Shown piece by piece: positions 1 to 64,000 of a stretch of DNA of 64,000 nucleotides. Origin of the DNA: Fulvia fulva. Its lineage: Eukaryota; Ascomycota; Dothideomycetes; Mycosphaerellales; Mycosphaerellaceae. The stretch's first letter is position 1. Every line of letters starts with the position of its first letter. Made by a program: the position numbers and the translations under genes. Below the pieces are notes generated by a model, which saw nothing but the letters and a program-made list of their open reading frames with translations, made no database searches and was not told the DNA's origin. The stretch is from positions 1,798,001 to 1,862,000 of the forward strand of contig NC_063019.1 of assembly GCF_020509005.1 (NCBI RefSeq), given 5' to 3'.

Positions 1-378
1 TCACCCCATAAAAAAATCCCTCGACGCGAGACGAGAGCGGGTCTTCGCCCAGTGCTTGCGATATTGGCTCATAGTGTATCTGCCTTGCACTGACCGGTCA
101 CACTGTTATGCTATAATACCAGAAGGGCAGGACCATGGCCAGAACTTCAGCCCTAAGGGACAGACGACAGGCTTACCACAACGAAAATATTTCCAGTGCA
201 TCGAGGCACACATCCATTGTCACTCGACTTCTCATGCTCCCATACGTAAATTCTCTATCCTCAGCTCTTTCCCATCTGCGGGTACTAACTAGCTCCTTCC
301 TGTTTCGTGTATACGCCATATCCTACAATGCATAGCGGTCGCGGTCCTGCCAAACACCGATCTCCACGTTGTGCTCCT
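1..378. other. Gene-free left edge
   Basis: I see no convincing coding region. Short open frames here show no family resemblance, no start context and no splice structure. The stretch probably holds the 3' flank of the small minus-strand gene that ends at 379, plus intergenic DNA. Confidence 0.4.
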
Positions 379-868
379 CTACTGTCCCTTCTTCTCACGC
401 TCGGCGGCCTTCGCGGACTCCTTCTGTAGCTCGGAAATGGTCTCCTTCGATGCCTTGACTTCGCCGCGGTCTGCCTTGAGCTGTGTCGCGAAGCTGTCAG
501 TCAATGCTTCTTCCACGAGCGTACTGCAAAGGTAAACGGCAGGCACGTACGATGCTCTCACTCTCGCTGGCCAGGGCGTCCTTCCACTCGTTGCGGCCCT
601 CCTTCTGCTCCTTCAATTGTTGCTGCTTCTCGCGCTCGATCTCTTCTTTGCGGCCCTCGTCCTCTATTCAGTCACGTTATCAGTATATCGTCCCCAGCAC
701 CCTGGCTACTATGCATTGTCTCGGGGGGCACTTACGCGGCTTCGTCTCCTTACCCGCAGCCAAAACTCTGCAGCTCTGGAAACTCCTCACAGCGCCAGCA
801 CGGGAAACAGCAGGCGTGCGCGAGGTGCAGAAAGCAGCAGCTCGCATCGTGATAGTGAAACCGGCCAT
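379..868 (-). CDS. Small conserved mitochondrial-type protein, function unknown
   Basis: Three exons give 115 residues: 868-736, 663-551 and 480-379. Intron 1 (664-735, GTAAGT..TAG) and intron 2 (481-550, GTACGT..CAG) keep the frame. The first 35-40 residues are Arg/Ser/Ala-rich with no acidic residue, as in a mitochondrial presequence. The rest is a highly charged helix with the pattern EEIEREKQQQLKEQKEG, then NEWKDALASESES, then KADRGEV, and it ends in a Lys/Glu-rich tail (EREKKGQ). From memory, similar small proteins with a W..LAS..SE....ADR core occur widely in filamentous ascomycetes without an assigned function. A resemblance to the F1-ATPase inhibitor class is conceivable but I see no diagnostic motif. 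Matrix or inner-membrane location is inferred. The exon joins are my own and have no transcript support. Confidence 0.7.
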
Positions 869-1927
869 AGTGTCGTAAGGATCGTGATGGAAGCTAAGGT
901 ATTGGGAAAAAGTCTTGAACGTGATAGACTTTCAGAGAGCTGTGTTGCGCAAGAGAGGTACTTTTTGCAGAGAGGTCAACGCAGCGAAGATCGAAGATCG
1001 TGAGCAAAGTGCACCAATGATGTCCTCGGCATTAGAGCTGGTAACCTTGGCTGCTAAGTTCATCTGTATACGTCATGCTGCTAGGACAACAAAGGAGGCC
1101 GAGGCCGGTCCGTGATGTTTGGCTACCTGGCAAGAGGTGCTGCTGGAATGCAGACGTTGGGAGACAATAGACCTGTGAGACAGTGTCTCATCGATTAGCA
1201 GTGCACCAGCACATTGATGGAGTGCTCTGATCGTGGTGTATACGACCTGGCAGACACTCGCCACGCACATGCGAGATTGATACAACGCAGCAAAGTAGAC
1301 ATATGTGAAGTAGTGATCGGATCTATGCCGTTCATGTTCAGCGCCATGAGGCAGCTAGTAGTAGAGTACAACGAATCGAGAGGCTACTGGATGAGCAAAG
1401 GAAACTCCATCCCCGTCCAGCCTAACCCACCAACTCCTAAACAAAATCTCAACAGGAGGTATATCATCATGTCACTTCTCCAACCAGATCAAAACACCTT
1501 GCAGAAGCCACGGAGCACAGTCACCGCTGTCTCGGGCTGGGTCCCCCATTTTCGCCTCCTGTGGTTTATCGTGATGCAAGTTTTCCACTTCGCTGTTTTC
1601 GTGACGTTCGCCAGACCCAACACCTTGCGAAAATATCTCATTGCCAGTAAATGCTTTGAAGAATCAGAACCCATGTCCAGAAGAAAGACCAGTATATCGT
1701 CGCTCGCTAGACGGTAATAGAGGAGAGGAAATTGCCGTGCCATGCCGTTTATGTTTCGTAATGCTGCTGTAACGCCGTCGTCCAGGTTGATAGAGTCGTT
1801 CCCGCTTTCTAGAGTCGTGACATTTGTACAAGGTTATCGCTCAGTTTGGGTATCGTAGAAATGGAACGTCTCGCCAGCCCGACGACGCAGAACGCTGGAG
1901 CATTACGCTCAGCAGCACGCAACTCGC
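869..1927. other. Mostly non-coding interval
   Basis: Open frames on both strands are short and overlap each other without recognisable domains. The only one with protein-like composition is the minus-strand frame at 1489-1743, listed separately. The stretch should hold the 5' region of the 379-868 gene and the 3' flank of the 1928-2560 gene. Confidence 0.35.
1489..1743 (-). CDS. Possible small or remnant ORF, unrecognised
   Basis: An 84-codon frame starts at an ATG at 1743. The frame stays open upstream for about 30 more codons (reading ..NDSINLDDGVTAALRNING..) before a stop. The peptide is mixed-composition with hydrophobic stretches and could be an exon of an unannotated or decayed gene. 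No domain is recognisable and I could not find convincing partner exons, so this may be chance. Confidence 0.18.
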   Translation of the reverse strand: MARQFPLLYYRLASDDILVFLLDMGSDSSKHLLAMRYFRKVLGLANVTKTAKWKTCITINHRRRKWGTQPETAVTVLRGFCKVF

Positions 1928-2560
1928 TTACCAGCGGCGAGGAACGTACTGCTGCTGCATCTGTCGGCCCGGCGAGACTGACATTGGTGGGCTTGCAACA
2001 GACCGAGTGGACGGGTCCACAATCGGAATAGCATTGCGAGTCCGCTGCGCCAAAGGCTGGTGCAACTTCATCTGCTGTGCCTGTTGGAAGCTAGCCGGGT
2101 TGTACGTATTGGGTACCGATGAAAGAAGAAGTGAAGGCGTCGGCTGCACCTGGTGCTGCAGAGGTGAACTCTCTGGCGACCCAGATGAGAGAGAGCCTCG
2201 CTCCGATGAGGACGAAGAATGGATGGAATGAAGCTGGGATGCGATGTCAGTGCGAGTTCGAAGGTGCTGGACAGCGCTTCGACATACATCATCCTCCGTC
2301 AACAAGTTGAACGGACAGAATATCTCGTCATCATCAAACTCGAAACCCTTTGCGGCCTCCAGGACCCGCAGGTAGTCGGTATATGCAGGTGTCTGCGGGA
2401 CCTCCTCTTTGGGGCTACGCTGGGCCTTGTATTGCCGGTGCGCATTCTGTGAAGACACTCTTGGTCCTCGGCGGCTTCGCCCGTGATGGCCGTGGGAGTG
2501 GTGAGGTTGAGAGGAGTGAGTCGATGTGTATTGCGGCATTCCGTAGTGATAGCTAGCCAT
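1928..2560 (-). CDS. Conserved ascomycete protein of unknown function, His/Gln/Ser-rich
   Basis: A single open frame of about 210 residues starts at the ATG at 2560 (MASYHYGMPQY). The frame runs further upstream but only from a non-ATG codon, so 2560 is preferred. The N-terminus is rich in His, Ser and Arg (HHSHGHHGRSRRG). A central block reads DYLRVLEAAKGFEFDDDEIFCPFNLLTEDDV and is the most protein-like part: acidic, aromatic, with a single Cys. It is followed by a Ser run, a Pro/Gln-rich stretch and a Gln-rich C-terminus. The composition suggests a largely disordered regulatory protein with one short conserved motif. I recall similar blocks in uncharacterised ascomycete proteins but cannot name a function. 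A GTAAGC at the stop codon could be a splice donor, in which case the C-terminus would be longer. Confidence 0.55.
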   Translation of the reverse strand: MASYHYGMPQYTSTHSSQPHHSHGHHGRSRRGPRVSSQNAHRQYKAQRSPKEEVPQTPAYTDYLRVLEAAKGFEFDDDEIFCPFNLLTEDDVCRSAVQHLRTRTDIASQLHSIHSSSSSERGSLSSGSPESSPLQHQVQPTPSLLLSSVPNTYNPASFQQAQQMKLHQPLAQRTRNAIPIVDPSTRSVASPPMSVSPGRQMQQQYVPRRW

Positions 2561-4650
2561 GTTGTCGAGGTGTTCGTGGGTTGAAAATCGCTTTGTTGTT
2601 GTGTGCAGTGGAGTCGAAGGCAGGAGCTGAAGCGGGAGATTACAGCACAATAGGGATCATAACAAAGCCAGTCGAGTCCCGTGCGCGAGGTGGCAAACTC
2701 AAACAGCGAGCTGTGTTGGAATGCGGTCGCTTTCAGATAGTGATGCAGAGGAGAATGGCGTTGTCGTGGTCGAAAGCAGAGGTTCTGTGTACAGTCGCAA
2801 AGAAGGTCGAATGCAGTGGTATGTAAGGCTGGGTGCTGCGGAATGAGCAAAGGGCAGAGGGGAAGAGAGGCGGGAAGACGAGTCTGTTTCAAGAGCTGGC
2901 GCAAGGTCACTGGTCAGGCAAGCCAGGCGCCACACACTTTACTAGCTCCACATCAATGACATGGATAGCGCTGGAAGTCCCCTGCGAATCGGCCTAGCCA
3001 GCCAGTCACACACGGTCGCGTTGCGACGGATGCAGGCTGTGAGTCTCGAAGACAACGATCTTTGCCCTGCGACAAGTTTAGTCTCCCAGCAGTAGCTGCC
3101 TGGCGAATATGGACCAGGTGGCATCCAACAATCAGGTCATGGTCTTGATATCCATCGCTACCAGACACTTTGTTGGATGTTGTTTCGTTGTCGTGTGCAA
3201 AGGCAACCACTTCACCATGTCTGGTGACTGGCGGTGGCCTCACTTTCGAGTCCGCTGGATTCGCTACCCGACGCTTGCCGCGACGACGGCAGAGCACGGT
3301 GACAGCAGAGATCCGTCCTGCATGACTGGCGCAAGCGCTTGCACTGCCATCTCTGCAGATGGTTGAGGGCTATGCCTCTCAAGGTTAGACCTGTCTCTTC
3401 ACAGACAGCGCAGCGCCCCGTTCCCACACCACCCACCACGCTCGTGGCAGACCGCTCTTCTCGACTGCGTGAGCATTGTTCCCGCTTTGGTACCACCTGT
3501 TGAGCTCGATTTGCTCCTCCTGAATTGCCTTGCACGTGCCTTGTGACCAGAGGAACTTCATGCTGTAAGATCTGGGGGAAGCAAGCCATTCAAGGTGCTG
3601 ATGGCGGCGTGGTACAGCAGGGCGTCTCGCTCAATCACCCGGTTGGACAGTAAGGTTCGCGGGCAGCAGCCGCTGTCATCATCAGGGTTCTTCCACGATT
3701 GAGGGCGAAGGGTCTGCCTCTGTACATCCAAGATGCATCGGCCCGTTGGATGTAAGGTAATGCTCAACCCGCGCAACCAGGAGATGGGTACGCACATCAT
3801 TTAGTGGACTGGATGGTCTTTGATGGTATCGAGGAGCCTGCAAGAGCGTGACGTGGTAGACCAGCTCCAGGATAAAGAGTTGGTTGAGACCAGAACAAGG
3901 CCACAAATAGTGTTGTGTCACAAGAGCAGGACATATCCCAGGCAGTGCAGCTTCTAGAAGCAGCATCCAGGTAGAATTGCGCAAGACCACGAGACTTCCC
4001 GGTGAATGCTGTTGAGACTGCAAATCGCATGTCACACGCAAGACCAGAAGTCAGTACCTTCCCACGCACCGTGAGAGACTGTATCGCTGGGTCGCCTGGC
4101 GCATACTCATCCGCATTGCTGCTGAAATCCTGATTTGCAGGGTTGGACTGGGAGCGATCGTGTCGCAAGATCTCGCACTTGAAGTATCATCGATTTCGGG
4201 ACTCAGGAAAGATGCGTGTGTCGCTGGTAGAGATGCGAGCAAGAGCGGTCGCATGGACATTCGTATGCCGCATGAGGCTTGTTAAGCAATGCACTGTACG
4301 ATGCAAGTTCGGGCGCTGAACAGGAGGGTCAATATACAGCACGATGCACCTCGTGACTTCCATGTCTTCTCGACTTCCGTCGAAGCAAGAATTGCAGCTA
4401 ACTATCGCGTTTAGGATGGCACGCCCGTCTGCGCGTTTCCTCTCACCGTTGGATCTGATCAAGATGCTGTCCTTGCCCAGTGGTATGCCTTTTTCTGAGG
4501 AATTGTCTCTGACATCGTGACTGCTCGACTTTCCGACTCTCGAAGTCTTAAAGTTGCACCCTCGAGCCCGTCCAAATTTCGGAGCACAGAATCAAAAGCT
4601 ATATATATTACTACGGAGTTGATCGCGATATCTCCGACCACTGTTCGTCC
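2561..4650. other. 2.1 kb interval without a supported gene
   Basis: Both strands carry many open frames of 60-125 codons, none with a recognisable motif, splice structure or consistent codon bias. The proximal part is probably the promoter and 5' leader of the 1928-2560 gene. The distal end carries a TATATATATTA tract just upstream of the tRNA gene. I find no further RNA gene here, though small non-coding RNAs cannot be excluded by eye. Confidence 0.4.
4600..4610 (+). promoter_or_regulatory. TATA-like tract upstream of tRNA-Leu
   Basis: TATATATATTA lies about 40-50 bp before the first base of the tRNA. An upstream TATA element could help position TFIIIB, which would matter here because the internal B box is interrupted. 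It could equally serve RNA polymerase II. The assignment is inferred from sequence and spacing only. Confidence 0.35.
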
Positions 4651-4687
4651 GGTGAGATGTCCGAGTGGTTATGGAGCTGCGTTTAGG

Positions 4688-4702
4688 TTTCCTAAGCATG
4701 AT
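4688..4702 (+). other. Canonical tRNA intron after position 37
   Basis: This 15-nt segment sits directly 3' of G37. Its CCTAA (4691-4695) can pair with TTAGG (4683-4687), which includes the anticodon. That is the anticodon-intron helix expected in a substrate of the tRNA splicing endonuclease. Without it the anticodon loop would have 22 nt. Confidence 0.8.
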
Positions 4703-4725
4703 CCGCAGTGGCTTTGCTTCGTGGG

Positions 4726-4779
4726 GTATGTTACTCTCCAACTCCACCTTCTCAGCGTCACGCCCTAACAGTTTTCCAG
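4726..4779 (+). other. Spliceosomal-type intron inside the tRNA T arm
   Basis: This 54-nt segment begins GTATGT and has CTAAC at 4765-4769. It ends TTTTCCAG, with the branch A (4768) 11 nt before the terminal G. These are the features of a short ascomycete U2-type intron. Its removal joins T stem GTGGG directly to TTCAAATCCCAC and restores a perfect T arm. The junction is ambiguous by one G. The tRNA parts carry no decay. Confidence 0.75.
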
Positions 4780-4833
4780 TTCAAATCCCACTCTCATCAA
4801 AATTCAGAACACGAGAGAGTTACGACCACATTC

Positions 4834-4838
4834 TTTTT
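4834..4838 (+). terminator. Candidate Pol III terminator
   Basis: A run of five T lies 35 nt after the tRNA discriminator base. A shorter TTTT at 4772-4775 falls inside the T-arm intron and might itself cause premature Pol III termination. Confidence 0.4.
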
Positions 4839-4839
4839 G

Positions 4840-5182
4840 CCGTTCTACGTCGGATAGCGGTGATTTTATACCAATTACATGTCTTATGGCTAACGATATG
4901 GTACGGTAACCCATGCTGTAGCTCGTGGGAAAGAGGTGAACGCTTTTTTGCTAGCGGCAATTCCAGTACGGCTGTTGTGTGATAGAGGTACACGGTCTGG
5001 GCAAGAGATGGCTTTGTATACATGGAGACTGCCATGATAGAAGCAGCGGCCTGGGGCAGTGAGCTGCGGATGGCTCTGATCTGTCAAGTCGCTCCATCGA
5101 TTCGGCAGTCGTTCGCTCTGAAGGTTGGTCACAGGCAGCACAATTTAATCAACAATGCTTTTCCACCTCTCTACTTCCACGT
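4840..5182. other. Intergenic between tRNA and ERG8 3' end
   Basis: No supported gene. The minus-strand frames overlapping here have no recognisable features. The right end is the 3' untranslated flank of the phosphomevalonate kinase gene. Confidence 0.45.
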
Positions 5183-6776
5183 CTAAAAGTCTACGAATGC
5201 CTTCATCCACTGATGATAAGACTTTACGCCTTCTTGCTTAATACCCTCCATCTCCTCCCGCACACCCAACATACTAACCTTACCACGCCCGCCCTCCTCG
5301 CTCTCGAACTGCCACCCTGCAAAAAGCTCCTCGAGTCTACCAACCGTGTCAACGTTGTCATCAATCAGTAGCGATATAGCATCGTAGCCTCCCGCGCCAG
5401 GCACAACACCTCCAATTACGCCTGGCACTTTCTCGCAGGCATCAAGCAGCTTCGTCTGCGCGGGCGGCTCAATCGGAACACCAGACTTCTCCGACATAAG
5501 TCGTATGAGCTCGCGGATGCGAGTGATGGCACTCTTCAGCTCTTTGTACTTGTCTGCGCCGTCAGCCTCGGTGGCTGCCTTTAATGCCTTTGCTAATGTC
5601 TGATTTGCTTCGTCCAGATCACTCCAGATCGCGTTGGCCTCTTCGACTGTCTCCTTGCGCCAGGCGAGGACTTGCTTGACCATGCCAGGAGTCTTGCTGC
5701 CACAAGATACATCACACATGACCAGCCTCAGTCCTTCCGGAATCTTCACCACATCCTTCTGGATCTCGGTATCCCACTTGATCTTGTGGTGGTTCTCCTC
5801 GACGATGTCTCGAAGCTCTGTTGCAAATTTGGGAACACCTGGTTCGGCATGGTTGGAGAGCAGCCCAGGTGAGAAGCGTCGGTATAGGCAGGTTCCATAT
5901 ACAGCCGACGCCACATCGAAGCCAGAGCCGACTTTGCCTTGGGCCGCGCAATGAGCAGCTTGAGCTAGGTTGTGCAGGCGCTTCTTGCTTTCGTCCTTTT
6001 TCAAGTCGAACTTCGACCGTGGCAGATAGTAAGTCAGGAGAGCGGCTGTGACTGCAGTGACCAGTGCTGCGGATGATCCTAAGCCAGTCTTGGGTGCCTT
6101 CGAAAGTGGTAAGCTGAAGTTGTGGAAGCGGGTGGTCGCTACAGCTCCTGCACCGGATATCTCAGCAGGCGTGGAGTAGTAGTCGTTGTCGGCAAGGATC
6201 GTAATGGCGGCTGGTGTGATACCGGATCCAGCCAAGCTTGTGATGTAGCTCAAGGCATAGCCGAGTGTGGTCTCGACAAACGGGTTGCGATTGAGGTTGA
6301 GGTCTGCATCGCTGCGATATCACAGTCGTGTAAGTGTTTGTCGTCTTGTAACAGTATGGGAGCAGCGACAGAACACAAAAACATGGGTGGTACTGGATGC
6401 TGCTCCTTCCGTATCAGGTAAGAGTGGTAGCAGGGGGCATGATCTGCAGTGGCGACCCGTCCATGCAATACTGGATGACGGTCAATTGCAAAACAGAAGA
6501 AACGACTTACACTCTCAATTGGGTCACTTCGATGCCGCCGTCTCGTTCGGACAATCGATAGCCATACTCCCAGACCGCATCAAGGAACTGCGGCGATCTG
6601 ACAGTGATCTCATTGAGAACAATGCCATTGCTTGTCGGAATGTCCTCGATCAACACATGTATACGAGCGTCCAGGCCGAATACCAGGCCAGTATGAGCGC
6701 GATCCAGCACCAAGTATCCGCCTGCCAGCAAGACTTTACCTGGTGCTGAGATCGCTACCGCTGCATCCGAACCCAT
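5183..6776 (-). CDS. ERG8: Phosphomevalonate kinase (Erg8-like)
   Basis: The enzyme phosphorylates 5-phosphomevalonate to the diphosphate in the mevalonate pathway that feeds sterol and isoprenoid synthesis. Two exons, 6776-6511 and 6311-5183, give 464 residues, close to the 451 of yeast Erg8. The start at 6776 (MGSDAAVAISAPGK) places the GHMP-kinase N-terminal motif APGKVLLAGGYLVLD at residues 11-25, as in the family. Exon 2 begins VDADLNLNRNPFVETTLGYAL and contains the ATP-loop KTGLGSSAALVTAV and the C-terminal GAGGYDAISLL. The 199-nt intron (6312-6510, GTAAGT..GCAG) is long for this window, and a small internal exon cannot be excluded. The gene diverges from the PPR gene across a 0.9 kb spacer. 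Confidence 0.93.
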
Positions 6777-7681
6777 CCAGTCAGAGTCACGTTCGGGCCG
6801 GCCGAGACGGCAAGACGAACAGGCGCTGGCACACGTGGAGAGGCGCAATGCTGACTGCGGCGGACGACACAGGAGTCAAGGTCCGGTTCCTGACGAGAAG
6901 AAGAGCAGATGACCAGAAGATTCGAGGTGCGGTCCCAGGGCGCCGATGCGCTAGTGAATTTTGCGGAGAGTGTCTTCGTTCCTGGCTGTCGTGTGTAGAT
7001 TGCTCTGCAGCGTCGTTTCCTTTTCGCTTCGAGCTGGCAGAGGGGCTGAAGAGGGCAGATGAGCTTCGCAGCCAGCCTTGCGGATCGTGCAGTAGTCTCC
7101 CCGACGATGGAAGTGCTTGAACGACGCCGATGATGCAGAAACAGCCAGTAGAAAGCTGCATGTGGCAACACAGGAAGAGGCCGGAAGCTAGAAGCAATCT
7201 CGCACGCCCGACTTGGTATAGTCAGTAGTAATCAGGTAGGCGTCACACACACACACACACACACAGACACACACACACACACACTACGAGGCATCCCTTT
7301 TGTGAGAACAGCTTGCCGCAGTCAGAAGAGGCACCAACTTCCATCAGATTATCCTCGAGTCCAGCCAAGCCGCAGCCCGCTGGTGAATCATCCATCTCGA
7401 CTCTACTGACACCCGACTTCGACCTCCCTCCTCGTCCTGCAGTTCCCAGGCACCAACCGCCACCACACCACCACCTCTCTTTCTGCTCCATCCATCTGGA
7501 TAGCGCGTTTGTTTGACGGTGCCGCCGTCACATGAACCTGCACCCTCGCTACTCCCTCAGACTCCCGGTACGTACACACACGCGAACGCGACATTCCTCT
7601 CCCCACGCATCACCAGACGCGCTGACACCACTGCCTTATCAGTCCCACCCTTTCTCTCTGAAGGGCTCCTCCGTCACCTGA
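6777..7681. promoter_or_regulatory. Divergent promoter region of ERG8 and the PPR gene
   Basis: The 0.9 kb between the two divergent starts has no convincing gene. It contains a CA microsatellite at 7244-7284, followed by a pyrimidine- and CACC-rich stretch (about 7430-7670), a common type of leader before fungal start codons. Confidence 0.5.
7244..7284. repeat. (CA)n microsatellite
   Basis: About 20 CA units with a single G interruption lie in the ERG8/PPR spacer. Simple tracts like this vary in length between isolates. Confidence 0.9.
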
Positions 7682-10600
7682 ATGCCTATCCCGAAGGGTA
7701 TTCACATCTCGCGTATTGCTGGCACTGCCATCAAGAGCTTCTCCCACGGCTACGCCCAGACCGTCGTCGCCGCTTCCCAGTCTTCCTACGCTGCCCAGAA
7801 TGCATCTGCAGCAGACCTCCCGCTCGCGGACACCTTGATTGGTCGTTTCCGGAAGAGTGAGAAGAATCGCATCAAGAATGTATACAACCATGTCGAGAGC
7901 ACACGAAAGGCCAGCACGGCCGCAGTTTCTGGTAGCCGACCAGAGTCTAGCCAGCAGGATGTTGGTTTAGACAAATACTTCGATGCTTGGCAGAAGAATC
8001 AGCGCAATGGAACGAGCGCGAAGGATTGGCAGCAATTCCAGTTTGCGCGCAGAATAGAGTGGCAGCCACCTTCGGTTGTTCCAACACATACCCAGGAGGC
8101 CTCCGACGCAGTGGGCATTGAAGAGAGCAATGATGAGACGTTCCGTGCTCCTAGCCTCAAGCGCTCTTACACGACCAGCGCCATCGATACCTTTGGACAA
8201 GCATTCGACACCGAAGCCCAGGAAGCCGTTGCCCTTGAGCTGGTGAACAACGCGATCGCCGATGAGATCTCGAAGGCCAAAGAGGAGTCTGATGATGGTC
8301 TCACTATTCGAGCCAAGTCGCCATCCGCGAGCTCCCAGCTGGCAGAGTCGTTCGAGTTCTACCCGCAATCCAACAGTCCAGCTTCGGTCTTTTCGCCTGC
8401 CGACAGTTGCTCGAGTGCCGAATCGCTAGAGAGTGACTACTACACCGAACAGCTTGTGCAGCTGGCAGAGAACAAGCGATATGCAGACATTCCGGCCGTC
8501 TTCCAGGGCATGTTGCGCGCTGGCGTGCAGAAGCCATCGCAAGCTGCATACCGTGCGTTGCTCAATTCAGCCATTGAGCTTACTCATGGCAAGCATCAGA
8601 AGACCCCGAGAGCGCTCGAAGTCTACTCGGACATGCTTAGGCGGAGAGTCGCCCCTGACGCCATCACATATGCTATGTTGATTGAGCTTCTCGCTGCCAG
8701 AGCATCAGAATCGGTTGCCATGCGCAAGGATCTGGAGCAGCGTCTCACTCGCTATGGAGGTATTGACCAGCCTGGCAAGTTCATGTTCCGATCAAGCCAG
8801 TCCGAGGCCGCCATCGTTGCCGAAGACAGCTCGTTGTCGATTGCCCTGAAGATGTTCGACAGAGCAACAGAGACAAGCTCCAAGCCACTCTCCAGTGAGG
8901 CATGTGCTTGTTTGGTCATTGCTAGCGCCGAGCAAGGTCGCGTGGACGATATGAACCGTGTATACCAGTACATGGAGGCACAGTCACTTGAGCCACTCTC
9001 AACAATCTATGCCCCCATGATCACCGCATACGGCATGAACGGCGACCTGCGCAAAGCTGTTGAGACCTACGACGAGTACAAGAACCTGGCCGTTGCCAAC
9101 AACGCTGGCGAAAACTCCATCAACAGAGTTGACAACTTCGTGTACGCTGCACTCATCAAAGCTTACGGTACAGCAGATAGACTCAAGGGTGGCCTCAAAT
9201 TCTTGGCAAGTATACAGGCTGGCGTTGAGAGCTCTAGCGAACTTGATGACCTGCGCGAGACAGTCGCCCTCGAAGCCCTGCTTCCCTTGGCCCTCAAGCA
9301 CACTACTTTCCGCGACGCTCTGGAGTTGACCAAGTCCCTGACAGGGCGTGCGTACACTTCAGCGCTGTCTGCAATTGCTTCTGCTGCGGCCGACAGGAAT
9401 CTCCCGGACATCAGTACCCAGGCTTTCGATACCCTCACTGGACACACCAAGGACCTGGTCGAACCAAGCATGGCTTTGCTTGCTATGCACGTTCGTAATG
9501 CAAACGTGGAAGCAGCTGAACCTTTCTGGAGAATCCTTGAAAACGCTTCTGTAAATCTCTCCTTCATCGAGCCTACAACGATGCGCACCATTGCGTTGAT
9601 CGGCATTGGACAAGCAGAGCTTGGCTTGAGGAACAGCAGGCGCATGTTCGCACGGATCCGCGAGACACAGTCGGAGAGCCGCCAAGCCGAGAGCAACGAT
9701 CACATTGATGAAGCTATCGAGCTTATCGGCTCTTTCATGCTGAAGAGTCAGGCGATGCTCCCGCCTGAAGCAAACTTGGAAGCACTCCGCATGATGACTG
9801 AGAATGGCACATTCGTCGCGCCGATCGCGGAACATCTTGTGGCGCGCTTCGGTCCTGAGCACATCGCACGACTGAATCAGGCTGACCTCGATTATCTTCT
9901 GCGTTTACAGAGCAGCATGATCCTTGAGGAGTCATCTGCCGACATCGCTGGACCTGCTCGCTTCGGCTGCCTCTTGGAGAACATTGTTTCCCGCTCTGCT
10001 ATGCCTTCTGCTGAGACCGAGACACTTATCGAGAAGACCCTCATCAATATCGATCGTGCGGAACTGTCAAGACTTTGGAACAACTACCGTTACCCGACCA
10101 CGCCGGCACTATTCCAGCCGTCACCATTTACGCCAGTAGTGCCGTTCCAAGCGCCGACATCCTCCGAGGACACCTATGACCCCTATGCTAAGCGCACGGA
10201 TGTCAAGGGTTCCAACGCTATCAATGAACTTCTCGAACGTCCACATGGTCGCCGTATGAACGAGGCTCTTACTAAGTTCCGCAACATGCGCCGTATTGGT
10301 CGGGCACCGCGAATGTTCACCTACGGTAAACTCATCGAAGCCGCGGCCAAGGAGAACAACCTCAACCTCTGTCATGACGTTCTTGAAATGGCAAAGCAAG
10401 ATGTTCCTTTCGATGCTCGATACCGCGTCGTCCGATTTGGATGGCAACAGATCCTCGACCACATGGTTGCTGGCTGCCTCCACCTTCATCGACGAGACCT
10501 CGCTGCGAAGTACCACCAGGACATGCTCGACATGGGTTTCGCACCTTCCGCCAACACTTTCGGATTGTACATCACGACGCTGAAGGAGAACACCAAGACA

Positions 10601-11551
10601 TTCGATGAGGCCACAGAGGCCGTCAAGATCTTCCTGCGTGCGAAGGCTGAAGGTGTCGAACCATCATCCTTCCTCTACAACGCTCTAATCGGCAAACTTG
10701 GCAAGGCTCGACGCATTGACGACTGTCTCTTCTACTTCGCTGAGATGCGCAACCTCCGTGTTGCTCCAACTTCAGTTACCTACGGCACTATCGTCAACGC
10801 CCTTTGCCGTGTGTCCGATGAGAAGTTCGCAGAAGAGATCTTCGAGGAGATGGAAGCTTGCGACAATTACAAGCCACGTCCAGCTCCTTACCATTCTCTG
10901 ATGCAGTTCTTCCTGACCACTAAGCGCGATCGCAGCAAGGTCCTTGCCTACTACGAGCGCATGCGCAGCAAGAATATTGTGCCTACTGTCCACACGTTCA
11001 AGCTGTTGATCGACACCCACGCAACCCTCGAGCCAGTGAACATGCCAGCCGCCGAAGCTGTCCTCGAAGACATGAAGGCGAGTGGCATCCAGCCCGAAGC
11101 CGTTCACTACGCTTCCTTGATCCATGCTAACGGCTGCGTCTTGCACGACGTTGAGGCTGCTCGCGCGCTCTTTGACAAAGTCATCGCCGAGGGCCAAATC
11201 AGACCACAGCCAAACATGTATCAGGCACTTTTTGAGAGCTTGAACGCCAATCACCGATCTTCCGAGTGCGAGCCACTTCTCCAGGATATGGCCGCTCGCG
11301 GTGTCGACTTCACACCTTACATTGCCAACGCTCTCATCCACGGCTGGACCTTGGAGAAGAACGTTTCCAAGGCCAAGGAGGCTTTCCAGCGCGTGCCCAT
11401 GTCTCGTCGCGAGCCCAGCACATATGAGGCTATGGTTCGCGCCTACCTCGCTGCGGAGGACCGTGATGCTGCGAAAGGCGTCGTCCGCGAAGCTCTCAGC
11501 CGCGGATACCCCAGCGCTGTCGCGGGCAAGATCGCGGAGCTGGTTCGCTGA
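7682..11551 (+). CDS. Pentatricopeptide-repeat protein, mitochondrial (Cya5/Pet309-like)
   Basis: One uninterrupted frame of 1289 residues begins MPIPKGIHISRIAGTAIKSF. Degenerate 35-residue helical-pair repeats are visible through much of the protein, for example PSQAAYRALLNSAIE, PDAITYAMLIELLAA, PLSTIYAPMITAYGMNGDLRKA, PSANTFGLYITTLKEN, PSSFLYNALIGKLGKARRID, PTSVTYGTIVNALCRV and PTVHTFKLLIDTHATLE. The repeats are densest in the last 400 residues. Large fungal PPR proteins of this type bind mitochondrial mRNA and support its stability or translation. Neurospora CYA-5 and yeast Pet309, which act on COX1 mRNA, are the closest relatives I can suggest. Targeting to mitochondria is inferred from the family and the basic N-terminus. 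The exact orthology is uncertain; the repeat class is not. Confidence 0.85.
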   Translation: MPIPKGIHISRIAGTAIKSFSHGYAQTVVAASQSSYAAQNASAADLPLADTLIGRFRKSEKNRIKNVYNHVESTRKASTAAVSGSRPESSQQDVGLDKYFDAWQKNQRNGTSAKDWQQFQFARRIEWQPPSVVPTHTQEASDAVGIEESNDETFRAPSLKRSYTTSAIDTFGQAFDTEAQEAVALELVNNAIADEISKAKEESDDGLTIRAKSPSASSQLAESFEFYPQSNSPASVFSPADSCSSAESLESDYYTEQLVQLAENKRYADIPAVFQGMLRAGVQKPSQAAYRALLNSAIELTHGKHQKTPRALEVYSDMLRRRVAPDAITYAMLIELLAARASESVAMRKDLEQRLTRYGGIDQPGKFMFRSSQSEAAIVAEDSSLSIALKMFDRATETSSKPLSSEACACLVIASAEQGRVDDMNRVYQYMEAQSLEPLSTIYAPMITAYGMNGDLRKAVETYDEYKNLAVANNAGENSINRVDNFVYAALIKAYGTADRLKGGLKFLASIQAGVESSSELDDLRETVALEALLPLALKHTTFRDALELTKSLTGRAYTSALSAIASAAADRNLPDISTQAFDTLTGHTKDLVEPSMALLAMHVRNANVEAAEPFWRILENASVNLSFIEPTTMRTIALIGIGQAELGLRNSRRMFARIRETQSESRQAESNDHIDEAIELIGSFMLKSQAMLPPEANLEALRMMTENGTFVAPIAEHLVARFGPEHIARLNQADLDYLLRLQSSMILEESSADIAGPARFGCLLENIVSRSAMPSAETETLIEKTLINIDRAELSRLWNNYRYPTTPALFQPSPFTPVVPFQAPTSSEDTYDPYAKRTDVKGSNAINELLERPHGRRMNEALTKFRNMRRIGRAPRMFTYGKLIEAAAKENNLNLCHDVLEMAKQDVPFDARYRVVRFGWQQILDHMVAGCLHLHRRDLAAKYHQDMLDMGFAPSANTFGLYITTLKENTKTFDEATEAVKIFLRAKAEGVEPSSFLYNALIGKLGKARRIDDCLFYFAEMRNLRVAPTSVTYGTIVNALCRVSDEKFAEEIFEEMEACDNYKPRPAPYHSLMQFFLTTKRDRSKVLAYYERMRSKNIVPTVHTFKLLIDTHATLEPVNMPAAEAVLEDMKASGIQPEAVHYASLIHANGCVLHDVEAARALFDKVIAEGQIRPQPNMYQALFESLNANHRSSECEPLLQDMAARGVDFTPYIANALIHGWTLEKNVSKAKEAFQRVPMSRREPSTYEAMVRAYLAAEDRDAAKGVVREALSRGYPSAVAGKIAELVR

Positions 11552-12018
11552 GCCACCACACTTTGCATTGCAACTGGCGTTTCACCCTCCTTGACCGGGT
11601 CGGGTTCCTTTTTGTCACGGCATACTATACATAATGCTTTTACGGCCGTCATTAGCGAGGTGTTCTGGCGTTACTATACATCGACCGCCCTCTGGATGAG
11701 GCGCCGGCTGTGGGCGATCATGCAGGAAGGGATTGTTTGGCATAGCCGCTGCCAGAGTCTTACATGATGGGTATGCGTGAGCTATTTGCTGGGAATGTTG
11801 AGTGAGAAGTTTGTTGCTGTACTATAGATGGATACCCCCAATCTCTGCTCTGCTGGATCTATGGCCTGCCGACATCTACGATTCGTAGTTGAGCGAGGCG
11901 GATCTGGAGTTTCTTTGAAATGACAAAGGAAATTAATATCACCATGGTTTCCAACTGTCCCATCGTCGCGCCTTGATGCTGTTTGAAGCACTGGTGCCGT
12001 TGCCCTAGCACGTTCACC
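11552..12018. other. Convergent 3' flanks
   Basis: No gene is seen between the plus-strand PPR stop and the minus-strand stop at 12019. The region should carry both 3' untranslated regions and polyadenylation sites. Confidence 0.5.
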
Positions 12019-12677
12019 TCACACTCCAACCCCAATCCCGATGTCTGAGCCGCGTGCTGAGCGGACCAAAGCGGCGTAGTCACCTAGATCTTTGGTCACC
12101 TGTGCTAGAGCCAGAGATCGTGCATAGCGCCTGTCATGTATCAAGAGTAAACATACATGATCCGAAGTGCCCAAGCGTGTGCGAGATGCCAGGCTCCCCT
12201 CACAGTTCGTGTTCTCCAGACAGGTTTCAATCTGGTGTGCTTCCTCTGGAAGGGGTTCATCATCAATATCCTCGTCCTCTTGGTTACGACACACGATGCA
12301 GCGAATGTCGGCCACTGAATTGCGGTGTGACTCAGGCAACAAGAGTAGTAAAGCCGTGAGTGTGGGTGGGTTGTAGACGATCAAGGCAGCTCCAGGACCG
12401 TAGTAGGAGGCGGCGTACTTGCTTCGTGAGTGGCAATCGACGTGGAGGAGATGTGACATTGGGTCTGATGGACGAGTGAGGTCTTTCAGGCCTTTAATGA
12501 GAGTGCCGAACTCGCGTATGCTTGGTGCCGCGGTGAAGGTGAGGTCGTAGAACATGTCATCCTGGCTATCGTTAGCATTTGAACCACCGCCGTGACGGTG
12601 AAACAGCTTGCGAGTTCTTGCGGAAGGCTCTCTAGACTTTGTCGCAGCACAAGACTGTCAAATTGCGCGGTTGCCAT
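12019..12677 (-). CDS. Unknown protein, tandem paralogue 1
   Basis: Three exons give 183 residues: 12677-12612, 12561-12157 and 12099-12019. Exon 1 encodes MATAQFDSLVLRQSLESLPQEL and splices to DDMFYDLTFTAAPS. The first intron (12562-12611) starts GCAAGC, so it is a GC-AG intron. The second (12100-12156, GTATGT..CAG) is 57 nt and stays open in frame. The neighbour at 12938-13600 has the same exon plan and a similar protein: LESLPQEL in exon 1, YDLTF at the start of exon 2, an LL..D.RSR.K.A.SY.G.GA...VY core, DIR.I in the middle, and KDLGDY near the end. The LPQEL opening resembles short F-box-like segments in small fungal proteins, but I would not call an F-box. Function is unknown. Confidence 0.6.
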
Positions 12678-12937
12678 GTTGTGGTGGGTGTTGTTCGTTC
12701 GAGAAAAAGTTGTCATGGTAAGCAAATGTTGCCAATTAGGAGGTATGCTATCTGCGCGCCAAAGCTTCCACTGTTGAAGATGTGAAGCCGAAGTTCTGGA
12801 GCTGTAGTGTGTTGTTCTTGAGACATGTGAAAAGCATCCTCTCCCTGCTCTGAGCCAGTCACTTGACGTGACAGCAGCGAGGCCGCAGCACTTGGCTTCG
12901 ACAGTGCTACAAGGCTCATCTTTCACATGCAAAACCC

Positions 12938-13600
12938 CTATGCTGGACGTAACGCTCCCCACTCCCGACCCTGCCTAGCTTCCTCGAGCGATACACTTGT
13001 ATAACCTTCGAGGTCTCGTGTAATCTGTTCCGAAATGTTAGTAGGAAGCGACATGGGATACAGCCAGAACCGTACCTCAGTCTCGCGTCCAATGTGAATT
13101 TTCCGGAGGAACGCATTGTCTGTTTGGCCCGCTCTACGCAAGCAGTCATAATATATCTGCAGCGAACGATAGTTTGGGCTATGTTCATGAGCCGGCTCTG
13201 CTCGTGCACAGATGTAGCGGATATCAGCGATCATGTCGCGGTGAGCATCGGGCAGTGATCCAAGCCATTGCTCGAGTGTGCGGTTTCCATACACCACGAA
13301 GACGGCACCATCGCCGTCATACGACTTCGCAAACTTGGCTCTGGACCGACGATCTATTCCCAGCAGAGTCGGGCATGGATCTGTCGGTGGCGTGGCGAAG
13401 TGGAGTCGATTCGCGATAGTTCCGAGTTGACGGACGCCAGGTTTGGCGGCGAATGTGAGATCGTAGATAATGTCGTACTGCAGACGCGATCAGCATGTGG
13501 TTGCTTATATGTCCCGGCAGTGTGCCAATCTTACGAGTTCCTGTGGCAAGCTTTCGAGATGTGCACGCAGCACGAGGCTATTGACCTCTTTGTGTGCCAT
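12938..13600 (-). CDS. Unknown protein, tandem paralogue 2
   Basis: Exons 13600-13535, 13477-13076 and 13024-12938 are proposed. Intron 1 (13478-13534) is GTAAGA..CAG. A 51-nt GTACGG..CTAAC..CAG segment (13025-13075) aligns with intron 2 of the neighbouring paralogue. It is a multiple of three without a stop, so the protein is 184 residues if spliced or 201 if retained. The protein reads SLVLRAHLESLPQEL, then YDIIYDLTFAAKPGVRQLGT, then LLGIDRRSRAKFAKSYDGDGAVFVVYGNRTLEQWLGSLPDAHRD (quoted in parts of the frame), DIRYICARAE, and RDLEGYTSV at the end. The gene lies head-to-tail with its paralogue, 260 bp apart, which points to a local duplication. Function is unknown. Confidence 0.6.
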
Positions 13601-13978
13601 GTCTTGGTGTGCTGGTGTTGTTTGAGGCATGTAAAAATGTGGTGGAATTGAGAGAGAGAGAGCGATACTGAAGGAGGCAAGCACGAGAGTCCGTGCGCCG
13701 AACACTTCAATTCGCGCTTGCCTTCTTCCAAGCTCGTCCAGTCCCGTCACTTCAAATGCACGTGATAACTATTGAAGGCAAGAGACATCTTTCGTCCGTA
13801 AGACGTGCGGGAAATCCCCAGCTCAGTAGCAGTCGCTCGGCTGTTGGGACGTAGTGTTCGAGTATGGCTAACGCCCTCTTGTTCAGATGGCAGATCTGTC
13901 GTGCGCGATCTTCTCTACACACCTGGGTATCGTGCACACATCCATCTTCTACGCCCGCAACCCCCTCACTCGATCAGA
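13601..13978. other. Intergenic
   Basis: No supported gene. The stretch contains the promoter side of paralogue 2, with a short GA-rich tract near 13650, and the 3' flank of NMD3. Confidence 0.45.
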
Positions 13979-15544
13979 TCACTCGTCATCATCTTCCTCC
14001 TCTTCTTCGACATCGTCCATACCCATGTCCTCCATCTCGTCAATGAGCTGATCCATCGGTATCTCCAAGCCCTCATCCTCATCCTCACCATCCGTCTCCA
14101 TTTCCTCAACACCTCGCTGCACCTGGTTCTTATACATGTTGAGACCGTGCCTGAGCTCTGGATCTGCCTCCAAGTCCTGCAAGAACTGCTCGTAGTCAAT
14201 CTCATCACGATCCTGGTCCTGCTTTCTCGGCTTCATGTCACTCTCTTCTCTCGCCATACGCTTGAGCTTCCAGTTGCGGTTGCTTGGACCCTTCTTCTTG
14301 CGGCGCTCGTAGTGCTTCTTGACTAATATCACGTCAGGAATCTGCCCAGAGTACTGTTTCGACTCTTCTATCGCCTCGAAGTTGGGGTTGTTGAACTGTG
14401 TTCCTGTCAGGTGGTAACCCATAGCGCTGTCACCAGGCTTGAGGACGTTGCCAAGATGGGTACGTATGTTGTAGGTCGTGTCGTTGACGCCGAGATCAGA
14501 TGTGCGGGCGACTGTTGCTTCGGCAAGGGCAAAGCGACCAACTTGGGGACCGAGGGGTTCAATGTCCATAATCACGAACTCTCGCAGCTCTTGCACGTCT
14601 GCCAAAGGTGTGAAGGGTGCTCGCCAGTAGATCGGCGTACTCAAGTCTGCAATCTGTAGGGTGTTTGGATCGAGGAAGTTCACCGCTGTGCCGATTCTGT
14701 AGCAGAGCACCAGCGGTGCAATGTTTCCAATCTGCTTCGCGATCTTCAGAGGTAGAGCCACCAAGTCGTCCTTGCATATCGGCACCAATTCGCACGAGTA
14801 TGAGAACTTGTACGACTTGGACGATGTGTGTACATCCATCGAGATCAGCTCTTGACTTTTCTTGGTCTTCACTGGCGCGACCGAGCTAAGGAAGTCCACG
14901 AACGCCTCTGCATGATTCCGCTGTCCGAAGTAGAAATCAATGCCGTTCTGCACTTCCTTGATGTTGATCGTCTCTTTGTGCGCTCCTTGCTTCAGGATAA
15001 GCTGCTCCAGGTACAGGAACGTTCTCTTGTGCGGGACCTTCTGCCTGACTTGCACGTTCGCTCGCCATGTGTTGTGGGTATATGACTTGGCGCAATCAGG
15101 ACACTGCTTGTATTGCTGCACGAACTCAACGTCAAAAGTCTGCTGTAATATCGTTCCTTCTCCCGCCTCTTGCTGTACTGTGATCTTGACCTTGATACGT
15201 CTCGAATGCGGCTCGGTCCAGATGAAAGATGCGTCTATAATGCGTGTCTTGTTCAATCCTCTTAGTTTTCGTAGGCATAGTGCCAGCAGTTCTCTTGATT
15301 CTGGTGGAGCTACGACCCAGGATGTAGGCGGTGAATGCCATCGGTCGCAGTCTCTGCACATGTGGAGTACGCTGTCGCGCTCGATGGTGGATGTGATGTC
15401 GGTGGTGAGCCTTAGGCAGTCTGAGCATAGCGCTCCTCCTGCTTGTGTGCCATCGATCGGGGCACCACAGTTGTAGCAGAGGACTGTTGCCTGTGTTGCT
15501 GCTCGAGGTGCCAGTGGCACAGATGAGTCGATCTCCATCGACAT
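13979..15544 (-). CDS. NMD3: 60S ribosomal export adapter Nmd3
   Basis: Nmd3 binds late pre-60S particles and recruits the exportin Crm1 for passage to the cytoplasm. The start at 15544 (MSMEID) gives 521 residues, matching the roughly 518 of yeast. The frame remains open for 55 codons upstream, but that part is Ser/Thr-rich and unlike the family. Zinc-binding pairs are visible: CYNC (23-26) with CSDC (40-43), CRDC, and CPDC. The middle contains KVPHKRTFLYLEQLILKQGAH and DFYFGQRNHAEAFVDFL, hallmarks of the family. The C-terminal part has a basic cluster (RRKKKGPSNRNWKLKRM), a Leu/Ile/Met-rich acidic segment (LEIPMDQLIDEMEDMGM) that could be an export signal, and ends in a run of Glu/Asp. No intron is needed. 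Confidence 0.95.
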   Translation of the reverse strand: MSMEIDSSVPLAPRAATQATVLCYNCGAPIDGTQAGGALCSDCLRLTTDITSTIERDSVLHMCRDCDRWHSPPTSWVVAPPESRELLALCLRKLRGLNKTRIIDASFIWTEPHSRRIKVKITVQQEAGEGTILQQTFDVEFVQQYKQCPDCAKSYTHNTWRANVQVRQKVPHKRTFLYLEQLILKQGAHKETINIKEVQNGIDFYFGQRNHAEAFVDFLSSVAPVKTKKSQELISMDVHTSSKSYKFSYSCELVPICKDDLVALPLKIAKQIGNIAPLVLCYRIGTAVNFLDPNTLQIADLSTPIYWRAPFTPLADVQELREFVIMDIEPLGPQVGRFALAEATVARTSDLGVNDTTYNIRTHLGNVLKPGDSAMGYHLTGTQFNNPNFEAIEESKQYSGQIPDVILVKKHYERRKKKGPSNRNWKLKRMAREESDMKPRKQDQDRDEIDYEQFLQDLEADPELRHGLNMYKNQVQRGVEEMETDGEDEDEGLEIPMDQLIDEMEDMGMDDVEEEEEDDDE

Positions 15545-16010
15545 GATGGGCGTGAACGTGGGAGGTTGTGACCAGACTCGGTATGAGGATGGTATGATCG
15601 AAGAGCGACTGTCGGAGTGTGCAGTCCTGTACGCCGTTTGGGGCGAAGTCGAAAAGGTATGAGTCTTGGGAAAGTTCAAGGTTGACCGTGTGCAGAAGAT
15701 GCCCGCCACAGAATCTTAGAAATCCTAGCACAGACTTGGACCCTCGCGTCCGTGCGTATCGATATCGCAAACTCAATCTAAAGCAGGGGCAACGGTGGCT
15801 GACATCACTTGAGGAAGGTGCGACAATGGAGCAGAAGCAGTCACGAGACATTGTATTGAAGGTGCTCTCTACCACCAGGCAGTGAGACTCATCCCGTATC
15901 CTCGCTCGCGATTCAGTCCCAAGCCAACAGCGACCTAATCTTGCAAGCATCATGCTCCGCCATACCAAGAAGTCCAACTCACCAAGAACGAGCTCCCATG
16001 ACATCGACAT
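15545..16010. other. Intergenic between NMD3 start and the next gene's stop
   Basis: A minus-strand frame of 292 codons spans 15132-16010, but it runs out of frame through the NMD3 coding region and has no domain, so I treat it as a shadow. The stretch otherwise holds the NMD3 promoter and the 3' flank of the upstream gene. Confidence 0.45.
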
Positions 16011-17424
16011 CTAATCGCTATCCTGCTCGTCGTGCTTCGAGTTCGCCAATGCACCCCAAGCGCCCTTCGGCTTGGGCTGGAAACGATGAAGGCCACCATT
16101 CGACGAGAAAGTGAGCTTACCGACCGGAGCCTTGACGACCTTCTTGCCGACTCTGGACCAGCCTTCGCCTTCAAAGGTCATCTTCTTGTTCAGCGGTGTC
16201 GACATTGTCAGGGCTGGAGCAGACTTGTTCGAGGCCGATGATTTGGTGGATGGCACTGTGAGCAAGGTGGCAGCAGAGTCGGCTACGCTCGAGTCGAGAC
16301 TGCCCTGCCGCGATGCGCTCGCGTCATCCTCGATGTCGGCATCTGCGGATGTTGCACTATCGCGACGCTCCTCGGGAGTCGCATCGTACGGCTTGTGCTT
16401 ATCGTCCCAGTGCTTGCCGTTGTCGACGAGGTCGCGATAGACACGCTTGTTCGCCCAACGCCAAAAGCCAGCCCTGTTTCTAGACACAATCTTGAGCTCG
16501 TCGTTGCAGTGCATGAAGTCATTTCTAATGGCTTCCGTCAGCTCTGTGACGAGCGCCCCTGCTTTCCCTTCGGCGTGTCTGTCGACATCGAGAATGTCGA
16601 AGAGTCTGTCGATTTCGAGATCGTCCTACAAGCGGAAGTGTGTCAGTCGCTTTCATAAAGTACCGGAGTAGCCTCGGGCCACCCTCCCCCCCTTCGATCA
16701 CTTACCATCTTGAGATGCTCTCGATCCTTGACGATGAAGTCGTGGCGAGCTGATTTCGAATTGCAGGTGCTGCTAGTGAACTTCAGATTCATCTTGATGT
16801 CCAGATCCTCGCCTAGTCCTTCCATCTCGGCCTCGTCGACCTCCAGCTTCTCGCCTTGCGGATGCAACGTCATGGCAACGAACTTGATGTCAGCGGTGGT
16901 AACCACCTTGTCCCTGTGGAGAGCCTTGGCCGCTTTCTTGGTCGCCTTTCTGTCCTTCTTGGAGATCTTGTTGGGAGTCTCAAGCGGTACCTGGCCTCGA
17001 CCATCGACTGTGTTGAGAGCCTTGGCTGTGAGCGGAGTGCGTGGTGTCTTCGGTGTAGCTGGCGAACGCAACAGCTCCATTGCGGCCGCTTCCTCCTCCT
17101 GTTGCAGCTTCTTGATCTTGGCCAGGATCTCGGCGATCTCGCGGTGACGCTTTTCATGCTGTTCGTCTGTGGTCTTGCAAGCTGCGCAGCGGGAAGACCA
17201 GTTCTTGCGGAAGAGGGAGTGGTAGCGATGGCACCATTCGACATGGGTACCAAGGCAGGTAGTTCGACATTTGTCGTGCGAGAGTGGCGTTTGGCAGATG
17301 GGGCAGTGGTGCTCTGGAGGATATGATCAGCAGCTGGACAGTAATGCAATCTGATGGTGCGCGTTTGCAGTGCAGACTTACTCAAGGTACCACCATCCTC
17401 CCACTTAAACAGATCTTGTGGCAT
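16011..17424 (-). CDS. Conserved ascomycete protein with N-terminal Cys/His cluster, unknown function
   Basis: Three exons, 17424-17382, 17313-16706 and 16625-16011, give 421 residues with introns of 68 nt (GTAAGT..CAG) and 80 nt (GTAAGT..TAG). The N-terminus opens MPQDLFKWEDGGTL. It is followed by a dense Cys/His block: HCPIC (17-21), HDKCRTTC (27-34), HVEWCHRYH (38-46) and RCAAC (56-60), which looks able to hold two zinc ions. A Glu-rich coiled-coil stretch (about 65-85) follows, then TP-rich segments and a basic KKDRKATKKAAK cluster. The C-terminal half has FWRWANKRVYRDLVDNGKHW and ends in a Gly/Lys-rich tail. Serine/proline and basic clusters suggest a nuclear protein. I recall similar uncharacterised proteins in other ascomycetes but no function. 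Confidence 0.7.
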
Positions 17425-18349
17425 ATTTGCTGACCGGTGATGTCAGGCTTCTTTTGCGTCGGTGTTGTTGTTGTTGTTGTTGTTGTTCTCGAGCTGTGGT
17501 ATCAGGCCGTGCTTTATGCCTTCGAGTTGGCCTTCGAGTGCTGCCTACAGCAATTGATGCAATGCTATTGTTGGCTAGCGGTGATAGCGACCTTTGCATG
17601 TTCCGTTCGTAGTATTGTCCGTCAATAACAGCCGGGCGCCAGCGTACGTCGGACAGTATCGCACGTGAAGGACGGGGTCGAACAGATGGCGTGTTTTCTC
17701 ACTCGTCTCTTATTCGCTTTTCACCGTGCCGGGCAGCTTGTGATGGAGCAGTTAGGTGGTCGGGACGAGAGATGGCGACGTGGAGTAGGCGATGGGCGAG
17801 AATGTCCGGTCGACAGTGCTCTGCTGGGTGGAACAGGAGGGAGTCCGCGTTTGAAGTTTTGTGTCCTGATCCATGAAGTGTTCGGACACTAGTGGGAAGC
17901 TTTGGACGTTGTCGGCACAGTGACCCGCAGTCGCAGCGTTTGATGCGAAAGTGTAGGAGCATGGGTGTCCCGAAAGTGCAGGACTCCAAACACCCCTCTT
18001 CCCGCATCTTGCACCAACTTGAACCGCAAGCCGCTGTATTGAGCCGACTCGTCCGCAGAAAGTGACAGGTCAACAGAGAGCAAAGCAATTCGAGGCTGTT
18101 CGCATATGCACGAGCAAGGATCTGCACGTGGATTGGAGGTCCGTGCTGCCCGTGAATCGCGAGTCGACCCCCTTGCGGGGGACGTTGGCGCTTGTGAGTG
18201 AATGGTGGCGGCAAGAGCGTCAAGCTCAGGCTAAGACAAAAGATTGTGTATTGAGTTAGATGTCTGTATACTTCTACTGGAAACAAAGATGAATGGCAAA
18301 TTACTTTTCGTGATCGTGATCGCATGGTTGTATTGTGATTGAAGCACCT
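17425..18349. other. 0.9 kb intergenic interval
   Basis: No supported gene. A minus-strand frame of 208 codons at 17699-18325 shows no domain and low-complexity composition, so I do not accept it. A GTT microsatellite lies at its left edge. The right end is the 3' flank of EGT1. Confidence 0.45.
17464..17487. repeat. (GTT)8 microsatellite
   Basis: Eight GTT units lie just upstream of the start codon of the 16011-17424 gene, probably in its 5' leader or promoter. On the transcribed strand they read as AAC/CAA repeats. Confidence 0.85.
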
Positions 18350-21300
18350 TCAGATGTCCTTCACCAAACGCGCTCCAGCCCAGACGAAAGGATAGTTCCG
18401 CTGATACCAGTTGATACTGCAAACATGTTAGCCTCTGGGACCAGGTACTTGGGAACATGATACGACTTACACAGACTTCCGTCCGGCAAAACGTGGGTGG
18501 GTAGCCCATGATCCACCCTGCACAATGTAGTGCTTGCCATCATAGAAGTCCGCAGAATATGCTGGGTACATCTTCATTGGCTCGAATCCTTGGCGCTTCT
18601 CCAACTCAGAACTAGTCCATTCCCAGAGGCCACCCATCTCACCCAGACCAGCAAGCTTATTGCCATCTTGGGTAACAGGTAAAGGGTGCCAGTGCTTGAA
18701 ACCTACGTTGGCATCACTCAGATCAACGTACAGCTCGCTGGGATCGGTGACTGGATCCTTCTTGGAGACACCATTGACCGTGGGCTTGAATAACGATGGC
18801 GGTGTCTCTTCGACACCATCATTGACGAGATGACCATTGACCGCCGGGATGTTCTGTGTGTTCTTGCTTGCTGCGTCGCGCTTCTTCAGAACGGCAGCAT
18901 ACTCGTAAATGCTTCGAGTCTCCTCGTAAGTCGGAATGCGTCCGCCCATGTACTGGGCGCAGCCGTTGAGCTCGTCGTACGAAGCAGATACCGGCCAATC
19001 GAGCGCGAGCTTGAGTGGTACCGGTCCATAGACAGTACGCACAGCCTTGCCAATGATGAAGTCGTTCAGGTTCTGGTCTAGATCAGGGTTGCCGCTGTCG
19101 GCACGTTCCGTGCGGTCGGATTGCCATGATGCAGGGATGCCGTCATGCTTCGTCTCGCTCAGATAACGAGCATATTCGCCGTTCGTGATAGGCCGACCCG
19201 CGGCCTTGAAGGCATGGATTTTCGTGCTGTAGGAGGGCTTCTCACAATCCCATCCGAAGTAACGGACTGGTCCATCACCGTTATCCGGATCTTCGAGACC
19301 GATGGTGACGGTCTGTTCCGGAATGTCAAACCAATGGTTGTCGACAGTCTGTCGTTTTGCGTGAACCGCCAGCTGCTCAAAATCCGGTTTCGCGACGCCT
19401 TTCGGCGGTCGTGTCTTATCGCTCTGAATGAGCATATAGAGCAGAGTCTCCATGTGCATGACTTCATGCTCAAAGCCGAGCCAGAGAGCGCGACCGGTCC
19501 AGTTGTCGTTGTACGCCTGACCTGACTCATACAGCTGTCGAACGCGATTTCTCACGCTCTGCTGATACTTCAGAATCGTTTCTACAGACAGAATGGTGTT
19601 AACGTCTTATCACGTAGCATGGTCAAGAACGTACCCAATTCTGGCCAGTTGTCAGGAACCTCGCTGTGCGCATGACACTTCTCTGGATTGTCAACATCCG
19701 GGTCGATTCCTCTTTCGAAGATATTGCGGAAATAGCTGGGCTCTGTTGGCTCCAATCCCGTAGCCTCGCTGAGCTTCATGTCGAAGAAGGTGGGAATGTG
19801 TCCCAAATAAAATATGCAGGCATTGCGCAGCTTGATTGGCTTCTCCAAGAGTTCCTCATCCGGGATCATCTGTCGTGTGACATTGTCCCAGACAGCCCAC
19901 AAGTCGTCCCATTCATCCACACTCTAGCGGCGACTATAAGCTCAATGAACATTTCTTATCTTGAGGGCGCCGACTTACCGGTACGGGGTGGCTTGCATAT
20001 TGCGTTGGCTTTGTTGCGAACATCCTGCTTGTTTTCTGTAACATATGTAGTCCTGTAAGATAGTGTTAGCGATATATGAGATCAGAGAATGCGGCCTCTG
20101 GTAATCGATTCCAAAGGAATGCAGCGGGCGCTCGGAAGCGTACCGTAGCTGTGGGTCTCATTCGTCCAATAGGTGACATCATGGACATGCGCTTCTCGGA
20201 AAAGGTGCACTGCCTGTAACAAGGATGTCAGAACTAAAGCCGCAATCTTTGGAATCTGGTTACACCTGTCGGAGATATACCTGACCAATTGTCAGCATAT
20301 GAATACTGTATCAACGACAATATCTCTCACCTGTTCTTGATTGTACTTGTAGCTCTCTTCGATGTTAATTCTCTCCCCCTTCTTGCACAACACACCTTCA
20401 ACCTCGACATCACGCTTGGGAACGACGTATGCGCGATGCCTCTCTCCAACTTTGTCGTACTCGCCAACAGCTTCCCAGTCTTCGATACGGAAAGCCTCGC
20501 GGCCAAGTAGTCTGTTCGCATGATGCAGACCATTCATGGTGAATTGGTGAGTAACTCCTTTGTTGTCATTGTATGCATGGTAGACAGTTCCTGGGTCCTG
20601 GCAAGCGTCCAGGCCAATCATTAATGTATCGCCGGGCTTGAGGATGTCTGCGAATTGCTTGATGAAGCCGACTGATTCCTCGCGCGTGAAATTGCCAATG
20701 CTGGAGCCAAGAGATAAAATCGTCTTTGGCTTGTCGACGTTCTCAGGCGTCTTGAGCCACTCCAAGCCGTCATCGTACGTGCCCCAGAGTCCAAAACACT
20801 TCACGTGGTGATATGCGCCAGTGGGCACTTGCGCCAGCGTACGCTCCAACTCAGACTTCATCAGATCGAGGGCATAGTAGAAGATATCTTTCTCGGCACG
20901 TTCCAGGGCGTCCAGTAGCAGCTTGACCTTGCGGAGGTTGCTGTAGTCGACGTTAGTTCGGCAGCCTAGGCAAGCACGCCTAGGAGGTTAAGGTAACCTC
21001 ACCCGCTGCCCAACTCTACGACCATTGCTCCATTTGGTATTCGTTCCGCAATTCGATCCGCATATCGCTCCAAAACATAGATCTCTTGACCTGTCAAGTA
21101 ATATTGGTCAAGATATGTGATCTCCTCAAACAGTTTGAGCCCCTAACAGAAGAGCATTAGCCATACACAAACAAGGCGGTAATATCTCAGAAAGTGCTAC
21201 TGGTCTGGAGATGCCACGCGCATATTCCGGACAGATGACGCTTTCTGTACTTCGGTTTTACTTACCTTGTTGTCGTACAGCAACAGTGTTGGCAAAGTCT

Positions 21301-21430
21301 TCTCCACGCCATCTGGCTGGTTCAGCCCAGACTTGATGAGGTTCATGATGTTGATTCCATCGGCATCTGTTCTAATGTCAATGATACCAGGGATTGCATC
21401 CTTCGTTGGAGATTCCGGGATGGACCCCAT
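18350..21430 (-). CDS. EGT1: Ergothioneine biosynthesis protein Egt1 (EgtD-EgtB fusion)
   Basis: The enzyme trimethylates histidine to hercynine and then couples it with cysteine to give the sulfoxide precursor of ergothioneine, a thiol antioxidant. Eight exons give 841 residues: 21430-21266, 21142-21003, 20940-20331, 20213-20144, 20052-19979, 19923-19635, 19581-18471 and 18416-18350. All seven joins keep frame, with introns of 53-123 nt. The start MGSIPESPTK at 21430 is preferred to the in-frame ATG 8 codons upstream. The N-terminal third is the SAM-dependent EgtD-like methyltransferase (MVVELGSGNLRKVKLLL, ILSLGSSIGNF, GLDACQDP). The middle is a DinB-like region with the iron-binding pattern HEVMHMETL (HxxxHxE). 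The C-terminal third is the FGE-sulfatase fold (GGRIPTYEE, GEMGGLWEWTSS, GGSWATHPRFAGRKSV, WAGARLVKDI). The domain order is that of fungal Egt1. Confidence 0.95.
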
Positions 21431-22860
21431 CTTGTCTGTTGAGTTGAATCGCAAAGCCCTGTAGAGCGATGGTAAATGGATAATGATATAGAGAGGTGGC
21501 TAAGTACTGCAGTGCAAACCTGGGAAAGAGGCGCAGGTAGGTGAGAAGCAATGCACAAAGCAGGAAGGCCAACGTATGAGCCGGAATATGCAGGGTAGAT
21601 AGCTTGGTAAGGCCCATCGAAAGTATCTCCGCGAGCCCAACAAGGGTAGTCAATCTAGCATCCAATTACAACGTTCATTGTGGTCCATAGCGAGACCGAC
21701 CTAGGCGTACAACTGTGCTCGCGTACTATGGCTCGACTTGAACGGCCGAGAAGGATGATATTCGAGCCATTGACGCTTTGCCGAGTCCCAGGAATGCCAC
21801 AGGCCAACGACTTGTCGACCCATCTGGATGCTCGTTCGCTGCAGTCCTGTACGCTCATCATGAGACGAAATAGTCAGCGCAGTGGAGATCTTTGGGACGA
21901 CTGTCCAGGTTCAATATTGCATGACGTATAGCGCTGCAGTGCTGACAAGGTTTCGCAGCTGAGTCGTCATGTCTTCGAACAGGGATCGCGGCATCTCAGA
22001 CGTGTCCATATGGGAGCTCGGCACTGCATGTTGACGAGACGCGGCGCCGCTCAAGGGTTCAAGGACGGATCCAACGCGTGCACGAGGATGCTCGTTCCTG
22101 GCGTGTGCTCGTGCTGTTCCTGAGCACGTTCATTTGATCTGATGCGGGGAGACTCGGCGATCCAGTGTAAGGTACCGCTCGACACAGGCAAGAGCTGGCG
22201 TGACTGCATTGCGCTGCACGTCATCAACGGTTGGTAGTCGTGGAGCTCGATGCAGCAGCGGACAAATCAGCTGTTGTGCTGAGCGGAAGATGGCGGCACA
22301 ATCGGTGCCGCAGCTCTCGGACGAAGATGCAAGTAGGCAAAAGATGAGGGCATCGTGTTGCTGAGCTACTGCATGCCGCGTGTATGCATGTCGAGGGAAA
22401 GAAGGAGGTCTGACTGGGAATTGTAGATTGCGTGCTTTCAGTGCACGGGCGCCATCTGGAGCACGTGACCGGAACAGATCTGGCAAGACCATCGGTGACC
22501 ATGATTAAGATCAAAACGGAGAAGCATCGTGTTAAGCATAAAGAGATCAGGCCGATCGTATACACTTATAGAATAGGTCACCATATGCAGAACAAGGATG
22601 TGCGACCTTATCGGGTCTTGTCACTGGTCACTGGTCACTGGTCACTGGCCTGACACGTTCTTATCTTGACCGCCAGCCTTTGCTATTATCTAGCCTAGTG
22701 GAGGTGCATTCTAGCTATAGGCAATTGCCATGGCGTTGCCTCCGTGACCATACGTATACCTGGGCTGAGCAGCGATCGCTAGCAGCCGCCTGCTTATTTC
22801 CTTGAGGCTTGAGCAGCCTGCGTGAGTGACTGCTCCCTCATAAACCTCCTGTTCGCAATA
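21431..22860. other. 1.4 kb interval without a supported gene
   Basis: The left part should be the EGT1 promoter and 5' leader, with a few short upstream open frames. The rest shows only short frames on both strands with no recognisable product. A four-unit 7-bp tandem repeat lies at 22621-22648. I see no RNA gene. Confidence 0.4.
22621..22648. repeat. (TCACTGG)4 tandem repeat
   Basis: Four perfect 7-bp units lie in an intergenic stretch. The repeat has no known role. It could be a variable tract or a cluster of binding sites. Confidence 0.85.
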
Positions 22861-23859
22861 TCAATGCGGGTGCTCGTGTCCACATTTCCATTCATACGGT
22901 CGCCGACAGAAGCATGCATTCCATTGTCGCCACAACTTGCGATGAGTGATGCAGAATCGGCACGTGCCACGTGGATCAACGGGTGCTATTGTTGAGGTAT
23001 CTTGACAGCCAGTTAATGCTGTCATCGCCATAGGAGAATCATTCGGGGTATTGGATCCTTGAGGTAGCGGGTGACCAGGATTCCCAGATGGATAAGTGGG
23101 AAATTGCGGCTGATTTGCCAATGGCGTGGTCATCGTAAACGCTGGAGGTATCGCGCTATTGCTTTGAGAAGCATACATCTGACCGGGGATCTGTGTATTC
23201 GTCTCCACTGCGGAATTCGCCATGACTACTTGAGGTATGGCGCTGATACTTCCAGATGATGGGAACGAGTACGTCGGCGCATACATCTGACTTTGCAGCT
23301 CCGGAATCGTAGGCGGTTGAAGGGCGCTTGGTTCAGGCCTTGTCATTTCATGCAGACGCTCGCGCATCGCCTGCTTTAACATATGACCGCTTGCCATGCG
23401 ATTGAGCAGCGTCTGGGCAAGATCATGGGCCGATACCTGCTCAAGAGGCGTCGCATCCAACGAAACCTGCTCGAGAGGCGTTGCGCCCAACCGGTTGTAG
23501 TACGTCAATGCGAGAGGCGATTGTAAGCTTTGGTTTATGACGTCCTGCATTTCGTCAGGTGTGATTCTTGGTGCATGGTCTGGCCCGGACTGAAATCGAC
23601 CCTGCTGTAATAGGAATCAGCCATGGTGAGAACACAGACAAGCATTCAGCAGCTCAACGTGAGCTTGTAGCACAGCACACGCTTATACGCACGTCGTGCG
23701 AACACGTACCGCATTGGGGTAAGAGCTCTCAGGCATGCTCTGCGCCATGCGGTGGATGTCCTGCGCGCGAGTGTATTGGGCCTCTCTGACTCTGGTCGCC
23801 GAGCTCTCGCCAGCGGAATCGTCACCGAGACCTGAAGACTTCCTCTTGCGAGGGTCCAT
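22861..23859 (-). CDS. Unknown protein with C-terminal Cys/His motif
   Basis: Two exons, 23859-23710 and 23604-22861, give 297 residues. Exon 1 opens MDPRKRKSSGLGDDSAGESS. The acceptor reads TTACAGCAG, a tandem NAGNAG site, so a one-residue (Gln) variant is possible. Exon 2 contains two near-identical copies of ATPLEQVS, then a long Pro/Ser/Gln-rich, apparently disordered middle. The compact C-terminus is CRFCITHRKLWRQWNACFCR followed by KCGHEHPH. The Cys/His spacing looks zinc-binding but matches no family I can name. The gene follows PEX12 head-to-tail with about 100 bp between the PEX12 stop and this start. Confidence 0.5.
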
Positions 23860-23965
23860 GTTGAGCTGATCGAAAATGCTGCAGTAAGCGAGTACTCGTA
23901 CAGAATATCCGGAAGTCGATGTTGACGCTGGTGCTCACTCCTGATAACACTGTAAGACAACGCAA

Positions 23966-25363
23966 TCAGACCATGACCCTCCGCAGTCCACTCGTGCCTC
24001 CCAGCACTCGTCGACCAGTCACTGCATCTCGACCGGCACCGCTTTCCCACTTGCCAGAGCGACTACCTCCGCCTTCTTCGACCCAACCCTTGACTGCCTC
24101 TTCCTCGCCAGAGCCTTCCATGAAAGCTTCCTGCCTTGGGTGGGAGCCATCGACCCATTTGTAGATGCAGGTATAGCAGTAGACATAGCCTGTCTGTGCG
24201 GCTGTGGCTGTCTGCACTTCCGAAAGGCATATAGGGCAGGTTGAAGTGGTGTTTGCAGAGTCGTCGGTAGTGTATGCAGGAGCAGGTACTGTGAGGATGG
24301 GAAGGTGTGTTACCATCGAGATAGGTGGGCCGTCGATGCCAGAATCTCGTCGGCTCAGCGCTCCTTCCTTTTCGTCTTTGATCGCAACCTTCTTCTCGGG
24401 CTTTGGGGCAGGTGCGGGTAGGCCAGATATCGTTGGTGGTGGGAGCTCCAGCCCTTCATTGGCCTTCTTGGAAAGCTGCCTTGCGAAATCGGAGTTGTGC
24501 CACCACTCCAGGAACTTGAGTGCAAAGATGGACATTGGCAGTGCCATCTTCAGCCCGGACTGGAACCACGGCAACAACGTGCGCGACATCGTCCGAGGGT
24601 TGAAAATCGAATTCGTCTGTCCTGGACGAGCCGGAGATGTGATGGCTGCTTGCGTCGCCAATGCAATCGCCTTGTTGTCCGCATCGTTCAGTCTCCTGAT
24701 CCTCGTCCCGATCAACCACAGGAGTGGCGAGTGATACTTGGTACCATCAAACAAATACGCCATATTCCACGCCAGCAGCGAGAAGTAGTATGCCGCATTC
24801 ACTGAAGGGTACACACTCCGCAGGAACCATTTATACACCCACATAGACTTCTGCTCCCGCGTCCCATCTGTAGGATATCTCTCACGATCCCGATACGCAG
24901 GCCCAAGCATGTTCACGCCAGCCGCATGCACATCGTAGGCTTCATCGAGCTTCCTCTTGATGTATGGTATTGCAACCATAACAGCCAGATTCTTCCATAC
25001 GTCACTGTTCCGCAGCTTCAACGTCTCACGGATTTCTCGCGGTGCACCAAGTCGTGCTCGCGTTGTCTCGCCGCCTTTGACGCGCAGCACGCGCTCGCGT
25101 TTGAGGCCATAGAAGTTCTCAGTGAAGCCTCCGCCGTATGTTCTCAGGTAATATCTTTCCAATGCCAGAGAGAGAAGCGCATATAGTTCGTCGAAGTTGT
25201 TCAGTATGCGCAGTAGGTATCGTGGGTTGCGATGTGTTGCAACGGCTAGCAGGTATCGCAACGATGGTGGAATGAGGGCGTTGAGTTCGTGCTCGGACAG
25301 GATCTCAAACAACGATGGCTTTTGTTCGTCGAGACCGCCTTGTAGGGCAGTCATGAATTCCAT
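23966..25363 (-). CDS. PEX12: Peroxin-12, peroxisomal RING E3 subunit
   Basis: Pex12 is a peroxisomal membrane protein. With Pex2 and Pex10 it forms the ubiquitin ligase that recycles the import receptor Pex5. A single exon encodes 465 residues. The start MEFMTALQGGLDEQKPSLFE at 25363 fits the family, which opens with a conserved S.FE......L...L.P...Y segment; here SLFEILSEHELNALIPPSLRYLL. The middle contains the conserved KWFLRSVYPSVNAAYYFSLL. The C-terminal RING-like domain has CPICLSEVQTA and YVYCYTCIYKWV. Like other Pex12 proteins it lacks a full set of zinc ligands. A Gly/Glu/Arg-rich tail follows. The gene diverges from DAD1 with 275 bp between the starts, which must hold both promoters. 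Confidence 0.93.
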   Translation of the reverse strand: MEFMTALQGGLDEQKPSLFEILSEHELNALIPPSLRYLLAVATHRNPRYLLRILNNFDELYALLSLALERYYLRTYGGGFTENFYGLKRERVLRVKGGETTRARLGAPREIRETLKLRNSDVWKNLAVMVAIPYIKRKLDEAYDVHAAGVNMLGPAYRDRERYPTDGTREQKSMWVYKWFLRSVYPSVNAAYYFSLLAWNMAYLFDGTKYHSPLLWLIGTRIRRLNDADNKAIALATQAAITSPARPGQTNSIFNPRTMSRTLLPWFQSGLKMALPMSIFALKFLEWWHNSDFARQLSKKANEGLELPPPTISGLPAPAPKPEKKVAIKDEKEGALSRRDSGIDGPPISMVTHLPILTVPAPAYTTDDSANTTSTCPICLSEVQTATAAQTGYVYCYTCIYKWVDGSHPRQEAFMEGSGEEEAVKGWVEEGGGSRSGKWESGAGRDAVTGRRVLGGTSGLRRVMV

Positions 25364-25638
25364 CGTGGCAGTCGGTGGAGCTCGTCTTGACGAGTAATGT
25401 TATCGTGGTGTCATGAGTGATTGATGTGAAGCTGGAAGTGCTTCCTACCGTGTCGGCCAAACAATCATTGTCGGCCTCGGCTTCATGTTTGTCGATCATG
25501 CGGGCCGGGGGCTAGCGGATCACGATCACAAGCCAATGACACAACACTCATCGCGTCGATGTCGCGTCTACTATTATGAAAGTAGTGAAAGTGTTATGAA
25601 CACACAACTGCTCTTCCCAATTCCAAGCCACCGCAACC

Positions 25639-25956
25639 ATGTCCGATCCCACAAAAGAGACCTACTTCCAACAGCAACGCCAACTCCTCATCAACGATGT
25701 CGCAGCAGTAAGCCACCTTCCACTACTCCATCACCCCACCACTCCCCTCTTCCCAGCCTAACAGCTGTCCTAGAGCATGGAGAACGTCCTCCAAAACATC
25801 AACAAACTCAATCGTAGTCTCGAAGGAGTCATAGCAGTCGGCAACGAGTTCAGCCAAGTGGAGGGACTCTGGTCACAATTCGAGAACGTCATGGCAAAAG
25901 ATGCTGAGAAGGAGGAGGGGAAGGATGCCAACGAAGGTGCTGCGGAGGGAACGTGA
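25639..25956 (+). CDS. DAD1: DASH complex subunit Dad1
   Basis: Dad1 is part of the DASH/Dam1 ring that couples kinetochores to microtubules. Two exons, 25639-25707 and 25774-25956, give 83 residues, the expected size. The protein opens [20 protein letters not shown] and joins VAA to [20 protein letters not shown]. It continues [19 protein letters not shown], a helical segment typical of Dad1, and ends in a Glu/Lys-rich tail. The intron (25708-25773) is GTAAGC..CTAAC..TAG. The AG immediately after the branch sequence is too close to be used. Confidence 0.92.
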
Positions 25957-26805
25957 GAAGAGGACGATCAACGTGAAGATACTAAAACGGATGGTCAATT
26001 TTGCTGAGGAGAGTATACCTCTAGCCTGTGGTGGCTTTCACAGTGGACAAAGGTTGCAATATACGCTGTGGGCATCGGATACGTGTTATGGCACTGGTCC
26101 TCCTGCTTCGCTTCGCCTAGAGGACAACTATGAAGACGATCGGAATGGGATGTGCCGGTCAGTATGGAGACGACTGAAAGGAACTGGGCGAAGGAGATGC
26201 CTATCGGCGTACCGAGAACTGCTTTACACGCGAAGATAACCCCCAGAATTGATGAAGTAGCACGAGAAAAAGGAAGAGTGTGATCAGAATTGTTTCTCAT
26301 TGACAGTCATAGACCTCAAACCAGCACCACGGCCGTTTTCAGCGCCCTCGTGGTATAGGCATGCTTCCAGCGCATCCAAGTCGCAGCCACCTCGCATGCT
26401 ATCATCAATCAAGAATCCAAAAGCTAAGTCATACACTAAAACGTCAATTCCTCCATACCATCGTCCTCATACCCAATCTTCACTCCATGTCAATGCTGCT
26501 GTGTACCATTACACTGATACCGTAATGCTCGTAAAAGCTCCTTCCATCTCCGAAAACACCGTGAGGATGCATACCGATTCATCTTGAAGTCGAAGTTCGA
26601 AGACCCGGCCAGAGAAAGTGTCTCCACTCGCGAAGGAAGAATCGCATGGCGCCCACGTGTTGCATCAGCGTTGGTACTGCTTGGACTTCATCTGCGACGA
26701 ATGGCTGGTCAACAACGAATGCAACAAATCAAAACATAAAATCGTCCGTCTCTCTTTACAAGAGCCCACCTCGAACGAACGCGAGGGGTGCTTGCTTGCA
26801 AGCAC
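25957..26805. other. Convergent intergenic interval
   Basis: No supported gene lies between the DAD1 and RHO4 stops. The frames here are short and lack domains. The interval should hold both 3' untranslated regions. Confidence 0.45.
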
Positions 26806-27716
26806 TTAGAGGATTTTGCATTTACTCCTTGTCTTCCGCTTGATGGGCAGGTTCGGTTGTCCGCCTCTACTGCCTGGTGCGCTGCTCCCTTCTTCTGCGA
26901 GCGAGTCTTGCCCTCGAACGGCGATGTCGATTGCTGTGTCGAAGATTTCGTGAACGCCGGCCATTTCTTTCGAGGAGCATTCCATGTACATGGCGCCCAT
27001 CTTCTGCGCAACCTGCTTGCCCTGTTGTTGTGTGACAGGTGTCAGGCCTTGGGTTTTGAGGAGCTCGATGCAGGTGCGTTTATGTCGGAGGTCGGACTTC
27101 AAGCCGCAGAGGATTATGGGTGTTGTCGGACAAAAGTGCAGGACTTCAGGGTACCACTACTGCCTGTCAGTTGAGGTTGCAAACGTGGCGCTTGCTCACG
27201 GAACTCACCTTATCCAGTACATTCTCCAGCGAGTTCGGACAATCTATCGCGAAGCATACAAATAGGAGATCGGTCTCTGGGTATGAAAGTGGCCTCAATC
27301 GGTCGTACTCCTCTTGTCCGGCAGTATCCCACAGCGCAAGTTCAACCCCTTTCCCTGATCTCTTGTGCTCGACAGTGGTGATGTAGTTCTCGAACACAGT
27401 CGGTACATATTTCTGCGATCTTGTCAGAACGTCCGCGCCCATTGTATGTAATATCCGCGCTCACCTCAGGGAAGTAGCCTTGAGAATAGCTGATCAGCAG
27501 ACATGTCTTGCCACACCCGCCATCGCCGACAACGACGAACTTCTTGCTGTACTCGGGAGGCGCCGTGATGTTGGTTCTCGCACTACTTGTGGTGTTGACT
27601 GTGCCGTCGCTCCCTCTCGTCGACCTTCGGTGACTGTCGCCGCGCGTGAGGAAAGACTTGCTGCTGTTCTTGCGCTTGAGATCGTCGAATCGAGGATTGA
27701 CCGCGGTGACGGACAT
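26806..27716 (-). CDS. RHO4: Rho-family GTPase, Rho4-like
   Basis: Rho4 GTPases regulate septation and polarised wall growth in filamentous fungi. Exons 27716-27465, 27412-27209 and 27156-26806 give 268 residues, with two 52-nt introns. The frame upstream of 27716 has only a GTG, so the ATG at 27716 ([10 protein letters not shown]) is the start. A basic, Ser/Thr-rich N-terminal extension of about 55 residues precedes the G domain, as in Rho4. The P-loop GDGGCGKT is at 64-71. It is followed by [11 protein letters not shown] (switch I), [17 protein letters not shown] (switch II), LKSD (the Rho4 variant of TKxD) and ECSSKE (SAK box). The C-terminus is a Lys/Arg cluster and CKIL, a CAAX box ending in Leu and therefore expected to be geranylgeranylated. 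Confidence 0.93.
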
Positions 27717-28356
27717 GTCGAGCACCGGTAGCGTGCAAGTGTAGTGTATTGTGGTATGCGGTGAAGAATGTGCGAGTTGCTCTGGTAGACGTTGGGAATG
27801 TGTTCGGGAGAGGAGTTTGACCAGCAGTTCACAGGGGCTTCATCGCCGGGACGCGCTTTCTCTGTTGTCTGGCCGTCGACCGAGCAACGACTTGCGTCAT
27901 CGGTGCCGGTCGAGATCCGGCTCGCCCTCGGTTTGCACTTGCGACGATCCTGGAACATGAGGGGCGCGCTTCAAAATGCGAGACATTGCGAGTCGATAGT
28001 CACACGCTACAAGGACTGTTCTTGATGTATCCCGGTTCATGTGACAGTGCACGCTCGCTTTGACTTGCAGGCGACATGATTTGCCAAGCTTATCGCCCTG
28101 CTCGAAGCTGCGGATTTCGAAGCTAGTGACTGCCCTCCGTCCACCTCATCAGATGCGGCCTTTAGTTCTACATGTACCATACACTGCCACTGACAAGCGA
28201 CATTCTGCGCCTCGATGGCCACGACGCGCTCGCACAGAAACATAGAGCGCTGGAGCGCATAGATACCGTCGCGACATTGATCTTTGCCCGGCTTATCACG
28301 ACTCCTCGACCCGCGCTTCTCCCAAATGCACGGCCTCGGTAGGAAGATCAACATCT
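27717..28356. promoter_or_regulatory. Divergent promoter region, RHO4 and phosphatase gene
   Basis: These 640 bp separate two divergent start codons. No gene is supported. The interval should contain both promoters and 5' leaders; I cannot assign individual sites. Confidence 0.45.
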
Positions 28357-30033
28357 ATGTCTCTACCGGACGCACGACCAACGACACCCCTACGCTTCCA
28401 GGCACATCTGAGGACGCCTTCTCCAGATCCTGACGCTGGTCTACGGGGTCTGAGCCATTATGAGCGACGATTGCCAAAATGGCGCTATCAGCTGCGGCAC
28501 CGACTGATACCGATCGTGAGATGGGAGACTCCGTATCTTGCCCGCATGCAACATGCCTTACGCTCGCCGCTGCTTGATACGTACTTCGCATTGACTGCGA
28601 ATCTTGGAACGCATACCTTCTTCATGACTGCCCTGCCGATCTGCTTCTGGTGTGGCTATCCTGAGCTTGGCATTGCACTGGTGCAGATGCTAGCCGCTGG
28701 CGTATACTTCAGTGGCTATGTGAAGGACATGGTATGTCTGCCAAGGCCGTTATCGCCACCGCTGCAACGCATCACTATGTCCGGGTCTGCAGCATTGGAG
28801 TACGGCTTTCCTTCAACTCATACTACAAATGCAGTATCTGTGGCCATATACTGTCTTTACAATCTCTGGCAGACTCAGGATGAGTACTCACTCTGGCAGT
28901 TTCGTCTGCTCAACTTGGCTTGCTTATGCTACGCGACTTCGATCAGCATCGGGAGAATGTACTGCGGAATGCATGGTTTCTTTGATGTGGTTTTCGGAGC
29001 AGCACTTGGAGCTTTGATCACTGCCTTCAGAGTGCTCCTTGGCCCTGCATTCGATGCTTGGGTCATCGCAGGCGATTGGACACGACCTGCGATTGCCGTT
29101 GGCATTCTAGCACTGGCAGTACAATTTCACCCTGAACCAGCAGACAACTGTCCTTGCTACGATGACAGTGTAGCATTCATTGGTGTGCTAATGGGCATCT
29201 CCACTGGGAGCTGGAACTACGTCCATTTGCTATCCAATGCAGACCGATCAGCTGCAGCAATGTCTGCATTGTACAACTTTGCCAACCGAGACTTGTTCAA
29301 GATAGCTGCTAGGCTTATCGGTGGCATAATCGTTGTGTTTCTGTGGCGAGCTACCATGAAGCCACTCTTGCTGCGAGGACTTCCTCCGATCTTCCGGCTC
29401 GTGGCGCATTATGGGCTGAATATCCCACGTCGTTACTTTCTGCAAGCAAGAGACTACAACACAGTCCCGACTCTGCGGAAGGACGACAAAGTGCTTCCAC
29501 CAGCATCAGATATCCCTGCCATGCTATCTTCTATACGCCGGCGGAAGCGAACGATCTCGGTTGGACCTCAGTCTGAAGCCGACGCAAGGGAGTACATCGC
29601 AAACCGTGCCCAGCAGAGGAGAGACCGGAGTCGAAGTCCTCAGAAAGGCTTGCAGCAGAAACCATCTCGATCAACACTGAGAGCACCCACGACATTATCT
29701 ATTGATGAGCATGCGCCAATCACCCCTGATGAATCACCAAAGTCAACGACCCATCTGTCTGTACAGCAGACCGAATATCGGTCCTCCCCACCGACTTTGA
29801 TGGTAACTGCTCCTACCAGAGACCTCTTTACCCCACCAGCGAGCGATAACGGCAACGTCAGCGACAGTGGGAAGGAAGATGAATCACATGACAAGAAGAT
29901 GTTCTCAGCACTGGAGAAGCCCCGAATCAGGTATGATGTCGAGGTCATCACGAAGCTGGTCGTGTATGCTGGCATAGCATGGCTAGCTGTGGAGGGCAAC
30001 CCTTTGCTTTTTGCGAAACTTGGGATCACATAG
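28357..30033 (+). CDS. LCB3: Dihydrosphingosine/sphingosine 1-phosphate phosphatase (Lcb3-type, PAP2)
   Basis: The enzyme dephosphorylates long-chain base phosphates in the ER, controlling sphingolipid signalling and reuse of sphingoid bases. One exon encodes 558 residues. The PAP2 signature is complete: KDMVCLPRP (motif 1, KxxxxxxRP), YGFPSTHTTN (motif 2, PSxH) and SIGRMYCGMHGFFDVVFG (motif 3, SxxRxxxxxHxxxD). Several hydrophobic segments before and after fit a multi-pass membrane protein (LGTHTFFMTALPICFW, LGIALVQMLAAGVYF, PAIAVGILALAVQF, IAARLIGGIIVVFLW). A disordered Ser/Arg/Pro-rich stretch (about 385-510) precedes a last hydrophobic segment near the C-terminus (VVYAGIAWLAVEG). Yeast Lcb3 is shorter mainly in this tail. 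Confidence 0.9.
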   Translation: MSLPDARPTTPLRFQAHLRTPSPDPDAGLRGLSHYERRLPKWRYQLRHRLIPIVRWETPYLARMQHALRSPLLDTYFALTANLGTHTFFMTALPICFWCGYPELGIALVQMLAAGVYFSGYVKDMVCLPRPLSPPLQRITMSGSAALEYGFPSTHTTNAVSVAIYCLYNLWQTQDEYSLWQFRLLNLACLCYATSISIGRMYCGMHGFFDVVFGAALGALITAFRVLLGPAFDAWVIAGDWTRPAIAVGILALAVQFHPEPADNCPCYDDSVAFIGVLMGISTGSWNYVHLLSNADRSAAAMSALYNFANRDLFKIAARLIGGIIVVFLWRATMKPLLLRGLPPIFRLVAHYGLNIPRRYFLQARDYNTVPTLRKDDKVLPPASDIPAMLSSIRRRKRTISVGPQSEADAREYIANRAQQRRDRSRSPQKGLQQKPSRSTLRAPTTLSIDEHAPITPDESPKSTTHLSVQQTEYRSSPPTLMVTAPTRDLFTPPASDNGNVSDSGKEDESHDKKMFSALEKPRIRYDVEVITKLVVYAGIAWLAVEGNPLLFAKLGIT

Positions 30034-30157
30034 TATGTATACGACCTTTAGCGCGATGGTACGAACGCAGAATCCACATATCTTACAGGAAACCACGCCT
30101 CGCGCTATGCTATGCTACGCTACACTATCTATGCAAACATTATACAGGTCTATCACC

Positions 30158-30610
30158 CTACTGCGTCTGTGGGATCAGAGCGGACCTGACATACTCCGAA
30201 CTCGTGTTATCACCAACAGTAATGTTGGCATAGTACACACTCGTCGCTGGACCCGTGCTCACGCCCGTCAGCTCGAAGTGCGCACCCTGGATGGTGTACT
30301 CCCCCTTCGCAGTGGTTGCTGGGATGTGCACATAATGCGTAATGTTGCCGATTTCGTTGGAGAAGTCTGGCATTGGTCAGCACATCCTGTCAGTCATCAT
30401 CATACAGAGAGGAGGAGGTGTACCGGGTCCCAAGAATTTAGTGTCAAGATATGTGCCAAGAGCCCCGAGGTATAAGGTGTTGGATGGGGAGATCCGCCAG
30501 CCACTTCTCCTCATCCCCCATTTCGCCTCATCCCCCCTCGCATTAGCTTCGGATTCACATAACACCACAACACAACGCAATATTGGTGTGTTTCTTTTTC
30601 CTAATGTCAT
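30158..30610 (-). pseudogene. Truncated gene for a small secreted-type protein, 5' end lost at the repeat block
   Basis: The 3' exon (30366-30158) reads DFSNEIGNITHYVHIPATTA, then KGEYTIQGAHFELTGVSTGP, TTEY-like SVYYANITVGDNTSSEY, and a stop. It is joined across a 57-nt intron (30367-30423, GTACAC..CCAG) to an upstream exon containing NTLYLGALGTYLDTKFLGP. The pattern GNITHYVHIP..KGEY.I.G..F.L.GVSTGP....Y...ITVGD is one I recall from small secreted beta-sandwich-like proteins of Dothideomycetes. The frame continues to an ATG at 30610, but the part before NTLYL carries no signal peptide, and the RIP-altered block starts at about 30600. The true 5' end and promoter therefore seem to have been replaced by transposon sequence. 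It could still be transcribed from a new start. Confidence 0.5.
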
Positions 30611-30659
30611 CGCTATATTATATTTCTCTATACTACATCTTTATATCGCGTAAAAACAC

Positions 30660-32395
30660 GTTATATTATAAATAGGTAGGTATCGATATATAGATATCGA
30701 ATTTTAGTAAGAGCCCTACTAGAGCTTTATACCGGCGCGTCGAGAAACACGCGCTTCCGCCTTAGCAATTACCTTACTATATATAATAACTAACTACTAT
30801 TACCTCGAAGAACACGATAATAAACGAAGGGGCGATAGCGTTATAAAAGTAAAGAGCGCCCTCGAAGAGCGGCGAACGAAGGGGGACGCGCGGAGCGACG
30901 ACGCGCCCGGGAGAAACTAAATACGGAGACTATCTACTATAACGACTATAACAACTATAAGCTACTAACTAGACGAACTAGTATACGAAATACGGTATAG
31001 ATACGGTAGAATATACCGCGATTATATACGAAATTATAGCTACCCTCGCGAGCGCTAATCTACCCTACGAACGCGCGATCCGTAGCCTCCTCGAGAGCTT
31101 AGCTAAAGCGATCTAGGAGCTACTACGGGCGACGAAGGCGCTAGCGCTAGTAAAGGAAGTAACGAACGCGGACCTCCTACGGGAGATCTAGGCGCTAGGA
31201 AGAGCTAGGCCGGCGATATATACCTAAGCGGCTATAGTAGCCGTAGAGTAACTAACGTATCGCGCTAGGCTAGTTTAGCGCGAGGTTACGGTATATATAG
31301 ACAACCCTAAAGAAAGAGAGCGGGTAGCGGCGCTATCGTACTAACGCCTCGTAGAGTAGGCGCGCTAGGCTAGTAAATAAGACATTATTATAGCCTAGAA
31401 GCTAAAGAGTAGAGACGTACGCTATACGCTCGTAACTATAGCGGGGAGACCGACGCTACTATAGAGCGTAGCCTAGGCGGTCGAGGTACTAAACGCGAAG
31501 AGCGGAGCGCCGATTACGCTAGTATACTAGGTCCTTATATACGGTATCCGAGTTAATACCTTCCTAGTAGATACTAGCCCGGTAGCGATAGGAGAGGCTA
31601 TCGTAAAGGACAACTAGGCTACTATCCTAGGCCTCGTTATTACCCGGGCGTACTAGCTAAAGAAGCCGGAACGAATAGAGCGGAAATACTCGTCGCTCGT
31701 ACTCGCGTTTAAGTATAATAGTTAGAGGATCTAGGCTATAGAGAAGGGACTAGTCCTAGCCTACTCGTACTACTACGTTAAAAAGTACGACTATACCTAT
31801 ATAGTGACCTAGTACTTCTAGTACTAGGGATTCGGATATACTATAAAGTATTATTAGTAGGAGACCTACGACGGCTACTACGCGAAGGTATATAATACCC
31901 GCGAATACCCCTAACCTAAGATAAGTAAGTACGCTAACTACGGCGGGGACTATAAGGCGTAGATAGGCGGATATAGAGTAAAGAGGTAGGTAGCGGAATA
32001 GGCGGTAGGAGCGCGCCTAGGTATACGCTAGGAAAGAGGAGGAATAGCAATAGTACTATATCGTCTAAGAGTCGACGCCGACGGCTTCTAGCCGGTTATA
32101 TATAGGAGTAAGAAGAGGCGGCCAAATAGCGATAGACGCTTAATATACGGAGCGGGCCGACTAGCGCTTACCGACTCCCGAGCCTAGGGCCTTAGATAGA
32201 TACGCCTTAATACGACGATATTCTGCCCTTACGGAGGTAGCGCGCCCTTACCGGTAGCTACGCTAGCGACGCCGGCCCCGCAATAGAATAGCAAAGACGA
32301 GGGCGAGGGCGACGAGGACGATAATATAGTAGTAAACCTACGGAGGTAGAATAGGGAACTATAGCTAATATAATAGTCTAACTATAAATAGTACG
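30660..32395 (+). mobile_element. LINE-A (Tad1-like), ORF1 portion, RIP-degraded
   Basis: Reading through RIP stops on the plus strand gives a gag-like ORF1. Between about 31750 and 31970 are remnants of CCHC knuckles, with several Cys codons turned to Tyr: QYFQYQGFGYTIKYYQQE, then YNTREYPQPKISKYANYGGDYKAQ. This is the arrangement in ORF1 of fungal Tad1-clade LINEs. The start is approximate. The right edge is set by a 14-bp repeat (32382-32395) that recurs at 37807-37820 on the far side of LINE-B. The endonuclease/RT part of the same element appears to continue at 37807. Confidence 0.65.
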
Positions 32396-35300
32396 GAAAA
32401 AGATCGATCGCTAAATATCGACGAGGACTATCTATTCGATAGCCCTTATTAAGACGAGTAATCTACTTAAGTAGTAGCGACCCGCCTACGCTAGCGGCGG
32501 CGTAATCGTAGTATAAAGAACCCTAAAACTAAGGTTCCGTTCCTCTAATAGTAGACCCTAGAGTTACGGAGTTACGGAGGATAACTACCTAATTAGGAAG
32601 CGCGACCTCACCCTAAATAGTAGCGAAGGATAGTAACTAACGAGAGCTATAGCCTTACGAGGCTAACGACAAATATTATAGCGTAGACGACCCTATATAC
32701 GGAGGCCGAAAACTTACTAAGAGATAACGAATACCTAGCCCGGGTATATAAGAATACTATAGTATAGCTACTAGGAGCGCTAAAAGCGCTATTATATTAA
32801 ATCCCGAATATAATCTAATAAGTAATATAGAAGGTAGCCTAGAGACTAATTATATAGGTAATAGTAGTAGTAGGTAAGAATTAACCCCCTATAAAGGTAA
32901 GTAATACGGTACGCCTATATATTACTAATCCGGCGGAGAAATAAGAAATCGTAGCCCTAATAAGTAAGGAGATTATCGATAGAATCGGCTAAAAGGAGGT
33001 AGTTAGAGCGAAGGTAGAGGTAATAGGCGTAGTAAGACTCTTTACCGTATAAGAGTCTAATAGACGAAAACTAGAGACCTATAAGGAGTAGACTACTAAA
33101 GTCGCGAAGTCGGTACGAGTCTCCTACTAATAGTATACCGTTATCGCCTACGGGGTCCCTAGGACGTTTAAGGTCGAAGACCTTCCCTAACTCTAAGTAT
33201 AGAACTAGAATATATCCCTAGGAGTATAACTAACGAAGGCGGTATAGTTATATAAGATAGTAGACCGAGAGAAGACGTATTTATCGCTTATTATCTAGGT
33301 AGAGATAGCGGGACAAGCTAACTAGATACTAGATAATAGGCTATTCTAGAACTACGAGAGAATAGACACGGAGATCTATTAGAGTAGCTATAGGGTACTA
33401 TAGTACTTCTAATACTAATAGTACGGTTATATAGCCCTAAAATACGGGGAGAAGACCCTAAGGTGTTCTTACTACGTAGGCCTATACTAGGGAAGGGAAT
33501 GCCTAAAAAAGGAGAGTAGGTATATATACTACGGTAGAAGGTACCTAGCGTACTTAAACTAATACCTAGCTAGAATAGTAGTATAAGAACGAGCGACATA
33601 AGTAAGGATCTCTATACTAGCTAGGTACCCCTAATAATAGTAGGAGGGACCTACCGTATATAAGGGCTTCGAGCCGAGTAAGAGGAAGAGGGTAGAGGAG
33701 ACGAATAAGGGAACCTAACCCTAAACGTATCTACCTCCCGGTAGGCCTCGATACCTTAACCGGGCTACTAACGAACTAGGCTAAATACGAATCTTTAGGG
33801 CGTCCTAGCGGCCCTAGTATTACGAGACTATAGTACGAGAGTATAAGGGTATAGTATTAACGAAGTCGATAGCTAAAGAGAGAAGAGAGTCTAAGAACGA
33901 GGCCTATACTTAAAGGCCGAGGTATCGGGCGTCGGTATCGCGCCGAGCTTAGTTATCTGGGTCACGTGACCAGGGGTCACGTGATCAGATTCGAATCCTT
34001 CACTTACGGAGCGGCCGTAATACCTAGGGCTAGCCGAATAGCGGGATATAGACTTAGGAGATATAGTAGGTTAGTACGGAAATAGACCTTACGGACAACG
34101 AATAATACTATACGACGATATTACTATCGTATAGTATAACGTAAATAAAAGTAGGGATAAGGTCTAGCGCTACTTTCTATAAGAGCTAGACCCGCTATAG
34201 TACTACGTTATTACGGTATAGGAACTATAGATCAACTCCTACGTAGGACTCCTAGCTACTTATAACAACCGGAGATACTATACCGTAATTATAGGCGAAC
34301 GAGGCGTTACCCTAAGGACTTATATATACGTAAGTAAGACTATAGACCTTAAGTCGTAGAAGGCTATACTAACGTAATAGGGTAACCTAGGAGATATAAT
34401 ATTAATCTAGATCGATACGGTATAAGGCTCTATTTATATCTATAACGTTTATAACCCGCTACCGCGGGGTCGGACGAGTAGGGAACTAGGAACCCTCGCC
34501 TAACTAGAGCGGACCCTAAGCTAAGACATAAAGTAAGTACTTATCGGCGACTTTAACCTCTACTACCTATAGTAGGGATTCGACTTTACTCCCCCGTACG
34601 CCTTTCTAGGGGGAAAGCTACTAGATATAACTATACGCTACGGAATGGCCTTAGTAATACTAAAGGGAATAGAGATGAAGAAGGCCCGTATAAGTATAAG
34701 TATAATCGATATATACTTTCTATTACGAGAACTTAAAGAGAGACTAGTCTAATACCGACCGAACTACGCGCTAGAGGCCTTCTTAGACTATATCCCTATT
34801 TAAACGACGCTAGGGGTAAAGGTAATAGAGGAACTAATAAGCGAACTACGCCGTAACTAGAAAAAGGTACGCTAGGACGATATAAGAGACTTCCTAATAG
34901 TAAATCTACCGTAGTATAGGGAACTCGAGACGATAGCTTAGCTAGATTAAGTAGCGGAATAGATTACCTCGGTTATATAGTAAGTAGCGGAACAATATAC
35001 GCCGCTACTCCGGCCCTTAGCGTAGTAGAAGGCCTTCTAGACCCCTAAATACTCTATAAAGGTAAAGGAGGCTAGAAGGGCAAGGCGATAGTAGACGAAG
35101 GAGTATACCTAAGAGACGTAGGAGTAATACTGTCGCGCGACATAAGAGAAGAAGGTATAGATAAGACGCGATAAGCTATAGGACTAGAGAGCGACAATCG
35201 GGCTCGTTATAGAAAACCCGGAACAGATATAGAGACTAGCTAAATAGATACGACTACCTAAAGAGTAACGAATCCCTTACTTCCCTCTAATCGTAGACCG

Positions 35301-37806
35301 CGAAGGGATTGCCTAGACTACGCCCCGGGATAAGGCAAAAGTATTAGCCGACTATTTCTTTTCTTCGTAAGTAGAGGTAGACCTTACGGATATTGACCCG
35401 AGTATATACCCGGAACCCCTAGATATAGATTAGGCGGTTAGCTCTAATAAAGTAAAAGGAGTTATAAGTAAGCTAAAAGGACGAAAAGCTCTAGGCCTAG
35501 ATAGGATACTAAATATACTACTAAAAGAGTATAGAGAAGAGATCGCGCCGAGCCTTATAAACCTATTTACCGCGTACCTACGGCTAGGGTATTACCCGAG
35601 GCCGTTATTACGGCTACGTAAGCGGCCCGCTTAGACCCGCGCTACCGGCTTACCTAAATAGGTAGAAGACGAGGTCGTAAAGCTCGTAAGCTTTATACTA
35701 GCGGAGCCTTATCTAGGCTCACTTCGGATAATAGACTACCCTAAAAACCGCCGTAATAGCCGTATAGAGAGTCTATAATAGTAGTACTACGTAAGCTATA
35801 GAAGGAGGACTATACTTAGCCTAAATAGTATAGGCTAATTGTACTTCTAAATACGATAGGGAAGGTTCTAGAGAAGATAGTAGCCTAGAGACTTACGTAG
35901 CTAGCCGAGAACAACTACGTACTCCTAGTAATATAGATAGGGGGAAGAAACTAGCGATCGATACTAATAGTAATAGAGCTAATTACGGAGTAAATTCAGA
36001 CCCTCTAGTACTACGGTAGGAACCGAGCGGCGTCCTTACTATCCCTCGACATCGTAGTGGCCTTCGATAACGTCTTATACTAAAGGCTAATATATATCCT
36101 ATAATAGAAAGGCATCCCCTAGTAGGTAACGAAGTTTGTCTAGTCCTTTCTCTAGGAACGGACGACATACCTAGTCCTAGGGAGGTATACATCCGTCCCG
36201 GTAAAGGTAGAGGCTAGAATACCTTAGGGATCTAATCTCTCCCCTATCCTATTTCTAATATCTATGTCTAACCTAATTTCCCTACTTACCTCTCCGTAAA
36301 CCTTAGTATCGGGACTCGTAGATAATATAAATATTCGAGCCTAGTTAGACTTAATAGAGGATAACTATCGCCTCCTTAAAGATAGGTATAAGAAATGCGA
36401 GGAGTAGGTAAAGAAGCATAGTACCCGGTTCGCCCCTAAAAAGTACTAGCTTATACACTTTAGTAAAGCGAGAATATACTATAATATAAAGGCGGTGGTA
36501 AGAATCTAAGGCTACGAGACTAAGCTATTAGCGGAGCTACGAGTACTAGGGATCTAGCTCGACCCGAAGCTAAGCTAGAACGTATAGATTAAGAAAGCCT
36601 AGAGTTAAGCGTAAGTTAATAAAGCCTAGATAAAGAGGATCACGGCGTCTATATAGGGAGTAATATTCGATAAGGTAAGGGTAACATATAAGGCGATCGT
36701 TAGACTAGCTATATTATACGGGGCATAGATTTAGGGTATAGGAGGCGTAGGCAAGCCGATCCCGAAACGGATAGAGTAACCCCTAAATAGGACTTAGGTA
36801 GGTAGCCTACGTAGAATACTAGGGGTATATAAGATAACGTTAATAAGTACGGTAAAAATAGAGACGGGAACACCTCTAATCGGCTAATATATCCGGGGAA
36901 TAAGAATTCAATACGCGGTAAAGACGATAGATTACCTAGTATAAACTACGATCTAGGAGGTAAAGAATAAGATAGAAAGCCGCTATTGGAGAGGGGCCGG
37001 ATATAGGACAAGCTAAAAAGAGGATGACCTTACTACCTTCGCGGCCGTATAGATAAGTACCGAATAGCTAGTACGAAAAGATAAGGAACGTAGGACTCGC
37101 TAGGCCGGCGGGAGCAAGGCTAAGACCTAAAGCCTAGTAGAATAGAGAGCGAGCTACCTATAGGAGTAGGACTAGAAAAGGAAGTCCCCTAAGACAATAG
37201 GCCCGATAGTACTCCGAGTTTTCTAGAGACACAATCACTAGCTATATAGGGACCTAATAAGGGCTAAAGTAAGTATAGCGATCTAAATCAGGTCCGAATA
37301 TATTAGACTAAGGGCCTACCTATTTAGGAGACGCGTACTAGATATCTAAAGCCTAGCCTACTAGTATAGCTACCTATCGCAAAACCTAGAATATATACTA
37401 CTACGATGCCCGTAGTAGGCGAGTAGTAGGGGAAATTAGAGGTACTAAGCGGGAAGGAGAGGCTATAAGTCAATTATTAGGGACAAAGGTAATATTCGCC
37501 GAATCGCTCGGTAGATACTATAGTAGTAATACCTCTAGTAGTTTAGCCTCGCTAGCGAGATAGAGGAGTAGATAGACAAGAGGCGGAAGCTAGGGGGGAG
37601 TAGATAGGGTAGTTATTAGTACAGGCCTATAACACTAGCGTAACCCTAATAAGAGAAATCTAAGACGATAACGAGGGGGAAAAGATAGGCGGGAAGGAGG
37701 AGGAGTTTTTAATAATACGGTTTCCCCTCTATATATATAAAAACAAGATAGTATAGCTATATAGGCTAAAGGGCACTATAATAGCTTAAATGAGATATCT
37801 ATCTAT
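32396..37806 (+). mobile_element. LINE-B (Tad1-like), full ORF1-ORF2 plan, RIP-degraded
   Basis: A second LINE of about 5.4 kb is inserted into LINE-A. It is flanked by the identical 14-mer CTATAAATAGTACG at 32382-32395 and 37807-37820, a plausible target-site duplication. ORF1 knuckle remnants are at about 33395-33570 (QYGYIALKYGEKTLRCSY). An AP-endonuclease-like region lies at about 34100-34860 (QEPWINSYVG, YNNRRYYTVI). The reverse transcriptase is at about 35420-36330, where RIP left the core readable: LLSLDIVVAFDNV, VTKFVQSFL, LVLGRYTS, IPQGSNLSPILFL. The right end has a TATC-rich tail instead of a clear poly-A. All frames are broken by TAG/TAA. Confidence 0.7.
33957..34003. repeat. RIP-spared island with two CACGTG palindromes
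   Basis: Between ORF1 and ORF2 of LINE-B, about 47 bp keep nearly all CpA/TpG sites. It contains two direct 14-bp units, GGTCACGTGACCAG (33960-33973) and GGTCACGTGATCAG (33975-33988). They are followed by GATTCGAATCC, which resembles a Pol III B box. The surroundings on both sides are fully RIP-altered. Confidence 0.6.
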
Positions 37807-38876
37807 CTATAAATAGTACGCTTACCTAGCTAACTATTATATAGTATAGCGTAGGGTAAGGATAAGGCCTAGAAGCTACTCCTTAGCCTACTATACCCTA
37901 GCCGGTACTATATAGTCGCTATCTAAGAGTAGTAGATAAACGGAAAGACGATACTCGTAGACCCGAGATACTACCTTATAGTACCCTAAGGTAACTAGCC
38001 GGTAGCGCGGGTCTACTTCTACGTAAGTAAAGAAATCGCGATAATAACGTAGACGACCTATACCTACTCTAGCGATATAGCCTCTCTACGGCTACGCCTT
38101 ACCGACGGTAAGATAGTAGCTATCTATAACGCCTATAACCCGTACTTAGTACCGGGCTCGATAGAAGACGATAGCTAGTCGGCTACCCTCTACTAGCTTT
38201 AAGAAGCTCTTTAAGAGGAAGCTAATATATATACCCTAGTCGGCGACCTTAACCTCTACTACCTAAAATAGGGAGGCGATAGCGTACTCTCGGCCTATAG
38301 CGCCGTAGACGCGCTTATCGGTCTAGTAGAGATATCCGGCCTTAGCCTAGTACTTCCCGTAGGCATAGCTACGTATTAGTAGAAAAATACGACCTAGATA
38401 CTTAACCTAACCTTCGCGATATAGTAGATAGCCTAGCGGACTATCTTCTACGATACGGACCTAGAACTCGATACTGGCTATCTAGACTACCTAGCTATCC
38501 GTACGACGTAATATACCTATAGGCGCTACTAGCCCTAGAACTACGGCCTTAGTAGAAGAGAGCGGACTAGAAGAAGATTAATAAGGTACTAAAAGAACGA
38601 ATAAGGGCCCTCGTACCGCCGGTACCCCTCCGCTTAGAGGTAGAAATCGACGCGGCGATAGGGAGCCTATAGTAGTATATAGTAGGAGTAATCCGGGATA
38701 AGATCCCCTATACCCGACCCTCGAAGTACGCGTCGCTAGCCTAGTCGTAGGAATACGTAGACGTAGTCTATATAACGGTAGCGGCGCGGCGCCGGTAGAA
38801 TGGGATAAAATAGGACGCTATATACGCCTAATACCGCCGACTAGATAACGAGAAGGGTAGGATTATTAGGCGCTAG
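37807..38876 (+). mobile_element. LINE-A, endonuclease portion, RIP-degraded
   Basis: After the 14-bp repeat the sequence resumes with a translated endonuclease-like region at about 37850-38480: AIQEQQINGKTILVDPRYYL, IVAIYNAYNPYL and LVGDLNLYY, with RIP stops. This fits the apurinic endonuclease of Tad1 ORF2 and is not part of LINE-B, whose own endonuclease lies at 34100-34860. The element is cut at 38876 by copia-A1 and resumes at 46274. Confidence 0.65.
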
Positions 38877-39110
38877 TATTAAATAGGTACGAGTTACGTA
38901 GTAGTAGAAGACGGCGGATTATACGAAAGACGAAGAAGGACCTAGTAGGATAGCGTATATCTATATATAGTATCGCTAGTATTAGTGTAGGTAGATGCTA
39001 GGTATCCGGATGTTTACTAGCCTATAGGCTAGTAAACCCTAGTCACGTGATCTAGTTATATAACACACCTATACCTATATACTTGTCCTACGGCCTATAT
39101 ATTCTTAACA
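38877..39110 (-). repeat. Copia-A1 3' LTR
   Basis: 234 bp, colinear with the unmutated LTR at 61382-61615. The terminal TG..CA has become TA..CA on the plus strand. It retains the TCACGTGA motif and a few TpG sites that are mutated in the partner LTR at 46040-46273. Confidence 0.9.
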
Positions 39111-42100
39111 CTCCTACTTAGGCTATATAGTCTCCTATAATCCCTTTATATAAGCTAGAGCTACCTTATAAAGTTTTAGAACTACTAGCTATTAAGGGGC
39201 TTTATTAACCTATTAGTAGCTATATCCTTTTTATAGTAGTAGTCTACTATAATCTTCTTCTACTACTAGAGATGTCTAATATAGTTATATATAACATTAA
39301 TATACTTTGACCTTTTATATATATATAGGTATCTTTAACAAGTGTTAAAGCGACTTAGTTATTACCTATAAGCTTAACTAGCCTTAGCTCGTTAACAGTG
39401 CCCTTACTTACCCTTATACTCGACTAGAAAGAGCTCTTTCCTACTAGTTCTAGGCACCCCATTTCCCTAAGGACAGTAGCAAGAAATTGTGACTACTTTA
39501 CGGCTACGTTTATAGCTATAAACTCAGCTTCTATTATTAATGTTATAACAGACTTCTGCTTCCTACTTATCTAGGACATAGGTGATCTATAAAGGAACTA
39601 TACGTATCCTAGAATTGAGACTCTATCCACTTAGTCTATAGCGTAGTTAGAGTCCGAGTATCCCTAGAGATTGCCCCCTCCCTTTCTATATATAAGACCT
39701 AGGTCTAGGTACGACCGTAGGTATCGGGAGAGCTTCTTAAAAGCCTTTATATACTACTACGAGGGATTAGTAACATATAAGCTAATTCTTCTAAGGGGGA
39801 ATGCTAAGTCTAGCCTTGCTATTATTATTAGCTATATCTAGGTACTATTATAGCTCTAGTAATCCTGTTTGTTATACCTCTTATCTATAGGAGCCGTAGG
39901 CACTAAATGCTCGTAGCTCTCTATAGGTGAGTAGGTTAGCGTAGCCTTCTCCCTAGCTATGTTCATCTTAGCTAGGTTAGCGTAGACATAGTGTCCTTAA
40001 TTAAGCTTTAAAGTACCTTAGGACCTGTCTCTTATAATCCTTATTCTAAGGATCTTCGTAGGTTTACTAAGATCTTTAATCTTAAACACTTTTCTAAGCT
40101 TAGCCTTAAACTACTGAACATCTAATAGCTTCGGAGCTATAATAGGTATGTCATCTATATAGGTAAGGACTATAAGGTCTCTATCCGTATAGATAAGTAG
40201 GTATAGATCTACCTAGGACTAGGTAAATCTAATCTTCTCTAGCTTTATAACATAGAGCTTGTTCTAGTCTCTAGCTACTTACTTAAGCCTATAAAGGCTT
40301 CGTAGGACCTTAAATACTATGATTAGAGGTGCTTTAACTCCTAGGGGTGGGATTATATAGATGTCTTTAAGAAGGCTACTTTAGGTAAAAGCATTATTTA
40401 TATCTACTAGGTGTATCTCGAGATCTCTCTTATACACTACTACTATGAATACTCGGAGAGTATTATGTCTAATAGTAGGTATAAAGGTCTCTTCGAAGTC
40501 AACCCTATATTTCTATAAAAACCCTCTTATAACTAGTCTTACCTTGAACTTCTTAATAGCTCTACTAATCATTCTTTTTACATTAAAGACCTACCTAGAA
40601 GTAATTAGATTCGTACCCTTTAGCGGTACAACTACTTCCTAGGTGTTGTTACTTACTAAGGTAATAAGTTCGTTCTCGATTGCCTCTCTCTATATATATC
40701 CCTATTCGGGATCTCCTACGGCTACCTTATAGGACTTTAGGATTAGCACTTCCTACTAATAGGCTATAGCCTGCCTAATAGTAGTAAATATATATTCTTC
40801 TACGTCGTTTAGAATCTCCTCTACCTAGCTTATTATAGGGTCTAGATAGAATATCTAGGTAATAAGAGCCTTATAGTGTTTAGCCTTATACTCTTTAGAG
40901 TTATTATCTCCGTCCCCCCTTAACCTCTTGTTACCTATAACCTAAGGTGGCGCTAGGTGTTCGGATAGGTCGAACTGAACAACATATTCTTTTTCTTTTA
41001 TTAGAGTACCCTAATCTCTAAACTTCTAGTATTCCCTGATGTCCTTTAGGGGAGGGGGAAGTTATATAAATAGCGGTTACTATAGTATTAATGACTTGAG
41101 TAGGTTCTATATAGATCTACCGTTATCGGCCTTCGATAGTATTAAAACCGCCTTAATATTTTCTCCTAGCCTTTGTAACGGTGTCTCTAATAATCCCCTA
41201 TCGGAAAATTTCGCCCTAAAGGGCTTCCTCCTAATAGGATTGCGCTATAGCGCTCGACTCGGCTAGTTAGTAAAGGTGATACCAAGATCTATATCTCCCC
41301 ACTTCTTATTCTTAAACTAGTCGACGTGACTATACGCTTTTATAGCTTTTATATCGGGATCTTAGAACAGCTATTGTTTTGTAGTGTTTTCTAAGTAGCC
41401 TATAAACACGGCTTCTTTTCCTCGGTTTATTAACTTGTCTCTCCTTAAGCCTTAAGGTTAGGCTTTTAGGTCTATATAGACTATAGCTTTGTATTATTAG
41501 ACGCGGAAATGGTCAACTAACGGTACTTAGCTAGTAAAGGCTTCTTCTAGTATAAGAGTAATACTATTAATGATCGGACTATTAGGTAGTCTATTTCTAA
41601 TTATAGTCTATGCTTATAAAGCTTCTAGCTAGAACTTAACTAGTATACTAGAGTCTTTAAGTATAGCCCGGACTATATTCTTAGAGGCTTAAATTGACTT
41701 TTCTATAGGTCTATTTTAAAGAGAGTTGTAGGTATTAGTTGTGTCTATCTAAGTGCTAAACTCCTTCTCCTACTCTTTTAGTAAGGCGAGAATTTCCTTT
41801 ATACTATTACTACGGATCGTAGATAGAAAGTACCTTAACTACCGTTCTGCCTAGACCTTCTAATCCCGTAGGGCTATAGGAGCGTCGCTCCTAGCCTTTA
41901 AAGGGATTACCTACTTCTTCCTAGAGAAGTTGTCTATAATCTCAAGCTAATATTTATATCCTAGCCTAGAAACTACGCCCTAAAAAGGCCTATAGATGTT
42001 AATAGAGATGAGGGCTAGCCTCTCCCCTTTCCTCTCTATAGTAGGTCCTTTGAACTTCCTTATATTTATAAGGGAGCAGACCTTATAGTTCAAGTGTTTA

Positions 42101-42485
42101 GAAGGAATAGGAATAGGATCTTTCTTATTAGTAACTCTATATAGGTTTCTTAGTAGTCCCTTACTAAGGTGTATACATCTTCTATACTATAGCTCCTACT
42201 AATCTTCGGACTTAGTATTAGCTATAGCGGTGCCGTTACGTTCTTAAGAAAGTATACTAGTATACTATAGCTTAAGAATTTCCGAGATCGAGTAGATAAA
42301 CGGTACTCCTCCTCGAAGTTTAGTCTAGACAACGGGTTTACTAGACAAGGATTTTAGGGTGAAACTAGATAGTTAGATAGCAAACTATTAGCTAAACTAA
42401 TTCTACGAAACAAGACTAACTCTAAGGCTAGGAATAAATAGGACATTTTCTAAGACAATTTGCTTTCTAGAAGGACTACCTATTA

Positions 42486-44334
42486 ACGTGCTTTACTACC
42501 GAGCGGGCTATACTACCGAGCGGGCCACTTTTGCTAAGAACTATACTACTTCTACTTTAATTACGACGGTATCTTAACACGACGACATCCTATAGAATCG
42601 TTACTAGGAGGACAATTCCTCTTTAGATTCTTCGCTATCTAGCGAGTCTACTTAATAGGTACGTACGTTATGCCCCGACTCGCTATATTACTTATAGCGT
42701 CGTAGCCTTAGTACTGGCCGAACACTATCTAGCGACTCTCTACTCACTTCCTACCTCCTAGTATCCTCTAGAGGTATTAATTACGACGCCTTATCGAAGG
42801 TTAGAGACCCTCTAGACTAAATATACTTACGCTTTCGTGCTTTTCGCTATATAAGGGCCTCGTTAGACTTACGTAGCTTACTAATCTCGCTTCGTATAAG
42901 AGCTATCTAATACGCTATCTCTCTACTCCCTTTTATAAGCTAATACACCCCTTCCTATAACGAGTTTGGCGATAAACCTGCCCGGGCACGCATTTTGTTC
43001 GTTACTAGTATCGATTAAGAGTCGAATTCTTTTGTAGTTCGTAGTGTCTTCGACTCCTAAGGGGTAGAGTCCGGAGCTAGAGGAGTTAGCGTACGTAGCT
43101 TAATATTAAGCTTGTCTATTACTACCTATAGATTGAATAGAACTAAACCCTCGCCTCTAAAGCTCGATAGGATGTTCTCCTGTCTAAATATAGCGTTATA
43201 GGCTGCCCGGAAGGCGCGTAGGAACTCTACTTTGTCGATATAAGTAATACGCTAGCGTACTAAGCCCGAGAGCTAAGTACCGTATACCTTCTTTAAAGGC
43301 GAATAGCAACCTATATCTAATAGCTAGAGTAAGTACGAGGCGTACGATAGCATATATACGGCCAAGATCTTGTATTCCTTATATAGATTCTAGAATGCCT
43401 TCGAGTTGTGGCTCTCGTAGCTATTAATAATAAGTAGTCTCTATACCCTAGTCGTACGAGCTATAGTATACTTCTAGAAATGCTCTAGCTACTATATACC
43501 GAACTCATTATTAGTCTAGCCGTTCTCTATTAGCCCGATTGTCTAGTCTAGACCTAAGTTGCCGTCTTAGTACTAGGTACTAATGTGCTGTTTACCTATA
43601 AGGATAACGTAGGGTAGGAGCGCTATTCCGTCTATATAGATAGTCTTAATCACTATTACCTATTCTCTATTGCCCTATTAAACGACCTACCTCTTTCTAC
43701 TACGCCTTTCTAAACCCGTAACGACGCTCTAAGACGTAATAACACCTATTATAAACCCTGTCTCGTCGAGGTTATAGGTGTCCTAGTTAAGGATGCTATA
43801 CTTCTCCTTTATATTACGTAGAAGTAAGAACTACCTCTCGATAACGTCTAGATCTTCTATTAGGGCTCGCTAACGATCGTATCTACGTGTTATACGAACC
43901 TTTAGCTTACGATGCCGCCTAATAAACCTGTCTATCCAATTAAGACTAGCGGGCTTAAGACCCTTCTCTTATAGTAATAAATTGGCTATTACTCGTATAC
44001 TAGCCTTTAATAGCGGGAAACCTCTAAGATCTAGCTCGAGTATATACTCAAGTATCACCCTCTCTTCTAGCTCTATAAGCTTCTTCGAATTAGGCTCGTA
44101 GTCACTCCGAGGAGGTCGTCTATTCAATCGATACCCTAGTATAGTTCGAGACGCGTCGTATACCTTTATAGCAAGTCGATTTGTAATTGTCGCGTCGCGT
44201 TTCGTAGCCTAGACAGCTAAGGTCAGTTTGGCCTCGTTTAAAGACAATATACGCTATAATAGTAGTTATATAGCTATATCTATAGAAGTGGTATAGTTCT
44301 TAGCAAAAGTGGCCCGCTCGGTAGTAAAGCACGT
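42486..44334 (-). mobile_element. Pogo/Fot1-like DNA transposon, copy 1, RIP-degraded
   Basis: The termini are perfect inverted repeats starting ACGTGCTTTACTACCGAGCG, with a TA duplication outside (42484-42485 and 44335-44336), as for Tc1/mariner-pogo elements. The minus strand encodes a degraded DDE transposase: YNLDETGF near 43780 on the minus strand, then an IDGIALLPYVI block, then YESHNSKAF and ASYLLQLLDIGCYSPLK, in the order of Fot1/pogo catalytic domains. The left terminus has two copies of a 17-bp TIR unit and the right terminus only one, unlike copy 2. It lies inside the copia-A1 internal region. Confidence 0.85.
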
Positions 44335-46026
44335 TACTATACTTCCTATATATATAGCTTATAGATAGCCACCCCTAACCTTGATCCACTTCCTCTTTTA
44401 AAGAGGCTTTAGTGTCCTAAATAGTGAATCTTAGTCAGTTATATCTAATAATATATAAGAGTTAAGCAACTACTTGGACGAGGGGTACTTACCTTTAGCT
44501 TCTATAGTAGAATAGGCAACCTTATTAACATTATTATCTTCTGATAGTATCTTAGAGTCTAATACGTCTTCCTAGGTCGTATAGGCCCTTATAGGCTTCT
44601 TACTAGAGGAGGCCTTTAGCTTACGGCTCTCCTTTATCTACTTTATAAGGTCCGTTATTACCTTAAGGACATTACAAAGGTTTAGTAATAATAAACTCCT
44701 ACGAGGTAGTAACGGTTGTCTCTTAGTAGGGTAGGTAACCCTAGCTAGTCTGTCCTTGTTCCTAATAGCCTACTAAGCTATAGAAAGGTATAGGCACTTG
44801 CTTATAAAATAGTCACTATTATAGAGATAGTACGTAAGCTTACCCTAGAAACTCTTCTTAGCGAACATAGCTATCCCTTAATAAATCATTGATTCTTACT
44901 TCTCCCTAAGAATTGTAAGAATGTCTTATAGTAAGAGATTCACCTAGGCATCAATTGCATCGCGAATTGAGCCAAATGAGTCTAGTAGAGCTACTAAGAG
45001 TTACTAGATCTTTCTGTGCTTAGTCTTAATATCTTAGAACTAAGGCGAGATTAAAACAGCCCTCCTTATAATTGAGCTAAGCTCCTACTAGGCGTTATCT
45101 ATTAACTAGTCCTCTGTTATTACGAAATTAGTATATTACTAAAGCAAACTTCTTCTAGTAGCGAGAAGTCTTCTCTTATATTTAGCTTTAGCCTATTCCT
45201 ATAACTCCTTCGTATACCGGATCTCGTATATTATCTCTTAGTTATCTATCGACAGACAGATATACATCTTAAATAGGGCCGTTATATTGTGCCGTCTATA
45301 CGATGCCTTCCTTATCGCTTAATCTAAAGGAAGGGATAACTCCAATAATATAGAGGGTGTCGCTATAGAGAGGGTTGTAGCGGGAATGTCCGTAATAATG
45401 TCTTCGAGGACCTAGTTAATCTACTTTAATACTAGGTGTATTCTTATTAGCTTGAACTATGTCTTGTAGTTCTCTCTTATTAGAATAGGTGTTGCTCTCT
45501 TTCTTATAAACCTAGTCTCGTTCTCTATTTTTTGTAAGTTAAGGGATAGGTTAGCTACCCTTAGGTAAAAGGATATATTCGGTCGTACGCGATCGGATCG
45601 AAATAGGATAAACCGAACGCGAGGTTAATAGCGGAGAGGATAGCTATCCGCTAGGAAGAGGAGGAAAGTCGGTCCGTAAGGATCGTATTAGTACTAAGAC
45701 ACTATAGCGTAACTCTCTTAGTAGAGGGGGTTTCTAAGACACTACGGCTCTCTTAGAATAAACAGTTAGTCGATATAAACAAACGCGATGTCCGGAGAGC
45801 GACTCTTCTTAGTAAGCTCTCCTACTTATCTAAGGTATTAGTATAGGCTCCCTAACTCGGAGTCTAATAGTGCCTTACTAGGCTCTTTTACGTCTTATAT
45901 ATACCTATAGCACGGCTATAGCTTCCTATATAAGGCGGGTACGGCCTCTAGTCTACCTTCCTTTTGTTCTAAAGAGGAATAACTCTAATACGACTTTATC
46001 GAGGGTGAAATACCGAGTTACTAACT

Positions 46027-46039
46027 CGGGCTTATAACC
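46027..46039 (-). other. Copia-A1 primer-binding site, initiator-tRNA half type
   Basis: Directly inside the 5' LTR the element's sense strand reads GGTTATAAGCCCG. With the RIP change reversed (TA back to TG) this is GGTTATGAGCCCG, complementary to the anticodon loop region of initiator methionine tRNA. Drosophila copia is known to prime from a half-molecule of that tRNA. Confidence 0.65.
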
Positions 46040-46273
46040 TATTAAATAGGTACGAGTTACGTAGTAGTAGAAGACGGCGGATTATACAAAAGACGAAGAA
46101 GGACCTAATAGGATAGCGTATATCTATATATAGTATCGCTAGTATTAGTATAGGTAGATACTAGGTGTCCGGATATTTACTAGCCTATAGGCTAGTAAAC
46201 CCTAGTTACGTAATCTAGTTATATAACATACCTATACCTATATACTTGTCCTACGGCCTATATATTCTTAATA
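46040..46273 (-). repeat. Copia-A1 5' LTR
   Basis: 234 bp, more heavily RIP-altered than its partner at 38877-39110. Here the TCACGTGA has become TTACGTAA and the terminal dinucleotides are TA..TA. Confidence 0.9.
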
Positions 46274-48960
46274 GCTAGGGTAATATTACGTAGCGTAACG
46301 CCGTCTATAAAGTTATAGGAGACTAAAGTAAGGTCTAGAAGCTCGTTAAGTAGGCGTATACGAGGAAGCCGGAGATACCGCTACTACTACTATAGTTCCT
46401 ACCTATCCGTAATAGGTAAGAGATCCTCTAGGAAGCCTAGTAAGGTAGAGCCGACGCGCTAGTAGAGGCGTTCTTCCCTCCTCCGGTTACTACTCGACTC
46501 GACGATATTAAAGGCTTCGTATACCTAACGGAGCTCGAGACTAGCTAAAAAGTAACGGAGACCGAGGTACTAATAGTACTAAAAGCGGCGCTACTAGATA
46601 AGGCCCTAGGACTAGATAAGATCCCTAACCGATTCCTTAAGTACTACCGCTAGACGCTCGCCCCGTACCTCGCGGGGCTATTTATAATATACCTCTAGTA
46701 GTTATACGTACCGATCCCCTTCTAGTACTCGAGTATAGTCGTCCTCTATAAGGAGGGTAAGGCTAGATACGACGTTAGGAAGGCCTACCGCCCGATAGCC
46801 CTACTTAGTACGAACGGTAAGGCGCTAGAGCGTATCGTAGCCGATTATATCTCTAAGCTAGCCGAGGAGTACTAGCTCCTCCTAGCCGAGTAGATAGGAG
46901 CCCGACTAGGGCGGTCTACGACAACCGCCCTAGAACTCGTTACGGAATAGGTCTATATAATCTAGGTAACACGCTAATAATAGGTCGCTACCCTACTATC
47001 CCTCGATATCTCGGGGCGTTCGACAAAGTCTCCTACGCCCGACTACTCTATAACCTCCGGGCGAAAGGTCTACCTAGCTAGCTCGTCGCGTTCGTTAAGT
47101 CCTTCCTTAGTAACCGGTCTACTTAGCTCGTCCTAGGGGAGTAGCGTAAACCTTAGATACGGCCTACGGAAACGGGGATCCCGTAGGGCCTATCGCTCTC
47201 TCTAATCCTCTTCCTTTTCTTCGTCTCTACGCTCCTCCCGCTACTTAGGGGAAGCGCCGACGGTACTAACTCCTATATAGGCTTTGTCGATAATACGAAC
47301 GTCCTAATATATAGCGACTTAAGCGAGACTAACTACCGCTAACTCGAAGCGGCGCTCGAGGTATATAACGAATAGGTAGTACGATACGGGGTAGTCTTCG
47401 TACCTAAGAAGTACTAGATAATCTACCTTACGAGGACTCTAAAGAAGTATAACCTCTAAGCTATAATCGAGGCCGGGACCGGCGTAAGCTAGATTACTCT
47501 ATAGCTATCTATCCGTCTCCTAGGATTCTAAGTAGATACGTAACTCTAGTAGTAAGCCTATCTAAAGTAGCTCCGGTAGCGGGGAGATTAGAATAAAGCC
47601 TTAGTTATACGCCTCGCGGCCTCTATATAGGGCGTGGCCTTCGTAAAGGCACGCTAGCTATATAGCTCTATCGTCCGACCGGCGATTACCTTTAGGGTAC
47701 TAGTCTAGTATCTATCCTACGCGACTAGCTAGATAAAGTAGATTTAAAACGTATAGAACGAATATTTACGTAGGGTAACCGGGGTATACCGTACTATACC
47801 GACGTAGGTCCTAGAAGCGGATACGTAGATTACGCTACTAGACCTCTACCTCTAATAGCTCGCTATAGGCTATACGCTCTAGACGGCGAATAGTAAGGTA
47901 GGGAGCGATATCCGCGCGGCGTACTAGGCGATCACGATACGCCTTCGATCTATAGCGCCTAAAAAGAAGACAGGATTATAGGCCTAGCGGTAGCTAGATA
48001 CGTAATAAACCCCGATAGTAAAGCTCCGAGTATAGGCTCTAGCTAGTAGTATACTAGTAGTAGGAGCGGGATAGGGACGCGAAGAACGGAAGGCTATAGC
48101 GAACGCGGTCCGTAGATATATATAGGGAATCTAGAACGAGCGCTAGGAGAAAGGCGAACGGTACCCGAACGGGTAACTACTACGGCGACGAGTATACCGA
48201 CGAGAATACGAGGTAGCGGCGAAGATAGGACCTATTAGCCGAGATAGGGTAATGCTCTTCCGAGCCCTTACCCGCCTATAGGTAATAGTCGCGATACTAC
48301 TCCGCTCGGAATATATTAGGTTTAAGGACTATCTAGACCGCCGAAAGGTACCGGGAGTAGATAGTAGCCTATACGAATATAGACGTATCTAGACGCCGAA
48401 ACACGTCGTACTATTCTACCTACGCTTTATAGAAGCCCGATAGGTAATACGCCTCGAGACTAGGGCTATAGACTTCTAATATATAATAGGTATAGCGCGT
48501 AGGATACGAGTAGCGGTACGAATAGTAATACGGACCGGCCTACTATAGTAGTTCTAGATAGCGGGTGAGATAGTAGTAAGAATAGGGGAGATAGCCTAGG
48601 AGGGAGAGCTCTAGGAAGCCTTCGAAGGCGCCCTACCTATAGACGTAGTAGGACTCCGGCGGTACCGACGACTACGTATACGGGTAGACCGTAGTATATA
48701 GCGACCCCGAGTATAGGAGGAATAGCGATAGGGGCACTAATAGAGTATAGGAGCCCGGAAGGGTCGACTCGTCGTCTACTCGACGGCTAGCTCGTTCTCC
48801 GCTCGACGGCCGACCTATCTCCTACTCGATAGGCGACCCGCCTCTACTAATAGTTGACCTGTCGTCTACTCGATAGTCGGCTAGCTACTAATACTCGTTC
48901 CTAGGTACCGGGTAGATTAGTACTCCGGGGCGGCTAACTACCTAGTACTTACCGCTTCTA
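46274..48960 (+). mobile_element. LINE-A, reverse transcriptase portion, RIP-degraded
   Basis: This resumes the LINE-A ORF2 interrupted at 38876. A readable RT core lies at about 46560-47250: DKALGLDKIPNRFLKY, YRPIALLSTNGKALERIVAD, EQIGARLGRSTTTALELV, LLSLDISG, and a further IPQGLSLSLILFLF-like segment, with RIP stops in between. The part after about 47880 resembles a degraded C-terminal RNase H/zinc region. The right end is poorly defined; a CGACGG/TCGAC-rich stretch (about 48760-48900) precedes the copia-B LTR. Confidence 0.65.
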
Positions 48961-50784
48961 GTACGACAGATTAACCGATAAGTAATAGAGAGAACTTACT
49001 AATACCTAAAGACGGTTTTTCCCCGTACGACGGTTTTCCCCTCTCTCTTTCTTTATAGCCCCCGGCCTCGTAGACCTTTTAGGAGCTAGATAGGCATTAT
49101 AAATATATTTATTTCTTTATATACTCGCACTATTAGTTAGTTAAAGATTGATCTCTTACTCCACTCCGCTACTATCTACCCGTACCTATTTAAAAGGTTA
49201 TAAGCCCGGGTTTATATAGGAATAAGAGCAACCTATATTAGTATAGGTTCCTTATATCCCTTACTATCGTAGTAGAAAACATCTAGGAATTAGAAGTCTA
49301 TCCCGTCTATCCTATTAAGGAGCTTAGTTCAATACTAAGTAATAGGTAACCTAGATAAGGACTCTATACGGCTTACTTAAAGCTAATACCTTAAAGATAC
49401 TCTATAGGTAGAACTATATCAAGATACTATTAAGAAGGACTTTAAGTAAGTCATTTGAAGCTCTACTAGGAGAGATAGACCTATGTCCTAGCCCCGAGAC
49501 CTTATACTGCTCCTTCTTTACTTTACTAAGTAGGCCTTAGTATCTATACCTACGAACCTTCCTATTCTATACCAGAAGCCTTAGTAGGATCTGAGCTACA
49601 ACTTTAGAATATATACACCTTGTTTTATTATATCTAATCTATTATAGATTTATACTTAGAGAAGATAGAGGAGAAGGGAGGCAAATTCCTAATTCTTAGG
49701 AGGGACAATTAGAAGAGATAGTTTAACCTTTAGAGATATAAGATAGAGAGCTAATTAGCATTCTTTGTAATTAATGACTTAATAGAAGTGTCTTTTAATA
49801 ACATTAAGGGCAAGACTCTAAAACTCTAAGAAGAGGCTATAACTAAAGAGATCCTTAATACGCTAATATAGACAAGACATAATATAGTGTACGACTTTAG
49901 TATCCTTAGTAGTATTATAGAAGAAGATAAATTTGAGCTTGAGGGCTTATATAAATCTAGAATAGCTACTAAGAAGTAGGTGTATCTCTAGAACAAGTAT
50001 AGCTAGGTACTACTAACCTATATATATAAGCTTATAAAGCAATTTGTGACCTTTAAGATAAGTAAAGAGTTTACTATTAGATCTGTATAGACATACCTAG
50101 TTCTCTTAGAAAAAGGATTACTAATGTTGACCTAGAGGGTTAGTATTATAGGAAAGCTAATATAAGGATGACCTAGCTCTTAAGCTCACTACTACCTAAC
50201 TACTATATAGCTAAGGATACTATTATAGCTTAGCTAAAGATAGATTATAAAAGGACCTTAAAGATCCTTAAAGCTTAAGAAGCTAGGTTAGATCCCTCGA
50301 AGGCTAAGTATAGTATAATAGCTACCTAGGTCAAGCCCTTAGGTCTAGTAAGACTACTCTCCTACCTTCTCTATAAGAAGGATCATCTGATTAAGGACTG
50401 CCCTAGTCTACCTAAGGGAAGAAAGGTCCTTAGATCACATTCCTAATCACTATCTTCCTAGAATATAACTCATATTAAGAAGAAGAGAACTCTACTACCT
50501 ACTTCAAGGAGGACACTAAGAGAGAAGTCCTCTATAGAAGAACTTAAGAAAATGATGAAGAAACTCAGCTCTAATATACTGTCACTCTAGAAGAACTAGG
50601 CCTAGTCTTATACCTCTAAAGTAAAGAAGACTAGAAAAGGGGTTTCCGCCTAAGAGTTACGTAACTTATATAGCTCATCCCTAGAGACAATGTCTAATAA
50701 TAATGATAAGTATAATAAAGTGGCTTACTTAACTATAGAAGTCTAAGGCAAGTTCCCCTCGTTAGATTAGTTACTTAACTCCTA
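48960..50784 (+). mobile_element. Copia-B, LTR and gag portion, RIP-degraded
   Basis: The 3' part of an LTR-like sequence ends at about 49195. It is followed at 49196-49208 by GGTTATAAGCCCG, the same initiator-tRNA half-type primer site as in copia-A. A gag-like frame follows to about 50700 with a knuckle remnant CKKDHLIKDC-like (reading YKKDHLIKDCPSL near 50375-50410). The left LTR boundary is not determined. A pogo copy interrupts the element at 50785; its remainder resumes at 60536. Confidence 0.6.
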
Positions 50785-52297
50785 ACGTACTTTACTACCG
50801 AGCGGACTATACTACCGAGCGGGCTACTTTTACTAAGAACTATACTACTTCTACTTTAATTACGACGGTATCTTAATACGACAACATCCTATAGAATCGT
50901 TACTAGGAGGACAATTCCTCTTTAGATTCTTCGCTATCTAGCGAGTCTACTTAATAGGTACGTACGTTATGCCCCGACTCGCTATATTACTTATAGCGTC
51001 GTAGCCTTAGTACTAGCCGAACACTATCTAGCGACTCTCTACTCACTTCCTACCTCCTAGTATCCTCTAGAGGTATTAATTACGACGCCTTATCGAAGGT
51101 TAGAGACCCTCTAGACTAAATATACTTACGCTTTCGTGCTTTTCGCTATATAAGGGCCTCGTTAGACTTACGTAGCTTACTAATCTCGCTTCGTATAAGA
51201 GCTATCTAATACGCTATCTCTCTACTCCCTTTTATAAGCTAATATACCCCTTCCTATAACGAGTTTGGCGATGAACCTGCCCGGGCACGTATTTTGTTCG
51301 TTACTAGTGTCGATTAAGAGTCGAATTCTTTTGTAGTTCGTAGTGTCTTCGACTCCTAAGGGGTAGAGTCCGGAGCTAGAGGAGTTAGCGTACGTAGCTT
51401 AATATTAAGCTTGTCTATTACTACCTATAGATTGAATAGAACTAAACCCTCGCCTCTAAAGCTCGATAGGATGTTCTCCTGTCTAAATATAGCGTTATAG
51501 GCTGCCCGGAAGGCGCGTAGGAACTCTACTTTGTCGATATAAGTAATACGCTAGCGTACTAAGCCCGAGAGCTAAGTACCGTATACCTTCTTTAAAGGCG
51601 AATAGCAACCTATATCTAATAGCTAGAGTAAGTACGAGGCGTACGATGGCATATATACGGCCAAGATCTTGTATTCCTTATATAGATTCTAGAATGCCTT
51701 CGAGTTGTGGCTCTCGTAGCTATTGATAATAAGTAGTCTCTATACCCTAGTCGTACGAGCTATAGTATACTTCTAGAAATGCTCTAGCTACTATATACCG
51801 AACTTATTATTAGTCTAGCCGTTCTCTATTAGCCCGATTGTCTAGTCTAGACCTAAGTTGCCGTCTTAGTACTAGGTACTAATGTGCTGTTTACCTATAA
51901 GGATAACGTAGGGTAGGAGCGCTATTCCGTCTATATAGATAGTCTTAATCACTATTACCTATTCTCTATTGCCCTATTAAACGACCTACCTCTTTCTACT
52001 ACGCCTTTCTAAACCCGTAACGACGCTCTAAGACGTAATGACACCTATTATAAACCCTGTCTCGTCGAGGTTATAGGTGTCCTAGTTAAGGATACTATAC
52101 TTCCCCTTTATATTACGTATAAGTAAGAACTACCTCTCGATAACGTCTAGATCTTCTATTAGGGCTCGCTAACGATCATATCTACGTATTATACGAACCT
52201 TTAGCTCACGATGTCGCCTAATAAACCTGTCTGTCTAATTAAGACTAGCGGACTTAAGACCCTTCTCTTATAGTAATAAATTGGCTATTACTCGTAT

Positions 52298-52623
52298 TAT
52301 TAACGAGCTAAGGGCCCCTTTAGACCCTGAAATTTGCGCGTCGAATCTCGTTAACCTTTAACGGTTAATTACGTAGTAGGGGTATATAGGGGTACTGCTA
52401 AGATATATATAGCTAGGAGGCGACCTTAGTAGGAAGCTAGGACTTACGAAGAATCTCTCTATAAGGCGAAAATACGGGAATCTAAAAATTTCAGATTTAT
52501 TATCTTTTAGGATCACTATATATATTTCACGGCCCGCGGACCGGCAAGTATATACACCTACGCGTAAGCTATCTTAAGGTCACTAGGCGCGCCCTTACTT
52601 ACTAGGGTAGTTATTCGTCTATA
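52298..52623 (+). repeat. Gypsy 5' LTR
   Basis: 326 bp, nearly identical to 59853-60178. It starts TATTAACGAGC and ends GTCTATA, consistent with original TG..CA ends altered by RIP. Confidence 0.9.
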
Positions 52624-55600
52624 TTTTAGTAGTTAATAAGGGGGGGTTTCAAGTATATACCCGGTGGCATTATTAGTATATCTTAGTACAATCAAGGTCA
52701 AGGTCGACTCGAAGTCGAAATCTTAAGGTATTAAGGTACCTAAGGTTAAGGCTCTTAGTAATAAGTAAAGCAAGTATAACGTTACGAGTAAGATTACGGT
52801 TACGAACAAGGTCACAAGTTTTAGTTATATCTTTATTAAGGTTCGAGTCGTTTACTAGTATTAGAGCTAGCTAAGAGTTACTAGAAAGTCTAACGAAGGC
52901 CTATAGGCCTTATAGGGAGGCTATAATCCTAGAAGGGATAGAAGACTCGGATAGCGACAAAGATAACACCCCGGAGGCTTTAGGCTCTAATAAGGGTAAG
53001 GAAAGAGTACGACGAAATGACTAAGAAGAGGATGACTTAAATAAGGGCACTATAACGTTAGGAATGCCCTATAGTCCGGATGCGATAGTAGCATTGTTTA
53101 GCCGTCTTACTATTACTATAGAAAATGTAGGACCTCGCTTCCCTACTCTAGAGAGTCCGGAAAACCCCCTCTTTAATAGTAGGAACGCTACTAAATTCTA
53201 GAAGAGGTTTAATGATCTTATAAACTAGTATCTACTAAGGCTATTAATTAAGAAAGACAACTTCTAGGGTCGTTCCGCGCGTAACTACGAGGCCACTATC
53301 CGACGTTTAGTAATAAGGTTAGAGGGGCAGTAAGTGAGGCGGAGCACCTTTAGGAGGTCCTTCTTAGCTAAATTTTCGAGATTCGATACCTATTTAATAT
53401 TAGGAAGTCGAGAATATCTAGAAGAGATAGTCCGGGCCGAGCAAAGGAAAAGCCCTAAGGAATGGGATATAAAGGAGTTTATCCGTCTCTTCGTAGCCTC
53501 TAGTAACCTAATTGATCCCGAAGACCTCGATAATAGCTCCCGTAGCCGTCTTCTACTTTAGGGGCTCCTAGAGTCAGTTACTAAGGCAGTTTATAAGAAA
53601 TGTAGGCTCTATCCGAAGTAGCCTAAGAAGTTTCGACGCTTTTAAAAGATACTAGACGAGGCGACAATTATCGCTAATAGTAAAGAAGGATAGAAGGCCG
53701 TATATACGGACTTTCTACTTACTTTACCGTAGCTTTATCGGTCAGTTATAAAGTAGATACCGCGCTTAATCCCTAAGATTAATATACTTAATAAACTAGC
53801 TATTTCCGCTACTATCGACGATAACCTTATTTAGAAAATAGCAGAAATGAGTATTCGGGCTTACTAACGAGGTCGCGCGGCGGAGGTTAGATCCTTTAAC
53901 CCTAGTGAAAATTAAAGGTCTATATAACTAGAAAGCCCCGATCGCGTGCCTAAACTATAGGTTTACTTAATATAGCGCCCGTAGTTATAGAACCGCGAGC
54001 AGTCTAAAGCACTTAATAGGTACTATTACAACTGTAGCAGTACGGAACATTAGGCTAATAGGTGCCCCGCGATGCTATTCCTTATCTTATAAGGATATGT
54101 CTTTTTAGCGACGAACAACTAGTAGTACCTAGGAAAGAAGACCGATCTAAATCCCCCTAAGTTCAACTTCCGACGGGACTATAGTAAACCTAAGCTCCTT
54201 TATATGCTTCTGTAGCTTAAGGAACACTATGGCCCGATTCTATTTAATAAAGACATAAAAATCCCTACGCTTCGGAAACAATAGATAGGTCGAGATTATA
54301 CTAGTATCTTAAGCGTAAAGCTTCCTAACTACTCTAAACCTCTACCTAATAACCGACACCTTATAGAATACGGCCCTTAAGATATTAGATCTAGGTAGTA
54401 ACTAACGGCCGCTAGTAGTTACTAGATCTAGTTTAAGGAAGAAGAAGAACCGGCTCTATAAGGGTGTAGGATTATAAATCACGACGAGTTTAAGGTTAAG
54501 GCCTACCTAATCTAGAGTAACAAATCTCGAGGCAAAGCTCTAGTAGGAATTATAAAGAACCCGAACCCTCGAACTAGGTCTAGTATATAGGCATTAAGGG
54601 TACGAGCCGAGGCCGCTAAAGCTATACGATAAGAACTCGAAGAGGAGATCCGGTAGGAAGAACTCGGTTAGTAGGAGGTAGAGATAATTAGAGACGCCGG
54701 TTCTAGGGCTAGTAGAAGCTAGTTAACGGTAGCGTTAGGGAAGACTCTTAGAAGGACACTAAAGCCTCGAGCTAAGTTAAGGCCTACGCCCTCGGAACAG
54801 CCGGTAGGGCCTATTAATACCCTATTTATATAGCGTAAACGGTTATAGAATATAAAGACGATAAGGATTAATAACTACGTCCGATAGTACGGTATAGGAG
54901 ATAGGCCCGTTACTAAGGAGGAGGGAGTGACCTATTAGATTGATCAAATCCTTAAGACTACGTTTCTAAACGTTAATGCCCGGGACTAGTTTCGGTATAG
55001 TCGCTAGTTTAAAACTACCTTGTTTAGGAGAGTAGTAAATACCCCTAATCTATAGTCTAAGCTTACTACCGTCCGTAAGTTAGCTAGCTAAGAAGGGACT
55101 AAAGTCCGTAAGAGTCATGTCGCTACCTATAAAGACGAGGAAGAAGGCGCTAATAAAGAAGTCTTTCGGGATAATTATTAAGCTCGCTTTATAGGTATGT
55201 TCTTAACGATATTGTGTAGTAAGGATGCTGTCCCTACCGCCGAGTTGTACGAAAACATTGAAAAACTCGGTCTCTCTAGTATACTAGACGATTTTGTAAT
55301 AGTACCTAGCCCTTAGGTAGTTACCGAGCTTAGGACTAGTAAAGGTCAGGCTCAAGCCCTACTTAACGAGGGATCTAAAGTTAATATTATTAGCCCGAGG
55401 ATAGTATATAAGTTTGGCTTGCCTATCGTACCTAGCGCCTACTTGTCCTTTCGAGGAGTAGGTAGAAGAGCGAAGTTTAAGAGGGTAATTTCAAAGCTTA
55501 ACACTTAGGTGTTTAGTATATACTACTAGATCGACATGTTTGTCTCCGCTAATCTAGATTCGCCTACGATCCTTAGCCGCCCTTAGTATAGGAAGGTACG

Positions 55601-58600
55601 ACTAATAGGCTATAACTACGACGATAGATTATAGGAGGGAACAATCGCTAGTAGGAAAGGTAAAAGTGTGATGTTCACGGCTATTATAGGTACTAACAAG
55701 TACAAAACTCTTTAAGAACTTCTATAGTCCTCGAAAAATACGAACGCGGGTTGATTCACGGCAGTCAACCCGCTATAAGTATCAGAAGTCCGGTGTTAAA
55801 ACAAGTCCGCTTTTCGAGTCTAGTCGGGGAGACCTTAGCAAATATATTAGGGGCGGAGTATTCTAATAATATAGCGCGTCGACATCGACAAGAAGGTATA
55901 ACGAAGCTAAAACCTAAGCCTATAGACACGACTATCTTCGACTACTTTAAGAATCACCGCGGCCCCGTATTGTAACAAAGAGAAAATGTCCTCGACCTTA
56001 GCCCGTATTCAAAGAAATTGCTAGGACTACTAGGGAACCGCTAATACTTAAGCGCTAAGGTAACTACTAACGCTCTAGGAGAGTAGGTCATTATAAATGT
56101 GTACTCCGTATAGGGCGACTAGTGTATAGAGATCCTGAAATAGGGCTAGATTAATAGGCAGGCTTAGAAACGAGACGTAGGGTTATATAGACCCGGTATT
56201 AGGATGCCGTATATATTTACTATATATAAGCGTAAAGCTAATAAGAAAAGACCTGTTAACGCGAGCGTTTACGAGAGGCCCTAGTCAAAAGTAGATAGTA
56301 ATATAGATTAGAAGCGGAAGGCCCTTTACTAGGAATCTCTAATACTAGTAGGGTAAGGCCCGTTCGATAGGAGGTATCTTATCAAAAAATTCTCTAGTAT
56401 CGAGCGCGGCTCGAGGATTATACCTAAAAGGCTCGCTAGTATTAAGGTTAGTATCGCTCTCTCGGCTAAGGAAAGACAAATGTTTAAAGAAATGCTCTTT
56501 AACCGAGAAGGTGTCCTAGCGTAGGATTTTAGCTATATACGGTAGATTAGATATAATGTTATGCCTCCTTAGAAGATTATAACGATTACGTAAAAACCGT
56601 AGTAGGCGCAGAACATTCGGTTATACCTAAGCTTACGAGCGATTATAGAATAGATAATCCGCGCTCGAATTAAGAACAGAATTCTTAAGTATAGTTAAGG
56701 TGCTTATACAAATGCTTAGTTCTTAGTAGCGAAGAAGGTCGAGCTAAATAGCAAAGCTATACTATACAGGTTGATCAACTCCGCTATACTCTTAAACGGG
56801 GTGACGATAAGAGATACGAATATTCCCCTAGATACAGACGGGTTCTCGGAAGACTTTGCTAGGTATAGAGTAGCCTCTTTAGTAGACTTGTTTTCGGGGT
56901 ACGACTAGATCACGCTTAACGAAAGTAGCCGAGACTTAACGGCCTTTATAACGCCTCTTAGGCTTATACGGTATATAACGTTACTATAGAGTATAACGAA
57001 CTCAGTTACTTAGTTCGTACGGGTAGTAACTAAGGTGTTAATAGACAATATTTCTTACCGAGCAAAACTATTTCTTGACGATATCGGCGTAAAAGGTCCT
57101 ACTAAGGACTATAGTGATGCTAAGGTAGAGCCTAGCCTTTGACGATAGGTCGTAGAACATATTATATCCCTTAATCTTGTTCTTACGGACCTAGAGAGGG
57201 CCGGAGCGGTAGTCGTAGGGGAGAAGTCGTAGTGGCTTTATAAGACCCTAAAGATCGTAGGCTATATTACTAGCCCGAGCGGCCGCTATCTAGATCCTAA
57301 GGTAGTGGCTAAGATCTTAAACTAGCTAACCCTAAAGTACGTAAAGGACGTTCGAGTTTATATTAGGATCTATATTTACTTCCGGATTTAGGTCCCCTAG
57401 TTCGTAATTGTCGCTCGGCTAATATATAAGCTTTTAAGGAAGGACGTCGAGTTTGTCTAGACTAAGAATAAGTAGTTCTCGAAAGAGAACCTAGTAAGAT
57501 TCTTAGTAATAGCACTAGCGTTAGTAACTATCTCCTACGCCCTAGGAGCTAGTAGGATCTTTGTTTCTATAAATGCGAGTAGCATTAGGTAGGATTATAT
57601 AATATCGTAGGAATTACTAGATAATACTCGACAAAGACACCCGGTAAGGTATAAGAGCGGCACCTAGAACGTAAACGAGGCCAAGTACGATATAGGAAAG
57701 CGGGAGTGCCTCGGAGTACTAAAGGGCCTTAAGAAGGTGTAGCGCTACCTCGTAGGAGTAGACTTTATCCTCGAAGTTAATGCTAAAACGCTAGTATAGT
57801 AGTTAAATCGGCTAGTATCCGACATTCTAAACTCTATAATAGTAAGGTAGGTTACTTAGATCCGGCTATTTACCTTTAAAGTAAGGCATGTCGATAGGAA
57901 GAAGTACTCCGGACCGGATATACTGTCTCGTAAACTACCTATAGCTAAGGAGCTTACGGAACCTAACGATAATATTAATAAGATAATTAACGACAAATTC
58001 TTCCGTTACGCCGAGCTAGTTAACACTTTCCCTATTATTCTAGAGCGTGAACGACTCCTCGAACCCTAGTATAGTAACAATTCCGAGCTTATAGCTTATA
58101 TTCTAGTATATCGAACACGACCGGAAGGGGTTATCCGGGCTAAGTATCGAAACCTCGTTAAGAAGAGTCCTCGGTACTACTTAGTAGATAAGCTCTTGTT
58201 TTATTAGCGGCGAAGGGGTGCACCGATATAGCTAGTAGTAGACGATAATAATGCTTAGAAAGAGATCGTGATGTACTATTACGAAAAGTATAGTCACCGG
58301 AGTATAGAGCTAGTATATAATCTTATTACTAGCTAGTATTACTAGGAGGGCTACTTCTCCGACGTGTCGAATTAGGTAAGGAGTTATACTCCTTATAACT
58401 TTCGTAAAGGTAAGTAGAGAGTAGGAGAAATGTACTTATCGACTTAGTAGGTTATAGGAGAGAGGTGGTACTACGATCCTGTCTACGTATATAGAAACGG
58501 GTACTTACTTATCGCCCGAGAAGCTCTAAGTAGGTAGATTAAGGCGAAGGTCGTACGGAAGCCTCTAAATTCGCGGGCGATTACTAAGTTCCTATACGAG

Positions 58601-59852
58601 ATAGTGTTTAGCCGGTATAGATACTACTATAAGATTGTACTTAATAACGCTAGTATTAACGAAAGGGAGGTAGAGAGGATGCTTATTAGTATAGGTATTA
58701 AGTATATCCGGATCTTACCCTACTATCCGTAGTCAAATATAACTATAGAAGTAGGATATCGACCTATTCTAGCTATATTAGCTAAGCTTACTAAGAACAC
58801 CTACAAGTCCTAGGAACGATAGATTACTACGGTACTTTAGGCTAATAGAACTACGGTATCTAGAATTACGGGTATAACGCCGGCGGAGGTTCTATATAGC
58901 TATCGTACTATTCTCCCGATCGAGGTAGAATACCCGATATAGGCGAACTATAAATAGAGATCTATTAGATTAACGGAGGAGCTATTAGCTATTCGGGCGC
59001 GTTAGTTATAGGTGCGGGACATAAGTCTTTAGGAGTTATAGTTACGAAGAGTAAGGCTTCGTACCCTAAGTAAGGAATACTTCGATACTAAACATAGTAT
59101 TAACTTCTAGAGGTTCTAGGTCGGAGATCTTATAGTCAAGTTCGACAAGCCGTACAAGGATAACCTGTCTAGAAAGATTAGGTACCGCTAGCTTAAGTCG
59201 TATCGTATAGCTAAGGTGTACTCGGGGTTTAGTATATACGTCCTCGAAGAGCTTAATAGTACGAGGTTAAAGGGTATATAAGCCCAAGAGAACCTAAAGC
59301 TAATCCTATAGTTAAGACCGGACCCGGAGCTTGATCTTCCTAACGCTAAAGACATTATAGCGCTAGAGGATAGGGTTAATATCGAGAATGTCGAAAAGGG
59401 CGATCTTCCGAACAAGAACAGACCTACTACGTCCGGATCTAACGACGAAGAGGATGACGATATACTTCTAATAGGCATTAATAGGGCTACTATACTTCTA
59501 GAACTAGACTCTATTATTTCTTTTTCTTAGGCGTAAGGAGTTTACTTAGTAGTTTTGGTTTCTAACCTTAGTTTAACTAGCTTCTAGTTCTAGTACCTAG
59601 TTTCTAGCGTGCTTAACCGATTTCTAGGCTATATTCTTAATTTAAGAGTAGGCTTACTACGAAGACTAGACTTTAACTTAGCCTCCTTAGCCCTTATAGA
59701 ATAAACTTACAATCTCCTTAATATCTCTAGACTAACTACTTAACTAGACGCCGCATCCGCCTTCTTTACGTATAACTTATAGGTATAGTTTCTTAGTCTA
59801 TATTAGCGTAGCGGAGGTGAAACTAGGGATAGTTTCGTAATAGGGGAGGATA

Positions 59853-60178
59853 TATTAACGAGCTAAGGGCCCCTTTAGACCCTGAAATTTGCGCGTCGAA
59901 TCTCGTTAACCTTTAACGGTTAATTACGTAGTAGGGGTATATAGGGGTACTGCTAAGATATATATAGCTAGGAGGCGACCTTAGTAGGAAGCTAGGACTT
60001 ACGAAGAATCTCTCTATAAGGCGAAAATACGGGAATCTAAAAATTTCAGATTTATTATCTTTTAGGATCACTATATATATTTCACGGCCCACGGACCGGC
60101 AAGTATATACACCTACGCGTAAGCTATCCTAAGGTCACTAGGCGCGCCCTTGCTTACTAGGGTGGTTAGTCGTCTATA
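59853..60178 (+). repeat. Gypsy 3' LTR
   Basis: 326 bp, preceded by a purine tract. It differs from the 5' LTR at only a handful of positions, mostly RIP-type transitions, so the two LTRs were probably mutated together soon after insertion. Confidence 0.9.
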
Positions 60179-60535
60179 GTATACTAGCCTTTAATAGCGG
60201 GAAACCTCTAAGTTCTAGCTCGAGAATATACTTAAGTATCACCCTCTCTTCTAGCTCTATAAGCTTCTTCGAATTAGGCTCGTAGTCACCCCGAGGAGGT
60301 CGTCTATTTAATCGATACCCTAGTATAGTTCGAGACGCGTCGTATACCTTTTTAGCAAGTCGATTCGTAATTGTCGCGTTGCGTTTCGTAGCCTAGACAG
60401 CTAAGGTTAGTTTGGCCTCGTTTAAAGATAATACACGCTATAATAGTGGTTGTATAGCTATATCTATAGAACTGGTATAGTTCTTAGCAAAAGTGGCCCG
60501 CTCGGTAGTATAGCCCGCTCGGTAGTAAAGTACGT

Positions 60536-61381
60536 TATAAGGAACAAACTACTAAATGGCCCGGATTACGATAGGTTCAAGGTTTTACTAGATAAGGCTT
60601 TTAATAGTATCAAACCGACCATTAACCATTTGAAAGTTTAGGGATATAAAGCTATTCTCTATATAGACACAAGATCCTAACCTTAATAGGTAAGAAGTAA
60701 CAAGCTAATAAATAGGGGTAAAGAAGTAGTGTTTATTAGGTATATTAAAAACATAGCTAAAGCCTAGCTCTTTTAGGAACTAGACATAAGAGCTATTAAA
60801 CAACATATATATATAGACTTCTTTAAGGACTAGCCTAGAGGTAATATAGGTCTTAATGTTCTAACATTAAATCTACTAAGTAGTACACTAGCTAGGAAGC
60901 CCTTAGGAAGGCCGAGGAAGAACCTATCCTTAGGACAATCTACCTACTATTTAGGCGTCTATTGAAGCACCCCCGAAATAGATTAGCCAATTAAGACCCC
61001 TAAAGTCGCTCAGCCGAAAAAGCTATTTATATAACTTCCCTAACCTCCGGAGAACGTAGGGGAATTTCGGAAAATCGATTAGCTAATTAAGACAAGCTCC
61101 CTAGATCCCTAGGAAATAGATGTTACTAGGTTATAAGTAACGGTCCCTAAATCATCCCTTAGAAAGAGAAAGGCTAACTATAATATTAAGGGCTATAACA
61201 TAAAACAGAAAGCCCTAAAATCTATAGTCCCTAAGCCCAAACTAACTACTAAAGTAGGAGAAGTAATAGACCTCTTAGAGAACCTTGCTACTTTTTACTA
61301 AGCTTTCTTTATAGCTATATAATTAGTAGACAGTTCAATACTATAGGATAGCGAATTCCTAGAAGAAGTTAAGGAAATGGC
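60536..61381 (+). mobile_element. Copia-B, integrase C-terminus and linker portion, RIP-degraded
   Basis: After the pogo copy, plus-strand frames read DYDRFKVLLDKAFNSIKPTI, then GYKAILYIDTRS and KLINRGKEVVFI. This parallels the copia-A2 segment GCKAVVYVDPRAQPQG..KLMNRGKEAVFVGY, so copia-B is a diverged relative. It is cut at 61381 by copia-A2. Protease and the integrase core, expected between the gag part (ending 50784) and here, are missing. Confidence 0.6.
61377..61381. repeat. Presumed left target-site duplication of copia-A2
   Basis: The five bases ATGGC precede the LTR edge. The matching copy would lie beyond the right end of the window, so this cannot be confirmed here. Confidence 0.4.
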
Positions 61382-61615
61382 TGTTAAACAGGTACGAGTT
61401 GCGCAGCAGTGGAAGACGGCGGATCACACAAAAGACGAAGAAGGACCCAATGGGATAGCGTGTATCTACATACAGTATCGCCGGTGTTGGTGTAGGTAGA
61501 TGCTAGGTGTCCGGATGTTGGCCAGCCTATAGGCTGGCAAACCCTAGTCACGTGATCTAATCACATGACACACCCACACCTACATGCTTGTCCTGCGGCC
61601 TGTATGTTCTCAACA
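61382..61615 (-). repeat. Copia-A2 3' LTR
   Basis: 234 bp with canonical TG..CA ends: on the minus strand it begins TGTTGAGAACA and ends GTTTAACA. It serves as the unmutated reference for the two LTRs of copia-A1. It contains a TCACGTGA motif and an imperfect palindrome around CCAGCCTATAGGCTGG. Confidence 0.92.
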
Positions 61616-61650
61616 CTCCCACTCAGGCCACATGGTCTCCTACAATCCCT

Positions 61651-63999
61651 TTACGCAAGCTGGAGCTGCCTTACAAAGTTTTGGAACTGCTGGCCATTGA
61701 GGGGCTTTGTTAACCCATCAGCAGCCATGTCCTTTGTATGGCAGTAGTCCACTGCAATCTTCTTCTGCCACCAGAGATGTCTGACATAGTTATATGCAAC
61801 ATCAATATGCTTTGACCTTTCATGCACATGGGCATCTTTGACAAGTGTCAAAGCGGCTTGGTTGTCACCCATGAGCTTGACTGGCCTTAGCTCGTCAACA
61901 GTGCCCTTGCTTGCCCTTACACTCGGCTGGAAAGAGCTCTTTCCCACCAGTTCTGGGCACCCCATTTCCCTGAGGACAGCAGCAAGAAATTGTGACTGCT
62001 TTGCGGCTGCGTTCATAGCCATGAACTCAGCTTCCATTGTTGATGTTGCAACAGACTTCTGCTTCCTACTCATCCAGGACACAGGTGATCCACAAAGGAA
62101 CCACACGTATCCCAGAATTGAGACTCTATCCACTTTGTCCATAGCGTAGTCAGAGTCCGAGTATCCCTGGAGATTGCCCCCTCCCTTTCTATACATAAGA
62201 CCTAGGTCTGGGTACGACCGCAGGTATCGGGAGAGCTTCTTCAAAGCCTTCATATGCTGCTGCGAGGGATCAGCAACAAATGAGCTAATTCTTCCAAGGG
62301 GGAATGCTAAGTCTGGCCTTGTCATTGTCATTGGCCACATCCAGGTACCATTGTGGCTCTGGTAATCCTGTTTGTTGCACCTCTCATCCATAGGTGCCGT
62401 AGGCACTAAATGCTCGTAGCTCTCCATAGGTGAGTGGGTTGGCGTAGCCTTCTCTCTAGCCATGTTCATCTTGGCTAAGTTAGCGTGGACATAGTGTCCT
62501 TGATCAAGCTTCAAAGTGCCTTGGGACCTGTCTCTTGTAATCCTCATTCCAAGGATCTTCGTAGGTTCACCAAGATCTTTAATCTTAAACACTTTTCCAA
62601 GCTCAGCCTTAAACCACTGAACATCTGACAGCTTCGGAGCTGCAATGGGTATGTCATCCACATGGGTAAGGACCATAAGGTCTCTATCCGTATGGATAAG
62701 TAGGCATGGATCTACCTGGGACTGGGTAAATCCAATCTTCTCTAGCTTCGCAACACAGAGCTTGTTCCAGTCTCTAGCTGCTTGCTTAAGCCCATAAAGG
62801 CTTCGTAGGACCTTGAACACCATGTTTGGAGGTGCTTCAACTCCTGGGGGTGGGATCATATAGATGTCTTCAAGAAGGCTGCTTTGGGTAAAAGCATTAT
62901 TCACATCCACTAGGTGCATCTCGAGATCTCTCTCACATACTACTGCCATGAATACTCGGAGAGTATCATGTCTAACAGTAGGTGCAAAGGTCTCTTCGAA
63001 GTCAACCCCATATTTCTGTGAAAACCCTCTTGCAACTAGTCTTGCCTTGAACTTCTCAATGGCTCCACTAATCATTCTTTTCACATCAAAGACCCACCTA
63101 GAAGTAATTAGATTCGCACCCTTTGGCGGTACAACTGCTTCCCAGGTGTTGTTGCTTGCTAAGGCAATAAGTTCGTTCTCGATTGCCTCTCTCCACATAT
63201 GTCCCCATTCGGGGTCTCCTACGGCTGCCTTATAGGACTTTGGGATTGGCACTTCCTGCTGATAGGCTATGGCCTGCCCAACAGCAGCAAATGCATGTTC
63301 TTCCACGTCGTTCAGAATCTCCTCTACCCAGCTCATTGTAGGGTCTAGATGGAACATCTGGGCGATAAGAGCCTTATGGTGTTTAGCCTCATGCTCTTCA
63401 GAGTTATCATCTCCGTCCCCCCTTGACCTCTTGTTGCCTGCAACCTGAGGTGGCGCTAGGTGTTCGGATGGGTCGAACTGAACGACATCTTCTTTTTCTT
63501 TCATTGGAGTACCCTGATCTCCAAACTTCTGGTATTCCCCAATGTCCTTTGGGGGAGGGGGAAGTTGCACAAACAGCGGTTGCTGTGGTGTTGATGACTT
63601 GGGTAGGTTCTGTACAGATCCACCGTTATCGGCCTTCGACAGTGTTGAAACCGCCTCAATATTTTCTCCTGGCCTTCGTAACGGTGTCTCTGATAATCCC
63701 CTATCAGAAAATTTCGCCCCAAAGGGCTTCCTCCCAACAGGATTGCGCTGTGGCGCTCGACTCGGCTGGTTAGTGAAGGTGATACCAAGATCCATATCTC
63801 CCCCCTTCTCATTCTCAAACCAGTCGACGTGACTATGCGCTTTTATTGCTTTCATGTCGGGATCCCAGAACAGCCATTGTTTTGTGGTGTTTTCTGAGTA
63901 GCCCACAAACACGGCTTCTTTTCCTCGGTTCATCAACTTGTCTCTCCTCAAGCCTTGAGGTTGGGCTCTTGGGTCTACATAGACCACAGCTTTGCATCC
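61651..63999 (-). CDS. Copia-A2 pol, C-terminal part (integrase tail, reverse transcriptase, RNase H)
   Basis: An open frame of about 782 codons continues past the window edge; the true start is outside. It opens with the end of the integrase module (GCKAVVYVDPRAQ, KEAVFVGYSE). A variable acidic linker follows, then the copia reverse transcriptase (WVFDVKR..KARLVARGFSQ, DFEETFAPTVR, LDVNNAF-like VDVNNAFTQ, SLYGLKQAARDW, and catalytic THVDDIPIA). The RNase H has GYSDSDYA, MEAEFMA and GDNQAAL as likely acidic residues, and AADGLTKPL near the end. The stop TAA is at 61651-61653, close to the 3' LTR as usual. No internal stop or frameshift is seen, so the protein could be functional. Confidence 0.93.
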   Translation of the reverse strand, partial: GCKAVVYVDPRAQPQGLRRDKLMNRGKEAVFVGYSENTTKQWLFWDPDMKAIKAHSHVDWFENEKGGDMDLGITFTNQPSRAPQRNPVGRKPFGAKFSDRGLSETPLRRPGENIEAVSTLSKADNGGSVQNLPKSSTPQQPLFVQLPPPPKDIGEYQKFGDQGTPMKEKEDVVQFDPSEHLAPPQVAGNKRSRGDGDDNSEEHEAKHHKALIAQMFHLDPTMSWVEEILNDVEEHAFAAVGQAIAYQQEVPIPKSYKAAVGDPEWGHMWREAIENELIALASNNTWEAVVPPKGANLITSRWVFDVKRMISGAIEKFKARLVARGFSQKYGVDFEETFAPTVRHDTLRVFMAVVCERDLEMHLVDVNNAFTQSSLLEDIYMIPPPGVEAPPNMVFKVLRSLYGLKQAARDWNKLCVAKLEKIGFTQSQVDPCLLIHTDRDLMVLTHVDDIPIAAPKLSDVQWFKAELGKVFKIKDLGEPTKILGMRITRDRSQGTLKLDQGHYVHANLAKMNMAREKATPTHSPMESYEHLVPTAPMDERCNKQDYQSHNGTWMWPMTMTRPDLAFPLGRISSFVADPSQQHMKALKKLSRYLRSYPDLGLMYRKGGGNLQGYSDSDYAMDKVDRVSILGYVWFLCGSPVSWMSRKQKSVATSTMEAEFMAMNAAAKQSQFLAAVLREMGCPELVGKSSFQPSVRASKGTVDELRPVKLMGDNQAALTLVKDAHVHERSKHIDVAYNYVRHLWWQKKIAVDYCHTKDMAADGLTKPLNGQQFQNFVRQLQLA

Positions 64000-64000
64000 C

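Follow-up and report, generated by a model that had tools for sequence, protein, structure and literature searches.

Introns of nuclear tRNA genes, as they are known, are cut out by a protein endonuclease, and spliceosomal introns are carried by other non-coding RNA genes, among them the rRNA genes of ascomycetes. To our knowledge, no precedent exists for spliceosomal introns in tRNA genes. In the available part of one paper, eukaryotic tRNA genes are said to be limited to one intron, and archaeal tRNA genes to have up to three (PMC8450103). In Cyanidioschyzon merolae, 79.1% of the tRNA genes (34 of 43) are disrupted, permuted ones included, and the same excerpts describe ectopic tRNA introns whose processing does not involve the spliceosome (PMC3978253). 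The tRNA genes of Cyanidioschyzon, of the Guillardia nucleomorph and of the Crenarchaeota resemble those reported below in being cut at many positions, with several introns per gene. Nevertheless, their ectopic introns are mostly of the bulge-helix-bulge type and not of the GT-branch-AG type, and many of those in Guillardia have no defined motif.

Spliceosomal introns in small structured RNAs offer the other point of comparison. Fission yeast U6, a Pol III transcript, carries an mRNA-type intron (PMC10484740, in its accessible portions). There, splicing removes a U2-type intron from a small Pol III transcript, as is proposed here for tRNA precursors, but the case concerns a single gene whose only intron lies near the catalytic nucleotides and is attributed to reverse splicing, whereas in Fulvia fulva (C. 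fulvum) tRNA genes of many isotypes carry up to five introns and the U6 match is uninterrupted. Fungal U3 snoRNA genes also carry spliceosomal introns (available text of PMC5832005). Like the ascomycete rRNA genes, they are non-coding RNA genes with ordinary spliceosomal introns, but the RNAs are different ones, and tRNA genes are not among such intron-bearing genes in the accessible portions of the U3 and rRNA literature examined. Introner-like elements of Fulvia fulva and its relatives represent recent spliceosomal intron gain, with elements up to 99% identical (excerpts of PMC4457414), whereas the tRNA introns of C. fulvum are not near-identical and are weakly structured. The word "tRNA" is absent from the available text of the introner papers (PMC4457414, PMC9860276) and from the available main text of the C. 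fulvum genome papers (PMC9453070, PMC10823647, PMC3510045), and no report of spliceosomal introns in nuclear tRNA genes was found among the papers listed from the open full-text journal literature, going by titles and the starts of abstracts.

The window analysed here is a 64,000-nt stretch of the genome of Fulvia fulva, the tomato leaf-mould fungus (RefSeq GCF_020509005.1, contig NC_063019.1, positions 1,798,001 to 1,862,000). A first-pass annotation had proposed that it holds a tRNA-Leu(UAG) gene with a 54-nt intron-like segment exactly between T stem and T loop, and a direct reading of the sequence bears this out: positions 4651-4799 of the + strand (genome coordinates C8:1802651-1802799) form a tRNA-Leu(UAG) gene in three exons. 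Its parts and the candidate signals around it are as follows, with the source of each assignment in brackets.

4600-4607, + strand: candidate Pol III TATA element TATATATA, 51 nt 5' of the tRNA start (sequence).
4651-4687, + strand: exon 1, with the acceptor 5' strand GGTGAGA (4651-4657), the D arm, the anticodon stem 5' strand, the anticodon TAG (4684-4686) and G37 (4687) (cloverleaf parse; ARAGORN on the spliced sequence).
4688-4702, + strand: canonical 15-nt tRNA intron at 37/38, of the splicing endonuclease type (parse; ARAGORN i(38,15) on the spliced sequence).
4703-4725, + strand: exon 2, with C38, the anticodon stem 3' strand, a 12-nt variable arm and the T stem 5' strand GTGGG (4721-4725) (sequence and parse).
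4726-4779, + strand: spliceosomal-type intron of 54 nt that separates the T stem (53) from the T loop (54), reading GTATGT...CTAAC...TTTTCCAG (GTATGT..CTAAC..CAG; cloverleaf-only cut, up to 1-nt slide).
4765-4769, + strand: branch-site sequence CTAAC, with the branch A (4768) at a distance of 11 nt from the intron's final base (sequence).
4780-4799, + strand: exon 3, with the T loop TTCAAAT (4780-4786), the T stem 3' strand CCCAC (4787-4791), the acceptor 3' strand TCTCATC (4792-4798) and A73 (4799) (parse; ARAGORN).
4834-4838, + strand: candidate Pol III terminator TTTTT in CTTTTTGC, 35 nt 3' of the gene (sequence).

The ordinary 15-nt intron after G37, the class II cloverleaf and A73 were also as first annotated. 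Without both introns the gene has 7/4/5/5 stem pairs, one acceptor pair being G-U. ARAGORN found no tRNA in the window, nor in the unspliced gene, but called tRNA-Leu(tag) with a 15-nt intron after removal of the 54 nt, and Rfam gave only a chance match on the whole stretch. When cuts of 40-70 nt were placed freely, with no splice motif, two best cuts 1 nt apart were tied, one of them GT..AG. A solver that seeks a cloverleaf after removing zero to five GT-branch-AG introns, run over both strands of the stretch in 634 overlapping windows, returned a single solution scoring at least 17, which was this gene (21.8; next 12.7). The 54-nt insert in the tRNA-Leu(UAG) gene is not a product of chance. 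The nearest long ORFs lie on the - strand and the gene lies on the + strand, and it is thus not part of a neighbour's mRNA. A second tRNA-Leu(UAG) gene was sought with an anticodon-arm pattern, which gave one further place that is not a tRNA. For the 149 bases of the gene itself one place was listed, the gene's own, in a search that passes over very common words and has little power for short or interrupted sequences. A whole-tRNA query for Asp found none of the Asp genes already identified, so that this query, like another whole-tRNA search that listed a lone gene, says little about further copies.

The same arrangement recurs elsewhere in the genome. The D-arm pattern of tRNA-Leu matched the window gene, two further loci (L026 and L027) that are both interrupted by GT..CTRAC..AG segments, and one place unlike a tRNA. 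The B box GGTTCRANYCC occurs 182 times, against 229 times for the reversed pattern, and many of the 182 places must therefore be due to chance. The solver was applied to 138 distinct B-box occurrences; the sample leaves outside 39 of the 182 places as well as genes with an interrupted or other B box, and the intact B box of every sampled gene is a selection criterion and not a result. Solutions scoring at least 18 were obtained for 40 of the 138 occurrences, and the 98 without such a solution include chance sites and perhaps further tRNAs. Three loci with an uncertain parse (L119, L020 and L106) and the repeat-borne L014-L019 were dropped before counting. Among the 37 confident B-box tRNA genes that are left, 31 need spliceosomal-type introns to be removed, from one to five per gene and 60 altogether: nine genes have one, 17 have two, four have three and one, a tRNA-Leu(CAG) gene (L027), has five, while six have none. 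The 31 intron-bearing genes cover Ala, Asp, Gln, Glu, Gly, Leu, Lys, Pro, Ser, Thr, Tyr and Val. The ordinary 37/38 intron is also present in 35 of the 37, a frequency far above that of the well-known yeasts.

The T-arm site of the window gene recurs as well. A genome search for CTRAC..AG directly before the T loop gave 8 places against 19 for the control; besides the window gene, five of the 8 were examined, of which three are not tRNAs, one is a partial, tRNA-Ser-like match (L154) whose T-arm-site intron is recognised by eye only, and one is a tRNA-Arg(ACG) gene (L152) that carries one intron at position 9 and another at the T-arm site found in the window gene. L154 and a tRNA-Leu(AAG) gene (L161) are intron-bearing by eye but gave no solver solution, and both were left out of the counts. 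The T-arm intron is as real as first annotated; what did not hold is its standing as a lone oddity, since such introns are the rule among the B-box genes examined.

Intron-free tRNA genes exist as well. With 63 of 1234 candidates scored, the Rfam tRNA model listed 22 matches across the 67 Mb, and this list favours uninterrupted tRNA genes. Six intron-free genes outside the B-box set were solved from these matches (L002, L004, L005, L006, L012 and L013), namely genes for Cys, Val, Ser, Arg and Leu(UAA) and a sixth, and one intron-free tRNA-Tyr was called by ARAGORN only. Six of the 22 matches are repeat copies: L014-L019 are near-identical 115-nt tRNA-like matches with the same adjoining bases at six places (C1:10675274, C2:4010719, C5:4745140, C9:2445509, C12:312588 and C4:5392158), and they represent a tRNA-like sequence carried by a dispersed repeat.

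The 60 introns share one grammar. They are 49-63 nt long with a median of 54, G stands at intron position 5 in 58 of 60, and the branch motif is CTAAC in 34, CTGAC in 11 and another in 15, with the branch A 10-12 nt from the intron end in 57 of these 60 introns of other tRNA genes. Both the 5' splice consensus and a CTRAY branch site near the 3' end are thus those of U2-type introns. The GT..AG ends (60 of 60) follow by construction: GT, AG and a motif resembling a branch site were conditions of the solver, and the intron letters therefore reflect them in part. It was free to choose any length of 42-130 nt and any branch spacing, with a soft preference for 11. A motif-free test, in which cuts were placed freely in 10 single-intron genes (the window gene and nine others), gave a unique best cut in five (four Gly, one Asp), and all five cuts were GT..AG. 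Ties including GT..AG were obtained for the window gene (two tied cuts), L157 (4), L072 (12) and L133 (47, only two of them GT..AG), whereas none of the 32 tied best cuts in a tRNA-Thr gene (L130) was GT..AG, which speaks against the motif-led solution for that gene.

Moreover, solutions of this quality did not arise from shuffled sequence. In 1680 control sequences with dinucleotide-shuffled flanks, in which T arm and acceptor end were kept, any parse was obtained in 107, a score of at least 16 in 33, at least 17 in nine and at least 18 in one (18.1, intron-free); the 28 intron-bearing genes known when this control was run scored 19.9-22.6, and no shuffle reached 19.9. ARAGORN gave the right anticodon for 3 of 33 intron-bearing genes (the 31 B-box genes, the window gene and L152) when unspliced and for 31 of 33 after excision. 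The spliced sequences of L111 and L115 were called as tRNAs with another anticodon, and their parses are therefore less sure. No firmer case for gene structure and splice grammar can be made from sequence.

Copies of the same tRNA give an independent view of the intron borders. Mature sequences are 100% identical among five Gly(GCC), four Glu(CTC), two Thr(AGT), two Asp(GTC) and two Gln(CTG) genes, while same-site introns within these groups are 40-85% identical, their canonical introns 23-90%, and their 100-nt flanks 12-55%, apart from one downstream pair at 87%. Random intron pairs (n=60) have a mean identity of 42% and a maximum of 59%. The comparison skipped pairs whose parsed mature sequences are less than 90% identical, which removed the Lys pair L115/L144, and Asp L160 and Glu L157 were also left out. 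One Gly gene (L011) lacks the spliceosomal-type intron present in its four identical paralogues (L030, L036, L061 and L147), and the intron borders are thus fixed directly; likewise, Thr L133 lacks the position-9 intron and Asp L055 the position-11 intron of their paralogues. Identical exons around diverged introns argue against pseudogenes: selection, or homogenisation that sees the exons only, is what a spliced RNA predicts, and a pseudogene would not be expected to leave such a pattern.

Signals expected of Pol III genes are enriched around the interrupted and the uninterrupted copies alike. Of 33 intron-bearing genes, 20 have a TATA element at -65..-20 and 13 have none in this interval (control windows: 15 of 193 with TATA); all six intron-free genes have one (controls: 2 of 42). 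A T5 run lies within 60 nt downstream of 29 of 32 intron-bearing genes (control windows: 9 of 309) and of five of six intron-free genes (controls: 2 of 78). The region of the A box (mature positions 8-19) is interrupted in 8 of the 37 genes, so that their classical internal Pol III promoter should be weakened, and the TATA element may stand in for the interrupted box. By eye, T5 followed by GC is often seen 3' of tRNA genes, for example at 4833-4840 of the window (CTTTTTGC); this uncounted motif is longer than a plain terminator needs.

Depletion of T runs within the introns was considered as proof of Pol III transcription and rejected. T4 or longer occurs in 4 of 55 introns against 7.4 expected from shuffles (P 0.11), and T5 in 0 of 55 against 1.45 (P 0.20), neither a significant depletion, so that they give no proof that Pol III constrains the introns; 15 candidate mRNA introns in the window, mechanically derived and some perhaps spurious, have short T runs too, and T-run content therefore decides nothing. 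As for other Pol III genes, the one U6 match listed (47 of 3200 candidates scored) is uninterrupted and has, by eye, TATA upstream and T6 at its end, and for 5S, with 47 of 3102 candidates scored, 18 matches were listed, all full length and uninterrupted; such introns are thus absent from the U6 match and the listed 5S matches. Going by the upstream and downstream signals, Pol III likely transcribes the intron-bearing tRNA genes. The first-pass annotation had taken an intron of this type to imply Pol II transcription or an unusual crossover of pathways; that Pol II must transcribe the gene does not follow, since fission yeast U6 has an mRNA-type intron (PMC10484740, available text) and the intron-bearing genes keep TATA and T5 like the intron-free ones.

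The explanation that we favour is that the window gene is a working nuclear tRNA-Leu(UAG) gene, one of many with U2-type introns at varying positions. Pol III, placed by the upstream TATA and the B box, would make a precursor ending at the T5 run, the spliceosome would remove its GT-AG introns (one to five, each about 54 nt long), and the tRNA splicing endonuclease would remove the 37/38 intron to leave a normal tRNA. Removal of these introns by the spliceosome is very probable, and transcription by Pol III is the less certain part. The proposal that a U2-type intron entered the tRNA gene and is removed by the spliceosome thus finds strong support at the sequence level. The other possibility raised on first pass, a single freshly inactivated gene, is rejected in view of the recurrence of such introns in 31 of 37 confident genes and of the conserved mature sequences of paralogues whose introns have diverged.

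A broader form of that idea would make the intron-bearing copies as a class pseudogenes broken by insertion, with translation served by intron-free tRNA genes elsewhere. Such genes do exist (six of the 37, the six derived from Rfam matches and the ARAGORN-only Tyr), and more may lie among the 39 B-box places outside the sample or among genes with another B box; however, the intron-bearing paralogues are identical in mature sequence while introns and flanks have diverged, stems are complete or nearly so, promoter and terminator signals are kept, and the Rfam model, with 63 of 1234 candidates scored, listed 22 matches in 67 Mb, six of them repeat copies, so we hold this to be very improbable. 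We assign the same slight chance to the reading that the tRNA splicing endonuclease excises these introns from unusual positions, as happens in Cyanidioschyzon, nucleomorphs and archaea, and that their GT-AG look is incidental. Ectopic tRNA introns processed without the spliceosome are known (PMC3978253, in excerpts) and the ordinary 37/38 intron accompanies the others in nearly all genes, but all five unique cuts made on the cloverleaf only are GT..AG, 57 of 60 introns have a branch-like CTRAY 10-12 nt before their end, and no special structure is seen in the introns (mean folding z -0.15); a bulge-helix-bulge type leaves the GT-branch-AG grammar unexplained.

Transcription by Pol II with ordinary co-transcriptional splicing, and no Pol III, is a variant of the favoured explanation, compatible with spliceosomal removal, and we regard it as unlikely, though better placed than either of the two readings above. 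Spliceosomal introns as a rule belong to Pol II transcripts, eight genes have an interrupted A-box region, and intronic T runs are not significantly depleted; against this, T5 lies just downstream of 29 of 32 genes, intron-free tRNA genes and, by eye, U6 have the same signals, and the window gene runs opposite to the nearest long ORFs, outside the neighbour's mRNA. For an assembly or sequencing artefact nothing was found in favour, and introns of differing sequence with one common grammar on many contigs make it next to inconceivable. The introns were also considered as introner copies, a candidate that was rejected. Introner-like elements have stable predicted structure, whereas 63 introns gave a mean folding z of -0.15 with one below -2; introns of different tRNA genes are not alike, being 42% identical on average and at most 59% in 60 random pairs, and a search with the window gene, weak for short or very common sequences, listed no near copy of its intron.

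Taken together, it is probable that most nuclear tRNA genes of C. fulvum, across many isotypes, are Pol III units from which one to five U2 introns have to be removed, that decoding depends on the spliceosome, that TATA and B box replace interrupted A boxes, that introns are still gained and lost between copies, and that this state may be shared by related Dothideomycetes. If true, this would be a new class of tRNA intron that joins two processing pathways thought to be separate, Pol III precursors could be spliced several times over, and the production of tRNA would need the mRNA-splicing machine. Given that precedents are known for parts of the arrangement (U6, U3 and rRNA) and none for tRNA genes, it would be a new kind of tRNA gene. 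It bears on the open questions of whether the spliceosome needs Pol II, how intron insertion sites are chosen and how fast introns are gained and lost; intron presence differs among copies with identical mature tRNAs, which thus offer a test of intron turnover rate. Moreover, tRNA finders can overlook most genes of this kind, as ARAGORN was right for 3 of the 33 that bear introns.

Two minor observations concern individual loci. L023 (C2:275612-275715) is tRNA-Glu-like by eye, with a defective T arm and acceptor, and may be a decayed gene or a tRNA with a hidden intron. Two distinct tRNA-Asp(GTC) sequences are present, one in L037, L055 and L160 and the other in L111. All three copies of the first form 6 of 7 acceptor pairs, the fourth being a C-A mismatch.
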